From Methanomassiliicoccales archaeon PtaU1.Bin124 (GTDB lineage Archaea; Thermoplasmatota; Thermoplasmata; Methanomassiliicoccales; UBA472): 64,000 nt of DNA. Location: the NCBI GenBank assembly GCA_002067865.1, contig MVRC01000007.1:1-64000 (forward strand), written 5' to 3'. The notes under the pieces are model-generated. The model did not search any database and was not told the DNA's origin. It saw only the letters and a list, made by a program, of their open reading frames with translations. The position numbers were made by a program, and so were the translations under genes. Below, one piece after another: positions 1 to 64,000 of this stretch (positions are counted from its first letter, which is position 1; every line of letters begins with the position of its first letter).

Positions 1-1
1 G

Positions 2-595
2 GTAAGGGCGGCGCTGAGGCAGCGCCCTAACTACATCATCGTCGGGGAGGTCCGTGGCAAGGAGACCTATATCATGTTCCAGGCCATGGCCACCGGCCAC
101 ACCACCTACTCCACCATGCACGCCGACTCGGTGAAGAGCATGGTGAACAGGCTGGAGAACCCTCCTATCAACTGCCCCAGGATCCTGCTGACCGCGCTGC
201 GCAACGTGCTCATCCAGACCCACGTGCGCGTGGGCACGGAGCTGGCCAGGCGCATCAAGCAGGTCATCGAGATCGTCGGTTTCGAGCCGGAGACGAACGA
301 GCTCATCACCAACATGGTCTACGAATGGGACCAGGCGACCGACCATTTCGTCTACAAAGGCCATAGCTTCCTCTTTGACAAGATCATGGAGATGAAATCG
401 CTCACCCATGAGGAGATGCAGGAAGAGTTTGAGCGCCGCATCGAGATCATCAACTACATGGTGGCCAAGGACCTCAGGGACCACCGCAAGATCTGGGCGG
501 TGACCCAAGGTTATTACAAGGAACCACAGAAGACCCTGCAGCGCGTGAGGAAGGAGATGGAAGAGATGGAAGTGGTCAAGAAGGGGGTGAGCTGA
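2..595 (+). CDS. Type IV pilus/Tad-type secretion ATPase, C-terminal part (5' end outside window)
   Basis: The open frame enters from the left edge, so only about 197 C-terminal residues are seen. The first residues include RQRPNYIIVGEVRGKE, the Walker B region typical of GspE/PilB/ArlI secretion ATPases, followed by FQAMATGHTTYSTMHA, the conserved histidine-containing segment of that family. The protein powers assembly or export of pilin-like subunits from the cytoplasmic face of the membrane. The stop codon directly abuts the ATG of the next gene, a membrane platform protein, so the genes are co-transcribed. It is a paralogue of the complete ATPase at 2569-4248. I cannot tell whether it serves pili, an archaellum-like filament or secretion. 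The family call is firm; the specific role is inferred. Confidence 0.93.
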   Translation, partial: VRAALRQRPNYIIVGEVRGKETYIMFQAMATGHTTYSTMHADSVKSMVNRLENPPINCPRILLTALRNVLIQTHVRVGTELARRIKQVIEIVGFEPETNELITNMVYEWDQATDHFVYKGHSFLFDKIMEMKSLTHEEMQEEFERRIEIINYMVAKDLRDHRKIWAVTQGYYKEPQKTLQRVRKEMEEMEVVKKGVS

Positions 596-1639
596 ATGTG
601 CCCTGAGGTGTCCTCCGACGTCTTCTCGCGGCTGGAGTCAGCGAAGAAATCCTACACGAAGACGAAGGACGTGGGGGAGAAGAAGGAGGTCGTCGAACCC
701 CGCAAGGTCATGCTCCGAAAGGGCGCGGTGCCTGACTATGTCAAACTGACCGCATATCAGAGGTTCTGCTGGACCACGATGGGAAAAACCGTGACCAAGC
801 GGATGAAGCCGAACCCCAAGCTGGAACTGAGCCTCAGGCAGGCGCACATGCGCATCAGGCCGGAAGAGTACACGGCCTATGTCTACATGAGCGTGGTCAT
901 CGTAGCGGTCATCGCTATCCTATTCACGGTGTTCCTGGACAGCTTGTTGTTCCTGGTCCTGAACGTTCAGGCAGGGATGGTCCTGATCCTGACGATCATG
1001 ATCCTGGTCCTCCCGCCCGTATTGACTTGGGTCGTGCTGAACTCGTCGCCCAGCTCAAAGGCCAAGACCAGACGGCGGGACATCGACAAGCGTATCGGCG
1101 CCGCCATGAGCTTCATCTCGGCAATGGCATCGGCAGATGTTAACATAGATGTCATCTTCAGGGAGCTTTCCCTCCAGCCGATCTACGGTGAGATCAAGAA
1201 CGAATCTGAGTGGATCACCAGGGACACGGAGCTTCTGGGCCTGGACATATTGACGGCCATCAGCAAGGCGGCACAGAACACGCCCTCTTCTAAGTTCCAG
1301 GAGTTCCTGCAAGGTGTCGTCACGACCGCCACCTCCGGAGGCCAGCTCAAGCCCTATTTCCTGCAGAAGGCCGAGCAGTTCGAGAAGGAGGCGAAGCTGG
1401 ACATGAGGCAGCAGCTGGAAACGCTGGGCCTCATGGCCGAGACGTTCGTCACCGTCGTCGTCGCCTTCCCCCTTTTCCTGGTGGTCATCATGGCCATCAT
1501 GGCGATCACGCCAGGCGGAACGGCATCTGGCGGCACGACAATACTGTTGCTCTACCTGGTGGTAGGGCTGATGATCCCGTTCGCTCAGTTCGGTTTCATA
1601 TTCTTCATTTGGAATACGACCAAGGAGTCGAGCATGTGA
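596..1639 (+). CDS. T2SSF/TadB-TadC-like membrane platform protein
   Basis: This 347-residue protein has a basic N-terminal cytosolic part of about 95 residues, two hydrophobic segments around residues 97-155, a cytosolic helical T2SSF-type domain (about 165-280), and two more hydrophobic helices near 285-340. This is the layout of PilC/ArlJ/TadC platform proteins that anchor the secretion ATPase and the growing pilus. It starts immediately after the stop of the upstream ATPase and is followed 11 bp later by a second, shorter platform protein, as in Tad systems where TadB and TadC are separate single-domain proteins. The platform role is from family knowledge; the TadB/TadC-like pairing is inferred from gene order and size. 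Confidence 0.85.
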   Translation: MCPEVSSDVFSRLESAKKSYTKTKDVGEKKEVVEPRKVMLRKGAVPDYVKLTAYQRFCWTTMGKTVTKRMKPNPKLELSLRQAHMRIRPEEYTAYVYMSVVIVAVIAILFTVFLDSLLFLVLNVQAGMVLILTIMILVLPPVLTWVVLNSSPSSKAKTRRRDIDKRIGAAMSFISAMASADVNIDVIFRELSLQPIYGEIKNESEWITRDTELLGLDILTAISKAAQNTPSSKFQEFLQGVVTTATSGGQLKPYFLQKAEQFEKEAKLDMRQQLETLGLMAETFVTVVVAFPLFLVVIMAIMAITPGGTASGGTTILLLYLVVGLMIPFAQFGFIFFIWNTTKESSM

Positions 1640-1650
1640 GGTGAAAAGAT

Positions 1651-2559
1651 ATGGCAAGCAAGACAAAAGGGATCATCGACATAGACCAGCTGTATCTTAA
1701 GCAGGGCAACTACACCCGCACGCTCCTCATCATCGGGGTGGTCGGACTCGTCATCTTCAGCTTCATCGCGGTCCTGGTAGCGCTGGGACAACTGAACCTG
1801 GGCCTGATCTGGGTCTACTGGGTCATGATAGGCCTGATGATATTCTCCGGCCCCTACGGGTTCTATGCCAGCTGGAGGATGAAAAAGACCAAGGACATCG
1901 AGAACAGGCTACCGGACTTCCTGCGCGATGTCGCAGAGGCTGGACGGTTCGGCATGAACCTGGCCCAGGCCATTAAAGTATCTTCCAAAGGCCGTTATGG
2001 CAGCCTGACCCCGGAGATCCAGCGCATGGCCGCACAGATCGATTGGGGTGTGCCAGTGTCCGAGGCCCTCAGATTGTTCTCGGAAAGGGTCGATACACCG
2101 CTCACCAAGAGAATGGTGTCGATCATCATCAAGGCCAACGATGCGGGCGGCAGCGTGGCCGATGTGCTGACCATGGTGGCGCATGACGCTAGAGAGACCA
2201 TGATCAACGAGAATGAGCGCAAGATCTCCATGGCCACCTATACGGTGGTCATCTATGTCTCGTTCGCAGTCTTCCTGGCGACCATCTTCATCCTCAACAC
2301 GACCTTCCTGCCGAACATGGAAATTGCGGGAGCGCAGGTGCGCGAAGGGGCGGAGAGGATGGGCATAACCAGTATGCCGAACCAGATCCAGACGCAGGTA
2401 ATCCCTGAGATCCAGATGATATTCATCATCTCAGTGGCGATACATGCTTTCGGTGATGGTATCTTGGCAGGAGTAGTCCAGGACGGGGCGATCTCGAACG
2501 GCCTGAGGCACTCCTTCATCATGCTGGTGATCGGGTTCCTGGGAACGACGTTGGTGTGA
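1651..2559 (+). CDS. T2SSF/TadC-like membrane platform protein, second copy
   Basis: This 302-residue protein has two transmembrane helices near residues 20-75, a T2SSF-like cytosolic helical domain (DIENRLPDFLRDVAEAGRFG onward), and two hydrophobic helices at about 190-215 and 255-300. It begins 11 bp after the preceding platform gene, with a GGTGA ribosome-binding motif shortly before the ATG. The DFLRDVAEA motif resembles archaeal ArlJ/TadC proteins. It probably forms a heteromeric platform with the 596-1639 product and works with one or both flanking ATPases. No pilin or prepilin peptidase lies directly in this cluster; a pilin gene does occur at 47070-47519. Confidence 0.85.
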   Translation: MASKTKGIIDIDQLYLKQGNYTRTLLIIGVVGLVIFSFIAVLVALGQLNLGLIWVYWVMIGLMIFSGPYGFYASWRMKKTKDIENRLPDFLRDVAEAGRFGMNLAQAIKVSSKGRYGSLTPEIQRMAAQIDWGVPVSEALRLFSERVDTPLTKRMVSIIIKANDAGGSVADVLTMVAHDARETMINENERKISMATYTVVIYVSFAVFLATIFILNTTFLPNMEIAGAQVREGAERMGITSMPNQIQTQVIPEIQMIFIISVAIHAFGDGILAGVVQDGAISNGLRHSFIMLVIGFLGTTLV

Positions 2560-2568
2560 GGTGAGAGG

Positions 2569-4248
2569 ATGGAAGCGGATAAGGATGAAATATTAGGAAT
2601 CGAGAAGCCCGAGGAGCCTGAGGCCAAGACCTCAATAAAGGACTCCTACGTGAACTTCCTCTATCGCCTCAAATCAAAGCCGATGAAGGTCATGATCCGG
2701 CAGAGCCTGGGATCGGACCCCTCCAAATCGGTAGTCACCGAGATCCCGAAGATCGCCGAGGCCAATGTGGACGAGGTGGAAGTGAATACCATCATCAAGC
2801 CGGCCGCGTTCGTCCGCATCCGGTACGATAACTCCTCCTCAGAATACATCTATGAGGTCATTGAGCCGCAGCTGACCGAGGATGAGCGCGACCTTTTGGA
2901 GATCCTGAAGGAGTCCCTCGTCGTCACGCTGAACCTCAACCAGGACAAGAAGGTGGAAGAGCGTTCCAGGGTCATCAGGATGGGCATGGAGGAGCTACTA
3001 CGCACCTTCAACATCTCACTCAACCCGATATCCAGCGAGCGCATTTTCTACTACCTGCGCCGGGACTTTGTGGGATATGGCGTCATCGATGTCATGATGA
3101 TCGACCCGGACGTGGAGGACTGCTCCTGTGACGGAGTGGACATCCCGCTCTACATCTTCCATAGAAAGTATGGTTCGATCAAGTCTAACATCCGTTTCAA
3201 CTCGGACGCGGAGCTGGATTCGTTCGTGGTATGGATGTCCCAGCGCTGCGGCAAGCACATATCTGTGGCCGAGCCGCTGCTGGATGCGACCATCCCCGAC
3301 GGCTCGCGTCTCAACGCCACATTGGGAAAGCATGTCACGAAACGTGGTTCTTCGTTCACCATCAGGCGCTTCAAGGAGAACCCGTTCACCCCGCTGGACC
3401 TAATGAAATTCAAGACCCTGAGCACGGAGATGATGGCATATCTCTGGATATCCACCGAGTTCGGCAGCTCCATGATGGTGTGCGGAGGTACTGCCAGCGG
3501 CAAAACCACCACCCTGAATGCGGTGCTGTTGTTCATCCCCCCTCAGAAGAAGATCATCTCCATCGAGGACACCAGGGAGCTGAACCTGCCGCATGAGAAC
3601 TGGATCCCTGGCCTCACCAGAGAGGGATTCGGTGGCAAGAGGGCCAATGTCATCGGTCAGGTCGACATGTTCGACCTGCTGACGGCCGCATTGAGGCAAA
3701 GGCCGGATTACCTGATGGTCGGTGAGGTCAGAGGCAAGGAGGCCTATGTCGTCTTCCAGGCGATGGCCACCGGCAAGACCTCATACTCTACCTTCCACGC
3801 AGAGGACGTCCAATCGATGGTCCATCGTATGGAGAACGACCCGATCAACCTGCCGAGGGCGCTCATCACCGCGCTGGACATCGTCCTGCTGCAGGCCCAG
3901 GTCAAGGTCGGTACGAAGATGACCAGGCGCGTAAAGTCGCTCACCGAGATCGTCGGTATCGACATGGAGACGGGCGAGCTTATCACCAACTCGGTGTTCA
4001 CCTGGAACCCGGCGGATGACAGCTTCAACTATTCCGGCCACAGCTACATCTTCGAGAAGGTCCGGGCCATCAAGTCCTGGTCGCCGAGGGAGATGGAGAG
4101 GGAGCTGCAGAGGAGGGTTGAGATCCTGAACTACCTGTCGAAGAAGGGCGCTTCCAACTACAAGCAGGTCGCCAAGGTCATCTCCGCTTACTACCGCAAC
4201 CCAGAGAGGGTCATGAAGGAGATCCGAGACCAGACCCTGCACTTCTGA
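2569..4248 (+). CDS. Type IV pilus/Tad-type secretion ATPase, complete
   Basis: This 559-residue GspE/PilB/ArlI-family ATPase has an N-terminal domain of about 250 residues and a C-terminal RecA-like motor. Visible motifs are Walker A GGTASGKTT (about residue 305), the Asp box IEDTREL, Walker B RQRPDYLMVGEVRGKE, and the His-box region GKTSYSTFHAED. It energises pilin assembly or export. It begins 9 bp after the second platform gene with an upstream GGTGAGAGG ribosome-binding site, and it ends the operon. It is clearly paralogous to the partial ATPase at 2-595, so the locus holds two motors around two platform proteins. Whether they are extension and retraction partners or serve separate filaments cannot be decided from sequence. 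Confidence 0.95.
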   Translation: MEADKDEILGIEKPEEPEAKTSIKDSYVNFLYRLKSKPMKVMIRQSLGSDPSKSVVTEIPKIAEANVDEVEVNTIIKPAAFVRIRYDNSSSEYIYEVIEPQLTEDERDLLEILKESLVVTLNLNQDKKVEERSRVIRMGMEELLRTFNISLNPISSERIFYYLRRDFVGYGVIDVMMIDPDVEDCSCDGVDIPLYIFHRKYGSIKSNIRFNSDAELDSFVVWMSQRCGKHISVAEPLLDATIPDGSRLNATLGKHVTKRGSSFTIRRFKENPFTPLDLMKFKTLSTEMMAYLWISTEFGSSMMVCGGTASGKTTTLNAVLLFIPPQKKIISIEDTRELNLPHENWIPGLTREGFGGKRANVIGQVDMFDLLTAALRQRPDYLMVGEVRGKEAYVVFQAMATGKTSYSTFHAEDVQSMVHRMENDPINLPRALITALDIVLLQAQVKVGTKMTRRVKSLTEIVGIDMETGELITNSVFTWNPADDSFNYSGHSYIFEKVRAIKSWSPREMERELQRRVEILNYLSKKGASNYKQVAKVISAYYRNPERVMKEIRDQTLHF

Positions 4249-4259
4249 TCGTATCGTTC

Positions 4260-4297
4260 ATGGCCCCGGGCCATCCTTTCCTATCTTTTCCTTTTCT
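4260..4297 (+). terminator. Hairpin plus pyrimidine-rich tract ending the pilus ATPase operon
   Basis: A perfect inverted repeat (ATGGCCC, one C, GGGCCAT) at 4260-4274 is followed by a C/T-rich tract with several T-runs. It lies 12 bp after the stop of the secretion ATPase, between converging genes. Archaeal termination relies mainly on T-tracts, so the hairpin may be incidental. Confidence 0.5.
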
Positions 4298-4332
4298 GAT
4301 CGGTCAGCATGCGCTCTTTTTCGATGGTAGGG

Positions 4333-4347
4333 CTAAAAAAAAGAGAA
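4333..4347 (-). terminator. T-rich terminator for the giant surface-protein gene
   Basis: On the minus strand, downstream of the stop at 4388, the transcript would read a T-rich stretch ending in eight consecutive T residues. This fits the oligo-T terminators of archaea and separates the two converging operons. Confidence 0.5.
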
Positions 4348-4387
4348 ATAAATGAAAAGAAAGGAAATGGTTTGAAACGCCGGCAGC

Positions 4388-7300
4388 TCACTGCTGCTCT
4401 GGCGGCTTCTGTTCCTCGGTAGGCTCCTGGTCCTCCTTCTTCACCGTCTTCTTCTCAGAAGACCTCTTGACGATCTTCCTGAAGGTCCTCGGCTTCTCCT
4501 CGGCGGTGGCGGATGTGTCGAACACGGTGCCGCACTTGTGGCAGATAGTGCTGCCGCGGGGGTTGAGGGTTCCGCAGGCGGGGCACGGGAACGCACCAGC
4601 CTTCTTCTCCTCTTCCTTCTTCCTGACCCAATCGCCATACGGCAGGAAGCCCGGCTCGGTCTTGAGCCACTCCTGGAACCTCTCCTCGGAGTACTTGGCG
4701 CCCTGAGCAACCTTGGCCCTCTCGCGGAACTCGTTGACGTAGTCGTCATACTGTTCCTTCATGGCCTTGTTATAGGCGTCCTCCTCCACGGCCTCATTGA
4801 CGCCGGAAAGGAACTTGGCATGGCACTCCGGGCACTCAGTGGAGTTCACTGGGATCCAGGCTCCGCACTCAGAGCACTTCGCAGTGCCGGTCTCGAAGGC
4901 CGTTCCGCACTTGGGGCAGCGCTTGGAGTTTTCCGGGATGAGCGCGCCGCATTCACCGCACTCCACCATCTTACCCAGACCATAACGATACAGGTAGACG
5001 GAGAAGATGATGATCACGGCCACGATGATGAGCACGATCAGCAGGATCATCCACCAGGGCACGGCGGTCGTGCTCGGAGTGACGATCTTGATCGGCTGGC
5101 TCTGGGAGATGCTTGGGTCAGAACCAAGTTTGACCGTTACGAAGGCATCGGTCTTGTCATAGGACGGCACGACCAGTACCGCCACGAAGAATCCAGTGGA
5201 GCTGGTTGTGGTCGTTTGTACATTACCGATGAGGAAGCCCTGGGAATCGGTCAATGACACCGTAACTGTGGTGTTCTCCAGCGGGAGTCCGGCCGCGCTC
5301 TTCAGCGTACCCTGCACTATGATCGACTCGGTGGGCTTGAACTCGGTGCCACCCAGGGAGATCGTTATCGTCGGGTTCACTATCGTGGCAACGGTGAAGT
5401 CGATCACGTAGTGATTGTTGGCCAAGTCACCCTCGGCAAAGGTGATGTCCGGGTTGGCCCAGACGTTCATCTTGTATGCGCCTGTCGACACTCCGTTGAC
5501 GACCCAGCTGGCGTTGAACCACCTGGTCTCGCCGCTCTTCAGGGTTGCGGTCGTGTTGTAGATTATGTAGTTGACGGACCCAGCGGTCAGGTTGACCAGT
5601 ATCTTGGCGTTGGTTGCGGTCGTCATGCCCAGGTTGGTCACATTGAAGGATATCTTCACCGATTCACCCGGACTGGCGCTGGTGGTGGATAAACCTCCCT
5701 TGATCACCGTGGCATCGACCACCGCAGTATCTGGCCGGTTATCGATTACCTCGAATATCTGAGACACCGGTGTGTCCGTCGACTTGGTGTATTTATCGAA
5801 CACGACATAGACCGTACGGTTCTGGAACGTCCCATGGCCCGAGACGGACTTGACCACCCAGTTGATGGACACAGTCGTGGTGGCAGATACGGACAGCGAG
5901 GATATGGTCGCCGTTCCCATCAGAGTGCCGGCGGTCGGGGAGTCCACGTAGAAGCGTACCACCAGATCGGTGGCGGTGGACTGACCGTTGTTCACCACGG
6001 TTGCCTCAGCCCGTATGGTCTGGTCCACGTTGGCCGAGGTGATGATCGTCGTTCCTGTGCTGCTGTAGAATGCCAGGCCGGAAGCGTACACATGGGGCAC
6101 TTCCAGAACGGTTATCGCTTTGTTCACCTGGTTGTTCGCCCTGCTCGATTCGTTCAGCAGCCTGCCATCATCCGCAATGATGGTTATGACCTCCGCACCT
6201 GAGGTGGACGGGGTCCAGGCCACGTTCAGGGTGAACGATTGGCCAGAGGGCAGTGACGCGATCACACGGCTGGCGAACCAAACGCGGGTACCAGTCGCGT
6301 TCGTGTAGAACGAGACGTTGACATCTGTCGCCGCCTGGCTACCAACATTGCGCACCGTCGCAGAAATTGTGGCGGTCTCGTTGCGGATCGGGCTTGCAGG
6401 AGCAAGGGTCACATCTGCAGCGAAGATGGCCACGTCAGTGAGATACACCGGAATGACGACGGCGACGGTCGGGTTGGTTTGGGTCAGCGAACTGGTGTAA
6501 TATTTCAGGCTGACCTCGACATCTGTGACGCTCTGGGCCACCTTGTTGTCGAACAGGTACGTCCCGTTCACTTTGTAATTGCCATAGTAGGTGGTGGTGC
6601 TCACGGTCAAGATATCGCATAATGCTTTGAAGTTGATCCGAGAGTTGGCATCGCTAACCCCAACAGCGTATAGGGTGGTGACCGCGGATGTCCAGTTCTT
6701 CAGATATACGGTGACGCCAGACAATGGGATATTACCTGTTCCGTCGTAAGTGTTGACAATTATCCAGCGGTAGTGATACATCACCGCGTTCTCGACCGGG
6801 GTCAGGCGCGGGACAGAGATGTTAGTCAGGTCTGCCACCGCATAACCACCGAACTTCGACCAGGCCACCTGGAATATGGTGTTGACCGCAACCAGTCTGC
6901 CATGCGAGGTTGATGGGGCATTGATATCATATCCGAAGTTCGCCCCGTTGGCATAGATGGTGGATGTTCCATCTAGGGTTATGCTGACCATGCCAGCTGC
7001 CTTGATGGTCTGGGCCTGTCCGTAGACGGTCATATTGGCAGTTCCAGAGAGATAGATGGTCAAGAGGTAGTCTGAGGATACAGAACCGCCGTTCAGGACC
7101 AACTTACCGGTTCCCTTCAGCACGATCCAGAGCTGGTTATTGTAATCCTGCTTCAGGAACAAGGTGCTGTTCAGTACCAGCGTGGAGTTGTCGACGATGT
7201 AGTTGTGGGTATCGCTCCGGGCGCTGTTTATGAACATTGGGTGAACTGGGTCATCTATGATAACGTTGTTTCCCACCGGCGCACCGATGCTCAGGCTGCG

Positions 7301-10249
7301 GTGAGCGATGTCGGCGTTGTGGTTATACTCTTTCACGTCCACGATCTCGACGTAGATGGCCACGGAACCCATCGTGCTGGGGGTCCAGTTGATGGATGCA
7401 TTGACCGCTGCTCCAATACCGATGGTGATGATGTCCTGGCCGATTATCTTCCCGCCTAAGTCCGGGTCGTCGATATAGAAGTTGATGGTCGCATTGACGG
7501 CCGGCGCCCTGCCAGTGTTCCTGACGGTGGCGGTGATGGTCATTTCCATGCCGGTCATCGCAGGAGACATACTGAAGTAGATCTCGTTGTCAGATACTGC
7601 TAGCTGGGGCAGGTCCTCCAGGACGGTGATAGTCCCGGTCAGGATGTTATTCGTCTCATCCTCCTCATTGATGTTCTTGGTCACATCAGCAGTGATGATC
7701 AGAGTGTGGATGCCTGCGATGATGTTTTTCCAAGCGATCTGGACATTGACGGATCTCCCAGCTTGGAGTTCGGTGACGGTGACATTGCCGAGGTATGTCG
7801 TCCTTCCATTGACAATATCGACGAACTGTACCTTTGTCAGCAAGGAGGCTGTGCTACCGACATTCCTCAGGGTCACATTGAGCATAGCTCCAGTATCCCC
7901 TTCGTATATCGGATTGGGCGTATATCCCAAGTTGACAAGCATCAGGTCTGGCTTATCAAGGACCAGTCCCGGTATGGTCACGTTCACGTATTGGTTCTGG
8001 GTGAGCATCTCAGGGAATGCGGCGAAGCCGATGTCTGTAACCGCTGGCGTCGTTACAGTGTACAGGACCCCGCTGACATTTCTGTAAAGTACCGTAACAC
8101 CGTATGATATCGGAGCTCTCTGGTCCCCGTTCATTGAACGAGGCATCGAGAAGGCATTGACAATCTCAGTGAGCACAGGGATCGTGGCCTGACCGAACTC
8201 GTTGGTGCGGTTGAACGTCGAGGCGGTCACATCGAGGTAGTCAAGCACCTGAATCGCTGGAGAGCTCGAAACACCGTTTGATGTATAGTAGGCGGCGGTG
8301 CTCTCTCCCAGCCTGCTCTGAAGCTGTACCGAGGTTCCATTGACAGGAGTGCCCTGAGAGTCTGTGACATTGAAGTTTGCCCAACGGTAGATATAGGTCT
8401 CTGGCTCGAGAGTTACTTCGACCCAGAGGCGATCCACGTATAGAGTTGAACCAGATCCCGCGTTGTTGATGTAGGAAATGTCAAGGGTCGATAATTGTTG
8501 TAATGACAATGAACTTCCCATCGCAGCTGCCAAGTCATACGACACCACCGTTTCTGGTAAAGCTTTCAGAGTGACCAATGTTGCATTGTCTAACGGCCAG
8601 GTGGTCGTATTCCACCGCAAATAGCTCGTAGCGGTGAATGGGGAGTCTGTATAATATCTTACATACAGTTTCGCAGATGAAATAACACCTGTTAATCCCT
8701 TGGTGTTGAAGCCATGTACGTTCAGCTGGATTCCAGCACCGACATTATAATATGAACCATCATCTGCAACCAAATTAATCAATGGTGACGGAGAGGTATC
8801 CGATGCACCTTTCACCGTTGGTGTGATGGCTATAGACGAATTCGCCGACAGGATCGGAGAGAGCCCGTTCGCGGAAGGTGTGGAACCAGTGGTCGTGGTT
8901 ATCTTGGTACCATACAGATAGGCCTGAGCTTGGTTCAGCAAGGTCAGTTTGTTGTATGGCCACATGAACGGGTTGGTCATGTTGTAGTTGTTAGCGTCGA
9001 TCTCGGAGTTGACCGCCAGGAACTGAGTGTTGCCAGCGAGCGTAATGTTGTGGTATGTGTTCAGGTTCAGCTCGATATCGACCCAGATACGGTTGACATA
9101 TACAGGCGCGGCGCGGGAGTTCGTCAGATTGACGACCGTTCCCGCCAGTTCCTGCGATGACATCAACGGCAAGGCGTACGATTTCACCTTATCCCAGCTG
9201 AACGAGGAATTCACTGCATTCCAGCTAGGGGTTATTGTGATCGTAGTGACGTTGTTGCTGCGCAGCAATTGCTGGTACCACAGCTCATCCGGCGAGGCGA
9301 CGGAGGCGAATGGATATCTGGCGTTATAATCGATTTTCAGCGTTATGCTAGTGACCTCACTTGCGCTGAAGGACATGCCAGCAATGTCGAATCCGAGTGT
9401 GGTGAACGACTGCCCGGTGTTCAGGGTGAGGTAGGCGGTGTCGTTCATTGTCAGGTCGGTCGAGTTGGTCAGGGTGGCCGTGGAAGTAGATGCCAATCCT
9501 CCCAGGACGTTGCGCTGGAAGTGATAGGTCACAGTGTTCCTGAGAGAGGTGTCCGCTGCGAACGGATAGTTGAAGTTGAACAGGTCGGAATGGGTCGAGT
9601 TGTCGCTGTTCTTATAGGTCGTCAGCAACCTCGAGTCGTAGAGCTGGACGTCGCTGGACATGAACAGCATGACCGGGGCATCGTTGAAGATGTCGGCAGG
9701 GAAGTACCTGGTATCAACGTTGCTGATGGTCTCCCCGGTTATGGTGGAGTTGCGCATGACGAGCTGGGCATCGTCGACGACGAAGTGGCCGGGGAATTTA
9801 AGGGTGGAGTTTTCGACGGTCATCACACCGCCGTTGCGTACTAACAGACCAAGCCCTGGGGCGGCCTGGTTCTGGTTTATCAGTTCGTTCGATACAGTCG
9901 AGTTGCGGATGATGAGCTGGCCGCCCTCCTCGACTGTGATATAGTACATTAGGTTCTTCACGCCTGGCTGATAGTTGCCAAGGATACGGAAGTCACAATT
10001 CTCGATCAGGACAAGTCCGCCGGCGCGGATCGTCAGGTTGTAACCCAACGATGCGATCGCCCCAGAGAATTTCAAGGTGCTTTGGGTATAGTCCTTCCCG
10101 ATGGTGACGTCAACACCACTGGCCGACGGGGTCGCACCTTGTACCGTCGACGGGAAAGTGACGAGTGCCAGTCCCAATAGGGACGACGAAATCATGCACC
10201 AAACAAGCAGAATGCTCACTATCTTAGTGTATTTATCCCCCAGATTCAT
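4388..10249 (-). CDS. Giant membrane-anchored surface protein with CARDB-like repeats and cytosolic zinc ribbons
   Basis: This 1,953-residue protein has an N-terminal signal sequence (hydrophobic core about residues 10-35, mature part starting near VQGATPSASG). The extracellular region is rich in N-x-S/T sequons. It includes beta-helix-like stretches (about 50-180 and 990-1090), about five CARDB-type beta-sandwich repeats (about 768-990 and 1273-1618) ending in motifs such as NEEDETNN and an Ig-like domain near 1618-1726. A single transmembrane helix lies at about 1730-1755 (WWMILLIVLIIVAVIII). The cytosolic tail carries two adjacent zinc ribbons (CGECGALIPENSKRCPKCG, then CSECGAW...CPECH), a charged spacer, a third ribbon (CPACGTL...CHKCG) and a basic Lys-rich end with FRKIVKR. 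Probably a surface adhesin, stalk or S-layer-associated protein that contacts cytosolic partners. The layout is seen; the role is inferred. Confidence 0.85.
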   Translation of the reverse strand: MNLGDKYTKIVSILLVWCMISSSLLGLALVTFPSTVQGATPSASGVDVTIGKDYTQSTLKFSGAIASLGYNLTIRAGGLVLIENCDFRILGNYQPGVKNLMYYITVEEGGQLIIRNSTVSNELINQNQAAPGLGLLVRNGGVMTVENSTLKFPGHFVVDDAQLVMRNSTITGETISNVDTRYFPADIFNDAPVMLFMSSDVQLYDSRLLTTYKNSDNSTHSDLFNFNYPFAADTSLRNTVTYHFQRNVLGGLASTSTATLTNSTDLTMNDTAYLTLNTGQSFTTLGFDIAGMSFSASEVTSITLKIDYNARYPFASVASPDELWYQQLLRSNNVTTITITPSWNAVNSSFSWDKVKSYALPLMSSQELAGTVVNLTNSRAAPVYVNRIWVDIELNLNTYHNITLAGNTQFLAVNSEIDANNYNMTNPFMWPYNKLTLLNQAQAYLYGTKITTTTGSTPSANGLSPILSANSSIAITPTVKGASDTSPSPLINLVADDGSYYNVGAGIQLNVHGFNTKGLTGVISSAKLYVRYYTDSPFTATSYLRWNTTTWPLDNATLVTLKALPETVVSYDLAAAMGSSLSLQQLSTLDISYINNAGSGSTLYVDRLWVEVTLEPETYIYRWANFNVTDSQGTPVNGTSVQLQSRLGESTAAYYTSNGVSSSPAIQVLDYLDVTASTFNRTNEFGQATIPVLTEIVNAFSMPRSMNGDQRAPISYGVTVLYRNVSGVLYTVTTPAVTDIGFAAFPEMLTQNQYVNVTIPGLVLDKPDLMLVNLGYTPNPIYEGDTGAMLNVTLRNVGSTASLLTKVQFVDIVNGRTTYLGNVTVTELQAGRSVNVQIAWKNIIAGIHTLIITADVTKNINEEDETNNILTGTITVLEDLPQLAVSDNEIYFSMSPAMTGMEMTITATVRNTGRAPAVNATINFYIDDPDLGGKIIGQDIITIGIGAAVNASINWTPSTMGSVAIYVEIVDVKEYNHNADIAHRSLSIGAPVGNNVIIDDPVHPMFINSARSDTHNYIVDNSTLVLNSTLFLKQDYNNQLWIVLKGTGKLVLNGGSVSSDYLLTIYLSGTANMTVYGQAQTIKAAGMVSITLDGTSTIYANGANFGYDINAPSTSHGRLVAVNTIFQVAWSKFGGYAVADLTNISVPRLTPVENAVMYHYRWIIVNTYDGTGNIPLSGVTVYLKNWTSAVTTLYAVGVSDANSRINFKALCDILTVSTTTYYGNYKVNGTYLFDNKVAQSVTDVEVSLKYYTSSLTQTNPTVAVVIPVYLTDVAIFAADVTLAPASPIRNETATISATVRNVGSQAATDVNVSFYTNATGTRVWFASRVIASLPSGQSFTLNVAWTPSTSGAEVITIIADDGRLLNESSRANNQVNKAITVLEVPHVYASGLAFYSSTGTTIITSANVDQTIRAEATVVNNGQSTATDLVVRFYVDSPTAGTLMGTATISSLSVSATTTVSINWVVKSVSGHGTFQNRTVYVVFDKYTKSTDTPVSQIFEVIDNRPDTAVVDATVIKGGLSTTSASPGESVKISFNVTNLGMTTATNAKILVNLTAGSVNYIIYNTTATLKSGETRWFNASWVVNGVSTGAYKMNVWANPDITFAEGDLANNHYVIDFTVATIVNPTITISLGGTEFKPTESIIVQGTLKSAAGLPLENTTVTVSLTDSQGFLIGNVQTTTTSSTGFFVAVLVVPSYDKTDAFVTVKLGSDPSISQSQPIKIVTPSTTAVPWWMILLIVLIIVAVIIIFSVYLYRYGLGKMVECGECGALIPENSKRCPKCGTAFETGTAKCSECGAWIPVNSTECPECHAKFLSGVNEAVEEDAYNKAMKEQYDDYVNEFRERAKVAQGAKYSEERFQEWLKTEPGFLPYGDWVRKKEEEKKAGAFPCPACGTLNPRGSTICHKCGTVFDTSATAEEKPRTFRKIVKRSSEKKTVKKEDQEPTEEQKPPEQQ

Positions 10250-10276
10250 CAGCCCACCCGAGAACTTCGTGTAATA

Positions 10277-10307
10277 GGATTAAATAAACTAATCCGATAT
10301 AAAATAC
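10277..10307 (-). promoter_or_regulatory. Promoter and possible operator of the giant surface-protein gene
   Basis: On the minus strand a TATA-like element (GTATTTTATATC, complement of 10296-10307) is followed directly by a perfect inverted repeat, GGATTA - 7 nt - TAATCC (10277-10295). The expected start site is near 10276, about 27 nt before the start codon at 10249. A repeat placed between TATA box and start site is where archaeal repressors often bind. The operator role is inferred. Confidence 0.5.
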
Positions 10308-10373
10308 ATTGTCTTATTTTTAAATTATTTTTACCATTAAATAATTTATTTCGATAATATTGTGGATTAAACG

Positions 10374-10381
10374 AAAAAAAA
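10374..10381 (-). terminator. Oligo-T terminator after the coiled-coil zinc-ribbon gene
   Basis: Eight consecutive A residues on the plus strand give eight T residues on the minus strand, 25 bp after the stop of the gene ending at 10406. This suggests the giant gene downstream is transcribed from its own promoter. Confidence 0.45.
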
Positions 10382-10405
10382 GGGTTAGAAAAAGGTCATC
10401 CGCGC

Positions 10406-11494
10406 CTATCTTCGCTTGATGATCTTCCTTATCGAGACCGATTTCTTGACCTCGCCGGCCTTGTGATCCTCTTCCCCTTCTGCGGGAGTCTCGGCAGGTT
10501 TCTGTTCCTGCACCGGGGCTGGCTCTGGCTCAGGTTCGTGGACCGGTTCAGGCTCAGGGGCCGGGGCCGCCTTCTTCTGCAAGGCCTCTTTGATGTTCAC
10601 ACCGCACGCCCAACAGGTTACGGCACCGCCGTCGATCAATGTTGCACAGTTGGGGCAGCTGATCTCTTCCACTGGCTTGGGCCTCTCCACCACAGGCTGC
10701 GGCTTCGGTTCCTCCGCCGCGACCTCTGGCTTGGGCTCCTCCTTCACCTCTGGCCTTGGTTCGGGGACATAGGTCTTGGGTGGTTCAGCCGTCTCCACGA
10801 CCAGCTTCGGAGCCTCGACCTTCATCTCCTCCTTGGCGACCTTGATCGTACGGCCATTGGTGCGGTTATTACCGATGGCCTTCTCCCTGTCCTGCAGGGT
10901 GCGCTCCCATTCCACCAGGCGCTTCTGTTGCTCGATCATGATGCGCTTGTTGTTCGCCACGCCCTCTCCCTGCTCCTCCACGACCTTGGCCTTGGCCAGA
11001 AGCTCCTCACGGCGGGCTGTGGTCTCTTCCAGTATGCGGCGGACCTGGGTCTCCTCTTGAAGTAATCGTTCTTCGAACTGGGTCAGCTTCTGCATGGATT
11101 CCTTGGCCTTGGCCTCGTGCTGGGAACTGGCCTCAGTTAGCCTGACGATATCGGCCTCCTGCGCTGCCAGCTCCTCCTGTCGCTTTTCCACGAAGGCCTT
11201 GTCCCGGTGCAGCTGCTCGATCATCTCGGCCAGCTCCGATTCCTTGGCAGTGACGTCCTTTTCCTTGGCGGAGATCTGCTCCACGGCGGCGTTGACATCG
11301 GCCTCCTTCTTGGCCAGATGGGTCTCGCGCTCGTTCAGCTTGTGCCGCAGCTCGCTCATCTCGCGCTCGTCGCTCTGCAGCTTCTGCTCCCGCGCGTCCA
11401 GCTCGTCGCGGCGCTCCTTCAGGTCCTTCTCCTGGACCTTGATCTTGTCTTTGAACTCCTCGATGACCTGCCAGATCGGAACTTCGTCTGCCAT
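10406..11494 (-). CDS. Coiled-coil zinc-ribbon protein
   Basis: The start is set at ATG 11494 (MADEVPIWQV), preceded by AAAGGTGAG at proper spacing; a GTG nine bases upstream would overlap that ribosome-binding site. The 362-residue product has a long Glu/Lys/Arg-rich coiled coil (about residues 8-210), a Pro/Glu-rich linker, one zinc ribbon (CPNCATL...CWACG, about 280-300), a second acidic Pro-rich linker and a basic end, IRKIIKRR. That end resembles FRKIVKR near the C-terminus of the giant surface protein, the next gene downstream. The gene follows a KaiC-like ATPase by 23 bp, so the two are probably co-transcribed. No enzymatic motif is seen. A cytosolic scaffold linking the ATPase to the surface protein is my inference. 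Confidence 0.8.
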   Translation of the reverse strand: MADEVPIWQVIEEFKDKIKVQEKDLKERRDELDAREQKLQSDEREMSELRHKLNERETHLAKKEADVNAAVEQISAKEKDVTAKESELAEMIEQLHRDKAFVEKRQEELAAQEADIVRLTEASSQHEAKAKESMQKLTQFEERLLQEETQVRRILEETTARREELLAKAKVVEEQGEGVANNKRIMIEQQKRLVEWERTLQDREKAIGNNRTNGRTIKVAKEEMKVEAPKLVVETAEPPKTYVPEPRPEVKEEPKPEVAAEEPKPQPVVERPKPVEEISCPNCATLIDGGAVTCWACGVNIKEALQKKAAPAPEPEPVHEPEPEPAPVQEQKPAETPAEGEEDHKAGEVKKSVSIRKIIKRR

Positions 11495-11517
11495 AGAACT
11501 CACCTTTGAGCCCCGGC

Positions 11518-12219
11518 CTAGGCCAGGGTCGGGCCTAATACTATAAGGCCCTTGTCGCCAACCTCCAACGTGTGGCGTTCCATGCTGTGCTCAGTTGCAC
11601 GCATCTTTTCTACCCTGACATATCGGACCAGCTTTCCCCGGGTCCTGTCGAGACCGAGCTCGATGATGCCGTCCACCAAGAATCCTTCGTTGCCGAGCAG
11701 GTCCGACGGGGTGCCAGGCACCCTCTCCATGACGATGAACGTGATGAGATTGTAATCGCGCAGGGTCTTGAAGAAATAGAACATCTTCTTCCTCATCCCC
11801 TTGGCGTCGTCCATCAGGGAATAGAGCGCGCCCAGCGAGTCCAGCGTGAAGACGGTGAACTTGTCCCCGTGCTTCTTCTTGTAATAATGGATCATCTGGG
11901 TGATGAACTGCACATAGTCGGTAGGGTCATCGACATCGACGATCTCGTCCAGCTCGCGCAGGTCTGTGAAGTCCGAGATCTCCATGGTCTCGGCCATCTT
12001 GATGTTCAGGCTCTTCATGTTGCGGATGTGGCTGTCAGCCGATTCCTCCAATGTGACGTAGAGGCCGAACTCACCCGTCTTCTCCAGGTAGTTCGTCATC
12101 AGGGAGTAGCAGAAGCTGGTCTTCATGGAGCCAGGAGGTCCGGTGATCAATACCACCTTGGGAGCCTCGATGTCAGTGCGGAAGACCTTGTCCAGCCCTT
12201 GTATCGAATTACGGAACAC
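11518..12219 (-). CDS. KaiC/RecA-superfamily ATPase
   Basis: This 233-residue single RecA-like domain has Walker A ITGPPGSMKTSF (about residues 26-36), the LYVTLEES segment typical of KaiC-like proteins, and Walker B FTLDSLGALYSL (about 122-133). Archaeal KaiC-like proteins (including ArlH of the archaellum) act as ATP-dependent regulators rather than recombinases. The start is a GTG with GGTGGTG about ten bases upstream. It is followed by the coiled-coil zinc-ribbon gene and then the giant surface protein, which suggests a regulatory or assembly role at the surface. It is more distantly related to the KaiC-fold pair at 47.7-49.0 kb. A TATA-like AAGTATAATAAG lies upstream on the minus strand near 12265. 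Confidence 0.85.
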   Translation of the reverse strand: MFRNSIQGLDKVFRTDIEAPKVVLITGPPGSMKTSFCYSLMTNYLEKTGEFGLYVTLEESADSHIRNMKSLNIKMAETMEISDFTDLRELDEIVDVDDPTDYVQFITQMIHYYKKKHGDKFTVFTLDSLGALYSLMDDAKGMRKKMFYFFKTLRDYNLITFIVMERVPGTPSDLLGNEGFLVDGIIELGLDRTRGKLVRYVRVEKMRATEHSMERHTLEVGDKGLIVLGPTLA

Positions 12220-12310
12220 TATCTGACACCACCAGTGTGATTCTGCGTTCTATCGGCACATTTGCTTATTATACTTTTGTCGCTGACTTTCATCTGGTGA
12301 TACCAAGCGG

Positions 12311-14899
12311 TCATTGCGCCTCTGGGTCGTTCTGCTCTGCGACCAGCACATCGCCCTTCGACTCTGCCTGCTCCACCGCCTTCTCCGCCGCCAGACCGGC
12401 CAATCTGGCCAAGGCGATGACCTTGTCGTCCTCGCGTAGCTTCATGATGCGCACGCCCACGGCGTTCCTGCCGGTCTTGCGTATCTCTGACGCGCGGATG
12501 CGCTGCACGTTGCTGGACTTCGATGCCACCACCAGCTCGTCATCGTCCTCTACCTCGATCACCTTGACGACCTTACGGCCGCTCTCGTCGGTGCGGATGG
12601 TTATGACGCCCTTCCCGCCACGGTTGGTCTTGCGGTACACATCATGCTCGTCGGTAGGCTCCCACTTTCCGACCGGAGTGATCTTGCCATAACCGTTCTC
12701 GGTGATGGTCAGCAGCTGAGACTGCGGGGTGACGATGGCCATCGAGACCACCTCGTCGCCCTCGTCCATGCGAATGCCTATGACACCATGGGCCGGACGA
12801 CCCATCGGACGCACCTGGTTCTCCTCGAATCGAGCGGCCTGACCGTCCTTTGTGGCCAGGATGATCTCCTTCGTTCCGTCGGTGATCATCACGTCGACCA
12901 GCTCGTCCTCCTCTTCCAACCCGACCGCGATGATGCCGCAGGAGCGGATGTTGGCATACGCCTGTAGCTCGGTCTTCTTGATGATGCCCTTCTTGGTGGC
13001 GAAGACCAGGTACTTCTCCCCGCCGATGTCGGCCACCGGTATGGTCGTCATGATCTTCTCGCCCTCCTCCAGCCTGGGAAGGAGGTTGACGATGGCCTTT
13101 CCCTTCGACTGGCGCGAGCCGACCGGCAGCTTGTACGCCTTCAGCACATAGACCTTGCCCTTGTTGGTGAAGAACATGAGGTGGTTGTGCGTCAGCGTCA
13201 CGAACATGTCGGTGACGAAGTCCTCCTCCTTTGTCTCCATGCCAGACAGGCCGATGCCGCCGCGGCGCTGCTGTTTGTAGGTGTCCAGCGGCACGCGCTT
13301 GATGTAACCGTCCTGGGTGACCATGACCACCATGTCCTCGTTGGGGATGAGGTCCTCGTCCTCCATGTCCCTGGCGTCGGCCACGATCTCGGTCTTGCGC
13401 TCATCGCCATACTTGGACTTGAGCTCCAGCGCCTCATCCTTGATGATGGCGATGACCCTTGACTCGTTGGCGAGGATGTCCAGCAGGTCTGCGATGAGCT
13501 TCTCCAGCTCCTGGAACTCCTCGCGCAGCGATTCTATCTCCAGGCCGGTCAACTTCTGCAGACGCATGTCCAGGATGGCCTTGGCCTGCTCCTCGTCGAT
13601 CTCGAAGCGAGCCATGAGCCCGTTCCTCGCCTCCTCGGAGGTCTGGGCGGACCGGATGATGCGCAGCGTGTCGTCGATCGCATCGACCGCCTTGATGAGC
13701 GCGATGAGTATGTGCTCCCTCTTCCTGGCCTGGGCCAGGTCGTACTTGGTGCGGCGCACGACGATGTCCTTGCGGTAAAGGATGTAATGCTCCAGCAGCT
13801 CCTTGAGCGTAAGCACCCGCGGTTCATTATTTACCAACGCGATGTTGATGACACCGAAGGTGGTTTCCATCTGGGTCTGCTTGAAGAGATGGTTGAGCAC
13901 TATCTCTGGCATGACGTCGCGGCGCAGCTCGATGACGATGCGCATTCCGTCCCTGTCGGACTCGTCGCGCAGGTCGGTGATGCCGTCGATCTTCTTGTCC
14001 TTGACTAGGTCAGCGATCGATTCGATCAGCTTGGCCTTGTTCACCTGGTAGGGGATCTGATCGGCAATGATCCTGGTCTTGCCGTCCTTCTCCTCGAGGA
14101 AGGTCCTGGCACGCACGCGCAGACGGCCCCGGCCGGTCTGGTACGCTTCCATGATGCCGCCTATCCCGGCGATCGTGCCGCCCGTGGGGAAGTCCGGTCC
14201 CTTGATGAACTGCATGATGTCCGATATCTCGGCCTGAGGGTTGTCCAGTAAGTGGACGATCGCGTCCACGACCTCGTTCAGGTTGTGCGGCGGCATGTTG
14301 GTGGCCATGCCCACCGCGATGCCCGCCGTCCCATTGACAAGCAGATTGGGAAGCCTGGACGGGAGCGTCTCTGGCTCCTTCAGGCTGCCATCGAAGTTGT
14401 CGACGAAGTTGACCGTTTCCTTATCGATGTCGGCCAGCATCTCCTCGGCCGCCTTCTTCAAGCGGCATTCGGTGTAACGCATCGCCGCAGCTTCATCGCC
14501 GTCCACGGAACCGAAGTTACCTTGGCCGTCGACCAGCGTGTAGCGCAAGGAGAAGTCCTGGGCCATGCGGACCAAGGCGTCATATACGGCGGTGTCGCCG
14601 TGCGGGTGATAACGACCGAGCGTGTCACCGACGACCCTGGCGCTCTTCTTGTGAGGCTTGTTGGACGCCAGTCCGAGCTCGGACATGGCGTAGAGTATGC
14701 GGCGGTGCACCGGTTTGAGACCGTCACGCACATCTGGTAATGCACGCCCGACTATGACGCTCATGGCGTAGTCGATGTAACATTTCTTCATCTCCGTCTC
14801 GATCGGCCGGGTGACGACCTTGTGGGATCCCTGTGCCGGCTGAACCTCCGGAGCGTTCTGAGGCGTTTCGACTGGCTGGTTGTTGTTCTCGTCTGCCAT
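12311..14899 (-). CDS. gyrA: DNA gyrase subunit A
   Basis: GyrA breaks and rejoins DNA through a catalytic tyrosine, here in [13 protein letters not shown]. The 862-residue product has the winged-helix/tower breakage-reunion domain (about 30-500), then a six-bladed beta-pinwheel C-terminal domain opened by a GyrA box variant, [10 protein letters not shown]. The GyrA box and full pinwheel support gyrase (negative supercoiling) over topoisomerase IV. The start is set at ATG 14899, preceded by GAGGTGA; a GTG nine bases upstream overlaps that site. It lies 10 bp after the gyrB stop, in one operon with gyrB. Gyrase in archaea is considered a bacterial acquisition ancestral to several euryarchaeal groups, consistent with Thermoplasmatota. 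N-terminal residues 1-30 are Gln/Asn/Pro-rich and poorly conserved. Confidence 0.97.
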
Positions 14900-14909
14900 C
14901 TTGTTCACC

Positions 14910-18416
<3,507 letters not shown>

Positions 18417-19688
18417 ATGACATTGATGCAACGTGCCCGGTCGACCGTGACGGATGAGATAGGAGCGGTGGCCAAGGCGGAGGGAGTCGAGCCTGAACTG
18501 CTGCGCCGTCGTGTGGCCAGCGGGCGCGTCGTCATACCTATGAACCCGATCCACGCTTGCAGGCCTTGTGGGATCGGAGAGGGGCTGGGCGTCAAGGTCA
18601 ACGTGAACATCGGCACATCAAAGGACCTCGTGGATGTCGAAGGCGAGCTGGAGAAGGCCCGCCTGGCCATGAAGTACGGGGCCGATGCGCTGATGGACCT
18701 CAGCACCGGCGGGGACATCGATGCCATTCGCCGTCGCATCATCAAGGAGGTCGACATCCCCATCGGTACCGTGCCCATCTACCAGGCCGGGCTCAAGGCC
18801 GCACGGGAGAGCGCCGTGGTGGACATGACCGAGGATGACATGTTCAACGGCATCGAAAAGCACGCCAAGGACGGCGTCGATTTCATGACGGTGCATTGCG
18901 GCATCACCAGGCAGACGGTGGAGAGCCTGAAACGATCGCAGCGCATCACCGATGTGGTCTCGCGCGGCGGCTCGTTCCTGGTGGCCTGGATCATCCACAA
19001 CGAGCAGGAGAACCCGCTGTACCAGAACTTCGATTATTTACTGGACATGGCAAGGAAGTATGATTTCACGCTGAGCCTGGGCGATGGATTGAGGCCTGGG
19101 TGCCTCCATGATGCCACTGACAGGGCCCAGGTCCATGAGCTCATCACCTTGGGCGAGCTTGTCCACCGCTCCCGAAGGGCGGGGGTGCAGGCGATGGTGG
19201 AGGGGCCTGGTCACGTCCCAATGGACCAGATCGAGGCAAATGTGAAGCTGGAGAAGACGGTCTGCGAGGGCGCGCCCTTCTATGTCCTGGGACCGCTGGT
19301 GACCGATATTGCGCCGGGGTACGATCACATCACCGGTGCCATCGGCGGTGCCATCGCCGCCCGTGCCGGCGCAGATTTCCTTTGCTATGTGACACCGGCG
19401 GAGCATCTCTGCCTGCCGGACAAGGCAGATGTTCTGGAAGGTCTCATCGCCAGCAAGATAGCCGCCCATGCCGCGGACATCGCCGCAGGAAGGGGAATGC
19501 AGCGGGACGACCGTATGGCGCAGGCCAGGAAGGACCTTGACTGGGAGGCGATGTTCCGCGAGGCCATCGACCCTGAGAAGGCCAGGCGGTACCGTGCAAG
19601 GGGCCACAACGAGGATTCACAGGGCTGTTCCATGTGCGGCGATGTCTGCGCGATCAAGATCGTCGCTGAGCACCTGAAGAAGAAGTGA
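18417..19688 (+). CDS. thiC: Phosphomethylpyrimidine synthase ThiC
   Basis: ThiC converts aminoimidazole ribotide to hydroxymethylpyrimidine phosphate, the pyrimidine moiety of thiamine, by radical SAM chemistry. The 423-residue product shows the family core (MNPIHACRPCGIGEGL, NVNIGTS, DALMDLSTGGD, PIGTVPIYQA, EGPGHVP, GPLVTDIAPGYDHI, FLCYVTPAEHL). The C-terminal iron-sulfur motif reads GCSMCGDVCAIK, a Cys-x2-Cys-x4-Cys pattern (CSMCGDVC here gives C-x2-C-x3-C). Archaeal ThiC is often this short form. I start at ATG 18417; TTG 18414 is also possible. It stands alone, about 10 kb from thiM-thiE, and converges with the downstream zinc-ribbon gene. Confidence 0.96.
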   Translation: MTLMQRARSTVTDEIGAVAKAEGVEPELLRRRVASGRVVIPMNPIHACRPCGIGEGLGVKVNVNIGTSKDLVDVEGELEKARLAMKYGADALMDLSTGGDIDAIRRRIIKEVDIPIGTVPIYQAGLKAARESAVVDMTEDDMFNGIEKHAKDGVDFMTVHCGITRQTVESLKRSQRITDVVSRGGSFLVAWIIHNEQENPLYQNFDYLLDMARKYDFTLSLGDGLRPGCLHDATDRAQVHELITLGELVHRSRRAGVQAMVEGPGHVPMDQIEANVKLEKTVCEGAPFYVLGPLVTDIAPGYDHITGAIGGAIAARAGADFLCYVTPAEHLCLPDKADVLEGLIASKIAAHAADIAAGRGMQRDDRMAQARKDLDWEAMFREAIDPEKARRYRARGHNEDSQGCSMCGDVCAIKIVAEHLKKK

Positions 19689-20801
19689 TCAGCGTAGGGC
19701 TTCCCTTGCCCTGTCCATTATCTCCTGTGCGGTGATGACGTTCTGGCAGGTGGCGCATTGGATGCTCGTCCCCTGATCTGGCAGGAATATCAATGAACCG
19801 CAGCGCCCGCAGCGGATCGTTTTGACGTCGAAGCCCGCCATGTTCAGCTTGTACTTCAGCTCAGCATAGGTGCCCGGGGCAGGAGGCACGAACTGGGGGG
19901 CCGGGGCCGCAGGAACGGGGACTGGGACAGGAACCGGGACTGGGGCGGGTGTTGCCTGAACCGGTGCCGGAGCTGGTGCAGAGGGTACAGGTGCTGGGAC
20001 CGGGGCCGGTGCTGGTGCCGGAGCGGTCGCCGGTGCTCCCACCTCCTTCTTCCTGGCGGCGATCAACGCATCCAGGGTGGATTTGACGGTGCCAAGTTCC
20101 AGGGAACCGGAGTTCTTCAGATTGTTCTGGTCCACCTGGAAGGGATTGCTGAGACCCAGGCTGTTCGTCAGACCGTTGCGGACGAAATTGATGGCGAAGT
20201 TCCTGGACATCATGCCCTGATTTATCGTCACCTCGGAGACCTGCTCAAGGGGGATGGCCTCCATCTGCTGGTAGGTCTTCTTCAGCACGCCAGAGGAATG
20301 GAAGAACACGACCCTCTGATTCGTGGCCGCGATGATGACGACATAGGTCCTAGGGCCCTCATCGTCCATGGGACTGCGCCGGTCCTGATACTCCGCCCCG
20401 AACACGCTCTGCATGGCCTCGTTGTAGTTCAGCTGCATCACACCACTGAGAGGCCCGGGGACCGGCATCATACCAGTCTGCTGTGGGGCTTGATAGGAGT
20501 ACGTGGGTTGCGGCGCCGGTGCTGGGCTCGCCTGGGGCTGGGGTTGCGGCGCCGGTGCGGAAGGGGCAGGTTGTGGAGCAGGTGGTGCCTGGTACGTGGG
20601 TTGCGATGGTTGAGGCGTGGGCGTAGGATACGATGGTTGAGGCTGAGGGGCCGATTGGGACTGTGGTGCTGGCTGCACCGGTGCTGGAGCTGGTGCGGGG
20701 ATGGCGGGAGCAGCTACAGGTTTTGACGCTACCTTGGTGCCGCAGAAGGTACAGAACTTGGCCTCGTCGCTGATCTGGCGGTTACAGTTGGAACAGTACA
20801 T
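19689..20801 (-). CDS. Zinc-ribbon / Pro-Ala-rich / PH-like domain protein
   Basis: This 370-residue protein starts with a zinc ribbon (MYCSNCNRQISDEAKFCTFCG). A long Pro/Ala/Gln-rich low-complexity linker follows (about 25-120), then a globular domain of about 110 residues with the pattern of a bacterial PH-like fold (TYVVIIAATNQRVVFFHSSG, then EAIPLEQVSEVTI). A second Pro/Ala/Val-rich linker (about 255-310) and a C-terminal zinc ribbon (IRCGRCGSL...IQCATCQNV) complete it. The next gene upstream on the same strand (20853-21617) has the same ribbon-PH-ribbon order without the long linkers, so they are probably paralogues. No signal peptide or catalytic motif is seen. Function unknown; a protein- or lipid-binding adaptor is plausible. 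Its stop adjoins the thiC stop. Confidence 0.8.
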   Translation of the reverse strand: MYCSNCNRQISDEAKFCTFCGTKVASKPVAAPAIPAPAPAPVQPAPQSQSAPQPQPSYPTPTPQPSQPTYQAPPAPQPAPSAPAPQPQPQASPAPAPQPTYSYQAPQQTGMMPVPGPLSGVMQLNYNEAMQSVFGAEYQDRRSPMDDEGPRTYVVIIAATNQRVVFFHSSGVLKKTYQQMEAIPLEQVSEVTINQGMMSRNFAINFVRNGLTNSLGLSNPFQVDQNNLKNSGSLELGTVKSTLDALIAARKKEVGAPATAPAPAPAPVPAPVPSAPAPAPVQATPAPVPVPVPVPVPAAPAPQFVPPAPGTYAELKYKLNMAGFDVKTIRCGRCGSLIFLPDQGTSIQCATCQNVITAQEIMDRAREALR

Positions 20802-20852
20802 CGTTTGAACCCAGATGGTAAACCTATTCGGGATTATTAAACGATGCCATCC

Positions 20853-21617
20853 TCACTTTCTTACCTCGGTTATACTCTCCCGAAGCTTCTTGAAAAGGTC
20901 GACGGCGGTCGACGTAGTGTGGCAGTATTGGCAGGTGACCGTATCACCGGTCGTGGGCATGTTCATGTTGGCATTGCACGCCGGACACCTTACCACTTGT
21001 ACGACGATCCCACCTTTTGCCAGCTGAGAGGCCAGTTGGCCAAAATCGAACACAACGGACATCTGACTGTTCTTCTTGATATCCTCGGTCCTGACCCTAT
21101 TGGCGGTCACGACCAGCTTACGGAACGCCTCGGCCACTTCAATGGTCTTGTTAGTGGCTACAAAGCTGATACTGCCAGAATTCACCACTTTCCGATGGAT
21201 CGTCAGGTTGTAAAGCTCGGTCTCTGTCGAGGATCCGTTCGATCCATGAGAGATGATGATCCGGGTCCTTGCCAGAGCATCATGGATCTGGATCCCCTTG
21301 ATTCCCTCCAGATCTATCGAACGAGAAAGCTCGTACCTTCGTTCGGGCCACCCGTGCATCTCGACGATGAGCAGTCTGTGATTCGTCAGTACCGCAATGA
21401 TGCCATTGGTGTTGATGGAACCGTTCGGGGCAATTTCCGAGATGCCGCCATCCCACACCTGGATGAGCTTCTCCCCCTCCTGCATGATGACAAAGCCCGC
21501 GAGAGCCTTTTCCAGGTCCTCTCCCTTTCTGTTCTCCCATCGGTCCTTCTCGTCGACGACTATTGCTGCGGCGCTCGACGTTTGCTCCAATTCCTTCCCG
21601 CAATGCGGGCAGAACAT
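20853..21617 (-). CDS. Zinc-ribbon / PH-like domain protein, paralogue of the 19689-20801 gene
   Basis: The start is taken at ATG 21617 (MFCPHCGKELE), because the longer open frame would run into the tRNA gene upstream. The 254-residue product begins with a Cys-x2-Cys half-ribbon (CPHCG). It then has a PH-like domain (EKLIQVWDGGISEI, IIAVLTNHRLLIVEM, IDLEGIKGIQI) and a C-terminal zinc ribbon (VVRCPACNANM...VTCQYCHTT). The domain order matches the downstream neighbour, but the N-terminal ribbon has only one cysteine pair. Function is unknown. The upstream AT-rich stretch near 21650-21662 may hold the promoter. Confidence 0.75.
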   Translation of the reverse strand: MFCPHCGKELEQTSSAAAIVVDEKDRWENRKGEDLEKALAGFVIMQEGEKLIQVWDGGISEIAPNGSINTNGIIAVLTNHRLLIVEMHGWPERRYELSRSIDLEGIKGIQIHDALARTRIIISHGSNGSSTETELYNLTIHRKVVNSGSISFVATNKTIEVAEAFRKLVVTANRVRTEDIKKNSQMSVVFDFGQLASQLAKGGIVVQVVRCPACNANMNMPTTGDTVTCQYCHTTSTAVDLFKKLRESITEVRK

Positions 21618-21692
21618 GGTCTCTTTCCCCACGGGATGAATAGAGAATTGTGATGAATAATAAAACAATGCCTTGGAAATATGATGTAGAAA

Positions 21693-21790
21693 TGGAGCCA
21701 CTGGAGGGGATCGAACCCCCGGCCTACAGTTTACGAAACTGCCGCTCTATAACGGTCAATTCGTGTTGACTGCCGCTGAGCTACAGTGGC
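21693..21790 (-). tRNA. tRNA-Thr (anticodon CGT) with an insertion in the D-loop and encoded CCA
   Basis: Read on the minus strand, the gene folds as acceptor GCCACTG/CAGTGGC, U8-A9, D-stem GCTC/GAGC, anticodon stem GCAGT/ACTGT with loop TTCGTAA (anticodon CGT, Thr), a five-base variable loop and T-arm GGGGG TTCGATC CCCTC. The discriminator is T73, typical for archaeal tRNA-Thr, followed by encoded CCA (21693-21695). The cloverleaf closes only if 21-23 bases in the D-loop are treated as extra. Only this decoding makes all stems pair. It lies between two protein genes, with a TTTAA element near 21818-21825 as a possible promoter. Confidence 0.9.
21748..21770 (-). other. Putative tRNA intron in the D-loop of tRNA-Thr(CGT)
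   Basis: The extra segment can fold as a relaxed bulge-helix-bulge. The outer helix is the D-stem GCTC/GAGC, with TAT(A) bulged on the 3' side. The central four pairs are GCGG/CCGT (one G-U). CAG is bulged on the 5' side, the inner helix is TCAA/TTGA and the loop is CACGAA. Cutting after the second base of each bulge would remove 21 nt (21750-21770) and leave a D-loop AGCGGCATA with G18-G19 intact. Alternative boundaries remove 23 nt. The fold is seen by hand pairing; splicing is inferred. Confidence 0.65.
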
Positions 21791-21902
21791 TTAGGACTCC
21801 CAACAACAAGTGCCTCGATTTAACCCTTTCGTAATCTGAGGATGGGTCATATTTCCATAAAATTGGCAAAATAATAAATCCCTGGGAATTGAATGATGAT
21901 GC

Positions 21903-22925
21903 GTGCTTGTCGGCGCACTTGCGGAGATATCCATTCCTGCTGGCGATGTTATCGATCAGCGTTATGGTGGCCAGGAGTCGTTCAGGATCGTGATGGAGAA
22001 GGTGAAGTCGCTCCCTCTCACGGGATACCTGCAGACCAGCCTGGCATTGGAAGGGCACGATTCCAGCGGGGTCATCATCTTCGAAGTCGGTCGTCCCCTA
22101 TTCGCCATCTATTCGTTCCGACCGTCTGGCAATGAGACCGTCGAGATAATCTACAGGGGAGAGAGGGCCATGGAGTTCGTCTGTGGCGACTCGCTCTATG
22201 CCAACTCCCTGATCGAACTTCATAGGGTCAAGGACATAAAGGAACTGGAGAAGGCGCTGCGCAGCCGCGATTCCAAGCGGGACTTCGCCCAGACGCTGGA
22301 CAACTTCGTGCAGACCAGGGTATTGGAGGGAAGGGAGAGGCCGGTCCCCGGACAGAGGCCCAAGGTGGACGAGGCCGACAGCCTCTCCGCCGCCATCCTG
22401 GATTTCCATCTCAAGAACGCCAAAGAGAAGGCGAACCCCAGACGCACCATGGAGATCAACGTGGAGCTGACCGAGGGGGATAGTTACCTGGTGGAGGAGA
22501 CCAATCGCGATTACTCGCATGGCATCTTCGCCTATCTGGTGGAGCAGGGGATGCATGGGATGGGCATAACCAGGTCCAACCCGAAGGTGCTCCGTTCCAG
22601 GGTGGAAGATGGAAGCCCTACCATCCTATGGCTCACCGATCATGAAACGAAGAGCTCGGATACCGTGACGCCTTCGCTGGAGAAGATCATGGTGGTGGTC
22701 GAGGAGTTCCTCGCCAAGAACGAGCGGGGTGTCGTTCTCATCGACGATCTGCAATACCTCATCTCCAGCAATAACTTCGAGGGCGCCGTTCGGTTCATCA
22801 GGAACCTGGTGGACAAGGTCTCCGAGAAGAAGAGCATCTTCCTGCTGTCGGTCGACCCGAACAGCCTGAGCCCTCAGGAGCGGTCGATAATCGAGAGGGA
22901 GATGAACGTGGTGCAGTCCCGCTGA
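21903..22925 (+). CDS. DUF835-containing protein with an archaeal N-terminal domain (DUF2226-like)
   Basis: This 340-residue protein starts at GTG 21903 (MLVGALAEISIPAG). Residues 1-125 resemble a family of archaeal proteins with the pattern GYLQTSLALEGHDSSGVIIF and YRGERAMEFVCGDS (DUF2226-like, tentative). A charged linker leads to a C-terminal domain (about 185-338) with the features of DUF835: DSYLVEE, a GMGITRSNP segment, ILWLTDHE, GVVLIDDLQYLISSNNF and IFLLSVDPNSLS. DUF835 resembles a degenerate RecA-like fold and is often attached to sensor or signalling modules. It converges with the zinc-ribbon helical protein downstream. The DUF835 call is fairly firm; the N-terminal call is weaker. 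Confidence 0.75.
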   Translation: MLVGALAEISIPAGDVIDQRYGGQESFRIVMEKVKSLPLTGYLQTSLALEGHDSSGVIIFEVGRPLFAIYSFRPSGNETVEIIYRGERAMEFVCGDSLYANSLIELHRVKDIKELEKALRSRDSKRDFAQTLDNFVQTRVLEGRERPVPGQRPKVDEADSLSAAILDFHLKNAKEKANPRRTMEINVELTEGDSYLVEETNRDYSHGIFAYLVEQGMHGMGITRSNPKVLRSRVEDGSPTILWLTDHETKSSDTVTPSLEKIMVVVEEFLAKNERGVVLIDDLQYLISSNNFEGAVRFIRNLVDKVSEKKSIFLLSVDPNSLSPQERSIIEREMNVVQSR

Positions 22926-23966
22926 TCAAAGACGCTTGATCTCTGCCTTGAACTCGATCAGGAACTCGAGGGCCTCGTCGTACTTTTCTTTCTTGACCGA
23001 AAGACCAGCATCCTTGAGGACCTTGACCAGGGTGGTGACGTCCTTGCCCTCCGCCTTGGCGTCCATGAGCTGCGACTTCGCCTTCTTGATCTCGTTCTTG
23101 GTGATGTCCGGCAGGGTCTTGGATATCTCTTCCTTACCCTTCCGTGCCAGTATCCCCATCATGGACCAATCCCCATGCTCGCCGGCGTCCTGGGCCTCCT
23201 TGAGCAGCCTGCGGGGCTCGCGGGTATCTACGTAGAAGCGCTCGGCGTTCTGGATCATCGCCTCCAGTTCCTCGCACATGTCGTGCGCCTCGAGGTACTT
23301 GCCCGTGACCTTCTCGGATATCTTCCTTCCGGCCTTGGCCTCCTTGAGCGCTCCCTCGTAATCCTTCTGGGCCAGGCGGTTCTTGGTCGATTCGATGGAG
23401 TCCTTGATCTCGCCCGGGTCCGTGCCCATCGCCCTGGCCACGGTCGACAGCTTCTCCAGGTATTCGATGTCCTTGGCGATACGGTCCTCGATCTTGGTGC
23501 GGATGAGGGCGTTGCACTGCTTGACGCAGTTAACGGCGGTGGAAAGGTCCTTCGCCTTTCCCGCCTTGACCGCCCTGTCGATCAGGCCACGGCATTCGGA
23601 CGATTCCACGTCATATTCCTTGGCCAGCTCCATCAGGGGCTTCACCTCTGACACGAGGACCGGGAACTGACGCTTCAGGTCTTCGTCCTCCGCCACAGGG
23701 GCCGGCTCAGGCTCAGCTTCGGCAGGCCTCTCTTCCTGTTGACCGGTCTCGAACACGGCGCCGCAGGCAGGGCATTGCGCGGCGTCCACTGGGACGGTCT
23801 TCCCACATTCAGGGCATTCGGCCTCGAGGACCTCCTCTATCTCGAACTCCACCCCGCACTTGGGGCACTTGTCCACGTTCCCGTGGATCTGGGTGCCGCA
23901 CTCGGGGCATTCGAACTCAAAATCATTGTCTGATTTGTCCTGGCTTTGCCCTGCCAACAATATCAC
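22926..23966 (-). CDS. Triple zinc-ribbon protein with helical C-terminal domain
   Basis: The start is set at GTG 23966 because a strong TATA box (ATATATAC, complement of 23991-24000) lies about 30 bp upstream, inside the longer open frame; TTG 23957 with GGTGAT before it is an alternative. The 346-residue product carries three zinc ribbons in its first 80 residues (CPECGTQ...CPKCGVE, CPECGKT, CPACGAV). An acidic Pro/Glu linker follows, then about 230 residues of amphipathic, coiled-coil-like helices (e.g. DIEYLEKLSTVARAMG). Such ribbon-plus-helix proteins are common in Thermoplasmatota and uncharacterised. Possibly near-leaderless. Confidence 0.75.
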   Translation of the reverse strand: MILLAGQSQDKSDNDFEFECPECGTQIHGNVDKCPKCGVEFEIEEVLEAECPECGKTVPVDAAQCPACGAVFETGQQEERPAEAEPEPAPVAEDEDLKRQFPVLVSEVKPLMELAKEYDVESSECRGLIDRAVKAGKAKDLSTAVNCVKQCNALIRTKIEDRIAKDIEYLEKLSTVARAMGTDPGEIKDSIESTKNRLAQKDYEGALKEAKAGRKISEKVTGKYLEAHDMCEELEAMIQNAERFYVDTREPRRLLKEAQDAGEHGDWSMMGILARKGKEEISKTLPDITKNEIKKAKSQLMDAKAEGKDVTTLVKVLKDAGLSVKKEKYDEALEFLIEFKAEIKRL

Positions 23967-23990
23967 CGGTACCGTATCAATTATCGATGT

Positions 23991-24000
23991 TGTATATATT
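23991..24000 (-). promoter_or_regulatory. TATA box of the triple zinc-ribbon gene
   Basis: The minus strand reads AATATATACA. Its centre near 23996 predicts transcription starting near 23970, four bases before the chosen GTG start, so the transcript would be essentially leaderless. Confidence 0.5.
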
Positions 24001-24016
24001 GTTGCTCTCTTCCGTC

Positions 24017-24838
24017 TCAATTAACGTTATTTACAGTGCCATCCAGCATCCGGCGCATCAATACTGCGTCCGCCGTTGGGTCGGTGGTTTCACAAATGAG
24101 AGAGAGGTCCCTGTCGGAATCGGTCAATAGGTCGGCCAGGAAAGAATAGTCGGGGCTCTTCGCATCTAGGGCGAGATGGTTCTTCTCACCGGCGGCGGTA
24201 TATTCGATGCCGCTGAAATGGCAGTGCATCTTCTTTGTAGGGGAGCGGTCATAGGAATCGAAGATCGCCTGGAAGTCCCCTTTGCCCTTGATCGAACCGT
24301 TCGTTCTGGCGTGCATGTGCGCGAAATCGATCACTGGCTGGACTCCCTCGACCTCTGACATCACTTGGTGTATCTCTTCGATCGTGCCCCATTGGCCCTT
24401 CTTCCCCATCGTCTCCAGACCGAGGATGACGTTGTTCTTCTCCATATCCAGTACTTCCCGGCAATGGGCGATCTCCGCCATCACCTTCTTGGTCACGGCC
24501 TCACTGGAATTGCCGGAATAGGCGGCGCAATGGATGACGATTATCCATGCCCCCATCGCCTTGGCCACCCGTGCAGATCGCAGGATCCAATCCCTGCTCT
24601 TGGCCACCGTCTCCTGGTTTTGAGAATTGAGACTGATGTAATAAGGCGCATGAGCGCTCAGCTGGATGTCCTTTTTGGCAGCGACGGCATTGGCCAACTT
24701 GGCCGCCTCCTCGGTAAGGTACACCTGCCTCACGAACTGTACCTCCAGCGCCTGGAGGCCCTTCTCCCCGGTCTTTCTCACCGCATCGGCCAGGTCCTTC
24801 GAGCCAGGTGGATATCCGGCGGGCCCTACCCTGATCAT
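24017..24838 (-). CDS. AP-endonuclease family 2 (endonuclease IV-like) TIM-barrel protein
   Basis: This 273-residue protein has the xylose-isomerase-like/endonuclease IV TIM-barrel pattern: MIRVGPAGYP at strand 1, IQLSAHAPYYISL, IIVIHCAAYSG, VILGLETMGKKGQWG, PVIDFAHMHARTNG, KMHCHFSGIEY and LSLICETTDP. The histidines and acids at these strand ends match metal ligands of Nfo (His, Glu, Asp, His, Glu). Endonuclease IV cuts DNA 5' of abasic sites, fitting with the nearby 8-oxoguanine glycosylase. Some members of this superfamily have lost nuclease activity, so DNA repair is likely but not proven. It lies upstream of the triple zinc-ribbon gene on the same strand. Confidence 0.8.
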   Translation of the reverse strand: MIRVGPAGYPPGSKDLADAVRKTGEKGLQALEVQFVRQVYLTEEAAKLANAVAAKKDIQLSAHAPYYISLNSQNQETVAKSRDWILRSARVAKAMGAWIIVIHCAAYSGNSSEAVTKKVMAEIAHCREVLDMEKNNVILGLETMGKKGQWGTIEEIHQVMSEVEGVQPVIDFAHMHARTNGSIKGKGDFQAIFDSYDRSPTKKMHCHFSGIEYTAAGEKNHLALDAKSPDYSFLADLLTDSDRDLSLICETTDPTADAVLMRRMLDGTVNNVN

Positions 24839-24925
24839 GGCGCTCCAATTGGTGCTTGAATTATTTCAATCTGGGCATCGAAGGATAAAATACTTGCTCG
24901 TGCGTTAATGAATGTGGAGGATGAG

Positions 24926-25402
24926 ATGGAGTTCGTCAAGATAGACAAGCCGGCTGATGTGAACATCATCATCGGCCAATCGCATTTCATCAAAACGGCC
25001 GAGGACCTTTACGAGGCCATGGTCAATTCGGTTCCAGGCGCCAAGTTCGGGGTCGCGTTCAGCGAGGCCTCTGGACCATGTCTGATCAGGGTCGAAGGAA
25101 ATGACCCGGAGCTCAGGTCCATCGCGGTGAAGAACGCCCAGAACATCGCCGCTGGACACACTTTCATCATCGTCATGAGGGACTGCTATCCGGTGAACGT
25201 TCTGAGGAACATCAAGGACGTTCCCGAGGTGTGCAACATATTCTGTGCGACCGCCAACGATCTGGATGTGGTCGTGGCAGAGAACGATAGGGGTCGGGGG
25301 ATAATCGGAGTTATCGACGGCTGTCCGCCGAAGGGGGTGGAGAACGATGAAAAGACCAAAGAAAGGAGAGAGTTCCTCAGAAAAATTGGATACAAGCGAT
25401 GA
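24926..25402 (+). CDS. Adenosine-specific kinase (DUF355 family)
   Basis: The start at ATG 24926 (MEFVKIDKPAD) has a strong GGAGG five bases upstream; ATG 24908 would place that site inside the gene. The 158-residue product matches the archaeal adenosine-specific kinase family (IIIGQSHFIKTAEDLYEA, GVAFSEASGPCLIR, NAQNIAAGHTFIIV, IFCATANDLDVV, GIIGVIDGCPPKGVE). Structural work on a Pyrobaculum homologue assigned ATP-dependent adenosine phosphorylation, but physiological evidence is limited. It precedes a methyltransferase gene by a few bases, forming a probable three-gene operon with it and the OGG gene. Confidence 0.88.
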   Translation: MEFVKIDKPADVNIIIGQSHFIKTAEDLYEAMVNSVPGAKFGVAFSEASGPCLIRVEGNDPELRSIAVKNAQNIAAGHTFIIVMRDCYPVNVLRNIKDVPEVCNIFCATANDLDVVVAENDRGRGIIGVIDGCPPKGVENDEKTKERREFLRKIGYKR

Positions 25403-25409
25403 GGACGTG

Positions 25410-26168
25410 ATGGACCTCTATGAAAAGATGTCCAAGTACTATGACATCTGGTATGAGGACTTCCAGGAGGACGTCGACTTCTACAAGCGGCTGGCCGAAC
25501 GCACCGGCGGACCCATACTGGAATGCATGTGTGGGACCGGGCGCGTCCTGCTCCCTTTGGCGAAGGAGGGCTACGAGATCGCTGGCTTCGACAAGAGCTA
25601 TGCGATGATCGACCAGCTGACTGCCAAGATCGACCTGCTGGACGAGGAACTGCAGGAGAACATCCGGATCGGGCATGGGGACATCAAAAACATCCAGTGC
25701 CCCAAGAAGTACCGCCTGATCATCGTTCCCTTCAATTCGTTCCTACATCTGCTGGAGACGGAAGAGCAGGAGGAGGCCTTGCGCAATGTGGTCGACCATC
25801 TCCGGGCCGATGGCGAGTTTGTCCTGAGCATGTTCAATCCCCGCCTCGACCGGCCAGAGAACCTGATGAGGCACAGGGGGACCAAGGTCACCAAGCATGG
25901 CGAGGTCATCAGCAAGTTCGAAGCGCAGTCGTTCGACCATGCGAGGCAACGCACGACGGTGCATCTTTTCCTCGACATATCCCGCCAGGACCGAGACCTG
26001 CGCAGGGTGACGACGGTCATGACCCTCAGGTACATGTTCGAGCGCGAGGTCGTGGAGCTGCTGAACCGCTGCGGCCTCAGGGTCACAGAGACATATGGTG
26101 ACTTCCAGTTCGGTCCGTTCCGTAAGGGCAGCGATATGATGGTGTTCGTGGCGCGGAAATCGAAATGA
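25410..26168 (+). CDS. Class I SAM-dependent methyltransferase
   Basis: This 252-residue protein begins at ATG 25410 (MDLYEKMSKYYDIWYED), seven bases after the kinase stop and preceded by GAGG; a longer frame from 25347 would overlap the kinase by 56 bp. It shows the Rossmann methyltransferase pattern: motif I ILECMCGTGRVLLPLA, motif II EIAGFDKSYAMID, an acidic GHGDIKN and motif IV RLIIVPFNSFLHLLE. The C-terminal half (VTTVMTLRYMFEREVVELL, FGPFRKGSDMMVFVARK) is typical of small-molecule methyltransferases. The substrate cannot be read from the sequence. It overlaps the OGG start by 4 bp (ATGA), indicating translational coupling. Confidence 0.88.
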   Translation: MDLYEKMSKYYDIWYEDFQEDVDFYKRLAERTGGPILECMCGTGRVLLPLAKEGYEIAGFDKSYAMIDQLTAKIDLLDEELQENIRIGHGDIKNIQCPKKYRLIIVPFNSFLHLLETEEQEEALRNVVDHLRADGEFVLSMFNPRLDRPENLMRHRGTKVTKHGEVISKFEAQSFDHARQRTTVHLFLDISRQDRDLRRVTTVMTLRYMFEREVVELLNRCGLRVTETYGDFQFGPFRKGSDMMVFVARKSK

Positions 26169-26986
26169 GACTGGAGCCGTTCGACCTGGACAAGACGCTG
26201 TCCTGCGGCCAGGTGTTCCGCTGGCGCAAGCGGGGAGAGTGGTGGGAGGGGATCGTCGATGGCAAGGACGTGAGGGTCCGCCAGACCGCCCATGGGGTTA
26301 AGGCGGACGGCATGTCGGACGACCGTTTGAGGCGATATTTCAGGGCGGACGATGACCTCGATTGCATCTGCCAGGACATTATGGTGAACTGTGGGGATGA
26401 ACGCATGTCGCTCATCCTCTCGGACCAGCGCGGCCTCCGTCTGGTGCGGCAGGACCCGTGGGAGTGTTGCGCCTCGTACATTCTCGCCACATACGTCCAC
26501 ATTCCCCGGATCGAGCAGATGATCGACCGGGTATGCACCGCATACGGGGATCCTCTTCCGAGCGGACGTTACGCGTTCCCTCGCCCCGAGCAGATCGCCG
26601 CCAACCCTGACGCTGCCAGATCGTGCGGTCTTGGGTTCAGGTGCGACCGTTTCCTAGCGTTCTCAAAGATGGTCGATCGAGGGGAGGTCGACCTGAACGG
26701 CATCGGCGAACTACCTTACGAGGAATGCGTGAAGGAATTGAGATCACTGCCTGGAATCGGGGAGAAGGTGGCGGACTGCGTGGCGTTGTTCTCCATGGAC
26801 CACCTCGAGGCGTTCCCGGTGGATGTGCGGATAAAGAAATCGATGGAGCACTTCTGGGGCATCACCGGCAGTTACAAAAGAGTGAACAGGGACAGCCGCA
26901 TGCTGTTCGGCCCATATGCTGGCTATGCCCAGGAGTGCATCTACCTGTTCATGCAGGGAAAGACCAGGAACATCAGGCCTTGTTAG
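26165..26986 (+). CDS. ogg: 8-oxoguanine DNA glycosylase (OGG1 type)
   Basis: This 273-residue protein has an OGG1-like N-terminal domain (LDKTLSCGQVFRWRK) and the helix-hairpin-helix-GPD motif LPGIGEKVADCVALFS, where Lys is the catalytic nucleophile, followed by FPVDVRIKK with the catalytic Asp. It removes 8-oxoguanine from DNA and nicks the strand by beta-elimination. Archaea usually have Ogg2 or AGOG; this one has the full N-terminal TBP-like domain of the Ogg1 type. It overlaps the methyltransferase by 4 bp and the convergent HTH gene by 14 bp. The endonuclease IV-like gene nearby could process its products. Confidence 0.92.
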   Translation: MRLEPFDLDKTLSCGQVFRWRKRGEWWEGIVDGKDVRVRQTAHGVKADGMSDDRLRRYFRADDDLDCICQDIMVNCGDERMSLILSDQRGLRLVRQDPWECCASYILATYVHIPRIEQMIDRVCTAYGDPLPSGRYAFPRPEQIAANPDAARSCGLGFRCDRFLAFSKMVDRGEVDLNGIGELPYEECVKELRSLPGIGEKVADCVALFSMDHLEAFPVDVRIKKSMEHFWGITGSYKRVNRDSRMLFGPYAGYAQECIYLFMQGKTRNIRPC

Positions 26987-27362
26987 GGCATTCCAGGTCA
27001 GGGCATACACATGAAGGCGCGGTCAGGCCGGTGTGTATCTCATAGACCTTGACCAGCATTCCGCTCTTCTTGACCATCTCACAGATACGGCAGGTCTCGG
27101 TGACGATATCGGAGCCGTTCATGATCCGAATGGCCGCCTGCTCGACCTCCTTCTTGAAGTCCTCGTACTTGCCGCTGTTCTCGATCTCCTTTGAGGTCCC
27201 TCTCTTGGCCTTGAGGTATTGAGAAATTGCTGCGTCCGTCACTCCAAAGCGGCGCGCGACCTCGGCCTGGCTCAGGTGGTGCTTCTCGACCAACTCCCTT
27301 GCCAGTTCCCTACGGATGGAGGGTAGGACGTACCAGACGATCAGCTCACAGGGGATCTTCAT
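26973..27362 (-). CDS. Predicted HTH transcriptional regulator with a C-terminal cysteine cluster
   Basis: This 129-residue protein has a helix-turn-helix (LSQAEVARRFGVTDAAISQYL, about residues 31-50), a charged linker, and a C-terminal region with Cys at CRICEMV and CVCPDLEC. The layout matches COG2522-type archaeal XRE-like regulators. The four to five cysteines could bind a metal or an Fe-S cluster, making it a redox or metal sensor (inference). A TATA element (complement of 27383-27395) lies about 28 bp from the ATG, so the mRNA is probably leaderless. Its 3' end overlaps the OGG gene by 14 bp on the opposite strand. Confidence 0.8.
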   Translation of the reverse strand: MKIPCELIVWYVLPSIRRELARELVEKHHLSQAEVARRFGVTDAAISQYLKAKRGTSKEIENSGKYEDFKKEVEQAAIRIMNGSDIVTETCRICEMVKKSGMLVKVYEIHTGLTAPSCVCPDLECPNKA

Positions 27363-27382
27363 GCAGGCCGATAAGTCTTAAC

Positions 27383-27395
27383 GATAATAAATAAG
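27383..27395 (-). promoter_or_regulatory. TATA box of the HTH regulator gene
   Basis: The minus strand reads CTTATTTATTATC, with its centre about 26-28 bp upstream of the ATG at 27362. This predicts a leaderless transcript. Confidence 0.5.
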
Positions 27396-27591
27396 TTAAC
27401 ACTCCTAGAACCGGAAGAACACACCATTTTTTGACACGCTGAGTTTGTACATACCAATTATTGTCGGGGCCTAATAAATCATCTGGAATTTTTCATTGAT
27501 GATAATTAAGATCGTGAATTATCGAAACATATTTATCAAAAATGCACACGTCTTAGATAGTAACGACCTTGGGGTCGAAGGAGGATGAAAA

Positions 27592-27945
27592 ATGGATACA
27601 CTAGTGGCAGTAATGAACATAATTGGGGGCCTGGTCCTTTGCGTAGGAATACTTGCGGCCATACCTGCCGTTGGCAAGTCAATGGAAAAGCTCGGTAAAT
27701 TCCTTGGCGGGTTCCAGGTGATCATAGGCATAATCGCCTTGGTCCTGGGCTTGCTCAATCTGGGAAATATCGGCGGTATCATCTTGCTGCTGGTCGGCAT
27801 CATACTGTTGACCGGGGTGTTCTACGTCATCCCTGCCCTCGGCAAGTGGCTGGAGAAGGCGGGCAAGTTCCTCGGCGGATTCCAGACCATCATCGGCATA
27901 ATCGCCTTGATCCTGGGCATCCTGGGACTGGCTGGAACGATTTAA
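27592..27945 (+). CDS. Small hydrophobic membrane protein with an internal duplication
   Basis: This 117-residue, very hydrophobic protein consists of two similar halves. IPAVGKSMEKLGKFLGGFQV followed by IIGIIALVLGLL in the first half matches IPALGKWLEKAGKFLGGFQT followed by IIGIIALILGIL in the second. Each half would span the membrane about twice. A strong GGAGG lies seven bases before the ATG, a small hairpin (CGACC/GGTCG, 27568-27581) sits just upstream of it, and a TATA-like ATTTATC lies near 27530. A terminator follows. It is monocistronic. No known family is recognised; a small channel or membrane-organising protein is possible. Confidence 0.8.
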   Translation: MDTLVAVMNIIGGLVLCVGILAAIPAVGKSMEKLGKFLGGFQVIIGIIALVLGLLNLGNIGGIILLLVGIILLTGVFYVIPALGKWLEKAGKFLGGFQTIIGIIALILGILGLAGTI

Positions 27946-27955
27946 TAAAACTAAG

Positions 27956-27983
27956 CCCCCTAGCGGGGGTCATTCTATTTTTT
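27956..27983 (+). terminator. Hairpin plus T-tract terminator of the small membrane protein gene
   Basis: CCCCC-TAGC-GGGGG at 27956-27969 is followed by TTCTATTTTTTC. It separates the membrane protein gene from the thiM leader. Confidence 0.7.
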
Positions 27984-28071
27984 CGTGATAGTGTTCTTAT
28001 CCCTCTTTGGGGATTATCTAGTAAGGGAACGCCAGAGGGCGGTCCTGGTCAAGTGATTATCGCTATTGGCC

Positions 28072-28115
28072 AATGGGATGGGGATGCAATATGCTCAGAG
28101 GCATCCATTCCCATT
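28072..28115 (+). promoter_or_regulatory. Long hairpin in the leader upstream of thiM
   Basis: AATGGGA (28072-28078), a small internal loop, GGATGC (28082-28087), a 13-nt loop, GCATCC (28101-28106), a 2-nt internal loop and TCCCATT (28109-28115) form a 13-pair stem 52 nt before the thiM start. A second inverted repeat, TGCAC...GTGCA, lies at about 28128-28150. The gap of about 220 bp is unusually long for this genome. It lacks the TPP riboswitch core, so any thiamine-responsive role would be a different RNA. Role inferred only from position. Confidence 0.4.
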
Positions 28116-28167
28116 CCTCAACTGGTTTGCACCAGGGTCCCTCCAGTGCATAGAATAGGTGATGGAA

Positions 28168-28968
28168 ATGGAAAGCAGCGACCTTATTGCAGCAGCAACA
28201 AAAGTGCGAGAGAGACGACCGCTTGTGCATCATATCACCAACTATGTCACTGTCAACGACTGCGCGAACATAACGCTCTGCATAGGTGGGGCGCCGGTAA
28301 TGGCAGACGCCATCGAGGAGGTCGAGGAGATGGTGAGCATGGCAGGTGCGCTGGTGCTCAACATCGGGACATTGAACTCCCTCCAGGTAGAGTCGATGCT
28401 GAAGGCCGGAAAGGAGGCGAACCGGCGGTCCATACCGGTCGTACTGGACCCAGTGGGGGCGGGCGCCACGAAGATGAGGACCGAGGTGGCGAACCGGCTG
28501 CTGGAGAAGCTAAAGATAGCGGTGATCAAAGGAAATGAGGGAGAGATCGGCGTGCTGGCGGGCGGCGGCGGCAAGGTCCGGGGGGTAGATTCCATGGGGC
28601 TGGACGGGGACCATGCCGGGATCGTGAGGGAATATGCCAAGAGCACTGGCTCGATCGTTGTGATGAGCGGTGCGACCGACGTCATCAGCGATGGCAGAAC
28701 GACCTACCTGGTGGACAATGGCCATGCGGTCATGGGAAGTGTGTCTGGCACTGGATGTATGGCATCCTCGGTCGTTGGTGCTTTCGCAGGAAGCAACGAG
28801 AACCTGCTGACAGCTTCGACGGCCGCGCTGGTATCGCTTGGGATCGCCGGTGAGAGGGCCGCAAAGACCTCAAAGGGCCCGGGCTCGTTCAAGATGGCCC
28901 TGTTCGATGAGACGGCCGCGCTGCTACCAGATGATGTGGGGCGACTCGCCAAGGTAAGGAGGGGATGA
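28168..28968 (+). CDS. thiM: Hydroxyethylthiazole kinase ThiM
   Basis: ThiM phosphorylates 4-methyl-5-hydroxyethylthiazole in thiamine salvage. The start at ATG 28168 is preceded by AGGTGAT; GTG 28159 and ATG 28162 are alternatives. The 266-residue product shows family hallmarks: [64 protein letters not shown] and [14 protein letters not shown], the last being the anion-hole/ATP site of ribokinase-like enzymes. Its stop overlaps the upstream edge of thiE, which makes the next product, so the two form an operon. Confidence 0.96.
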
Positions 28969-28970
28969 AC

Positions 28971-29606
28971 ATGCGCTACGACCTTTACATTGTGACGGAC
29001 AGCAAGCTATCGCACGGTATGGCACATGCGGAGGTGGCGGCAAAGGCGGTGAAGGGCGGGGCCGATATCATTCAGCTGCGGGACAAGAACATGTCCAAGA
29101 GGGAGCTCTATCTGACCGCCCTGGAAATGCGCCAGATCGCCAAGGACGGCGGGGCCAGCTTCATTGTCAATGATTGTGTAGAGGTGGCGCTGGCGGCAAA
29201 GGCCGACGGCGTGCACCTGGGACAGGACGACCTTCCGCTGGAGGCGGCGAGGCGCATCTCTCCTCCCGGTTTCATCATCGGGATTTCCGTCGGAAGCGCC
29301 GCCCAGGCAAGGAAGGCAGAGGAGGGCGGTGCCGATTATGTAGCGTTGAGCCCTGTGTTCGATACGGCCACCAAGGCGGACGTAGGCCCAGGGAAGGGGC
29401 TCGAGGTACTGAGGGAGATCCATGAGGTGGTCTCCATACCGATCGTGGCGATAGGTGGCATCGACAAGGGCAATGTGAGGTCGGTGCTGGCCGCCGGGGC
29501 AGATGGCATCGCGGTCATTTCGGCGGTGGTGGGCCAGAAGGACGTGGAAGGTGCGGCGAGAGAGATGAAGACGCTCATCGCCAGGTCGAAGGGCAAGAAG
29601 GCCTAA
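28971..29606 (+). CDS. thiE: Thiamine-phosphate synthase ThiE
   Basis: ThiE joins hydroxymethylpyrimidine diphosphate to thiazole phosphate. The 211-residue TIM barrel shows DLYIVTDSKLS, GGADIIQLRDKNMS, FIVNDCVEVAL, GVHLGQDDLP, GISVGSAAQAR, YVALSPVFDTATK and VAIGGIDKGNV, all typical phosphate- and pyrophosphate-binding segments. I start at ATG 28971 because GGAGGGG lies at good distance; ATG 28965 would be too close to it. With ThiM it covers salvage and coupling; thiC at 18.4 kb provides the pyrimidine. No ThiD-type kinase is in the window. It converges with the giant helicase gene and overlaps its end by 4 bp. Confidence 0.96.
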   Translation: MRYDLYIVTDSKLSHGMAHAEVAAKAVKGGADIIQLRDKNMSKRELYLTALEMRQIAKDGGASFIVNDCVEVALAAKADGVHLGQDDLPLEAARRISPPGFIIGISVGSAAQARKAEEGGADYVALSPVFDTATKADVGPGKGLEVLREIHEVVSIPIVAIGGIDKGNVRSVLAAGADGIAVISAVVGQKDVEGAAREMKTLIARSKGKKA

Positions 29607-32600
29607 TCGTCCTCTTGGCCGGAATGGGTCATCTCGTAGAACTCCTGGATCTCCCATTCCTTCTGCCGGTCCTCGTCAAGGGATTCACGCAATGTCAGGC
29701 CCATGTTGCGGATGTGCTCGTTCATGATCCGCCTGGCCGATGCAGGACCGATGAACTCCCTGATGGCGATCTCGTTGCCCCTCTTGTTGGTCCGCAGTAA
29801 CGCCACCATCTCCGGCCCCTCGAAGATCACGTGGAAGGGCATGGTGATGTTGAACTTGGCCTCGATCTGGGGCATGAGGTAGAAGATGAGCGTGTCGTCC
29901 GGGCTGAGAACGAAGTTGTGCTTGAAGGTGACCTCGCCAAGCGTATCGACGTCCTCCTTCAGGACCCAGTGCAGCGAATCGGAGCCATGGCGCAGGAAGC
30001 CCTTGGCCAGATACCCTTCCTCCTCCAGCTCTGCCAGATGCTGCCTTATCTGCCTCATGCGCACGCCATATCGGATGAAGCGGGACAGCTCCTCGGCCGT
30101 GAAGATTCCGTAGTTCTTGAAGGCCAGCTTGATGACCCTCTTGTTCGCCTCCTTTTGTGTGATATCCATATCAGGGACCAGCCGCACCTTGCCGCCCCTG
30201 TCCTGATGGATGGCGGTGGCGGCGGTCAGTTTCTTCAAGGCATCGTATGTGGCCTTGTGGCCCATGGGGGAGATGTCGAACAACAATCGTCTGCTGGTCG
30301 GCCCGTCCGTCTCCAGAATATGGAGGATCGTATGACAGTCCTTGTCGTCCGGAACCCCTTTGGCCTTGCGATATAGCTTGGCCCATTCCGGGGTCACGTA
30401 GGTGACATATTCAGGAATGCCGAACACCTTCATCAGCGTGCCCTGGTCATAGAGCTTCTTCAAGGGCCACTTCAGCTTGCTCCTCTGCCAGGCCTGGGTG
30501 TCCGAGCGGAACCCTCCGGTCGCCCTGATGCCGTTCAGTGGGTCGTTGAAACGTTCCTCCGGCTCGAGATGCTGCTTGTGCAGGACATACGCGAGCAGCC
30601 TTTCGTCCCCATACTGGCGGGGGATGATGTTCCCTTTTGCGTACATTCCGGAGAGGCGCACATACCCGGCGTCGTCCAATGCCTTCCTGGCCTCATCGGG
30701 CAGCTCATCGATGCCCTTGCCCAGCACCTCGCGCACCCGCACCACGTCATACCCTACCCCCTGGTAATAGTCCATCAGCCGGTCCACCGCGCCCAACGCA
30801 TCAGGCAGTAGGGCAGGGTCGTCCAGGTCCAGCGATCTGAGCTCCACGCAGCCGCTCATCTCCCATTTCTCTGTGGCGCCCACCAGGCGGCCGTTCGACA
30901 GTATCGGGAATATCCATCCCTCCCCGAAACGAGAGGCGATCTCGGCCCACATCGGCTGGACCTCTGGGTCGTAAAGGGAGACGACGACCATGCCCTCGTC
31001 TGAAGGCTTGTGGGAATCGAGCGCCCCCACCTCGTCCGCGAACATGACCATCTCGGTGCGGTGATCGCCCACGATGATGCGCTGCACCGGCATCTCCCGC
31101 AGCATGGCCTCGACCTCGTCTAGGGGGAAGTCCGCGTACATTTTGATGGAGTAAAGCGGCACCGGTCCATAGGCGCGCAGGAAACGCTCCACGATGGTGC
31201 GCTTGGCATCGCCCTCGAACTCTGGTGCGTCATATGGGATGTAGAAGTTCTCCCGGGCCCAGTCCTCCCCCTCCTCATAACGGCGGACCACGTACATGTT
31301 GCGGTCCAGCCTGTCCAGGCAATCCTTTGCCTCCTCCTTGTCCAGGCCGGTGATGTTGACCAGCTGCCTCAGGCTTAGACCGTCGTTCTGCCGCAGCACT
31401 GAGAGGATCTGCTCGTCCAGGAACGAGAGGGACGTGGAACGGTAGGCGGAGACGAACGCCGGGGCGTCCTCGGCCATCACGTACCGCACCCTGCCTCTCA
31501 TGAACCGTCCGGAGAGCATCTTTCCTGAGCTCCTCAGCGCGGTCCAGTCGTCGAGGCTGAATGTGGATACCCTCCGATGCACATCGATCGGCATGCCAAC
31601 CGTCCCGAAGAACCGGACGCACTCCTCGATGCTGCCGAACTCCTTCTGCTTGCTGCGCCGGAACGATTCGACCGTTCTCATGTCATATACGTTCTGACCC
31701 CTGCCCCTGAGGCGCAGGTGGTCACGTTTCAACATGTACTGGGTATGCTCTGAGATGATGAAACGGCCCTCTGCGGCCGCCCCCTCCTCCACCAGGGCGG
31801 TGAGGCTGTGCTTGACCTCGTCCTCTTCTAGGCCAAGGGAGTAGGCCACCTCCTCGACGGTGGCCGGGGCGAACAGCCCCAGGTGCTTCGCCACGACCCG
31901 GTCGAGCGCCTCCTGCCTCCTCACCTTGGGCAGCCCCTCCATCCTCCTGAAATGCCATTTGCCGTCGATCAGGTCGGACCTGGTGATACGGAACGCTGCC
32001 TCCAGATTTCGCACCGCCCTCAGCACCTTGGCGCTCTCCAGGCTCAAGGCTGATTCCATCTCTCCGATGGTCTTTGGCTGGTCCAGCATGCCTAGGATGC
32101 GTTCCTCCGTCTCTCCCATGGCACGTTCCCTGGCTAGAGCGGACGCGTAATTTGGCATGTCCTCTGCGGCGATGAAGTACAGGTCATCGATGAGCAAAGG
32201 ACGGATCTTGCCCTCACGGACCAGCTCCACCGCCCACTCGTCCACCTTCTCCCTGGGCACGCTGGCATAGGGGTAGACGTTCCTTCCTTTCTCCTTGAAT
32301 ATGTGCATCGGGCCTGCCCTTTGCAGGATTTCTAGCAATGAGGCCTTGCTGTCCACCATGCCGATCTTCTGGCGGAAATAGGCGCTCACGTCCTCGGCCT
32401 TGAACTCGAATTGCTGGGTATCTGCCCCGAGCACCTTCGACAGTACCTTGCGATGCAGTTCGCGCAGCAGCGAGCTGCGGTCCTCCATCAGCACGATATC
32501 GCTCGTTCCCGCCAGCACCACGTTGTGCGCGAAGGGGGAGGGGGTCATGGTGAACTCGATCAAACGAAGGCCCGCCTTGCCCGATTCCAGCCCTTCCAGG

Positions 32601-34990
32601 ATGTGCCTGGCGTTTTGGATGTCCATCACATCCTCCAGCACCTCGCGGTACGTCTCCTCGATGACCGGGACGTCCTCGGCGCTGGTTAGATAATCTAGCA
32701 GGAAGGAGGAACGGACCTGCTGGCGGTTGATGCTGACCTCCCTGCCCTTGTAGTTCTTCAGGATCATGAAGCTACGCGATGCGGTATGGCGGAAACGCTG
32801 CTTGAACAGCTCCGATTCCCGCACCGCCCTGCGCAAAATATCTTCGAGGTCGGTCGATCTGACCAGGCCCTGGAACATGGAAAGCTCGATCTTCCGGGGT
32901 ATCGTCAGCATGAAGGCGTCGTCGACCACCGAGACCGACACGTTGCATCCCAGTTGAGCGGTGACCTGGAAGGCATATGCCCGGGACAGGGCGTCATTCA
33001 CACGTCTCCCGAAGGGGAAGTGGAAGATGACGCTGTGATTGCCGTTGCTGTCCAGATACCCTTCCAGCGCATATTGCACATTATCGGGAATGAAAGTGCT
33101 GGACCTCTGCTCCCGGAAATAGCTGACGATGGAACGGGCGGAACCGGAATCGATGTCGAAGTCCTTGGAGAGCCACCCCTCCAGCGCCTTCTCGTCCTCG
33201 TCCAGACGGTGGGCCATCTCCCCACGGAACCTGGCCACCTCCATGCTGAGGTCGAAGCTTCTGGGCAACATCTCCCCGGTCCAGGAAGGCACCGTTGGTT
33301 TGCGGCCCTGGGCGTTGCGGACGAATGCTTTCATCCCCTTAGCCCGGACGAATTCATACGACTTGCCTCCCAGGACGAAAACGTCCCTCGTGGCCAGACG
33401 TTCGACGAACTTCTCTGACAGGTCCCCAACTAGCGTTCCCTTCTCCGTGAAGACCTTGTAGTTAGCCTCTTCCGGGATCGTGCCCTGGTTGAGGAAGTAG
33501 ATCATCCTGGCCCCTTTCTTCCGGCCGAAGACTCCCTCCTGCTCATCGAACCATATCTTGGAGTAGACGCCTTCGAACGAATCACGGGAACCGAGGTAAC
33601 GGAGCACCTGGAGGAACTGGGCCTGGGACAGGTCATGATAACAATGCGCCCGGCGCACCATCTCGTAGGCCTCCTCCACGGTCCATCTCTTCTCGATGCT
33701 CATGCCCACGACGCTCTGGGCCAGTACATCCAAGCTATTCTCGGGGATGGTGACCCTGTCGATGTTGCGGATGTGCGCGGCACGGCACAATACGGCACAT
33801 TCGACCAGATCGTCCAGGTCGAACACCATCATCCTCCCTTTGGGGACCTTCACGTGGGAGTGGCCGCTCCGCCCGATGCGCTGCAGCCCCTTGGCCACGC
33901 TCTTTGGTGAACCTATCTGGATGACCAGGTCGACCGAACCGATGTCGATGCCCAGCTCCAAAGAGGTGGAGGAGACCACGCACTTCAGCTTGCCTTCCTT
34001 CAGCCTCGATTCTACGTCCAATCGGGTCTCCTTGGACAGCGAACCGTGATGTGCCTCGATGCTCTCCAGCCCCCTCTCCTTGAGCTTGTACACCACGCTC
34101 TCTGTTCCGCTACGTGTGTTAGTGAACACTAACGTAGTCTGGTGGGCATCTATCATCTCCTTGAGGCTGTCGTACATCTTCGAATTCACGATCTCGTACG
34201 GCAGGGTGGTGATGTCCTCGGTGGGGCAGATCACCTGGAGGTCGAGATTCCGCCTCGTCTTCACCTCCAGAACGTTGACGTCCCTCATCTGCCCGTGGTC
34301 GTAACCGACCAGGTAGGAGGCGATGCCCTCGATCGGTGCAAGAGTGGCCGACAGCCCGATCCTGGTGAACGGTCGCCTGCATAGTTCCTGCAATCGCTCC
34401 AGCGTGAGCGATAGGTGCACTCCCCTCTTTGAATCGCACACCTCGTGGATCTCATCGATGATGACGTATTCGACGTCGGTGAACTTCTCACGGAACTTGG
34501 GGGCGGCCAGCACCATGGCCAGCGATTCCGGCGTGGTGATGAAGATATGGGGCGGGCTGCGCAACTGTTTCTGCCTCTCCGCCTGGGATGTGTCGCCGGA
34601 CCTTACGCCGACGCGTATCCGGGGCCAATCATACCCCTTCTTGGTGGCAAGCTCGTGCATCTCCTGCAGCGGCGTCTCGAGGTTCTTGTTGATGTCGTTC
34701 GCCAGTGCCTTCAGGGGGGAGATGTAGACAGCGTAGATGCGGTCCTCTAGCTTCCCTTCCTTGGAGTACTTGAACAGCTCATTTATGATCGAGAGGAAAG
34801 CGGTCAGCGTCTTGCCTGAGCCTGTCGGCGAAGATACCAGTATGTTCTTCCTTTGATGGATGACAGGAACGGCGTAGGACTGAGGCTCGGTGAGGTCGGA
34901 GAACTTGGATTCGAACCACTCTGCTATGAGCGGGTCCATCATCTCCATGACCTCCTTTCGCGTTGCCCTCTTCGATACCTTCTCGATCAT
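29603..34990 (-). CDS. lhr: Large Lhr-type ATP-dependent helicase
   Basis: This 1,795-residue superfamily 2 helicase has the Q-motif region LTEPQSYAV, Walker A SSPTGSGKT (about 52-60), IYAVYISPLKALANDI, Walker B VIIDEIHEV, SATLAPIEG, TLVFTNTRS, the LELGIDIGSVDLVIQIGSP segment and QRIGRSGHS. These and the following winged-helix and Lhr-specific regions form the Lhr core (about 1-860), which unwinds DNA or DNA-RNA hybrids 3'-5'. Archaeal Lhr is usually about 850-950 residues. Here another 900 residues follow with several winged-helix segments (TVEEVAYSLGLEEDEV; LRQLVNITGLDKEEAKDCL) and a region resembling the Lhr-CTD/AlkZ-type glycosylase fold. It is therefore closer to the bacterial long Lhr layout. 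DNA repair is the expected role. Confidence 0.9.
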   Translation of the reverse strand: MIEKVSKRATRKEVMEMMDPLIAEWFESKFSDLTEPQSYAVPVIHQRKNILVSSPTGSGKTLTAFLSIINELFKYSKEGKLEDRIYAVYISPLKALANDINKNLETPLQEMHELATKKGYDWPRIRVGVRSGDTSQAERQKQLRSPPHIFITTPESLAMVLAAPKFREKFTDVEYVIIDEIHEVCDSKRGVHLSLTLERLQELCRRPFTRIGLSATLAPIEGIASYLVGYDHGQMRDVNVLEVKTRRNLDLQVICPTEDITTLPYEIVNSKMYDSLKEMIDAHQTTLVFTNTRSGTESVVYKLKERGLESIEAHHGSLSKETRLDVESRLKEGKLKCVVSSTSLELGIDIGSVDLVIQIGSPKSVAKGLQRIGRSGHSHVKVPKGRMMVFDLDDLVECAVLCRAAHIRNIDRVTIPENSLDVLAQSVVGMSIEKRWTVEEAYEMVRRAHCYHDLSQAQFLQVLRYLGSRDSFEGVYSKIWFDEQEGVFGRKKGARMIYFLNQGTIPEEANYKVFTEKGTLVGDLSEKFVERLATRDVFVLGGKSYEFVRAKGMKAFVRNAQGRKPTVPSWTGEMLPRSFDLSMEVARFRGEMAHRLDEDEKALEGWLSKDFDIDSGSARSIVSYFREQRSSTFIPDNVQYALEGYLDSNGNHSVIFHFPFGRRVNDALSRAYAFQVTAQLGCNVSVSVVDDAFMLTIPRKIELSMFQGLVRSTDLEDILRRAVRESELFKQRFRHTASRSFMILKNYKGREVSINRQQVRSSFLLDYLTSAEDVPVIEETYREVLEDVMDIQNARHILEGLESGKAGLRLIEFTMTPSPFAHNVVLAGTSDIVLMEDRSSLLRELHRKVLSKVLGADTQQFEFKAEDVSAYFRQKIGMVDSKASLLEILQRAGPMHIFKEKGRNVYPYASVPREKVDEWAVELVREGKIRPLLIDDLYFIAAEDMPNYASALARERAMGETEERILGMLDQPKTIGEMESALSLESAKVLRAVRNLEAAFRITRSDLIDGKWHFRRMEGLPKVRRQEALDRVVAKHLGLFAPATVEEVAYSLGLEEDEVKHSLTALVEEGAAAEGRFIISEHTQYMLKRDHLRLRGRGQNVYDMRTVESFRRSKQKEFGSIEECVRFFGTVGMPIDVHRRVSTFSLDDWTALRSSGKMLSGRFMRGRVRYVMAEDAPAFVSAYRSTSLSFLDEQILSVLRQNDGLSLRQLVNITGLDKEEAKDCLDRLDRNMYVVRRYEEGEDWARENFYIPYDAPEFEGDAKRTIVERFLRAYGPVPLYSIKMYADFPLDEVEAMLREMPVQRIIVGDHRTEMVMFADEVGALDSHKPSDEGMVVVSLYDPEVQPMWAEIASRFGEGWIFPILSNGRLVGATEKWEMSGCVELRSLDLDDPALLPDALGAVDRLMDYYQGVGYDVVRVREVLGKGIDELPDEARKALDDAGYVRLSGMYAKGNIIPRQYGDERLLAYVLHKQHLEPEERFNDPLNGIRATGGFRSDTQAWQRSKLKWPLKKLYDQGTLMKVFGIPEYVTYVTPEWAKLYRKAKGVPDDKDCHTILHILETDGPTSRRLLFDISPMGHKATYDALKKLTAATAIHQDRGGKVRLVPDMDITQKEANKRVIKLAFKNYGIFTAEELSRFIRYGVRMRQIRQHLAELEEEGYLAKGFLRHGSDSLHWVLKEDVDTLGEVTFKHNFVLSPDDTLIFYLMPQIEAKFNITMPFHVIFEGPEMVALLRTNKRGNEIAIREFIGPASARRIMNEHIRNMGLTLRESLDEDRQKEWEIQEFYEMTHSGQEDD

Positions 34991-35118
34991 CTCTCAGGCT
35001 CCGGTAAAAGCGCTTCTTATCACTTCTACTGCTATTATTATTTTGCCGAGAGTGCGCCGAACTTGAACGAAATAGGATGTGCTGGACGAATTCATTATGA
35101 ACAAGGCGGTGCGTAGTA

Positions 35119-35553
35119 TTGGATGAGGTTGATGGCTTGAAGTGGATCACTAAGGAAGGCGTCGATGCAGATGGTGCTGCCTGTGCTTGGTTGATAAGGC
35201 GTTTCATCGATGAGGCGGCTGAATTCCATTTTTCTCCCGCCGATACCTATACCACCGAGATGGAGAGACTGAACGCGGTCCCGTTCAACGTAGAAGGCGT
35301 TCGTTATGGCCCGAAGGATGGGCGGAGCTCCTTCGATTCATTTCTGGAATGGTATGGGATAAGAGAGCTGGCGATGCTGCGTTTGGCGGATATGATCAGG
35401 GCGGTGAGATTTGATGCCCTCCCGAAAAACCAGGCGGCGAGGGACCTAAAAGGGAAGGTCGATGAGATCGTGACCGCTGTCAAGGATGATCGAGCCAGGG
35501 TCGAGCGGTTGAGTAAAGTGTTCGATGGTGTTCTGGAAAGGCTCGGGGGATAA
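35119..35553 (+). CDS. ChrB C-terminal-domain-like protein
   Basis: This 144-residue protein starts at TTG 35119 with GGTG seven bases upstream. The segment WITKEGVDADGAACAWLIRRFIDEAAEFHF matches the start of the ChrB C-terminal domain family, where conserved Asp, Cys and Arg residues cluster, and is followed by GVRYGPKDGRSSFDSFLEWYG. ChrB in bacteria accompanies chromate exporters, sometimes as a sensor, but this stand-alone form has no ChrA transporter next to it. Its real function may differ. It is transcribed divergently from the lhr helicase. The family is recognised from the N-terminal motif. Confidence 0.75.
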   Translation: MDEVDGLKWITKEGVDADGAACAWLIRRFIDEAAEFHFSPADTYTTEMERLNAVPFNVEGVRYGPKDGRSSFDSFLEWYGIRELAMLRLADMIRAVRFDALPKNQAARDLKGKVDEIVTAVKDDRARVERLSKVFDGVLERLGG

Positions 35554-35629
35554 GGAACAGAGCATTGACCGTTTCTACCGGAGCGGTGCCATCGCCAAGT
35601 ATTAAGTCGGGCGTAAATGATGCCGTTCC

Positions 35630-36661
35630 GTGGCGCGCAGGGTTCTGGCTTTCATCTTGACGATCGCTCTGCTATCAAGCGTTGTTCCAATGATGGGGAG
35701 CTCGGCCGCCGAAACCGGCTACATCGTGGGTTATGTGGTCGACGGTAACGGGGCCCCGCTTTCCGGTGTCACCATTCTGGCGGTGAACAGCACCTCGGGA
35801 GAGGGGGTAACGGTCAAGAGCAACCAGACGGGCTTTTATCGTCTGTTCCTAGTGGCCGGCCAATACAACGTTAGCGCGGGTCTGGCCAATTACAGCTCGG
35901 ACCGGTCCTATGTGGACGTGGCAGTTCCGGGGAGCGGTTCGAGCCTCTACAACTTCACCATGACCGAACAGTTGTGCTCCATCACAGGTTATGTTTCCGC
36001 AGGGACTCCAGTGTTCGGGGCGACGGTCCATCTTTCCAACGCAGAGTTCAACTACACCGCCATCAGCGTCACGCCATACGGTCGTTACGACATCAGGAAC
36101 ATCCAGCCAGGCGTGTATGTGGCGTATGCGGAGAAGGAAGGTTACAATCCAACCAGCATCGATATTCCGATCATCCTCCCGAGAGGTGCTTCGGTCGAGA
36201 TCAATTTCACATTGGAGCTGCAGGCGGCCCAGGTCTATGGCCAGGTGCTGAACGACGCCAACAAGGCCCTTTCGGGGGTCAAGGTGGTGCTCACCCCGAC
36301 GGACGGTTCGGTCGGTTCGATCACCACCACTGACGCTTCTGGTAATTACACCTTCAACTCGCAGCCTTCCGGTAACTACACCATCTCCTTCTACAAAGAT
36401 GGTTTTCAGACGAGAACCTTCGATCTAACTTTGGAGCCATATGGGTCCAAGAGGATCGACATCACACTTTCCGCCTCGAAGAAGAACACGACCGCGGTAC
36501 TGTTCGGTTATGACCTGACCCATTCCCTGATGATAATCTCGTTCCTCACCGGCTTCATTGTCGTCATCGCCAGCATATATCTGGTCATCCGCTCGCAGCG
36601 TAAACCAGAACTTTTGGCGAAGGTCAGCGAAGAACAATTGGACGATCGGCCGAAGGAATGA
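35630..36661 (+). CDS. Secreted membrane-anchored protein with carboxypeptidase-regulatory-like repeats
   Basis: This 343-residue protein starts at GTG 35630 with a signal peptide (VLAFILTIALLSSVVPMMG, likely cleaved near SSAAETG). Three consecutive beta-sandwich repeats of about 80 residues follow, each with the CarboxypepD_reg pattern: GYVVDGNGAPLSGVTILAVN, GYVSAGTPVFGATVHL and GQVLNDANKALSGVKVVLTP, ending in G-x-Y segments. A transmembrane helix (MIISFLTGFIVVIASIYLVI, about 300-322) and a short charged cytosolic tail close it. Several N-x-S/T sites are present. A surface protein of unknown ligand, simpler than the giant one at 4.4-10.2 kb. It converges with the fumarase operon. Confidence 0.82.
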   Translation: MARRVLAFILTIALLSSVVPMMGSSAAETGYIVGYVVDGNGAPLSGVTILAVNSTSGEGVTVKSNQTGFYRLFLVAGQYNVSAGLANYSSDRSYVDVAVPGSGSSLYNFTMTEQLCSITGYVSAGTPVFGATVHLSNAEFNYTAISVTPYGRYDIRNIQPGVYVAYAEKEGYNPTSIDIPIILPRGASVEINFTLELQAAQVYGQVLNDANKALSGVKVVLTPTDGSVGSITTTDASGNYTFNSQPSGNYTISFYKDGFQTRTFDLTLEPYGSKRIDITLSASKKNTTAVLFGYDLTHSLMIISFLTGFIVVIASIYLVIRSQRKPELLAKVSEEQLDDRPKE

Positions 36662-37243
36662 TCATCGGTCCCTTCCGATCGCTTTCAGGTTCGACCTGAC
36701 GGCATTGGCCACGCTCTCGAAGATGCTGTTGCCGTGGGCGTCCATGGCCACGATGACCGGTCCGAAGTCCTGCATCTCCATCTGCCACACGGCCTCAGGC
36801 ATGCCCAGGTCAAGCCAATGGACCCCTTTTATCTCCTTGATGCCTTGTGCCGCCACGACCGCGGCGCCGCCCGTGAAGGCAAAGTAGACGCAACCATGCT
36901 CCCTCATGGCCTCAAGGGTCGGCTTTGACATCCCGCCCTTGCCTATGATGGCCCGTGGCTTGAAGCGGCGGATGAAATCCGGCTCCATCTCGTTCATCCT
37001 GGCGCTGGTCGTTGGTCCGGCCGCGATCAGTCTCCACCCTTCGCCATCATTCTCAACGATGGGACCGCAATGGAAGAGCATCTTGCCCTCCAGGTCGAAC
37101 GGCACCCTCTCGCCCTTCCGCGCCAGTTCGAGCGCTCTCAGGTGCGCCTCGTCTCGGGCAGTGAACGCCGTTCCGCTCAGCGTCACCTCATCACCCAATC
37201 GGAGCGAACGCACATCATTCTCCGACATGGGCGAGCGGAGCAT
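36662..37243 (-). CDS. fumB: Fumarate hydratase class I, beta subunit
   Basis: This 193-residue product starts at ATG 37243, overlapping the alpha-subunit stop as TGATG, with GGAGGGG upstream. It is the beta (C-terminal) half of two-subunit class I fumarase/tartrate dehydratase: FHCGPIVEN, AAGPTTSARMNEMEPDFI, IIGKGGMS, VYFAFTGGAAVVAAQGI and WLDLGMPEAVW are typical. Together with the alpha subunit it interconverts fumarate and malate. The longer frame from 37321 would overlap the alpha gene and is not used. The gene symbol follows the archaeal two-subunit usage and is not the E. coli single-chain FumB. Confidence 0.9.
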   Translation of the reverse strand: MLRSPMSENDVRSLRLGDEVTLSGTAFTARDEAHLRALELARKGERVPFDLEGKMLFHCGPIVENDGEGWRLIAAGPTTSARMNEMEPDFIRRFKPRAIIGKGGMSKPTLEAMREHGCVYFAFTGGAAVVAAQGIKEIKGVHWLDLGMPEAVWQMEMQDFGPVIVAMDAHGNSIFESVANAVRSNLKAIGRDR

Positions 37244-38112
37244 CACCAGAACCCCTCCGTGCTGAACTTCACTATGCCGTCTGGATATATCCGGGCAGAG
37301 CAGCGGCGTGCCGCCCAGCATTGAAGATTGATGCCTATCGGCAACGAGGCCGTATGACAGGAGGCCTTCTCGATGCGGACGCCGAGCACGGTGGTCCTTC
37401 CCCCCAGGCCCATCGGGCCGACCCCGGTCCTGTTCAACGTTTCCTTCAGCTCATTCTCCATGGCAGCCAAATGCTTGTCCTTGTTAGGGACGTCCAGCGG
37501 CCGCAGCAGCGCCTTTTTGGCAAGAAGGAGCGCCTGGTCCGATGCCCCTCCGATGCCTATGCCTACGATGGTCGGTGGGCAGGGTTTCCCTTCCGCCTTG
37601 ACTACCGCGTCCAATACAGCATCTCTGATCCCATCGACGCCTTGAGAGGGGTTGAGCATGCGGAGGACACTCATATTCTCCGAACCTGCCCCCTTCGGCA
37701 GATATGTGATCTCCAGGAAATCGCCCTTGGCCCTTTCGAAATGGATGCTAGGCATTTCCTCGCCCAGATTGTTCCCGCGGTTATGCCTGGTGATCGGGTC
37801 CACCACGTTCGGGCGGAGAGGCACCTCCTTGGTCGCCTTTGAGACCCCCAAGGCAATGCCTTCCTCGATCGACGCAAGGTTCGGCCCGGAAACGAAGAAG
37901 ATGGGGACTCCCGTGTCCTGGCACATCGGCAGCCGCTTCCGCTCGGCCAGCTCGATGTTCTCCAGAATGGTCCGCAACTGGACCTTCGCGACCTCCGTGT
38001 CCTCGATATCGAGGGAACGCTCCAGTTCTCCTACCACGTCTGCAGGGAGAGTGGTCACGGCCGTGCGGATGAGGCGGAGGACGGTCTCCTCCACCAGCTG
38101 GATATCGTACAT
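37243..38112 (-). CDS. fumA: Fumarate hydratase class I, alpha subunit
   Basis: This 289-residue product starts at ATG 38112 (MYDIQLVEETV). A TATA element about 26 bp upstream makes the mRNA essentially leaderless; longer frames run through that promoter. It is the catalytic half holding a 4Fe-4S cluster: MCQDTGVPIFFVSG, NVVDPITRHNRGNN, FLEITYLPKGAGSENMS, PPTIVGIGIGGASDQAL and GPMGLGGRTTVLG. Cysteine ligands are visible at MCQDTG and in the conserved downstream segments. It forms an operon with the beta subunit and supplies the fumarate/malate step of a partial TCA cycle. Confidence 0.92.
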   Translation of the reverse strand: MYDIQLVEETVLRLIRTAVTTLPADVVGELERSLDIEDTEVAKVQLRTILENIELAERKRLPMCQDTGVPIFFVSGPNLASIEEGIALGVSKATKEVPLRPNVVDPITRHNRGNNLGEEMPSIHFERAKGDFLEITYLPKGAGSENMSVLRMLNPSQGVDGIRDAVLDAVVKAEGKPCPPTIVGIGIGGASDQALLLAKKALLRPLDVPNKDKHLAAMENELKETLNRTGVGPMGLGGRTTVLGVRIEKASCHTASLPIGINLQCWAARRCSARIYPDGIVKFSTEGFW

Positions 38113-38133
38113 TCCACCCGCTATCGTCGCACG

Positions 38134-38143
38134 GAGATATAAT
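38134..38143 (-). promoter_or_regulatory. TATA box of the fumarase operon
   Basis: The minus strand reads ATTATATCTC. It is centred about 27 bp before the ATG at 38112, predicting transcription starting at or next to the start codon. Confidence 0.55.
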
Positions 38144-38259
38144 CTTGGCCCGAGCGTGATACGAAACCGGCGTTTTTGGCCATATAGGATTGCTAACCGC
38201 ACTACGGTGGGTCAGTTTTAAAATAGCGATATTTTACTGCACTCCCAGGGGGGTTTCGA

Positions 38260-39198
38260 TTGGAGACACCCATACTCATTGAGAACCTAGAGAAGACATA
38301 CAAAGGCGGATTCAAGGCGGTGGACGCGCTCACATTGAGCGTGCCACGCCGCTCGTTCGTGGGCTTCTTGGGACCCAACGGTGCCGGCAAGACCACCACC
38401 ATCAAGATCATGACCCATCTGCTGGAGGCGACCGGCGGAAAGGTATACCTGAACGGAGTCGACGCCATGTCCGACCCAAAGAAGGCCATGGCAGAGGTCG
38501 GTGCAGTGGTCGAGACACCTGAGTTCTACCCATACCTTACACCAGTGGAGACATTGGAATATCTGGGAAGGCTGAGGGGCATGAGCCGGCAGGACATCCG
38601 CCGGCGCACCGGCGAGGTGCTAGAGACTGTCAAGATGACCGAGGTCAAGGACAAGCGCATAGGCCAGTTCTCCAAGGGCATGAAGCAGCGCATCGCCATC
38701 GCACAGGCCATCATGCACGAACCGAGCATGATCATCCTGGACGAACCGACCTCTGGGCTGGACCCGAGGGGGATGTTCGAAGTGAGGGAGGTCCTGAACG
38801 ACCTGAAGAAGGAGGACTATACCATCTTCATGAGCTCCCATCTTCTGAACGAAGTGCAGGAGACATGCACGGATGTGGCGCTCATCAACCGGGGCAAGCT
38901 GCTCCGGTACGGAAAGGTGGCGGACCTCATCAAGGAGGCCAGGGCCAAGAAGATGGAGGTAAAGGTGGCCAGACAGCCTGAGCAAGGTGTCTACAGCAGG
39001 ATAACCTCCCTGAGCGGGGTCATGAACCTGCAGGTGCAAGGGCTGAACGAGTTCACATTCGATATCGAGGGCGGGGATGATGAGCAGGCCCAGCTATTGG
39101 TCGAGCTGCAGTCCCTGGGATTGAGGGTCGTCTCCTACAAGGAGTCGGGACTGGCGCTGGAATCGCTATACATGTCCCTCATCGCGGACTCGAGGTGA
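38260..39198 (+). CDS. ABC transporter ATP-binding protein
   Basis: This 312-residue ATPase starts at TTG 38260 preceded by GGGGGGT. It has Walker A GPNGAGKTTT (about 44-53), the Q-loop region VVETPEFYPYLTP, the signature FSKGMKQRIAIAQAI, Walker B MIILDEPTSGLDP and an H-loop SSHLL. The last 100 residues form the extra domain found in drug and sodium/antibiotic exporter ATPases (CcmA/NatA-like). It is followed 4 bp after its stop by an ABC-2-type permease, forming a two-gene exporter. The exported substrate is not evident. Confidence 0.95.
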   Translation: METPILIENLEKTYKGGFKAVDALTLSVPRRSFVGFLGPNGAGKTTTIKIMTHLLEATGGKVYLNGVDAMSDPKKAMAEVGAVVETPEFYPYLTPVETLEYLGRLRGMSRQDIRRRTGEVLETVKMTEVKDKRIGQFSKGMKQRIAIAQAIMHEPSMIILDEPTSGLDPRGMFEVREVLNDLKKEDYTIFMSSHLLNEVQETCTDVALINRGKLLRYGKVADLIKEARAKKMEVKVARQPEQGVYSRITSLSGVMNLQVQGLNEFTFDIEGGDDEQAQLLVELQSLGLRVVSYKESGLALESLYMSLIADSR

Positions 39199-39202
39199 TA
39201 TG

Positions 39203-40057
39203 ATGAACGAGACAGTCAATCAGACAAATGTGGGCCGTCATCTGCCGAGCGATATCGAGCAGGTGCTCACGGTCGCCAGGTACGATGTTCTAAAACATCT
39301 GCGCAGCCGCAGGCTGCTAGGTATATTGGTCATCGCGGCGCTGGTCATCGTGGCCTACATGGCCATCCCGCCAGCATTGGGCGATGCGTACAGCAAGGAC
39401 GCGAGGGAGTTCGCGTCTGGGTTCATCAGCATGATGCCGACGATCATAGTGGTCATCGCCACCCTCTTCGCCGGTGATGCCATCGTATCGGAGTTCCAGA
39501 ACCGCACTGGATACCTGCTGTTCCCCAACCCGGTCAAGCGATCCACGCTTTACATCGGCAAATACCTGGCCGCTGTCGCTCTGGCAGTGTTCATCCTGCT
39601 CGTTTATTACGGACTGGTGGCTCTGCTGACCGTGGCGGTGACCGGAGGTCTTACGGACAAGCTGCTGTACTCGCTGGGCCTGGCGGTGCTCTACGCATGC
39701 GCGACCATCGCCCTGGGATTCCTGCTCAGCTCGGTGCTGAAGGGTTCGACCGGTTCGCTGGTCCTCACGTTCGTGCTGCTGATCCTCATCATGCCGATGA
39801 TATCTGGCATTCTGTCGATCGCCCCGGCGAACTCGGACTTCCTGCTATCCACTGCTGGTGATTCCACCATATACATGATGCAGGACCCGTACCCGCAAAG
39901 CTACACCCAGACTATCGACGCTGGCGCAGGCCAGACGATAACCATCGGGGTGTACTACATACAGCCGTGGACCGCCGTGGCGGTGATGGGCATATATGCC
40001 GTAGTATGCTTCACCTTAGGATATCTGGCGTTCAAGCGGCGCGAGATGGTCTCCTAA
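39203..40057 (+). CDS. ABC-2-type transporter permease
   Basis: This 284-residue protein has an N-terminal cytosolic part and about six hydrophobic helices (near residues 34-52, 80-98, 120-145, 160-180, 190-210 and 255-275). The pattern TLFAGDAIVSEFQNRTGYLLFPNPVKRS is typical of NatB/ABC-2 permeases. An extracytoplasmic loop lies before the last helix (about 215-255). GAGGTGAT precedes the start; ATG 39200 and ATG 39203 are both possible. It pairs with the ATPase at 38260-39198. Substrate unknown. Confidence 0.9.
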   Translation: MNETVNQTNVGRHLPSDIEQVLTVARYDVLKHLRSRRLLGILVIAALVIVAYMAIPPALGDAYSKDAREFASGFISMMPTIIVVIATLFAGDAIVSEFQNRTGYLLFPNPVKRSTLYIGKYLAAVALAVFILLVYYGLVALLTVAVTGGLTDKLLYSLGLAVLYACATIALGFLLSSVLKGSTGSLVLTFVLLILIMPMISGILSIAPANSDFLLSTAGDSTIYMMQDPYPQSYTQTIDAGAGQTITIGVYYIQPWTAVAVMGIYAVVCFTLGYLAFKRREMVS

Positions 40058-40082
40058 GCGGAAAAAACACTTACCCCCATAC

Positions 40083-40095
40083 TTTTCTTTTTTTT
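40083..40095 (+). terminator. T-tract between converging ABC permease and NMD3 genes
   Basis: TTTTCTTTTTTTT lies 25 bp after the permease stop on the plus strand, right at the end of the convergent NMD3 gene. Confidence 0.4.
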
Positions 40096-41134
40096 ACTTT
40101 GGTATAAGGTAGATCTCATCCTCGTGCAGGAACACCTTGACGGTCTCTCCCTTCACCTCGAACTTGTTGGGCTTGCGAAGCTCGATCGGCTTCATCGAGA
40201 CCGGGTGGAGGATCTGCACCTCACGGTTCGAGTCCATGAGGACGATCGCGTCCTTCATGTCCTCCCTCTGGCCAATGACCTTTGCATCGGTGAGGTCGAT
40301 GTGGCTGTAGTTGATGGTCTCTCCTGTCTTCATGTCCGTCAGGCGAGAACCGCTGGTCCTCATCGGACCGACCAGGTACATCTTCTTGCGGAACATGATG
40401 ACGTCGCCGAAACGGTAGGCCGGCAGGCGCACCAGATAGGTGACACGATACACATCCCTGCCCTCCTTCTGGGTCAGCAACTTGGCCGTGTCCTTCACCT
40501 CTGCGCCATATTGATCGGCCAGGTCCCTGGATATGATCTTGCCGAACGAGTTGCTGGAGAGATACACATCAGCACCGCCGGCACCACCGACCATCCTGTC
40601 CACCTTGGTGACGAAGATGTCTCGGTTATCGGCCGAGGCCTCGCAGACCATGCGGTCGATCCGGTCCAGGACGTCGTCGACCTCCTTCTCCTTCAGCTTC
40701 CTTTCCCTAGACCTTATCTGAATGATCGATTCGAAATATGATCCCTTGATCTTCGAGCAGCGCCCACAGACGGAGTTCTTGAGCCGGACGATCGTGTCCA
40801 GCTCCTCCTCCACTATGAGGCCTTTGACGTTCATGGTGATGTCGATATGGACCCGGTAGTTCGCCTGATCGGCGGCAAGGACTGAGGCTGTGATTTCCTC
40901 GACCTTGGCGTCCTTGACCACTTCGACGGAATCGATGGCGATCTCCTCGGCCGCTCCCTCGATCGTCTCGTGGATGATCCACTTGTTATCAATGGCGTAC
41001 TCCTTACAGTGAACGCACTGGAGGAGGTTGACGTGGTCGGCGATCCTAGAGAACCTCTTGCCCTCGAGGAAGCAGGCTTCGCAGACGCTATCGAAAACGG
41101 GGCCTTCAGCCCCGCACTTCACGCAGAACGACAT
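40094..41134 (-). CDS. nmd3: NMD3-family ribosomal protein-like factor
   Basis: This 346-residue protein has the N-terminal NMD3 zinc module: FCVKCGAEGPVFDSVCEACF, a second Cys pair LLQCVHCKEY, and a later VCGRCSKIKG. It is followed by the OB and SH3-like domains (KIISRDLADQYGAEVKDTAKL, VTYLVRLPAYRFGDVIMF, the DLTDAKVIG segment). Eukaryotic NMD3 exports the 60S ribosomal subunit; archaeal homologues probably bind the large subunit during maturation or when idle, although this is not settled. Its ATG lies one base after the stop of the DUF424 gene, a pairing common in archaea. Confidence 0.92.
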   Translation of the reverse strand: MSFCVKCGAEGPVFDSVCEACFLEGKRFSRIADHVNLLQCVHCKEYAIDNKWIIHETIEGAAEEIAIDSVEVVKDAKVEEITASVLAADQANYRVHIDITMNVKGLIVEEELDTIVRLKNSVCGRCSKIKGSYFESIIQIRSRERKLKEKEVDDVLDRIDRMVCEASADNRDIFVTKVDRMVGGAGGADVYLSSNSFGKIISRDLADQYGAEVKDTAKLLTQKEGRDVYRVTYLVRLPAYRFGDVIMFRKKMYLVGPMRTSGSRLTDMKTGETINYSHIDLTDAKVIGQREDMKDAIVLMDSNREVQILHPVSMKPIELRKPNKFEVKGETVKVFLHEDEIYLIPK

Positions 41135-41135
41135 A

Positions 41136-41426
41136 TTACCAGCGCACCATCTGAGCGTGCGGAACGCCAGCGATCCTTATGACGCAGTCCTCGGAGATGA
41201 ACTGATGTTTGGCGGCCACCGCGCAGACCTTCTCCCCCACGAGATTCGCCACACTGGCCATCTCGAGCCGGTTGACCAGCATCACTTCGTCGCAGTCCTC
41301 GCCCTCGTAGAAGTTGCGGGCCACCTCTAGCTTCAGCTCGCCTTCCCGAAGCACCTTTCCCAGTTGGTCCTTGTCGCATGCCGCCACGACGATCTCACGG
41401 CCCTGCTGGTACATCCTGACCGTCAT
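41136..41426 (-). CDS. DUF424 protein
   Basis: This 96-residue protein (97 codons with stop) matches the archaeal DUF424 family: MTVRMYQQGREIVVAACD, LGKVLREGELKLEV, FYEGEDCDEVMLVNRL, ASVANLVGEKVCAVA and CVIRIAGVPHAQMVRW. It lies directly upstream of nmd3 and is probably co-transcribed. The family is confined to archaea and has no established function; its persistent proximity to translation genes suggests a role there. The start could also be ATG 41435, three codons upstream. Confidence 0.88.
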   Translation of the reverse strand: MTVRMYQQGREIVVAACDKDQLGKVLREGELKLEVARNFYEGEDCDEVMLVNRLEMASVANLVGEKVCAVAAKHQFISEDCVIRIAGVPHAQMVRW

Positions 41427-41495
41427 CAATTCCATCAGCTCGCGCTCTCAGATGACACCGCATCGGCTCATAAACCTTTGCCACGATTGCAGCGC

Positions 41496-44400
41496 CTATC
41501 CCGCCCCAACGAACTTCACGTGGCCGCTCGAGCTCTCATATATCTCGCCAGCGCTCTTCATCTTCTTCAGGACCTCCCGGACCTCCTGCTCGCTCATCTT
41601 CCTCTCCTCGGCCTTGGAGAACAAGATATGCTCAGGGCAACCCTTCCTCGGGTCGGAGTTGTCCTGGATCAGCGTACGGACGATGGATATCTTGTTACGG
41701 TCGCTCCGGGTGGTGCCGCTCATGATGCGGTCCACGTCCTGCCCGCCGGAGTCCTTGGCCATCTTGGTCAGGTAGTAATCCACAATGCGGACGGAGCGTT
41801 GCGCGTCCTCCTTCATGACGACCGGGCTGAGGCGGATCCTGGCGGAGGCCTCGCTGAGGCGGATGAATGCCTCCAGCTGCCTGGCGGTGATCGGCACGGA
41901 GGAGTTCGGTCCCTCCCCTTTCTTCCTCACGGCCAGATATGTGTCCAGGATGATCTTCTGCGCGTCCTTGCTGAGGATGGGCGTGATGCGCTTGGCGTAC
42001 TTCACGTACTTCCTCATGAAGTCCGATTCGAAGTAGGGCTTGAACGATTCGGATTCGTTCAGGATCTCGTTGATATCGATGCCTTCCACATTGGACGTTA
42101 ACCCCTGCTTCAGGATGGCCCCTCTAGCATGACCCTTGATGATGTGCTCGGCGATGCGTGTGTCCTTCTCCTGATTTGGCTTGTCCAGCAAGGCGAAGAT
42201 CAGGTCGAAACGAGAGAGCAGTGCGGGCGGCATGTTGATCTGGTTCACCAGTGATTCGTTCTCGTCGAACCTGCCGTATTTCGGGTTCGCCGCTCCCAGC
42301 ACACATGTTCGGGATTGGAGCGTGGCAGTGATCCCGGCCTTGGCCACCGTGATGGAGTTGCCGCACCAGACGGCGATGCCGTTGCGCCGCACCAGTATGA
42401 CGTGGTCAGGGACCTCCACACAGTAGACCTTGCCATCATATTGCTGGCTGCTGACCTGGCCACGGTCCCCTCCGACAGTGATGCTGACCTGTTTCGGACT
42501 CTTCGATATCTTGATGCGGTATCTGTTGGGCCGGCGCTTCATCCAGCCCTTCCCGGAATCGTAGACGTAATCTGCCTGGAACGATGTCTCCACATCGCAT
42601 TGCCATCCTGCCCGCACAGAGAGCTCCTGGATATCGTCCGCCAGTCCTTTCGCGTACGTTCCCAACGCGGCAGATATCCATTCCGAACCTCCCCCCAGCT
42701 CGGCCACCAGGCGGTCCAGGAACAACTGGATCTGGTCCACCGGCAGCTCGAACACGTCCTGCGGCGCCCGTCGGTCGGCCGCACCCCCCAGATTGGCCAG
42801 CACCGAGGCAAGATTCTGGTCCAATATCTTCCAGGCGCTACCCTCAATGACCGGCTGTAGCCCCAGGGGTGCCATGCATGCCATCAGGCGCTGCATCTCC
42901 TCCTCGTCCCTTCCGGACATCACGACATTATGGGGGCTCCCTTCGACCAATTCCACGGAACCATGAGCGATATAACTGGCCAGGAAGCTCAGCCATATCT
43001 GAGGCTCGAACCCGATGTCGCTGAGGTCCAATGGGTCGGTGGGAAGCCAGCACGCGTTCTTCTTGAACGATATCCTGCTTCCGGACGGTATCTGGTCCAT
43101 CCTGACCAGGCGATAGTTCTCCGTGCTTCCCTCTGCCACGTACATGTTGTGGTTCGGCGTGACCACCAGATCGATCCCTTTCCCCCTGATGCTGTACATC
43201 TTTCCAGAATAGTCCGATTCGATGTACCCGGTCGGCGGGACGAAGGATATCACCCCGTTCCTGCCCAGAGACGCCACCCGGTCATGCTCGTCCAGGTCGC
43301 GGAAGAACTTCCAACCCCTGGCCGTGAGGACCTGGGTCCTGTCATCATAGCACTGGCTTTCCATGGCCTCATGCATGGAGCTTCTGTCCTGGTCGGTCAT
43401 CTTGTCCAGTTCGTCGATGCAGGCGATGCCCCTGTCTGCCAGTACGAGCGCTCCGGCCTCCAGGGTCCACCTTCCCTCGCCGAACTCGTCCTTGACCGCA
43501 GCGGCCGTATTGTGCACCAGGAAGCCGTTGGCCAGGAAGCAATGTGATCCCTCGACTGTCAGATCGTAAACGTTCTTAGGCAGGTTGCGGCTTATCAACC
43601 TCTTCTTTGCCACCTTCGACCAGACCATCCTTCCTTCGGGGCCGCGCATCATGACCTCGTCCTCCTCGATGATGTCCGAGGAACGGGTCCAGTCGCTTCC
43701 TGAACTGTTGCGGGTGAAAAGCCTCGTCTCTCCTGTGAGCTTGAGCTTTTTTCCGTTCGAAGCGGTTATCTCCACTAGAAATGAAGGGGTTGTCAGACGG
43801 AAGACAGACGTTACCGGCTTGATCAAGACGGCATCTTCGCCCTCTGCCGTGCTTACGCCGTTCACACGGACGTCCTGCTTCCATTCTCCTGCCCCGACCT
43901 CGATGGGCGAGGTCATATGTTCTTCCACGAACTCTCCGATCTTGACATCCTTGCCATCGATCTCGATCATCGCGTCTGGAGAAACACAGAGACCGGCGGC
44001 CGATGAGGATTTGCCCGATGCATAGATGCCACGAGGAGCCAGGTGCGACATGTACCTCAGAAGCTGGCTGTTGTGGTTGACTATCTCGTTGGCGATGAAG
44101 ATGTGGGTGTCCTTGATCTCCAGGTCATAGACATATGGTTCGGGCGGTTCTACGGTCTCGATGCTCCTGACCATGTCCCAGTCCCACCCGCGCTGGTAAC
44201 CGACGCTGCACTCGTCCTTTCCCCATTTGCCCTTGCCTTTCGATACTCCTATCATCTGGCCTTTGGAGATGTTCTTGGCCAGCATGGCCGAGACGTAGAT
44301 GCCGTTCTGCACGAACAGGGGGTGGGTCGGGGTCACCGTTATGCTCCTTCCTCCCTCGGTGGTAAACTTGAGCAGTTTGCTCGGGGCGGTCCTCTTCCAG

Positions 44401-45617
44401 ACCCTGATCGCCTTGCCCGGTTCGATGGCGCCCATCCAGGTGAATGTCAGCACATCGAGGTCCGTCTTGGCGTGAACGCCGTCGTCGACGTTCTCGACCG
44501 GCCCCTTGGCCAGGGCCTCCTCCACTATGTCCTTGATGGCCCTGGTGCATCCATCCGCCAGCATCACCTGGGAATCCCCTGTGACGCATTTGGCGACGCC
44601 CGGATCTCCTACGAGCAGGATATGGATGTCCCCTCTGACCTTCGTGCCATCGTCCAACTGCTTCGCCGAGCCGCCGAACAGCTGCAGAGCGATCGATTCC
44701 TTGACCTCATCATATCCTTTGATCGTGGGCGAGATGGACTTGATGATCTTTTCGAAGATGTCCTCGCTGCGCGCCTCCTCGATGATGCGCTTCTCGTCAT
44801 CCTCTGTGATCTCCACCTCTTCATACTCCTGCTCCTTCGATTCGATCGAGTGGACGTCGAGATGGATATCGAACAGGGTCGACTTCACCCGGTCGCCCTT
44901 CTGGACCGACCGCAGCACTCCATTCAGGCTGATGCGGTCGCCGGGAGAGATGCGACCGGCCTGGTCATCCTCCAGATAGGCTGTCAACCTTTCCGGCTGC
45001 GCCCCGCCCCTGAGACCTTCGGGATTCTCCTGGATCTCGATCTTCTGGGTATCGACATATTTCGATTCTTCCGGAAGCAAAGAGAACTTCGTGCTGCCAG
45101 CGGTCCTGCCGCAACCGTTCTGTTCCTTGTAGCACTCCAATGGCTCCTTGAAGAACAGGCTTTCCTGCGGCTCCACGATGATGGCCGGGCAACGGAAGCA
45201 CTTGAAATGGGCCTCGACGATCTTCGGCCTGACCTCGGTGGCCTTTCTGACCAACCCTTCGACCGATATCAATTTGCCCAGATGCTCGCTGCGAAGAAGT
45301 CGTATCTCGATCTTGTTGTTCTTCGGCAGCTCCTTGATGCGGAGGTGGATCTTGATCTCGCCCGACCTTCCCTGCTGCACCAGCTTCCTGATCGCCTTCT
45401 CTCCGATCTGCAGAACGGTATCGGGCGAGTCGAGCATCTGGAGGGCCATGTCCGTATCGAACATGTCCACTTCGTTGTAGGAGATGAAGACGCTGCGGAC
45501 CTCCGGGTAGCGATCGGCTACCTCCATTATCTTCAGCCGATTCTCGCTGGTCTCGAAGAACTCCTCCCAGCGGGCGAGCAGGTCATCATCGCTGTAGTTG
45601 ACAGGCAGAATGTTCAC
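41496..45617 (-). CDS. mcm: MCM replicative DNA helicase carrying three inteins
   Basis: The 1,373-residue precursor encodes the replicative helicase. Removing inteins of 173, 160 and 332 residues leaves about 708, normal for archaeal MCM. The extein has the N-terminal OB/zinc domain (CFRCPAI...CYKEQNGCG), Walker A split as GDPGVAK / SQLLRY, ASGKSSSAAGL / TAAAVKDEF, Walker B IACIDELDKM, HEAMESQ / SITVAKAGITATL, sensor LGAANPKYGRF and the arginine finger SRFDLIF. A C-terminal winged helix (residues about 1310-1373) closes it. The start is GTG 45617, with no clear separate ribosome-binding site. All three inteins sit at known MCM insertion positions in the AAA+ core. Splicing must occur three times for activity. 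Confidence 0.96.
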   Translation of the reverse strand: MNILPVNYSDDDLLARWEEFFETSENRLKIMEVADRYPEVRSVFISYNEVDMFDTDMALQMLDSPDTVLQIGEKAIRKLVQQGRSGEIKIHLRIKELPKNNKIEIRLLRSEHLGKLISVEGLVRKATEVRPKIVEAHFKCFRCPAIIVEPQESLFFKEPLECYKEQNGCGRTAGSTKFSLLPEESKYVDTQKIEIQENPEGLRGGAQPERLTAYLEDDQAGRISPGDRISLNGVLRSVQKGDRVKSTLFDIHLDVHSIESKEQEYEEVEITEDDEKRIIEEARSEDIFEKIIKSISPTIKGYDEVKESIALQLFGGSAKQLDDGTKVRGDIHILLVGDPGVAKCVTGDSQVMLADGCTRAIKDIVEEALAKGPVENVDDGVHAKTDLDVLTFTWMGAIEPGKAIRVWKRTAPSKLLKFTTEGGRSITVTPTHPLFVQNGIYVSAMLAKNISKGQMIGVSKGKGKWGKDECSVGYQRGWDWDMVRSIETVEPPEPYVYDLEIKDTHIFIANEIVNHNSQLLRYMSHLAPRGIYASGKSSSAAGLCVSPDAMIEIDGKDVKIGEFVEEHMTSPIEVGAGEWKQDVRVNGVSTAEGEDAVLIKPVTSVFRLTTPSFLVEITASNGKKLKLTGETRLFTRNSSGSDWTRSSDIIEEDEVMMRGPEGRMVWSKVAKKRLISRNLPKNVYDLTVEGSHCFLANGFLVHNTAAAVKDEFGEGRWTLEAGALVLADRGIACIDELDKMTDQDRSSMHEAMESQCYDDRTQVLTARGWKFFRDLDEHDRVASLGRNGVISFVPPTGYIESDYSGKMYSIRGKGIDLVVTPNHNMYVAEGSTENYRLVRMDQIPSGSRISFKKNACWLPTDPLDLSDIGFEPQIWLSFLASYIAHGSVELVEGSPHNVVMSGRDEEEMQRLMACMAPLGLQPVIEGSAWKILDQNLASVLANLGGAADRRAPQDVFELPVDQIQLFLDRLVAELGGGSEWISAALGTYAKGLADDIQELSVRAGWQCDVETSFQADYVYDSGKGWMKRRPNRYRIKISKSPKQVSITVGGDRGQVSSQQYDGKVYCVEVPDHVILVRRNGIAVWCGNSITVAKAGITATLQSRTCVLGAANPKYGRFDENESLVNQINMPPALLSRFDLIFALLDKPNQEKDTRIAEHIIKGHARGAILKQGLTSNVEGIDINEILNESESFKPYFESDFMRKYVKYAKRITPILSKDAQKIILDTYLAVRKKGEGPNSSVPITARQLEAFIRLSEASARIRLSPVVMKEDAQRSVRIVDYYLTKMAKDSGGQDVDRIMSGTTRSDRNKISIVRTLIQDNSDPRKGCPEHILFSKAEERKMSEQEVREVLKKMKSAGEIYESSSGHVKFVGAG
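42357..43352 (-). mobile_element. MCM intein 3 with degenerate LAGLIDADG domain
   Basis: This 332-residue intein (precursor residues 756-1087) lies between HEAMESQ and extein SITVAKAG. It starts CYDDRTQVLTARG, has block B TPNH and ends AVWCGN, so Gly replaces the usual penultimate His. The central part shows two LAGLIDADG-like helices, FLASYIAHG (about 123-131) and FLDRLVAELGG (about 211-221). The first lacks the acidic catalytic residue (His instead). It is therefore probably a decayed endonuclease inside a splicing-competent intein. Confidence 0.9.
43509..43988 (-). mobile_element. MCM intein 2 (mini-intein, GKSSSAAGL site)
   Basis: This 160-residue intein (precursor residues 544-703) is inserted between AAGL and extein TAAAV. 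It begins with Cys (CVSPDAMIEIDGK) and ends FLANGFLVHN, followed by extein Thr. In block B the usual TxxH is replaced by TGET (KLTGETRLFTR), so the His that assists the first N-S acyl shift is missing. No endonuclease is present. Confidence 0.92.
44070..44588 (-). mobile_element. MCM intein 1 (mini-intein, Walker A site)
   Basis: This 173-residue intein (precursor residues 344-516) is inserted between Lys of GDPGVAK and Ser of SQLLRY. It starts with Cys (CVTGDSQVML), has block B TPTHPLFV and ends IANEIVNHN before extein Ser. There is no room for an endonuclease domain, so it is a mini-intein dependent on the precise splicing blocks only. Confidence 0.93.
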
Positions 45618-45787
45618 CCCATTTTGTTGTAAGTCGTTTGTCGTGAGGGTTTATCCCCTTAACCCTCGGGGATGAGCGAAAGTGTTTTTTCAATACCGAC
45701 CAAGATTTCCCTTGGAGTATTTAGCATTGATTTTTATTCTAGCCAGATTGCATATGAAGCAGTGGAAATAAAGGTGGGGGGGTGCAT

Positions 45788-46315
45788 CTATTCCGCATCC
45801 TCCCTCGCCTCCGGGATGTACTCCCTCATGATGCTGACCACCTCACCGCTGGTCTCTGCAGCGGAATATCTTTCCAGTGGCTCTCTGTTCAGATCCAGGA
45901 AGTTCGGCCCCCATTTGAACTTGTTCAGGATGTCCTCAGCCTGTTTCTTATCGCCGAGGATGTAAACGGCCGCGGCAAGCGCCTCGGCGGAGCTGAGCCT
46001 CATGGGCTTCCCCCAGTTGATCGGGTTGGCGGCCAGAAGGTAAGGAAGCCCCCTTTGCGCCAGGTCATGGCGCATCTCCGGCCATTTGTCAATGTTCGCC
46101 CAGGACAGGTCCATTACGACGACGCCATGCTGTTTGGCTCGAGGGATGTCCTCCGGTGACAGCGCCTTCTCGGCCATCGGGTTCAGGACTATGGAACCAT
46201 ATGGGAGACGGCGGATCGAGCCGACCTCTTGCACCAGATGGAATCGGATCATCTTCTTGGTGGTGCACTTCTTTGGGTCGCAGTCGCCTTCATCGTAGAC
46301 AAAAACGGGAAGCAT
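45788..46315 (-). CDS. tsr3: Tsr3-type rRNA aminocarboxypropyltransferase (DUF367)
   Basis: Tsr3 transfers the aminocarboxypropyl group from SAM to a hypermodified uridine of small-subunit rRNA. The start is ATG 46315 (MLPVFVYDEGDCDPKKCT), preceded by CAGGTGAG; the longer frame would run into arsC. The 175-residue product has the RLI-like N-terminal segment DEGDCDPKKCTTKKMI, followed by IVLNPMAEKALSPEDI, VVMDLSWANID and the C-terminal LPYLLAANPINWGKPMRLSSAEALAAA. It starts one base after the arsC stop, in an apparent two-gene operon. The overlap with NMD3 and the C/D sRNA nearby adds to ribosome maturation functions in this region. Confidence 0.92.
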   Translation of the reverse strand: MLPVFVYDEGDCDPKKCTTKKMIRFHLVQEVGSIRRLPYGSIVLNPMAEKALSPEDIPRAKQHGVVVMDLSWANIDKWPEMRHDLAQRGLPYLLAANPINWGKPMRLSSAEALAAAVYILGDKKQAEDILNKFKWGPNFLDLNREPLERYSAAETSGEVVSIMREYIPEAREDAE

Positions 46316-46316
46316 C

Positions 46317-46742
46317 TCACCTGCTCCGGCCAAAGGTGCTCTTGAGGAACTGGCGGATCTCATCCCTCGAGGCACGGAACTCTTTCAGGACCTGCTCCTC
46401 CGTGCCCTTGGCCGTGGCCGGGTCCTTCAGGCCTTCATGGATGTAATCCTTGCCCTCGATGAAGAACGGGCATTCCTCTTCAGCCTCATCGCAAAGGGTG
46501 ACGACCAGGTCGAGGTCCTTGCCGTAATATTCCTCGACGCTCTTTGCCTTCTGCTTGCTGATGTCGATCCCGATCTCCTTCATCACCCTGATGGCGTTCA
46601 GGTTGATCTTCCCGGGCTGCGTTCCGGCGCTGAAAGCTTCGTACCGGTCACCGTAGAATGTTCGCATCATCCCCTCGGCCATCTGTGAACGGGCCGAGTT
46701 ATGGGAACAAATGAAGAGCACAGTCTGTTTAGGCCTTGGCAT
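46317..46742 (-). CDS. arsC: Arsenate reductase ArsC (low-molecular-weight phosphatase type)
   Basis: This 141-residue protein has the P-loop CSHNSARS (C-x5-R-S pattern, residues about 12-19) and the thioredoxin-coupled ArsC signature VVTLCDEAEEECPFF with the two resolving cysteines. It reduces arsenate to arsenite with electrons from thioredoxin. The ATG at 46742 begins MPRPKQTVLFICSHN; the preceding bases show no ribosome-binding site, so it may be leaderless. No arsenite efflux gene or ArsR is adjacent. It is co-transcribed with tsr3, an unusual pairing. Confidence 0.9.
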   Translation of the reverse strand: MPRPKQTVLFICSHNSARSQMAEGMMRTFYGDRYEAFSAGTQPGKINLNAIRVMKEIGIDISKQKAKSVEEYYGKDLDLVVTLCDEAEEECPFFIEGKDYIHEGLKDPATAKGTEEQVLKEFRASRDEIRQFLKSTFGRSR

Positions 46743-46921
46743 ATAGGTCCGCCCCTTGGAACAGGTTTATGGAAGGACTGTTGGGCGATTGACGCCAGTG
46801 ATGGCGGTCTGCCCGTGAAGTGTGATGATATACCCCATTGGATTTGGGAGCATAATGCTTTTGATTGTACGTTTGCACAACCAGGGATAGGTTTATTTTC
46901 AGGAGGGCCTATGGTTCGGAT
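46743..46921. other. Gene-free stretch upstream of the C/D sRNA candidate
   Basis: Together with 46982-47069 this forms a 327-bp gap between arsC and the pilin gene, apart from the C/D RNA. It holds the promoter region of arsC on the minus strand and, at about 46889-46897, GGTTTATTT, a TATA-like element placed about 27 bp before the sRNA. A box C consensus GTGATGA near 46823 has no partner box D. No protein gene is supported. Confidence 0.5.
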
Positions 46922-46981
46922 GCCACGATGATGATGAACCCAGCTCTGAACTGATGAGGAGAGACGGGCGAGCTGAGTGGC
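46922..46981 (+). ncRNA. Box C/D sRNA candidate with two guides
   Basis: Elements in order: terminal stem GCCAC (46922-46926), box C ATGATGA (46928-46934), an 11-nt guide, box D' CTGA (46946-46949), box C' CTGATGA (46951-46957), a 15-nt guide, box D CTGA (46973-46976), closing stem GTGGC (46977-46981). The total length of 60 nt is typical of archaeal C/D sRNAs that direct 2'-O-methylation. The D' guide TGAACCCAGCT is complementary to AGCTGGGTTCA of the large-subunit rRNA peptidyl-transferase region. The D guide contains GACGGGCG, complementary to CGCCCGTC of the small-subunit decoding site. Targets are recalled from rRNA knowledge, not searched. Confidence 0.75.
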
Positions 46982-47069
46982 AATATTACTTTAGAAATTA
47001 ATCATTATCGAATAATAAAAAATGGAATAAAGTCAAAGGGGTGAATCACCTCTTTGACTGTAAATTTGT

Positions 47070-47519
47070 TTAAGCAGCCACCAAGTTCAGAGAGTACACT
47101 GCACCGCCAGTCGTTGCATACTTCACTGTGATGGTGTAGGTAGTTCCCTTGGTCAGGTCTGTCAAGGTGAAGTGGTCACCTGCAGCTGCGTACGTGCCGG
47201 CTGGGCTAGATCCGCTGGTCCAAGTTGCAGTACCAGAACCCGGTGCTGGGTTGCAGATCACCTGGAGATCGGCAATTGGAACAGAGGTCGAGCTGATTGA
47301 CGCGCAAGTGAAGGTGTAGTTCGACAGAGTTGCCGCAGATCCGGCTGCCTTCGTATAGGTCATCGAAGCACTCGGGGTGTTGTTGCTGCCGCCGCCGAAT
47401 CCCATGACCATGACGTACAGAACCGCAGCCAGAACCACGGTAATCGCGACCATCAGGATGGTGGCGATGACTGGGGACACTGCGTCCTTCTTCTTCCTCA
47501 TCATAAATACGTTCTTCAT
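47070..47519 (-). CDS. Archaeal type IV pilin-like protein
   Basis: This 149-residue protein has a class III (prepilin) signal: basic MRKKKDAVSP followed by VIATILMVAITVVLAAVLYV, the pattern of the archaeal Pilin_N/DUF1628 family. A prepilin peptidase would cut just before the hydrophobic stretch, leaving the helix as the filament core. The exported domain is Ser/Thr/Gly/Ala-rich with possible glycosylation sites. GGAGG precedes the ATG. A TATA-like ATAAATTTATAGTT lies at 47575-47588 and a CCCCTAGGGG palindrome at 47540-47549. It could be a substrate of the pilus motor at 1-4.2 kb (inference). Confidence 0.88.
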   Translation of the reverse strand: MKNVFMMRKKKDAVSPVIATILMVAITVVLAAVLYVMVMGFGGGSNNTPSASMTYTKAAGSAATLSNYTFTCASISSTSVPIADLQVICNPAPGSGTATWTSGSSPAGTYAAAGDHFTLTDLTKGTTYTITVKYATTGGAVYSLNLVAA

Positions 47520-47574
47520 TTCTTTCAGTCCTCCTCATCCCCCTAGGGGCGAGTAAAAAGATATTCTCCTCTTA

Positions 47575-47588
47575 ACTATAAATTTATC
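47575..47588 (-). promoter_or_regulatory. TATA box of the pilin gene
   Basis: The minus strand reads ATAAATTTATAGTT, predicting transcription starting near 47555 with a leader of about 35 nt. The perfect palindrome CCCCTAGGGG (47540-47549) lies within that leader. Confidence 0.5.
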
Positions 47589-47724
47589 TGCTCATTATTA
47601 TCATAAACAAAAGAAGTCAAATCATTGAAAACGAACTATCTGTCCTATTATATCTTCTCCGATTGAATTATTATAAATGATAACAAGATTTGAAGGGGTT
47701 TTCTCGGGAATGCAATCGCAAAAC

Positions 47725-48315
47725 CTAGCTCGAATTGCTTGTTCTGTTCCCAATCCTTATGACCTGATCGCAAACGAGCGACAGCGCCTCCATTACATCG
47801 GGCTTGAGCTGATCCCCGATCCCAAGGATTATTGGATAAGCTTCCCTTGCCTTCAATGCGGACATCAGCACCTGGATGAACTCTGTGAGCATTCTGGCAT
47901 CGTTATGAAGCGACAAGGAGTTGACGGAATCGATTATGACCACCATCTTCTTTCCGTCATTTTTCTTGAACAGGTACTCGGTGCTCAAGATGATGTTCTC
48001 CAGTAATGATGGGCTCTCCACAAATACAGTGTTGTCAGATTCCTGGATGTTCTGCATAGTTGCATATGAGATGCAATCGACGAACTTTACATGGTTCCTC
48101 TCGATCTCAAGGGAGTCCAGCGCATTTCGCAGCGTCTTTGCCGGAACCGATGATGTGACATAGATGCATCCGAGATCGTTCTCATGGCAGAAATTGTCGA
48201 CCAATCCGGTGATGACCTCGAAATAATTCTCCGGAGCGATGAGGAAGGTCGTAGCGACAGATGGGCCTACCTCCTGCAGCTTGCTGATGACCTCTTCCAC
48301 GGCTTCCTTGGTCAT
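47725..48315 (-). CDS. KaiC/RecA-fold protein lacking Walker A
   Basis: The start is ATG 48315, overlapping the stop of the upstream KaiC-like gene as TGATG. The 196-residue product keeps the fold pattern of RecA/KaiC domains (FEVITGLVDNF, IYVTSSVPAKTL, KKMVVIIDSVNSLSLH as a Walker B-like strand, YPIILGIGDQ) but has TTFLIAPENYFEVITG where Walker A should be, without the GxxxxGKT motif. It is therefore probably a catalytically inactive partner of the adjacent ATPase. Similar Walker-A-less RecA proteins (DUF7504-like) are known next to KaiC-like genes in archaea. Its function is unknown. Confidence 0.75.
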   Translation of the reverse strand: MTKEAVEEVISKLQEVGPSVATTFLIAPENYFEVITGLVDNFCHENDLGCIYVTSSVPAKTLRNALDSLEIERNHVKFVDCISYATMQNIQESDNTVFVESPSLLENIILSTEYLFKKNDGKKMVVIIDSVNSLSLHNDARMLTEFIQVLMSALKAREAYPIILGIGDQLKPDVMEALSLVCDQVIRIGNRTSNSS

Positions 48316-49040
48316 CAGTGACCACCCCTGATCAGCGGTGTGGTCAGAAGACCGCATGGAGTGATGTCGAAGACATACCGTGAATGCGAATGCTGCGTGC
48401 CAGCCATCTTCAGGACCTGGAGAACACGGAGGTTATTACCATGGCGGTCAATATTGGATAATCTGATCAGACCGTCAGCGGGAACCTCTGGCAATGGAGA
48501 TTTCTCGTCGCAATCGGAGGTGATCACGGTCGTTACCTTTCGCCGATTCATCGCCTCACCTAGTTTCTTCAAGAAATCGCGGCCAGACCCAGCCTCCATA
48601 TCTGCCAGCAATGGGGTGATGGGGTCGATCGCCAAGCGCTTGATCCCCTGCTTCGACACCATCTCCTCGATCTCATTCAGAAGCTCCATCGCTCCGTTCC
48701 TATCGATAGGGCGGCGGGGATGGGACAGTTCTTCCAGAACCTCCTCGATGTCGATGATCTTCAACGATTTTTCCTTGATCATCTTATCCTCAAAGATGTC
48801 CAGTCGAACAACGCTGTCCAGAACCTTCTCTGGTGCCAGGGTGGTGGTGATCAGTATCCCTTTCTGGCCTTCCTTCGCCCCCCGAACGAGGAACTCGACG
48901 GCCATCGAGGTCTTGCCGGATCCGTAGCTCCCTGCGATATGGATGACCCCTCCGTTGGGAAATCCTCCTCCGACGATCCGGTCCAGCCCCTCTATGCCCG
49001 AGGGGCAGCGCTTCTCCTCAACCACCTTCTCAGCCGCCAT
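48315..49040 (-). CDS. KaiC-like ATPase
   Basis: This 241-residue RecA-superfamily protein has the KaiC entry motif CPSGIEGLDRIVGGGFPNGG, Walker A HIAGSYGSGKTS (about residues 35-46), GILITTTLAPEKV and a Walker B-like RLAIDPITPLLADM. It overlaps by one base (TGATG) with the Walker-A-less RecA-fold gene, which suggests the two products form a heteromer. KaiC-like archaeal proteins such as ArlH regulate filament motors; the pilin gene lies just downstream on the same strand. A regulatory role in surface-structure assembly is my inference. Confidence 0.87.
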   Translation of the reverse strand: MAAEKVVEEKRCPSGIEGLDRIVGGGFPNGGVIHIAGSYGSGKTSMAVEFLVRGAKEGQKGILITTTLAPEKVLDSVVRLDIFEDKMIKEKSLKIIDIEEVLEELSHPRRPIDRNGAMELLNEIEEMVSKQGIKRLAIDPITPLLADMEAGSGRDFLKKLGEAMNRRKVTTVITSDCDEKSPLPEVPADGLIRLSNIDRHGNNLRVLQVLKMAGTQHSHSRYVFDITPCGLLTTPLIRGGH

Positions 49041-49127
49041 CGGCCGCCAATTGGATTCTCATGATATATCACTTTGGCACCTGTTGTTGAGCAAATGATA
49101 TTACCGTGATGGGTCTAACTTATCCGC

Positions 49128-50423
49128 ATGAAGCCTGTGCTGCAGGTCGCGCTTGACCTGATGCATCTGAAGCGTGCCATGGAGATCGCCAAGGAAGCCC
49201 TCGAGGGAGGGGTCGATTGGATCGAGGTCGGGACGCCGCTGTTGAAGAGCGAGGGTGTCGAGGCCGTGAGGGCGCTGAAGAAGGCATACCCCGGCCACAC
49301 TTTGGTCGCCGACATGAAGACCATGGACGTGGGCGGCTTCGAGGTGGAGATCGCCGCGAAGGCCGGTGCAGATATCATCACCGTGATGGGTCTGGCAGAT
49401 GATTCCACCATCTCAGAGTCTGCCAATGTGGCAAAACGCTACGGCGCGAAGATAATGATCGACATGATGAACGTCGAGGACAAGGTCGCCAGGTCGAAGA
49501 AGGCGGCCGAGCTCGGTGCTGGTTATATATGCCTTCACGTCGGCATCGATGAGCAGATGCGGGGAGGGGTCAGCATGGCCGAGCAGGTGAGGCAGGTCGT
49601 CCAGGCGGTGCCGATACCGGTCGCTGTCGCGGGAGGCATCACATCCGAGACCGTGGCCGAGGTTCTCAATGCTGGAGCCAGCATAGTCATCGTTGGGGGA
49701 GGCATCATCAAGACGGAGAATGTCACCGAGGCAGCCGCCAGGATGAAGAAGGCCATGACGGAGAAGCGCAACATCCATGCTGGCTTCGAGAAGAAATATA
49801 CCCAGGATGAGCTGTTCGAGGCGTTCTCCAAGGTATCAACGCCGAACATAGCCGACGCAATGCACAAGCGGGGGGTCATGGAGGGGTTGTCCATGAGGAA
49901 CCCGCACGGCACGAAACTGGTCGGTAAGGCCCTCACGGTCCAGACCAGCAAAGGAGACTGGGCCAAGCCGGTCGAGGCGATCGACCATGCCACCAAAGGC
50001 GATGTGATCGTGGTCGACGCCGGAGGCAGCGAGATCGCAGTGTGGGGCGAGCTGGCCTCATGGAGCGCGCGCATGATGGGGGTCGCTGGAGTGGTGATAG
50101 ACGGTTCTGGTAGGGACATCGACGCCATCATAGACATGGAGTTTCCCATCTTCTGCAGGCACACCTCGCCTCACGCGGGGGAGCCGAAAGGTTATGGTGG
50201 CATCGGCCATGAGATCATCTGCGGTGGCCAGGTCGTACGAAATGGGGATTGGATCATCGGCGACGAGAGCGGCATCATGGTTGTGCCTCAGGAGAATGCC
50301 GTTGAGATCGCCAACCGCGCGGTAGATGTGATGGAGAGGGAGAACCGCATCCGAGAGGAGATCAAGAGGGGAAGGACGCTCTCAAGCGTGCAGGAGCTCG
50401 AGAAATGGGAACAGATCCGTTGA
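49128..50423 (+). CDS. Fused hexulose-6-phosphate synthase / RraA-like protein
   Basis: Residues 1-210 form a hexulose-6-phosphate synthase barrel (LQVALDLMHLKRAMEIA, VADMKTMDVGGFEVEIA with the catalytic DxKxxD, IMIDMMNVED, YICLHVGIDEQ, PVAVAGGITSETV). Residues about 225-431 form an RraA-like/aldolase-type domain (VSTPNIADAMHKRG, VVDAGGSEIAVWGELAS, GVVIDGSGRDID). Fusions of this kind are widespread in archaea. The synthase half runs the ribulose monophosphate pathway in reverse to make ribulose 5-phosphate, replacing the missing oxidative pentose phosphate route. The RraA-like half has no settled role there. It overlaps the downstream PHP gene. Confidence 0.93.
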   Translation: MKPVLQVALDLMHLKRAMEIAKEALEGGVDWIEVGTPLLKSEGVEAVRALKKAYPGHTLVADMKTMDVGGFEVEIAAKAGADIITVMGLADDSTISESANVAKRYGAKIMIDMMNVEDKVARSKKAAELGAGYICLHVGIDEQMRGGVSMAEQVRQVVQAVPIPVAVAGGITSETVAEVLNAGASIVIVGGGIIKTENVTEAAARMKKAMTEKRNIHAGFEKKYTQDELFEAFSKVSTPNIADAMHKRGVMEGLSMRNPHGTKLVGKALTVQTSKGDWAKPVEAIDHATKGDVIVVDAGGSEIAVWGELASWSARMMGVAGVVIDGSGRDIDAIIDMEFPIFCRHTSPHAGEPKGYGGIGHEIICGGQVVRNGDWIIGDESGIMVVPQENAVEIANRAVDVMERENRIREEIKRGRTLSSVQELEKWEQIR

Positions 50424-51100
50424 TGAACCTGCACACCCACACCATCTGGTCCGACGGATCGTTTTTACCAGAGGACCTGGTGCGCAGGGCTTATTCCGGC
50501 GGATTGAAGCACATCGCTATAACCGATCATTTCGAGACCAGGAAGGTGGAGAACCCCCTTCGGGCCGATCGATTCCCGAGATATCTCCGCAACATCCATG
50601 CGGTGCGGATGATGTACGAGGGCCGGATCAACGTCCTGGCCGGGGTTGAGATCGATACCAATCCCACCCGCTGTGATCTGAAACACCTACCGTTCGACCT
50701 TTTGAACCAGTTGGACGTCATTCTATTCGAATATGTCAGCGACCCGGTCAATGGCGGCATCGGCCTGGAGGAGATGGGTGATGTACGGGCCAAGATCGAC
50801 GTTCCTTGTGGTCTGTGCCATTGGGACATGGATCGGATATTCGGCAAGGCAGACCCGAACGAACTGGCAGACCAGTTGAGGGACCTGGACCTCTTCGTGG
50901 AGGTGAGCACTTCTCAGTACTATTCCAGAGAGGGAAGGCAGCTCTATGAGCATGGAGAGCGATTCTATAGGGCCTTTGACGGAAAGGTAAAACTTTCCAT
51001 AGGGACCGACACGCACCGCAGGCTTGACGAGGTCGTTAATATCACGAGAGGCCAGGAGTTCGTTAAAAAATTGGGGATGACCGATCAGATGGTCCTTTGA
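50405..51100 (+). CDS. PHP-domain phosphoesterase
   Basis: This 231-residue protein has the PHP metal motifs: NLHTHTIWSDG (HxH plus Asp), IAITDHFE, VLAGVEIDTN, a later GLCHWDMDRIF and the final SIGTDTHRR. These bind two or three metal ions for phosphoester hydrolysis as in histidinol phosphatases and polymerase PHP domains. The start is taken as ATG 50405 (GGAG upstream), overlapping the HPS-RraA gene; ATG 50423 in a TGATG overlap is an alternative. The substrate is not known from sequence. Confidence 0.85.
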   Translation: MGTDPLMNLHTHTIWSDGSFLPEDLVRRAYSGGLKHIAITDHFETRKVENPLRADRFPRYLRNIHAVRMMYEGRINVLAGVEIDTNPTRCDLKHLPFDLLNQLDVILFEYVSDPVNGGIGLEEMGDVRAKIDVPCGLCHWDMDRIFGKADPNELADQLRDLDLFVEVSTSQYYSREGRQLYEHGERFYRAFDGKVKLSIGTDTHRRLDEVVNITRGQEFVKKLGMTDQMVL

Positions 51101-51180
51101 ACCGTCATGACAGATCATTTGCTTTCAACGCATCATAACAGTTCATTTTATTATCTGTGAGAATGTAGAAATCACGAATC

Positions 51181-51630
51181 ATGGCTAGTAAGATGAGGTG
51201 GGCTGGGGTCATCGGTGTCTGTATCGTCGTGATTTTGTCGATCTTTGCCCTCGATCAATATGTGAATCCTCCTGCGAACAACAGCCCTACCATCCCATCT
51301 CTTACGTATAAACTAGAAAATTCGACTGCTGCCAATAATTCGTTCAAAATCACTGTTGAAGATGTTAGTTCTACCATCCGTCTCGGCGATGTGGCGCTTC
51401 GTGTGCTTGATGCGGAATCGTCTGGAATGCAGGAAGGTTCGGCGGATTGGGCTTGGACTGGCACTAATTTCAATGTGACATTCATCAATGGCAACGATCT
51501 TAGAAACCTCGATCGGGGTGATGTGCTTTGGATCACATTCACGGGTGTGAGCGACGATGAGGTTCGCCTCGATTATTGGTCGAAAATGTATAATGCACCG
51601 ATGGCGACCGCCGATATCGAATTAAAATGA
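51181..51630 (+). CDS. Small membrane-anchored extracytoplasmic protein
   Basis: This 149-residue protein has a basic start (MASKMRW), one hydrophobic helix (AGVIGVCIVVILSIFALDQ, about 8-26) and an exported beta-rich domain (TYKLENSTAANNSFKITVED, ALRVLDAESSG, FNVTFINGNDLRNLDRGDVLW). The exported domain resembles C-terminal domains of archaeal pilin-like proteins, but the membrane segment lacks a typical prepilin processing site. Base composition is more AT-rich than its neighbours. Function unknown. It converges with htpX. Confidence 0.7.
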   Translation: MASKMRWAGVIGVCIVVILSIFALDQYVNPPANNSPTIPSLTYKLENSTAANNSFKITVEDVSSTIRLGDVALRVLDAESSGMQEGSADWAWTGTNFNVTFINGNDLRNLDRGDVLWITFTGVSDDEVRLDYWSKMYNAPMATADIELK

Positions 51631-51645
51631 AAAAAATGAAGATGT

Positions 51646-52527
51646 TTAGTACTGGCCCATCTGCTTGGCCTGCTCCTTCAGCCGGCGGATGCGCTCCTCC
51701 ATCGGTGGGTGGGTGGAGAACAGGCTGACCAGCGTGCTGCCCCTGAAGGGGTTGACGATGAAGAGCGAGCTGGACGTCGGGCTGCCCATGTTCATGGGGT
51801 TGCGCCTTGAACCCTCCTCCAGCTTCTCCAATGCCCTAGCGAGGTAGAGCGGCTTGCCGATGAGCTTTGCGCCCTCGTAATCGGCCTTGTACTCCCTGCT
51901 GCGGGATATGGCCAGCTGCAACAACATGGCGGCGATGGGCGCGGTTATGGCAACCAGCAGCATTACGATCCAGTTGCCGTTGTCATTCCTGCCCCCGCTG
52001 AAGAATGAACCCCACATGGCCATTCTGGCCGCGAAGGATATGGCACCGGCGACGGTGGCTGCCACGGACATGACCAGTATGTCTCTGTTCTTGACATGGG
52101 CCATCTCGTGCGCCAGAACGCCCTCCAGCTCGTTGTCATCGAGTAGCCTAAGGATCCCTTCCGTCGCCGCCACGACCGCGTTCTTGGGGTTGCGGCCGGT
52201 GGCGAACGCGTTCGGGTTCTGGGTGGGAAGGATGGCCACCTTCGGCATGGGCAGGCCGCTGCGCTGCGAGATGCCGCGAACCAGGCGGTAGAGGCGCGGG
52301 GCCTCCGCCTCTGTCACTATCCTCGCCTTGTAGGACCAAAGAACTATCTTTGAGGAGAAGAAGTATGATATGAAGTTGATCGCACCAGCGAGCAACGCGA
52401 ACATAAGCGTGCCCATCAACCAATTGCCAATGAAGTACGTGCCGACCAGCCATCCGATGGCCATGAACAGGCCTATCATGACCGCCATCATGGCGAACGT
52501 CCTCAGGTTAGCGGATATTGAGCTCAC
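51646..52527 (-). CDS. htpX: Membrane zinc metalloprotease HtpX
   Basis: This 293-residue protease has two N-terminal transmembrane helices (about 10-55) and the catalytic motif VLAHEMAHVKNRD (HExxH) near residues 139-150. It then has hydrophobic helices about 155-210 and a downstream Glu in YEGAKLIGKPLYLARALE or SREYKADYEG as third zinc ligand. ATGRNPKNAVVAATEGIL and FSTHPPMEERIRRLKE are family hallmarks. HtpX degrades misfolded membrane proteins. It starts at GTG 52527. Two TATA-like repeats precede it. It converges with the small membrane protein at 51181. Confidence 0.95.
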   Translation of the reverse strand: MSSISANLRTFAMMAVMIGLFMAIGWLVGTYFIGNWLMGTLMFALLAGAINFISYFFSSKIVLWSYKARIVTEAEAPRLYRLVRGISQRSGLPMPKVAILPTQNPNAFATGRNPKNAVVAATEGILRLLDDNELEGVLAHEMAHVKNRDILVMSVAATVAGAISFAARMAMWGSFFSGGRNDNGNWIVMLLVAITAPIAAMLLQLAISRSREYKADYEGAKLIGKPLYLARALEKLEEGSRRNPMNMGSPTSSSLFIVNPFRGSTLVSLFSTHPPMEERIRRLKEQAKQMGQY

Positions 52528-52560
52528 CTTAATTCACCAAACCGCGGAATGAAGCTTACT

Positions 52561-52594
52561 CTATAAATAGGTTTGTCTGAACTTCTATAAATAG
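52561..52594 (-). promoter_or_regulatory. Tandem TATA-like repeats upstream of htpX
   Basis: CTATAAATAG occurs twice (52561-52570 and 52585-52594), 24 bp apart. On the minus strand both read CTATTTATAG. The nearer one predicts a start site about 12 nt before the htpX start codon; the second gives a longer leader or serves as a regulator site. Confidence 0.5.
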
Positions 52595-52726
52595 TTAGCT
52601 GATATGATGGATTGCCTGGCTCACTTGTGATATAACAATAAAAAAATATCCTGATTGTATCAGATGACCCCTTGAAGGAAGATAGTTTGCACTGTTCTGC
52701 GGATCAAAAAAAAGGATGAATGAAGT

Positions 52727-53371
52727 TCAAGCGCTGGAATAGACCACGCGCCGACCCTTCTGCTCTGCCTTGACCTTTCCTGCCTGTATCATGTCATTGA
52801 GCATGTCGGATAGCTCATCGGCCTCAAGCCCGGTGGCATCATGCAGTTCGTGGAAGTTCACCCCGCCCTCTTGGGTCAGCTTCAGGTTGATCGATTCTGC
52901 CAGCTTCGCCACCCTGTCCTGCTCTGCCTGGCGGGCCAGCTCGGCCTCCCTGGCCTTCCTCGCCTCCTCCAGCTCCTTCTCCTTTGCCTCGGCGATGGCG
53001 TCGATGCGCTGCTTCATTACCTCAACGGCCCGGGAACGGAACTTGTCAACATCGGAATCGAGAAGTGCGGTGAGCTCATCCACATCTACCCCCAGGCCAC
53101 GCCAGGGCTGAAGGGACTCGTTGGCTTGGCATATGACGTTCCCAGCCTCGTCGCTGGGGCCACCGACGGAGGGGATGTACCTGACGACCATACCCTTCAA
53201 TGCCGCGTGCACATCTTCCAGCTTCGCGCTGAGCGTTTCTTCGTCAGCCGCCTCGCCTTCGAAGAGGGGCTGGCCCTTTACCTTCGAGAATCCGAGGTCC
53301 TTCATGATCTGGAGCACATCGGCTGGGGAACGGCCTTCGCTGGAGTACAATACGCGGATGTATGCCTTCAT
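52727..53371 (-). CDS. Helical hypothetical protein with a putative winged-helix end
   Basis: The start is ATG 53371 (MKAYIRVLYSSEGRSP), preceded by GTGAGG. The 214-residue protein has an N-terminal domain of about 70 residues, an acidic helical middle with a charged coiled coil (EAKEKELEEARKAREAELAR, about 135-155), and a C-terminal segment (VNFHELHDATGLEADELSDML followed by KGRRVVYSS) resembling a winged helix-turn-helix. It is divergent from priS. No family is recognised with confidence; a DNA-binding or regulatory role is possible. A T-run follows its stop on the minus strand. Confidence 0.65.
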   Translation of the reverse strand: MKAYIRVLYSSEGRSPADVLQIMKDLGFSKVKGQPLFEGEAADEETLSAKLEDVHAALKGMVVRYIPSVGGPSDEAGNVICQANESLQPWRGLGVDVDELTALLDSDVDKFRSRAVEVMKQRIDAIAEAKEKELEEARKAREAELARQAEQDRVAKLAESINLKLTQEGGVNFHELHDATGLEADELSDMLNDMIQAGKVKAEQKGRRVVYSSA

Positions 53372-53477
53372 CGCCCTCACTTCGAGGGAAATGCGCAGTG
53401 GGGAATTAAATAAGTTGGCCTCGAATAATTGCCGGTAGGAATTCGGGAAAAGGTGATTTAGGTAGGAGCCTGTTCCC

Positions 53478-54692
53478 ATGATGAAAATGACCAGAGAGAT
53501 GGAGTTCGCCATGCGGTGGTTCGGCGACTACTATTCCCGAGCCGAGCTGCCCCAGCCTGACCGCTTTGAAGAGCGGGAATTCGGCTTCATGTTCTTTGAC
53601 AAGGACTTCGTCCGCCGGCATATGGGCTTTGGAAATATGGCCGACCTGCGCCACTATCTGGTCCGTCAGGTGCCCATGCATGCGTACTATTCTTCGGCAT
53701 TCTATGAGAAACCCGGCGCCCCAAAGATGGAGATGAAGGGATGGCGAGGGGCGGACCTGGTGTTCGATCTTGACGCAGACCACCTAAAGGGCGCGGAGCA
53801 GATGACCTACGCGGAGATGCTGGCAGCGGTAAAGAAGGACATGGTCCGACTACTGGATGACTTCTTGTTCGGGGACCTTGGTTTCGCTGAAGAGGAGGTC
53901 CGCATCGTATTCTCCGGGGGCCGCGGATATCACGCCCATGTATCCAACGAAAAGGTCCGGGGTCTTAAGTCGCACGAACGGAGCGAGATAGTGGATTATG
54001 TCTGCGGGACCGACCTGGACAAGGACTGGTTGTTCCCACAGAAGGCTACGATGCAGAAGGTCTATAAGACCGGAAAGAAGACAGTGGACATCGCGGTATC
54101 ATTGCCAGAGGAGGGGGCGGGCGGATGGCGTGGTCACGCCAGAGAGGTCGTGGCCATGCTCCTCAATGAGATGGAAGGGTTGGAGATACCTGAGATCAGG
54201 GCAAGATACCCGTCCCTGGCCCCTTACAACGATAAGGTCCTTGCCGGGATCCAGATGGACCTATATGGGAGCAGGGGAGGGGGGATGAGAGGTAAGGACC
54301 TGATCCTGGAACGCAACAGCCTTGAATACATCATGGACCGGAACAAGGAGGCGTTTCTCAGGTGGATCCAAGAAGAGGTCAAGATCCATTCCGCGGCAGA
54401 GGTCGATGAACCGGTCACGAGGGATGTGAAACGCTTGATCAGAATGCCCGGTTCCCTGCATGGTAAGACCGCAATGAGGGTCATTCCGATGGGTAGGGAT
54501 CAGCTCAACGATTTCGACCCTCTGCGCGATGCGTTCCCGCCCATCCTGCCAGAACACCCCATAAAAGTGGTCGCCAAGAATCCAGTGGACATCAGGTTAA
54601 AGGGTGAAAGGATCAAGGGAGAGGGGATGATGGAAGTGCCAACGTATGCGGCATTGTTCATGATATTGCGCATGAAGGCATCGCTCGCATGA
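53478..54692 (+). CDS. priS: DNA primase small (catalytic) subunit PriS
   Basis: PriS makes RNA/DNA primers for replication as the catalytic half of archaeal/eukaryotic primase. The 404-residue product shows the catalytic acids in DLVFDLDADH (DxD, about 94-103) and the conserved FSGGRGYHAHVS. Basic segments ending in RDVKRLIRMPGSLHGKTAMRV are typical of the C-terminal half. The usual length is 350-420. The start is ATG 53478 or one of the closely spaced ATGs (53481, 53487). PriL is not in the window. The upstream gene is divergent. Confidence 0.95.
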   Translation: MMKMTREMEFAMRWFGDYYSRAELPQPDRFEEREFGFMFFDKDFVRRHMGFGNMADLRHYLVRQVPMHAYYSSAFYEKPGAPKMEMKGWRGADLVFDLDADHLKGAEQMTYAEMLAAVKKDMVRLLDDFLFGDLGFAEEEVRIVFSGGRGYHAHVSNEKVRGLKSHERSEIVDYVCGTDLDKDWLFPQKATMQKVYKTGKKTVDIAVSLPEEGAGGWRGHAREVVAMLLNEMEGLEIPEIRARYPSLAPYNDKVLAGIQMDLYGSRGGGMRGKDLILERNSLEYIMDRNKEAFLRWIQEEVKIHSAAEVDEPVTRDVKRLIRMPGSLHGKTAMRVIPMGRDQLNDFDPLRDAFPPILPEHPIKVVAKNPVDIRLKGERIKGEGMMEVPTYAALFMILRMKASLA

Positions 54693-54763
54693 ACTTCTGC
54701 GCGTGTGTTTATATAGGAAGTATTATAAATTCGACATCTTATTTTTCTCTGGATGGGTGAGGG

Positions 54764-55612
54764 ATGAAAAACAAGCCTAAGAAGGAGATGGAAGGGGGTT
54801 ACCGTCTCCAGAGCATCAGGAAGGTCAAGCTATGGCTGTACGCCACGCAGCTGGCCATCATCATCATTTTCGCGATCATCCTGCTCCTGAGCAACCAGGA
54901 GCTGTCTATGAACCCGTTCCATATCGGCATCCCTTCCTTCCTCTATTTCGTGCTCATCATGGTGCTGGTCATTCAAGTGGAAGGGTTCATCTTCCTCCGC
55001 CTGGAGACCTGGTATCTGAAGAGCCCCAGCACCAAGTACTACATGACGCGCAACTCGATCCGCAGAAGCATGATAATCATCGTAGTTGCGCTCGTCTTCA
55101 TGGCGTTGTTCTGGCTGCCTGTCGTCAACGATGTGGTCCATGGCGTTTCCAAAACGACAAAATCTGTCACCGCCGCTTCAACGACGACCCCGGTGGCGAT
55201 CGAGTTCTACAGCGCTGATGTGATCGGTCTGACGAACTTCGACCAACTATCCGTCATGACCGATGGCGGCTTGGCCTATGTCTTCATCGTTTCCGCCGAC
55301 AATTACAAGCAGTTCGGGTCGCTGGGTTATGAAAAGCTCGGCAGCTACCGCATCAATCAGGCGGTGTTCCAGGCGTATCCTGGCATGGAATATACCATGC
55401 CTGACCTGGATTATGGCAAGTATTACATCTGCATCTACAGCGCTTCGGGCAATCCGGTCGATATGACCGTGACATATAATGCGGAGGTATCGCCATTGCT
55501 GGCATGGTACATACCCTGGTTCGCGATCTTCTTCGTCATAGTCAACGTGGTGTGGATCTTCTACATCCGCCCGATCAACAAGCTCTTCGAGAGAGCGGCG
55601 ATCTATAGGTGA
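54764..55612 (+). CDS. Multi-pass membrane protein of unknown function
   Basis: This 282-residue protein has a basic start and hydrophobic helices at about residues 25-45, 52-72, 102-122 and 245-268. An extracytoplasmic domain of about 115 residues (VAIEFYSADVIGLTNF, GLAYVFIVSADNYKQFG, GKYYICIYSASG) lies between the third and last helix. GGGTGAGGG precedes the ATG and a TATA-like GTTTATATAGG lies near 54707-54717. Repeated aromatic strands in the loop suggest a beta-sandwich. No family is recognised. It overlaps the end of the convergent radical SAM gene by 10 bp. Confidence 0.75.
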   Translation: MKNKPKKEMEGGYRLQSIRKVKLWLYATQLAIIIIFAIILLLSNQELSMNPFHIGIPSFLYFVLIMVLVIQVEGFIFLRLETWYLKSPSTKYYMTRNSIRRSMIIIVVALVFMALFWLPVVNDVVHGVSKTTKSVTAASTTTPVAIEFYSADVIGLTNFDQLSVMTDGGLAYVFIVSADNYKQFGSLGYEKLGSYRINQAVFQAYPGMEYTMPDLDYGKYYICIYSASGNPVDMTVTYNAEVSPLLAWYIPWFAIFFVIVNVVWIFYIRPINKLFERAAIYR

Positions 55613-56445
55613 AGGGCGCAGCAGGAACGCTGGTGTTGGATGATGAAACCCTCTTTCTGGAGGGCCCTTAGGGTCTCGACCTTGGGGTTGGCTATGCCTG
55701 CCACGCCCGCCCTCGCCGCCTCCAGTTCGACCCGGTTCGTCTTCCGTGGGCGCATACATCCCAATAAGATTGGCCTGTCTATGGTGTCCAGGGCATAATG
55801 TATCAAAGCCAGCAGCTTATCCTCGGTCAAGGCGGGAATAGGGTTCAAAGGGGCCGCAGAGATAGGTACATGCGAGAGGATAACTAGGTTGGAGATCTCG
55901 TAGCCGGCGATCGCATCGACGCTCTTCTTCTCGTTGTCGATCCGGTCTCCCTCCAGCCCTGCGCAGATGTGCGGGGTCACCTTGCCTGGAGCAGCAGAGC
56001 ATAATGAACGAAGTGTATCAACATACCTTTCCGGGCCGGTCCTCAGATGGAGGATGTCACGGATCACACCTTCCGACTGATGCATGTCCATGCTGAATCG
56101 TTCGGCCCCGGTCCGCGCCAATGATGACGCTGTCTCCATGTCCACTAGACCTGTATGGATGTTCAGTCGGAGACCTGTTTCCCCGGCCGCCCGTATCTCA
56201 TCCATCCGCTCGGTCAAGGGCAGGCGGCCTTTCTCATCACATCCACCGCTGATGAGGATGCCTGTGCCGCCCCTCGCCTTGATCTCGTAGGCTATGTTCA
56301 GAAGTGAGCCCGGGGCCGATGCGTCCAGCATGTGTTGCAGGAAATGACTCCGGCAATGGTCGCATTTAAGAGCGCATCTGCCCCCTGTCAACGAGACTGG
56401 AACAAAATCGTTGCCTGGCCGGAACGCCACAAGGATACGACTCAT
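55603..56445 (-). CDS. Radical SAM protein (biotin-synthase-like, COG1856 type)
   Basis: This 280-residue protein has the SAM-cluster motif CALKCDHC (C-x3-C-x2-C, about residues 24-31) near its start, after the FVPVSLTGGR segment. A TIM-barrel follows, including GTGILISGGCDEKGRLPL, LNIHTGLVDME, FSMDMHQSEGVIRDIL, THPHICAGLEG-like strand and LLGCMRPRKTNRVELEAA. These features match a group of archaeal radical SAM proteins similar to biotin synthase. The substrate is unknown. The gene is monocistronic and abuts the LX promoter region. Confidence 0.8.
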   Translation of the reverse strand: MSRILVAFRPGNDFVPVSLTGGRCALKCDHCRSHFLQHMLDASAPGSLLNIAYEIKARGGTGILISGGCDEKGRLPLTERMDEIRAAGETGLRLNIHTGLVDMETASSLARTGAERFSMDMHQSEGVIRDILHLRTGPERYVDTLRSLCSAAPGKVTPHICAGLEGDRIDNEKKSVDAIAGYEISNLVILSHVPISAAPLNPIPALTEDKLLALIHYALDTIDRPILLGCMRPRKTNRVELEAARAGVAGIANPKVETLRALQKEGFIIQHQRSCCALHL

Positions 56446-56514
56446 CGAGGGGGTATCATATCATGGACCAAAAGATTTATTCGATGAACCTATTACACCG
56501 CACGAGGCGTACCT

Positions 56515-56757
56515 ATGAAGGCATACAGAGCTACGGGCTCCTTTACGATAAGCAAGCAGAACTACATGTCCCGCGAGCAGCCATTCAAGATCGAGGTTGC
56601 AGCGAACGATGAGGCGGATGCATCCCACAAGATCATCTCCACCATCGGTTCCAGGCACCGTGTCAACCGCAAGAACGTCGCAGTCACCGAGATCGTCGCC
56701 CTGAAGGACGACGAGATCACCGACCTGGTCGTCAAGCGCCTTGTTGGCGGTGCGTGA
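56515..56757 (+). CDS. rpl18a: 50S ribosomal protein L18Ae/LX
   Basis: This 80-residue protein has the LX signature (MKAYRATGSF, QPFKIEVAANDEADASHKII, STIGSRHRVNRKNV). In archaea LX sits in the large subunit at the position of eL20. It heads an operon with prefoldin alpha and ftsY, a conserved archaeal order. Its stop overlaps the first codons of the prefoldin gene. Confidence 0.97.
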   Translation: MKAYRATGSFTISKQNYMSREQPFKIEVAANDEADASHKIISTIGSRHRVNRKNVAVTEIVALKDDEITDLVVKRLVGGA

Positions 56758-56759
56758 AA

Positions 56760-57185
56760 ATGAACGAGCAGGAGCTGCGCCAGGCGCTGGGCGCCGTGGA
56801 GGTCTATAAGGCCCAGCTCGAAGGTATTCTTGAGCAGCAGCAGCTCGTGCAGATGTCATTGGAGGAGCTGAGCAGAGGCAAGGCCACCGTCAGCGAGTTC
56901 ATGAAGGCCGCTGAGGGCGATGAGGTACTGGTCCCGGTAGGCGGAGGCTCCTTCGTCCGCGCCAGGGTCGAGAAGAACCAGAGCATCCTGGTGAACGTCG
57001 GTTCGGGCATCTCCGTCGAGAAGACCGCTGAAGAGGCAATGCAGCTCATGGATGCCCGCGCGCAAGAGATGATGGACGCCATGAAGAAGCTGAGCGAGAG
57101 CCGCCAGGTCATCGAGATGAAGTCCGCGCAGCTGAACCAGATGCTCCAGTCCGAGTATGAGCGCATGGGCGGACAGCCCATGTGA
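56760..57185 (+). CDS. pfdA: Prefoldin alpha subunit
   Basis: The start is ATG 56760 (MNEQELRQALG), two bases after the LX stop; a GTG six bases upstream is less likely. The 141-residue product has N- and C-terminal coiled coils flanking a beta-hairpin centre (DEVLVPVGGGSFVRARV), as in prefoldin alpha. It forms a hexamer with beta subunits and hands unfolded proteins to the thermosome. The next gene, ftsY, begins 13 bp after its stop. Confidence 0.95.
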   Translation: MNEQELRQALGAVEVYKAQLEGILEQQQLVQMSLEELSRGKATVSEFMKAAEGDEVLVPVGGGSFVRARVEKNQSILVNVGSGISVEKTAEEAMQLMDARAQEMMDAMKKLSESRQVIEMKSAQLNQMLQSEYERMGGQPM

Positions 57186-57198
57186 GGTCGGGCGAATA

Positions 57199-58137
57199 AT
57201 GTTCGAGTCCCTGAAGAAGATCTTCGGCCTGAAGCCGAAAGAAGGAGAGGCCCCTCAGACTGTAGAGGAGGCCGTCGGGGACTCTGGCCGCAAGATCAAC
57301 GAGTCCGACCTGGACGAACTTTTATGGAATCTGGAGCTCGGGCTGATGGAGGCCGATGTGGCCCTCCCGGTCATCGAGGAGATCAAGACCTCGGTCAAGG
57401 CCGATCTGGCCGGCAAGAGGGTCGACAAGAAGTTCAAGGTGGAGGACGCGATCCGCCTGGCCCTCAGGACAGCGGTGGAAAAGACCCTCAACCAGGGAGA
57501 TTTTGATTTCGACGTCTTCATCCAGAAGCATGAGAAGCCCGTCGTGGTCATGTTCGTAGGCATCAACGGCACCGGCAAGACCACCGCCATCGCCAAGCTT
57601 ACCAACAGATTGCACAAGGCCGGGCTCACCACGGTGCTGTCCGCCTCAGATACCTTCCGCGCGGGTGCGATAGAGCAGATCAGCATCCATGGGGACAAGC
57701 TTGGCACCAAGGTCATCAAGCACCAGTCCGGCGGGGACCCTGCCGCGGTCGCGTATGATGCGTTGGAACACGCCAAGGCAAGGAAGCGTGATGTGGTGCT
57801 GGTCGACACGGCTGGCCGCATGCAGACCAACTCCAACCTGATGGATGAGATGAAGAAGATCAAGCGCGTTGTGAAACCGCATATGACGATCTTCGTAGGC
57901 GATTCACTTGCTGGCAATGATGCGATCGAGCAGGCGAGAACCTTCGACAAGGAGATCGGCATCGACGCAGTCATCCTGACGAAGATCGATGCGGACGCCA
58001 AGGGCGGGGCTGCGCTCAGCATCGCCTATACGATCAAGAAGCCGATCGCGTTCCTGTGCACCGGCCAGGGGTACGAGGACATCATAAAGTTCGATGCCAA
58101 GTGGATGGTCGACCGGTTGTTCTCTGACATCGAGTAG
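57199..58137 (+). CDS. ftsY: Signal recognition particle receptor FtsY
   Basis: FtsY docks the SRP-ribosome complex at the membrane. The 312-residue product starts at ATG 57199 (MFESLKKIFGLK), with GAGGTCGG upstream. It has a short acidic N-terminal region and the NG domain with GINGTGKTT (G1), the DTFRAGAIEQ I-box, DTAGRMQTNSNL (G3), TKIDADAKGG (G4) and FLCTGQGYEDI (closing loop). Its A domain is short compared with E. coli, as usual in archaea. It is the third gene of the LX operon. Confidence 0.96.
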   Translation: MFESLKKIFGLKPKEGEAPQTVEEAVGDSGRKINESDLDELLWNLELGLMEADVALPVIEEIKTSVKADLAGKRVDKKFKVEDAIRLALRTAVEKTLNQGDFDFDVFIQKHEKPVVVMFVGINGTGKTTAIAKLTNRLHKAGLTTVLSASDTFRAGAIEQISIHGDKLGTKVIKHQSGGDPAAVAYDALEHAKARKRDVVLVDTAGRMQTNSNLMDEMKKIKRVVKPHMTIFVGDSLAGNDAIEQARTFDKEIGIDAVILTKIDADAKGGAALSIAYTIKKPIAFLCTGQGYEDIIKFDAKWMVDRLFSDIE

Positions 58138-58179
58138 GATGTCGAACGTTTCTTATCGCTGATAACGAATCGACTTCTG

Positions 58180-58407
58180 ATGGCAGACATCGATAAATTG
58201 GCTGACATTCTAGGCAACGTCACCCGCTGCTTCGAAAAGCTGTCCCCGCCTTTCCAGCGGTTACAGGTCTCCAAGGACCTGGATTCTTTGTACGAGGCAT
58301 CCTTGCAGCTGGAGCAGGTCGCGGTAGAACTTCAGATCGAGGCCTCGCGCATGAAGAAATGGTGCGAGGAGAACGGTGCCGGGGCCGATAAAGGCCTCGA
58401 ACAGTGA
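58180..58407 (+). CDS. Small helical protein downstream of ftsY
   Basis: This 75-residue protein is predicted almost entirely helical (KLADILGNVTRCFEKLSPPF, LDSLYEASLQLEQVAVEL), with one Trp-Cys near the end and an acidic tail. It lies 42 bp after ftsY and converges with the peptidase gene. No family is recognised. Codon use is like its neighbours and no other reading frame is plausible here. Confidence 0.65.
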   Translation: MADIDKLADILGNVTRCFEKLSPPFQRLQVSKDLDSLYEASLQLEQVAVELQIEASRMKKWCEENGAGADKGLEQ

Positions 58408-58408
58408 A

Positions 58409-59650
58409 TCAATCGTTCTTCAGGCAGAGCTCATTGAGCGCCGCCACGAACACCTTTGCATCGGCTACCAGGTTGTCCACCTTGCAGTACTCGTTGGGGT
58501 TGTGCGCCATTTCGTCCAGCGTCTGCCAGACATATGCGTTCCAGCCCTCAAGGCGGAAATAGTTGGCACATGTGCCGCCGCCCACGCCGCCTGCCTTCGG
58601 CTCGACCCCGCGCACCATCTTGATGGCCGATGCCAGTGCCTTGAACCCGATGGCATCGACAGAGGATGGCTTGCCGCTCTTGGTGAACTGTACCGTCTCT
58701 AAGGTGATCTTCGCCCCGGTCTTGTCCTCGAAGAGGTCAGCGATCCAGCGCATGGTCTTCATGATCTCGTCCGGGTCGTAATCGGGCAGGATGCGGAAGT
58801 CCAAGAAGAAGATGTCCTCGCCGGGGAGGGTGTTCACGTTGCTTACATTGAGTAGGTGCTTGGTCGGTTCATAGGTGGAGGTGGGCGGGTCGAACAGCGC
58901 GTTCGTCTTGCCATACTTCCTATCCATGTAGTCCGCCAGGAACGCTATCAGTTCGGCTCCGACCTTGCTGGCGTTCAGCCCCTTGTTCGGCGTGGAGGCG
59001 TGGGTCTGCTTTCCCTGCACCCTCACCTGCAGCCAGAGGATGGTCTTTTCCGCCACTTCGATGATGCTGCCATCCGGCACGCCGTAATCTGGCACGTAGA
59101 AGATGTCGTCATTACCGAAGATGCCCTGCTGGATGAGGAACTTGATCCCCCTGTCCGAGCCCATCTCCTCATCTGCCACGACGATGACGCCCAGTCCCCT
59201 TTCCAACTCGGGATTGGCATCGATGAACACCTTGGCGGCATAGATGGCCCCGATGACCGCCTGGCCGTTGTCCTCGGTCCCGAGGCCGTAGAGCTTACCC
59301 TCCACCAGCCTGGGCGAGAAGGGCGGGTATGTCCACGCCTTCAGGTCGCCTGGGGGCACCGTGTCCATATGGGCCACTAGCCAGATCATCTGGTCGGTCT
59401 TTCCCTTCTTCCTGCCCACGATGTTCGGCCTGGCCTTGAGCTTAACCCTGTCGTCGAAGGATTCTATGATCTCGATCTCGTCGAAGCCGCACTTCGCCAT
59501 CATCTCGCGCACCATGCGGGAGCGTTGGATCTCTCCATCGCCTCCGTTCTCCGGCCCGATGGCTGGCACACGGATCATCTCGCTCAGCGCTTCGACCATC
59601 TCGTCCTGGCACTTGTCCAGCGAGGAAAGCATCTCATCCAATGACGACAT
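58409..59650 (-). CDS. M20-family metallopeptidase (ArgE/DapE-like)
   Basis: The start is ATG 59650 (MSSLDEMLSSLD), with AGG just upstream. The 413-residue product is a zinc-dependent amidohydrolase: VAHMDTVPPGD (His, Asp ligands), LGTEDNGQAVIGA, VVADEEMGSDRG (catalytic Glu-Glu), and HASTPNKGLNASKVGAEL. The dimerisation domain lies about 195-310, and a last HhGGGTCANYF-like segment (AGGVGGGTCANYFR) carries the final ligand region. Members deacylate amino acids or cleave dipeptides; the substrate here is unclear. The divergent small gene at 59835 lies about 185 bp away. Confidence 0.88.
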   Translation of the reverse strand: MSSLDEMLSSLDKCQDEMVEALSEMIRVPAIGPENGGDGEIQRSRMVREMMAKCGFDEIEIIESFDDRVKLKARPNIVGRKKGKTDQMIWLVAHMDTVPPGDLKAWTYPPFSPRLVEGKLYGLGTEDNGQAVIGAIYAAKVFIDANPELERGLGVIVVADEEMGSDRGIKFLIQQGIFGNDDIFYVPDYGVPDGSIIEVAEKTILWLQVRVQGKQTHASTPNKGLNASKVGAELIAFLADYMDRKYGKTNALFDPPTSTYEPTKHLLNVSNVNTLPGEDIFFLDFRILPDYDPDEIMKTMRWIADLFEDKTGAKITLETVQFTKSGKPSSVDAIGFKALASAIKMVRGVEPKAGGVGGGTCANYFRLEGWNAYVWQTLDEMAHNPNEYCKVDNLVADAKVFVAALNELCLKND

Positions 59651-59736
59651 CCTAATCCGTAGTGCATGAAATTTTGAGGTATTAACATTTTTCATTACGA
59701 ACGGCGAATTAAAAACCGATGAATAATCTGGCAGAG

Positions 59737-59771
59737 ACCCCTGGTCGATGAAAAATGTCGATCTAAGGGGT
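59737..59771. repeat. Strong 12-bp hairpin between divergent genes
   Basis: ACCCCTGGTCGA (59737-59748), a 9-nt loop, and TCGATC-TA-AGGGGT (59758-59771) pair along 12 positions with one G-T pair and a two-base bulge. It lies between the divergent peptidase and the small membrane protein gene. It could be an RNA structural element or a regulatory site. Confidence 0.5.
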
Positions 59772-59834
59772 TTGAGGAAAGGACATGACGTTATGTGGAA
59801 ATGATTATTCGGCCATCAGGACTATCGGTCGGCC

Positions 59835-59933
59835 ATGAGCATCACTGAGATCGCCCTCATCGGACTGTCGATATTCGGAGTGGTCGTCGCCCTGGCCTTG
59901 ATATGGGTCCTTTTCGGCCGAAGGAAGCGCTGA
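59835..59933 (+). CDS. Small single-span membrane protein (32 residues)
   Basis: The frame from ATG 59835 encodes 32 residues: a short polar start (MSITEIA), a hydrophobic helix (LIGLSIFGVVVALALIWVLF) and a basic end (GRRKR) before TGA. This topology (short N-terminus, one helix, positive cytosolic end) is that of many real small membrane proteins. The stop directly adjoins the convergent thiolase stop. It is below the usual ORF cutoff. No family is recognised and no strong ribosome-binding site is seen. Confidence 0.55.
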   Translation: MSITEIALIGLSIFGVVVALALIWVLFGRRKR

Positions 59934-61112
59934 TCACTCTGTCCTGATGATCATCGAGACCGCGTTCCCGCCGCCCAGGCAAAGCGTCGCCAGACCGGTC
60001 CGCTTGTTCCTGTCCTTCAGCGCATAGAGGAGGCTGGTCAGCAGCCTGGCCCCGCTGCACCCGATCGGATGGCCCAAGGCGACCGCGCCACCGTTCACGT
60101 TGAAACGGTCGTCCAGCACACCCAGCTCCTTCTTCACTGCGACGGAGGCGGCGGCGAATGCCTCGTTGTGCTCGAACAGGTCGATATCGTCGATGTTCAT
60201 GCCTTCCTTCTTGAGGAGCTCCCTGGTGGTGGGGATCGGGGCCTCCATTATGAATTCCGGTTTGACCCCGCCGGTGTGATAACCGATGATCTCGGCCATA
60301 GGCTTCAGCCCATGCTCCTCGGCATACTTTCTGGAGGCCACCACCAATGCGGCCGCTCCATCGCTCAGCTGTGAAGCGTTCCCGGCCGTCACCTGCCCGC
60401 CTTCCTTGAAGGACGGGCGAAGCTTGGCCAGCGCCTCCAAGCTGGTGTCTGCGCGGATGCCTTCGTCCTGCTTGAAAACGGTGTCGCCTTTCTTCGACTT
60501 GATGATGTAGGGGACTATCTCCTTCTCGAACCGTCCGTCGATGGTGGCCGCGTGCGCCTTCGTGTGGCTCAGGAACGAGAGGTGGTCTGCCTCCTCCCTC
60601 TTCACGTGGAACTTCTCCGCGCATATCTCGGCCGTCATGCCCATGTGGATATTGCCGAAGCTGTCCCACAGGCCATCGTTCACCATATGGTCGATGATGC
60701 GGTTGTCATTGAGGCGGTAGCCGAACCTGGCCTCCTTGAGCAGATACGGCGCCTGGTTCATGTTCTCCATCCCCCCGGCCACGATGACGTCGTGCTCTTC
60801 CGCCTTGATCGAGTTGGCGGCGAACATGACCGACTTCATTCCAGAGCCACAGACCTTGTTCACGGTGACGGAACCGATCTCCACCGGCAGGCCGGCCTTA
60901 ACCGCCGCCTGGCGGGCTGGGTTCTGGCCCAGGGACGCCTGCAGCACATTACCCATGATGCATTCCTGCACCTCGACCGGTTCGATCTTGGCCCTCTTGA
61001 CCGCTTCGCGGACCACATGGGCGCCCAGGTCCTGGGCGGGTATGTCCTTCAGTGTTCCAGAGAACTTTCCGATGGCAGTGCGCGTGGCGCTGAGAATGAC
61101 GATATCTTGCAT
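59934..61112 (-). CDS. Acetyl-CoA acetyltransferase (bacterial-type thiolase)
   Basis: This 392-residue thiolase starts MQDIVILSATRTAIGKFSG. It has catalytic Cys in NKVCGSGMKSV (about 88), His in HNEAFAAASVA (about 344 in NxEAF), GHPIGCSGARLL and the final Cys in TLCLGGGNAVS. The complete set of motifs matches bacterial/eukaryotic acetoacetyl-CoA thiolase rather than the archaeal thiolase usually paired with HMG-CoA synthase and a DUF35 protein; none of those genes is adjacent. It could provide acetoacetyl-CoA or degrade it. Horizontal origin is likely (inference). It is monocistronic. Confidence 0.93.
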   Translation of the reverse strand: MQDIVILSATRTAIGKFSGTLKDIPAQDLGAHVVREAVKRAKIEPVEVQECIMGNVLQASLGQNPARQAAVKAGLPVEIGSVTVNKVCGSGMKSVMFAANSIKAEEHDVIVAGGMENMNQAPYLLKEARFGYRLNDNRIIDHMVNDGLWDSFGNIHMGMTAEICAEKFHVKREEADHLSFLSHTKAHAATIDGRFEKEIVPYIIKSKKGDTVFKQDEGIRADTSLEALAKLRPSFKEGGQVTAGNASQLSDGAAALVVASRKYAEEHGLKPMAEIIGYHTGGVKPEFIMEAPIPTTRELLKKEGMNIDDIDLFEHNEAFAAASVAVKKELGVLDDRFNVNGGAVALGHPIGCSGARLLTSLLYALKDRNKRTGLATLCLGGGNAVSMIIRTE

Positions 61113-61207
61113 TGGATCAAGTCCTAGCCCCGGACCATGCCAGTCCGGTTTTCGGATTCATACTGAAACTATGAAGATATAAATTATTGTCGATGGATGA
61201 CATCGAC

Positions 61208-62533
61208 TTAAAGCGTAGTAGCCTCTAGACCGGCCAGCTGGCGCTTCAGTGGTTTGCTCAGATGCCTGCGGGCGCAGACCGGGGGTTCGTACCAACCCCT
61301 CCTGATGGTCCTGCCGATCTCCTGGACCATCGCTGCCTCCTTCGGCGCCTTCGCCCCGCACTTCCGGCAACGGTAGCCGGCTCCAGCACCGAGGGATTGC
61401 ATGCTCTTGCCGCATGCGTCACAGATGGGGTTGCCTAGCTTCTGGAACGCCCGGACCACATTTAGGACCTCTAGTTTCTCCAGATTCAGCGTCCTAGGCT
61501 CGGCCCGCAGCTCCCCCAAAGCCCGTATCCTATCCCCAGGCATCAATGCCCGAACGATGTTACGGAACTCCTTGCTCGGTTCGTAAGCGGTCATCTGAAG
61601 ATCGAACCCTCCCCGGTCGGTCATGGTGTCGATGACCACGTGTCCTCCGGTTATGGTTCGGGGCCCGCCGATGACGGTCGCCGCGACCTCATAGGAACGG
61701 TCGGGGACCAAGGCCCTCCAATCCCTGATGATGTGGTCGTCGGTGCCTTGGTTCGAAAGCCATAGCAGCCATCGGTCGACATACTCGGTGGCCATGGCCT
61801 GCATGGCCGTTGGAAGCTGGAGCGGGTCATCGCCCCTGACACCGAGGAGCACCGGGCATGGTGTGTGGGGCGAGAGGGCCCTCCTTCCCGCCTGGTGATC
61901 GAAGTTGTTGAAGGTCGTGGTGAACGTTTTATCCATTTTTGCCACGGAGCTATCGTCGATGTCCCGTTCTGTGCCCCAGCGTTCCCTCTGTCGATAGGCG
62001 ATGACCTCGAAGGTCCTATCCCTCGGCCGCCATGACATCGCACAGGTCGCACCGATGATGCCTCTCCCGCCCTCTAGTTCGATCCTAGAGGCGCCGATCC
62101 GGTCCAGTTCATCGATTATGTCCTGCTTCTCCACTATGTCCCTCACTCCCTTCCAATAGAACGAAGACGAGGGCAGCTTGGATGAGAACACCATGCCCGG
62201 GCTGGCATCTTCCATGGTGCGGGACCATTTGCGCAGAAGGGATTCGCACCTTGACCTGATGGCCGATTCCGGCGCTGGTGCGATCATTTCGGGATATGAG
62301 AATATGGGCGTTCCGCGTATCGTGCCGGTAAGCATGGGCTGCCCCTTGCCCCGGCCGAACCTCAATGAGACGGCGCCGTTCCCCCTGGTCTTCCACGGTA
62401 CGGCCGGGTTCAGCCTGACCAGCCGGGGCAGACCGATAAGGTCCCATTCCCTCAACGCGTCGATGACCTCTGTGGCAAGGAATGTGGTGCACATAGAATG
62501 GACGGAGTCCGTGTCATCGAAGGCGACATGCAT
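61208..62533 (-). CDS. tiaS: tRNA(Ile2) 2-agmatinylcytidine synthetase TiaS
   Basis: TiaS attaches agmatine to C34 of tRNA-Ile2 so it reads AUA. The 441-residue product starts HVAFDDTDSVHSMCTTFLA, the conserved kinase-like N-terminus, followed by GNGAVSLRFGRGK and GRGIIGATCAMSW. A C-terminal OB-fold (about 300-370) and zinc ribbon (CDACGKS...YRCRKCGAK) bind the tRNA. The usual length is about 420-450. Its start overlaps the convergent upstream membrane protein gene by 20 bp on the same strand. Confidence 0.95.
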   Translation of the reverse strand: MHVAFDDTDSVHSMCTTFLATEVIDALREWDLIGLPRLVRLNPAVPWKTRGNGAVSLRFGRGKGQPMLTGTIRGTPIFSYPEMIAPAPESAIRSRCESLLRKWSRTMEDASPGMVFSSKLPSSSFYWKGVRDIVEKQDIIDELDRIGASRIELEGGRGIIGATCAMSWRPRDRTFEVIAYRQRERWGTERDIDDSSVAKMDKTFTTTFNNFDHQAGRRALSPHTPCPVLLGVRGDDPLQLPTAMQAMATEYVDRWLLWLSNQGTDDHIIRDWRALVPDRSYEVAATVIGGPRTITGGHVVIDTMTDRGGFDLQMTAYEPSKEFRNIVRALMPGDRIRALGELRAEPRTLNLEKLEVLNVVRAFQKLGNPICDACGKSMQSLGAGAGYRCRKCGAKAPKEAAMVQEIGRTIRRGWYEPPVCARRHLSKPLKRQLAGLEATTL

Positions 62534-62924
62534 GGGTACACTTGAGATGGGCAGGGAAGAGGGCGATATTAAAGTTGCTTTGGTCCACCCGATGTATCTC
62601 CTCGACGAAGATGATGGGCTGGGCGCCAGGCTGATAGGTGCCCACGACGTTGACGAAGGAATCGTTGATCGGTGTAAATTGGATGGCCCTGGAATCGATG
62701 TACGCCTTCAGCTTGTTCCCTTTGGTATCCTCCAGCTCGATCAGGTAGCCATTGGAGGTTTTTTTGTAGGATGTGAGGAGGGCGGTGGTCCCGACCCGAG
62801 TGTTCTGGTCGGGCATGTGATCAAAGTCCTCCTCTAAAAGTGGGGTGAAATCGGTGAGGAAAAGGAGGGCCATCACGGCTATTGTCGCCAGCAGGGCCAA
62901 GCCCCAGGTCCTCTTCTTGTCCAT
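62514..62924 (-). CDS. Membrane-anchored OB-fold-like protein
   Basis: This 136-residue protein has one N-terminal hydrophobic helix (WGLALLATIAVMALLFLTDF, about 7-26) and an exported or peripheral beta-barrel-like domain (GTTALLTSYKKTSNGYLIELED, KAYIDSRAIQFTPINDSFVN, VVGTYQPGAQPIIFVEEI), resembling a small OB fold. The last 20 bp overlap the start of tiaS, so translation may be coupled. Function unknown. Confidence 0.7.
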   Translation of the reverse strand: MDKKRTWGLALLATIAVMALLFLTDFTPLLEEDFDHMPDQNTRVGTTALLTSYKKTSNGYLIELEDTKGNKLKAYIDSRAIQFTPINDSFVNVVGTYQPGAQPIIFVEEIHRVDQSNFNIALFPAHLKCTHACRLR

Positions 62925-63015
62925 GGACCATTGTGATCATGCGAAATATTCAGCCTGAGGATTACAGTGATACCTCACGACAATTTTGTATAATGGAGAT
63001 TCGATTCCGTGGTCC

Positions 63016-63366
63016 ATGGCGAGGCCATTCTACGTTGAGCATGAATATCCGCTGTCCTGGGCCTTCCTAGGGATCGGCGTTGTCACCTTGGTTCTAGGAA
63101 TAATCGACTTTACCGATCCGAAGACCTTCGATATCGGCATGTGGGGGTTCTACTTGCTGCTCATTGCTATCATCTGTTTGATGGTCGGGATCATTATGCT
63201 CTATTCCTACACGAAGAGGGTCAGGGAGTTCAACAGGTTGATGAAAGTGAAGAGCAGGAAGGAGTTCATCGCCGTGCTGGACGATCTGGAGTACACCGCC
63301 TGGAGGCTCCCGTCCAAATTCGATGCGAAGGTGGCGGAGAAGAAGAAAGAGTTCGATATGAAGTGA
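63016..63366 (+). CDS. DUF3198-like small membrane protein
   Basis: The start is ATG 63016 (MARPFYVEHEYPLSW); a TTG 30 bp upstream is possible. The 116-residue product has two hydrophobic helices (about 15-35 and 44-66) and a basic cytosolic C-terminal half (SYTKRVREFNRLMKVKSRKE, YTAWRLPSKFDAKVAEKKKE). It resembles DUF3198, a family described from Thermoplasma; this is from memory and tentative. It lies between tiaS and hflX on the opposite strand from both. Confidence 0.65.
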   Translation: MARPFYVEHEYPLSWAFLGIGVVTLVLGIIDFTDPKTFDIGMWGFYLLLIAIICLMVGIIMLYSYTKRVREFNRLMKVKSRKEFIAVLDDLEYTAWRLPSKFDAKVAEKKKEFDMK

Positions 63367-63399
63367 GGGCCACCCCTCCATTTCCAATGGAGCGGTTCT

Positions 63400-64000
63400 T
63401 TACTCGTCCACGTCGCTCACGGACATATGTCCCTTTAGCGACTCCACCTGTTTCTTCAAACGGCCTACATCCTCCTCATGGCAAAACGCCTGAAGGTGGA
63501 TGCCCTTTTCGTAATCTATGGAGCTGATTCGACAAGAATCGTATAATTGGGAGAGAACGCTTTGCGAACCCGAGGTGTTGGGCATCTGGACCTCAATGAG
63601 AATGTCCATCTTGATCCTTCTATGCAAATTCTCCAACAATCTTGGAACGCCTTCTCCAGATATTGAGGAGCAGGGTATAATCGGCACTCCTGGGAATACT
63701 TTTCCGATGGTGTCGATCTCATCATCAATCAAGCTATAACGATTTTTATCTAATAATAAATCTATTTTATTTAAGATAATAATTAAGTGGTCTGGTGATA
63801 TCTTTGGATAAAGCAGTTCTTTTGAGGTCTGAACCTTCTCAAAAAATGAAAGGGCGTCATCGGACGAATCGACCACCAGCAATACCAGGTCAGCGTCATA
63901 GATCTCTTCCAGCGTGGTCCTGAACGATTCAATCATATAATGTGGCAGGTTCCTAAGGAATCCAATTGTGTCGGTGACAAGCATCCTGTCATGAACATCC
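63400..64000 (-). CDS. hflX: HflX-type GTPase, C-terminal part (5' end outside window)
   Basis: The frame continues beyond the right edge. The visible 200 residues begin after G1 and include DTIGFLRNLPHYMIESFRTT (G3 region with the HflX-specific RNLP segment), IYDADLVLLVVDSS, ILNKIDLL (G4, NKID) and IIPCSSISGEGV (G5). Archaeal HflX binds the large ribosomal subunit; bacterial HflX splits stalled ribosomes under stress. The C-terminal stretch is short and helical. Only the GTPase C-terminal half is present here. Confidence 0.93.
   Translation of the reverse strand, partial: DVHDRMLVTDTIGFLRNLPHYMIESFRTTLEEIYDADLVLLVVDSSDDALSFFEKVQTSKELLYPKISPDHLIIILNKIDLLLDKNRYSLIDDEIDTIGKVFPGVPIIPCSSISGEGVPRLLENLHRRIKMDILIEVQMPNTSGSQSVLSQLYDSCRISSIDYEKGIHLQAFCHEEDVGRLKKQVESLKGHMSVSDVDE

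Follow-up and report, generated by a model that had tools for sequence, protein, structure and literature searches.

Known modifiers of 16S rRNA position C1402

The ribose of C1402 in 16S rRNA is methylated by a protein in bacteria and with the help of C/D RNAs in eukaryotes. For the archaea, Gaspin et al. reportedly predicted in 2000 that sR12 guides modification of a site equivalent to the one served by yeast snR70. In the discussion of sR12 as a predicted guide for the C1402 equivalent, orthology with SNORD43/snR70 has been raised as a possibility (PMC3511168). SNORD43 (U43), snR70 and AtU43 direct the formation of Cm at positions 1703 of human, 1639 of yeast and 1645 of Arabidopsis 18S rRNA, all of which correspond to C1402 (PMC11542601, PMC3511168). 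The bacterial enzyme RsmI 2'-O-methylates the same base, but it is a stand-alone protein that is not guided by RNA (PMC11542601). In the 30S subunit of P. abyssi, Cm at the C1402 equivalent was seen by cryo-EM and LC-HRMS as Cm1376 (PMC7005279). We infer the correspondence of Cm1376 to C1402 from that of hm5C1378 to E. coli position 1404. Another list, which also contains human Cm1703, yeast Cm1639 and E. coli Cm1402, gives Cm1369 as a P. abyssi equivalent (PMC11542601).

The element described here comprises 60 nt at positions 46922-46981 (+) of the window, i.e. the 64-kb stretch of DNA that was analysed. With sR12 of Pyrococcus and Sulfolobus (RF01147) it shares the predicted C1402-equivalent function, and the functional equivalence is taken from the literature. 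The RF01147 consensus does not visibly carry the guide core GACGGGCG of the element, and our claim is limited to a shared predicted function, without membership or homology. Against this model the element scores 13.8 bits and does not reach the gathering threshold of 38, and the best of its relatives (L251) scores 28.4 bits. SNORD43, snR70 and AtU43 belong to eukaryotic RNPs, unlike the archaeal element, and the SNORD43/snR70 covariance models RF00221 and RF01238 gave no match to it up to E = 10. The box architecture is the same as in Pyrococcus sR2, sR18, sR1, snoPyro_CD and sR60, but the guides of the element differ and the scores remain below the gathering thresholds. No Rfam family was matched at gathering threshold. 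When the limits are relaxed, matches to about 30 C/D families appear, all on the + strand, the best being Pyrococcus sR2 (29.8 bits, E 2.6e-5, below its gathering cut-off). The element is thus recognisable as a C/D RNA outside the curated families. Its description fills an annotation gap, left by an RNA that is under all Rfam thresholds, in an order of methanogens often found in guts and wetlands.

In view of what is already known about C1402 modification and its guides in archaea and eukaryotes, the locus is less novel than an initial sequence-only reading had implied. What is new is the predicted Gm2581 modification in 23S rRNA, the turnover of the partner guide around a fixed C1402 guide, and the conserved linkage to Tsr3. 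Very probably, the element is an independently transcribed C/D sRNA that guides methylation of both 16S C1402 and 23S G2581, with an old and fixed C1402 function and a partner guide that was exchanged or lost elsewhere.

Box C/D architecture of the element

The element has the composition GCCAC-G-ATGATGA-TGAACCCAGCT-CTGA-ACTG-ATGAGGA-GA-GACGGGCG-AG-CTGA-GTGGC. The 5' arm of the terminal stem (GCCAC, 46922..46926) pairs with the 3' arm (GTGGC, 46977..46981). Between the arms, all on the + strand, lie box C (ATGATGA, 46928..46934, kept as RTGATGA in homologues), the D' guide (TGAACCCAGCT, 46935..46945), box D' (CTGA, 46946..46949), box C' (ATGAGGA, 46954..46960), the core of the D guide (GACGGGCG, 46963..46970) and box D (CTGA, 46973..46976). 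Boxes D' and D were assigned from the sequence together with its homologues. Archaeal box C/D sRNAs are described as having box C (RUGAUGA), D', C' and D (CUGA) within 50-70 nt (PMC7994747). This box order and length are found in the element, and its D' guide, with 11 pairs to 23S rRNA, exceeds the complementarity of at least about 9 pairs expected at N+5.

The sequence-only reading had described the stem and boxes C, D' and D exactly as they are, and its identification of a box C/D sRNA agrees with the comparative evidence presented below. The exception is box C', which it had placed at 46951-46957 (CTGATGA). Homologues put this box at 46954-46960, 12 nt from box D, where relatives carry RTGATGA or RTGARGA. 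In this homologous register, the spacer between D' and C' has a normal length of 4 nt, and the objection that it measured only 1 nt is removed. Among homologues, both the length and the sequence of this spacer vary freely.

A scan of both strands of the 64-kb window found the complete C-D'-C'-D motif in one place, which is this element, and the motif was absent from 150 Markov-1 simulated windows. The RNAfold energy of the element (z = -1.23) is uninformative. The overlap of its 5' end with a 76-aa ORF (46701-46931) could be taken as a sign of a piece of protein-coding region, or of a chance C/D look-alike. Such an origin is extremely unlikely given the absence of the motif from the simulated sequence, the conservation across order and phylum that is limited to the element while the flanks are unrelated, and the changes in spacer length, which are not multiples of three. 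Judged from its sequence and that of its homologues, the element is a box C/D sRNA gene of an uncultured Methanomassiliicoccales archaeon, very probably a single-copy one. Genes for fibrillarin and Nop5, together with two of the L7Ae family, are present in the genome. The 60-nt RNA would form a C/D kink-turn, with the GCCAC/GTGGC stem closing it, and an additional internal C'/D' motif, and L7Ae, Nop5 and fibrillarin would assemble on it.

Conservation among relatives

A search with a 100-base DNA query matched the element in 52 of the 81 genomes of the order, own genome counted. An exact pattern, run over 84,980 species genomes, matched 82 contigs, the titles of which name Methanomassiliicoccales, Methanomethylophilaceae, Methanoplasma, Thermoplasmata/Thermoplasmatales or Euryarchaeota. 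Judged by contig identity, the MAGs UBA472 and fen_33 belong to the family of the window, here called f1. Among homologues, the identity in the D half of the element is 0.91-1.0, compared with 0.13-0.45 in the flanks, which is chance level. The terminal stem covaries in the set of 97 distinct homologues, where the compensatory variants GCCGC/GCGGC and GCCCC/GGGGC occur beside GCCAC/GTGGC.

Across the phylum, the D guide is the most conserved part of the element. A pattern consisting of a box, GACGGGCG, 0 to 3 nt and CTGA was found in 67 of 392 genomes, as opposed to 2 matches of the reversed pattern. In nearly all of these matches GACGGGCG ends exactly 2 nt before CTGA, so that the N+5 base is unchanged. 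Family f8, which belongs to the same class, has the D guide GACGGGCGG with 9 pairs, and the G182 relatives likewise have 9. Loss of the sRNA from family f6 was considered, since all matches of the exact pattern there were either coding or random, yet a weak DNA match in G035 (L258) proved to be a full C/D element with GATGGGCG, in which a G-U replaces a G-C pair, and the idea was abandoned.

Predicted target of the D guide

The 16S and 23S rRNA sequences in the assembly of the window are fragments that end before both targets, and complementarity was therefore measured on the rRNAs of relatives. Fragments of 16S and 23S rRNA are located in G000 at contig ends, on separate contigs (C16 and C18; L001 and L004). 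In a relative with a complete, single-contig genome (G002), the 16S and 23S genes are about 47 kb apart, and its rRNA genes are thus unlinked.

The D guide GACGGGCG forms 8 of 8 possible Watson-Crick pairs with CGCCCGTC of 16S rRNA, and the site CACCGCCCGTC is invariant in every relative examined. With 2 nt between the guide core and box D, the N+5 base is C1402 when mapped to E. coli, and it is always C1402 across homologues. The criterion of Dennis et al. 2015 is a complementarity of 9 pairs, and the D guide here has 8. As evidence by itself, the 8-pair complementarity was dropped, because a run of 8 pairs arises at some place in the rRNAs for 83% of shuffled D regions. The case for the D target is therefore based on conservation. 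A longer alternative target containing CTCGCCCG was discarded as well, as it is absent from the rRNAs and matches in a single flank only. The AG dinucleotide between the guide core and box D (46971-46972) is kept in almost all Methanomassiliicoccales homologues, and does not pair with 16S rRNA.

The conservation of the guide and its fixed 2-nt spacing support the prediction that it directs methylation at the 16S C1402 equivalent. This target, and the number of about 8 contiguous pairs, had already been proposed from the sequence. By pairing with CGCCCGUC, the guide would direct a 2'-O-methyl group to the C1402 equivalent, a base of the P site in the decoding centre.

Predicted target of the D' guide

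The D' guide forms 11 contiguous pairs with AGCTGGGTTTA of 23S rRNA, 10 of them Watson-Crick and one G-U, and this 23S segment is identical in every Methanomassiliicoccales member examined. In most relatives, all 11 pairs are of the Watson-Crick type. The guide contains TGAACCC in this genome and TAAACCC in relatives, and either G or A can pair with U. Among 300 shuffled D' guides, a single one reached 11 pairs. Mapped to E. coli, the N+5 base corresponds to G2581 by the standard numbering; in rrlA, with its one extra base, the position is 2582. The core of the guide, AACCCAGC (GACCCAGC in one case), is kept in 18 homologues from families f1 and f5, and in these two families only. Pairing of 11 nt to an invariant site in two families argues for the target near 23S position 2581 that the sequence-only reading had suggested. 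The same reading had named a lack of pairing of at least 9 nt in either rRNA as the finding that would speak against it; with the 23S rRNA of relatives, the D' guide forms 11 pairs.

The pairing with AGCUGGGUUUA would direct 2'-O-methylation of G2581, beside the peptidyl-transferase centre. No report of a modified 23S G2581 was found in the literature, and Gm2581 is a predicted new modification that is apparently unreported. In yeast, Am2946 and Cm2948 are listed as modified; by the offset between Um2921 and U2552, these are 4 and 2 nt from G2581.

The D' guide may also be considered in relation to a site in helix 44 of 16S rRNA (AGUUGGGUUUC). This site follows the D target downstream at a distance of about 20 nt, and the sRNA would then be a classical double guide acting on a single helix instead of on both subunits. 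Local double guides account for about half of archaeal C/D sRNAs (PMC4644070), and the guide of relatives, TAAACCCAGCT, forms 10 pairs (1 G-U) with the helix-44 site, close to the D target. However, this site reads GGGTCTC in three relatives (G006, G025, G028), which breaks the pairing, although the guides there are still AAACCC. The 23S site, in contrast, is invariant and pairs over 11 nt without a mismatch. Helix 44 was rejected as the D' target on these grounds, and a double guide on this helix appears quite improbable.

Turnover of the partner guide

In family f8, the D' guide is GTTCAGCCTTAG, with 9 pairs to AAGGCTGAA of 16S rRNA; the D' guide sequence GUUCAGCCU is common to the f8 homologues and Pyrococcus sR60. 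A search of the rRNAs for conserved sites that would convincingly match the D' guides of the Methanomethylophilaceae and of L124, L060 and L144 found none. In the Methanomethylophilaceae, the D' interval is T-rich, and variable in length and sequence. In one member of this family (L105), box D' is gone (ACATTTTTTTTTTTTTTTCTGATGA), an apparent transition from a double to a single guide.

The variable D' interval of the Methanomethylophilaceae and the locus without box D' indicate that a conserved D' target is not required for the RNA to function. It could be, then, that the D guide to C1402 is the only working one also in the element of the window, and that the D'-23S match is structural, incidental, or serves a chaperone role without methylation. 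Both empty guides and chaperone roles have already been described. Against this stands the D' core, which is conserved in f1 and f5 and pairs over 11 nt, and we therefore regard a single-target sRNA as unlikely.

The suggestion that one RNA guides modification of both functional centres of the ribosome is supported for both targets in f1 and f5, but does not extend to the rest of the order and phylum, where the partner guide is a different one or has degenerated. As far as can be read from the sequences, one guide of the sRNA, that for C1402, is fixed, and the other can be exchanged; in f1, the latter points to 23S G2581. The C1402 function would be the old one, with the partner guide exchanged or lost in other lineages. 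With the C1402 guide kept and its partner turning over, the sRNA provides a clear case of strong purifying selection beside a freely evolving guide.

Genomic context and linkage to Tsr3

The sRNA is located in an intergenic stretch, with a leftward phosphatase-like gene on one side and a leftward archaeal pilin gene on the other. It is preceded by the TATA-like sequence TTTATT (46892..46897, +), the centre of which is about 27 nt upstream of the 5' end of the sRNA, with TTTAT starting 30 nt upstream. This element, already noted from the sequence at about 27 bp, is real, as 43 of the 97 distinct homologues also have a TTTA[A/T] that starts 26-34 nt upstream. It suggests that the sRNA has its own promoter, a feature shared by no more than about 20% of the archaeal C/D genes (PMC7994747). 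A scan for bacterial promoters and terminators gave no match, as expected for archaea.

Tsr3 makes the acp group on the P-site base of h31. The acp position in H. volcanii is 910/966 (PMC2584109), and Tsr3 is also named in the work on the P. abyssi 30S subunit (PMC7005279). In the window, a Tsr3-type ribosome biogenesis protein (Pfam Ribo_biogen_C and Fer4_RLI) is encoded at 45788..46375 (-). Between it and the sRNA lies the phosphatase-like gene (46317..46742, -; low-molecular-weight phosphatase / arsenate-reductase-like, Pfam PF01451), which is found in the same place in relatives. Tsr3 is upstream of the sRNA and divergent from it in 72 loci, and other arrangements were found in none. In the 82-contig pattern set, counting one locus per contig, Tsr3 is upstream and divergent in 47 of the 67 loci for which 1.3 kb or more of DNA is available on the upstream side. 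As this arrangement is kept, two P-site modifiers are genetically linked across the order. The linkage suggests a genomic unit for modification of the 30S P site, and a functional link between Tsr3 and the C1402 sRNA may exist. A more far-reaching proposal, which we consider rather unlikely, is that in this order the conserved divergent Tsr3 and the fixed C1402 guide form a P-site modification module, and that through the exchangeable second guide, here aimed at Gm2581, a single RNP reaches the decoding as well as the peptidyl-transferase centre. If true, maturation of the two subunits might be coordinated in this way.

An inverted repeat (gtcaaaggggtgaatcacctctttgact) at 47034-47060, between the sRNA and the pilin gene, is possibly a terminator. 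Further away, at 41496-45617 (-), there is an MCM helicase gene with three Intein_splicing stretches, which probably represent three inteins.
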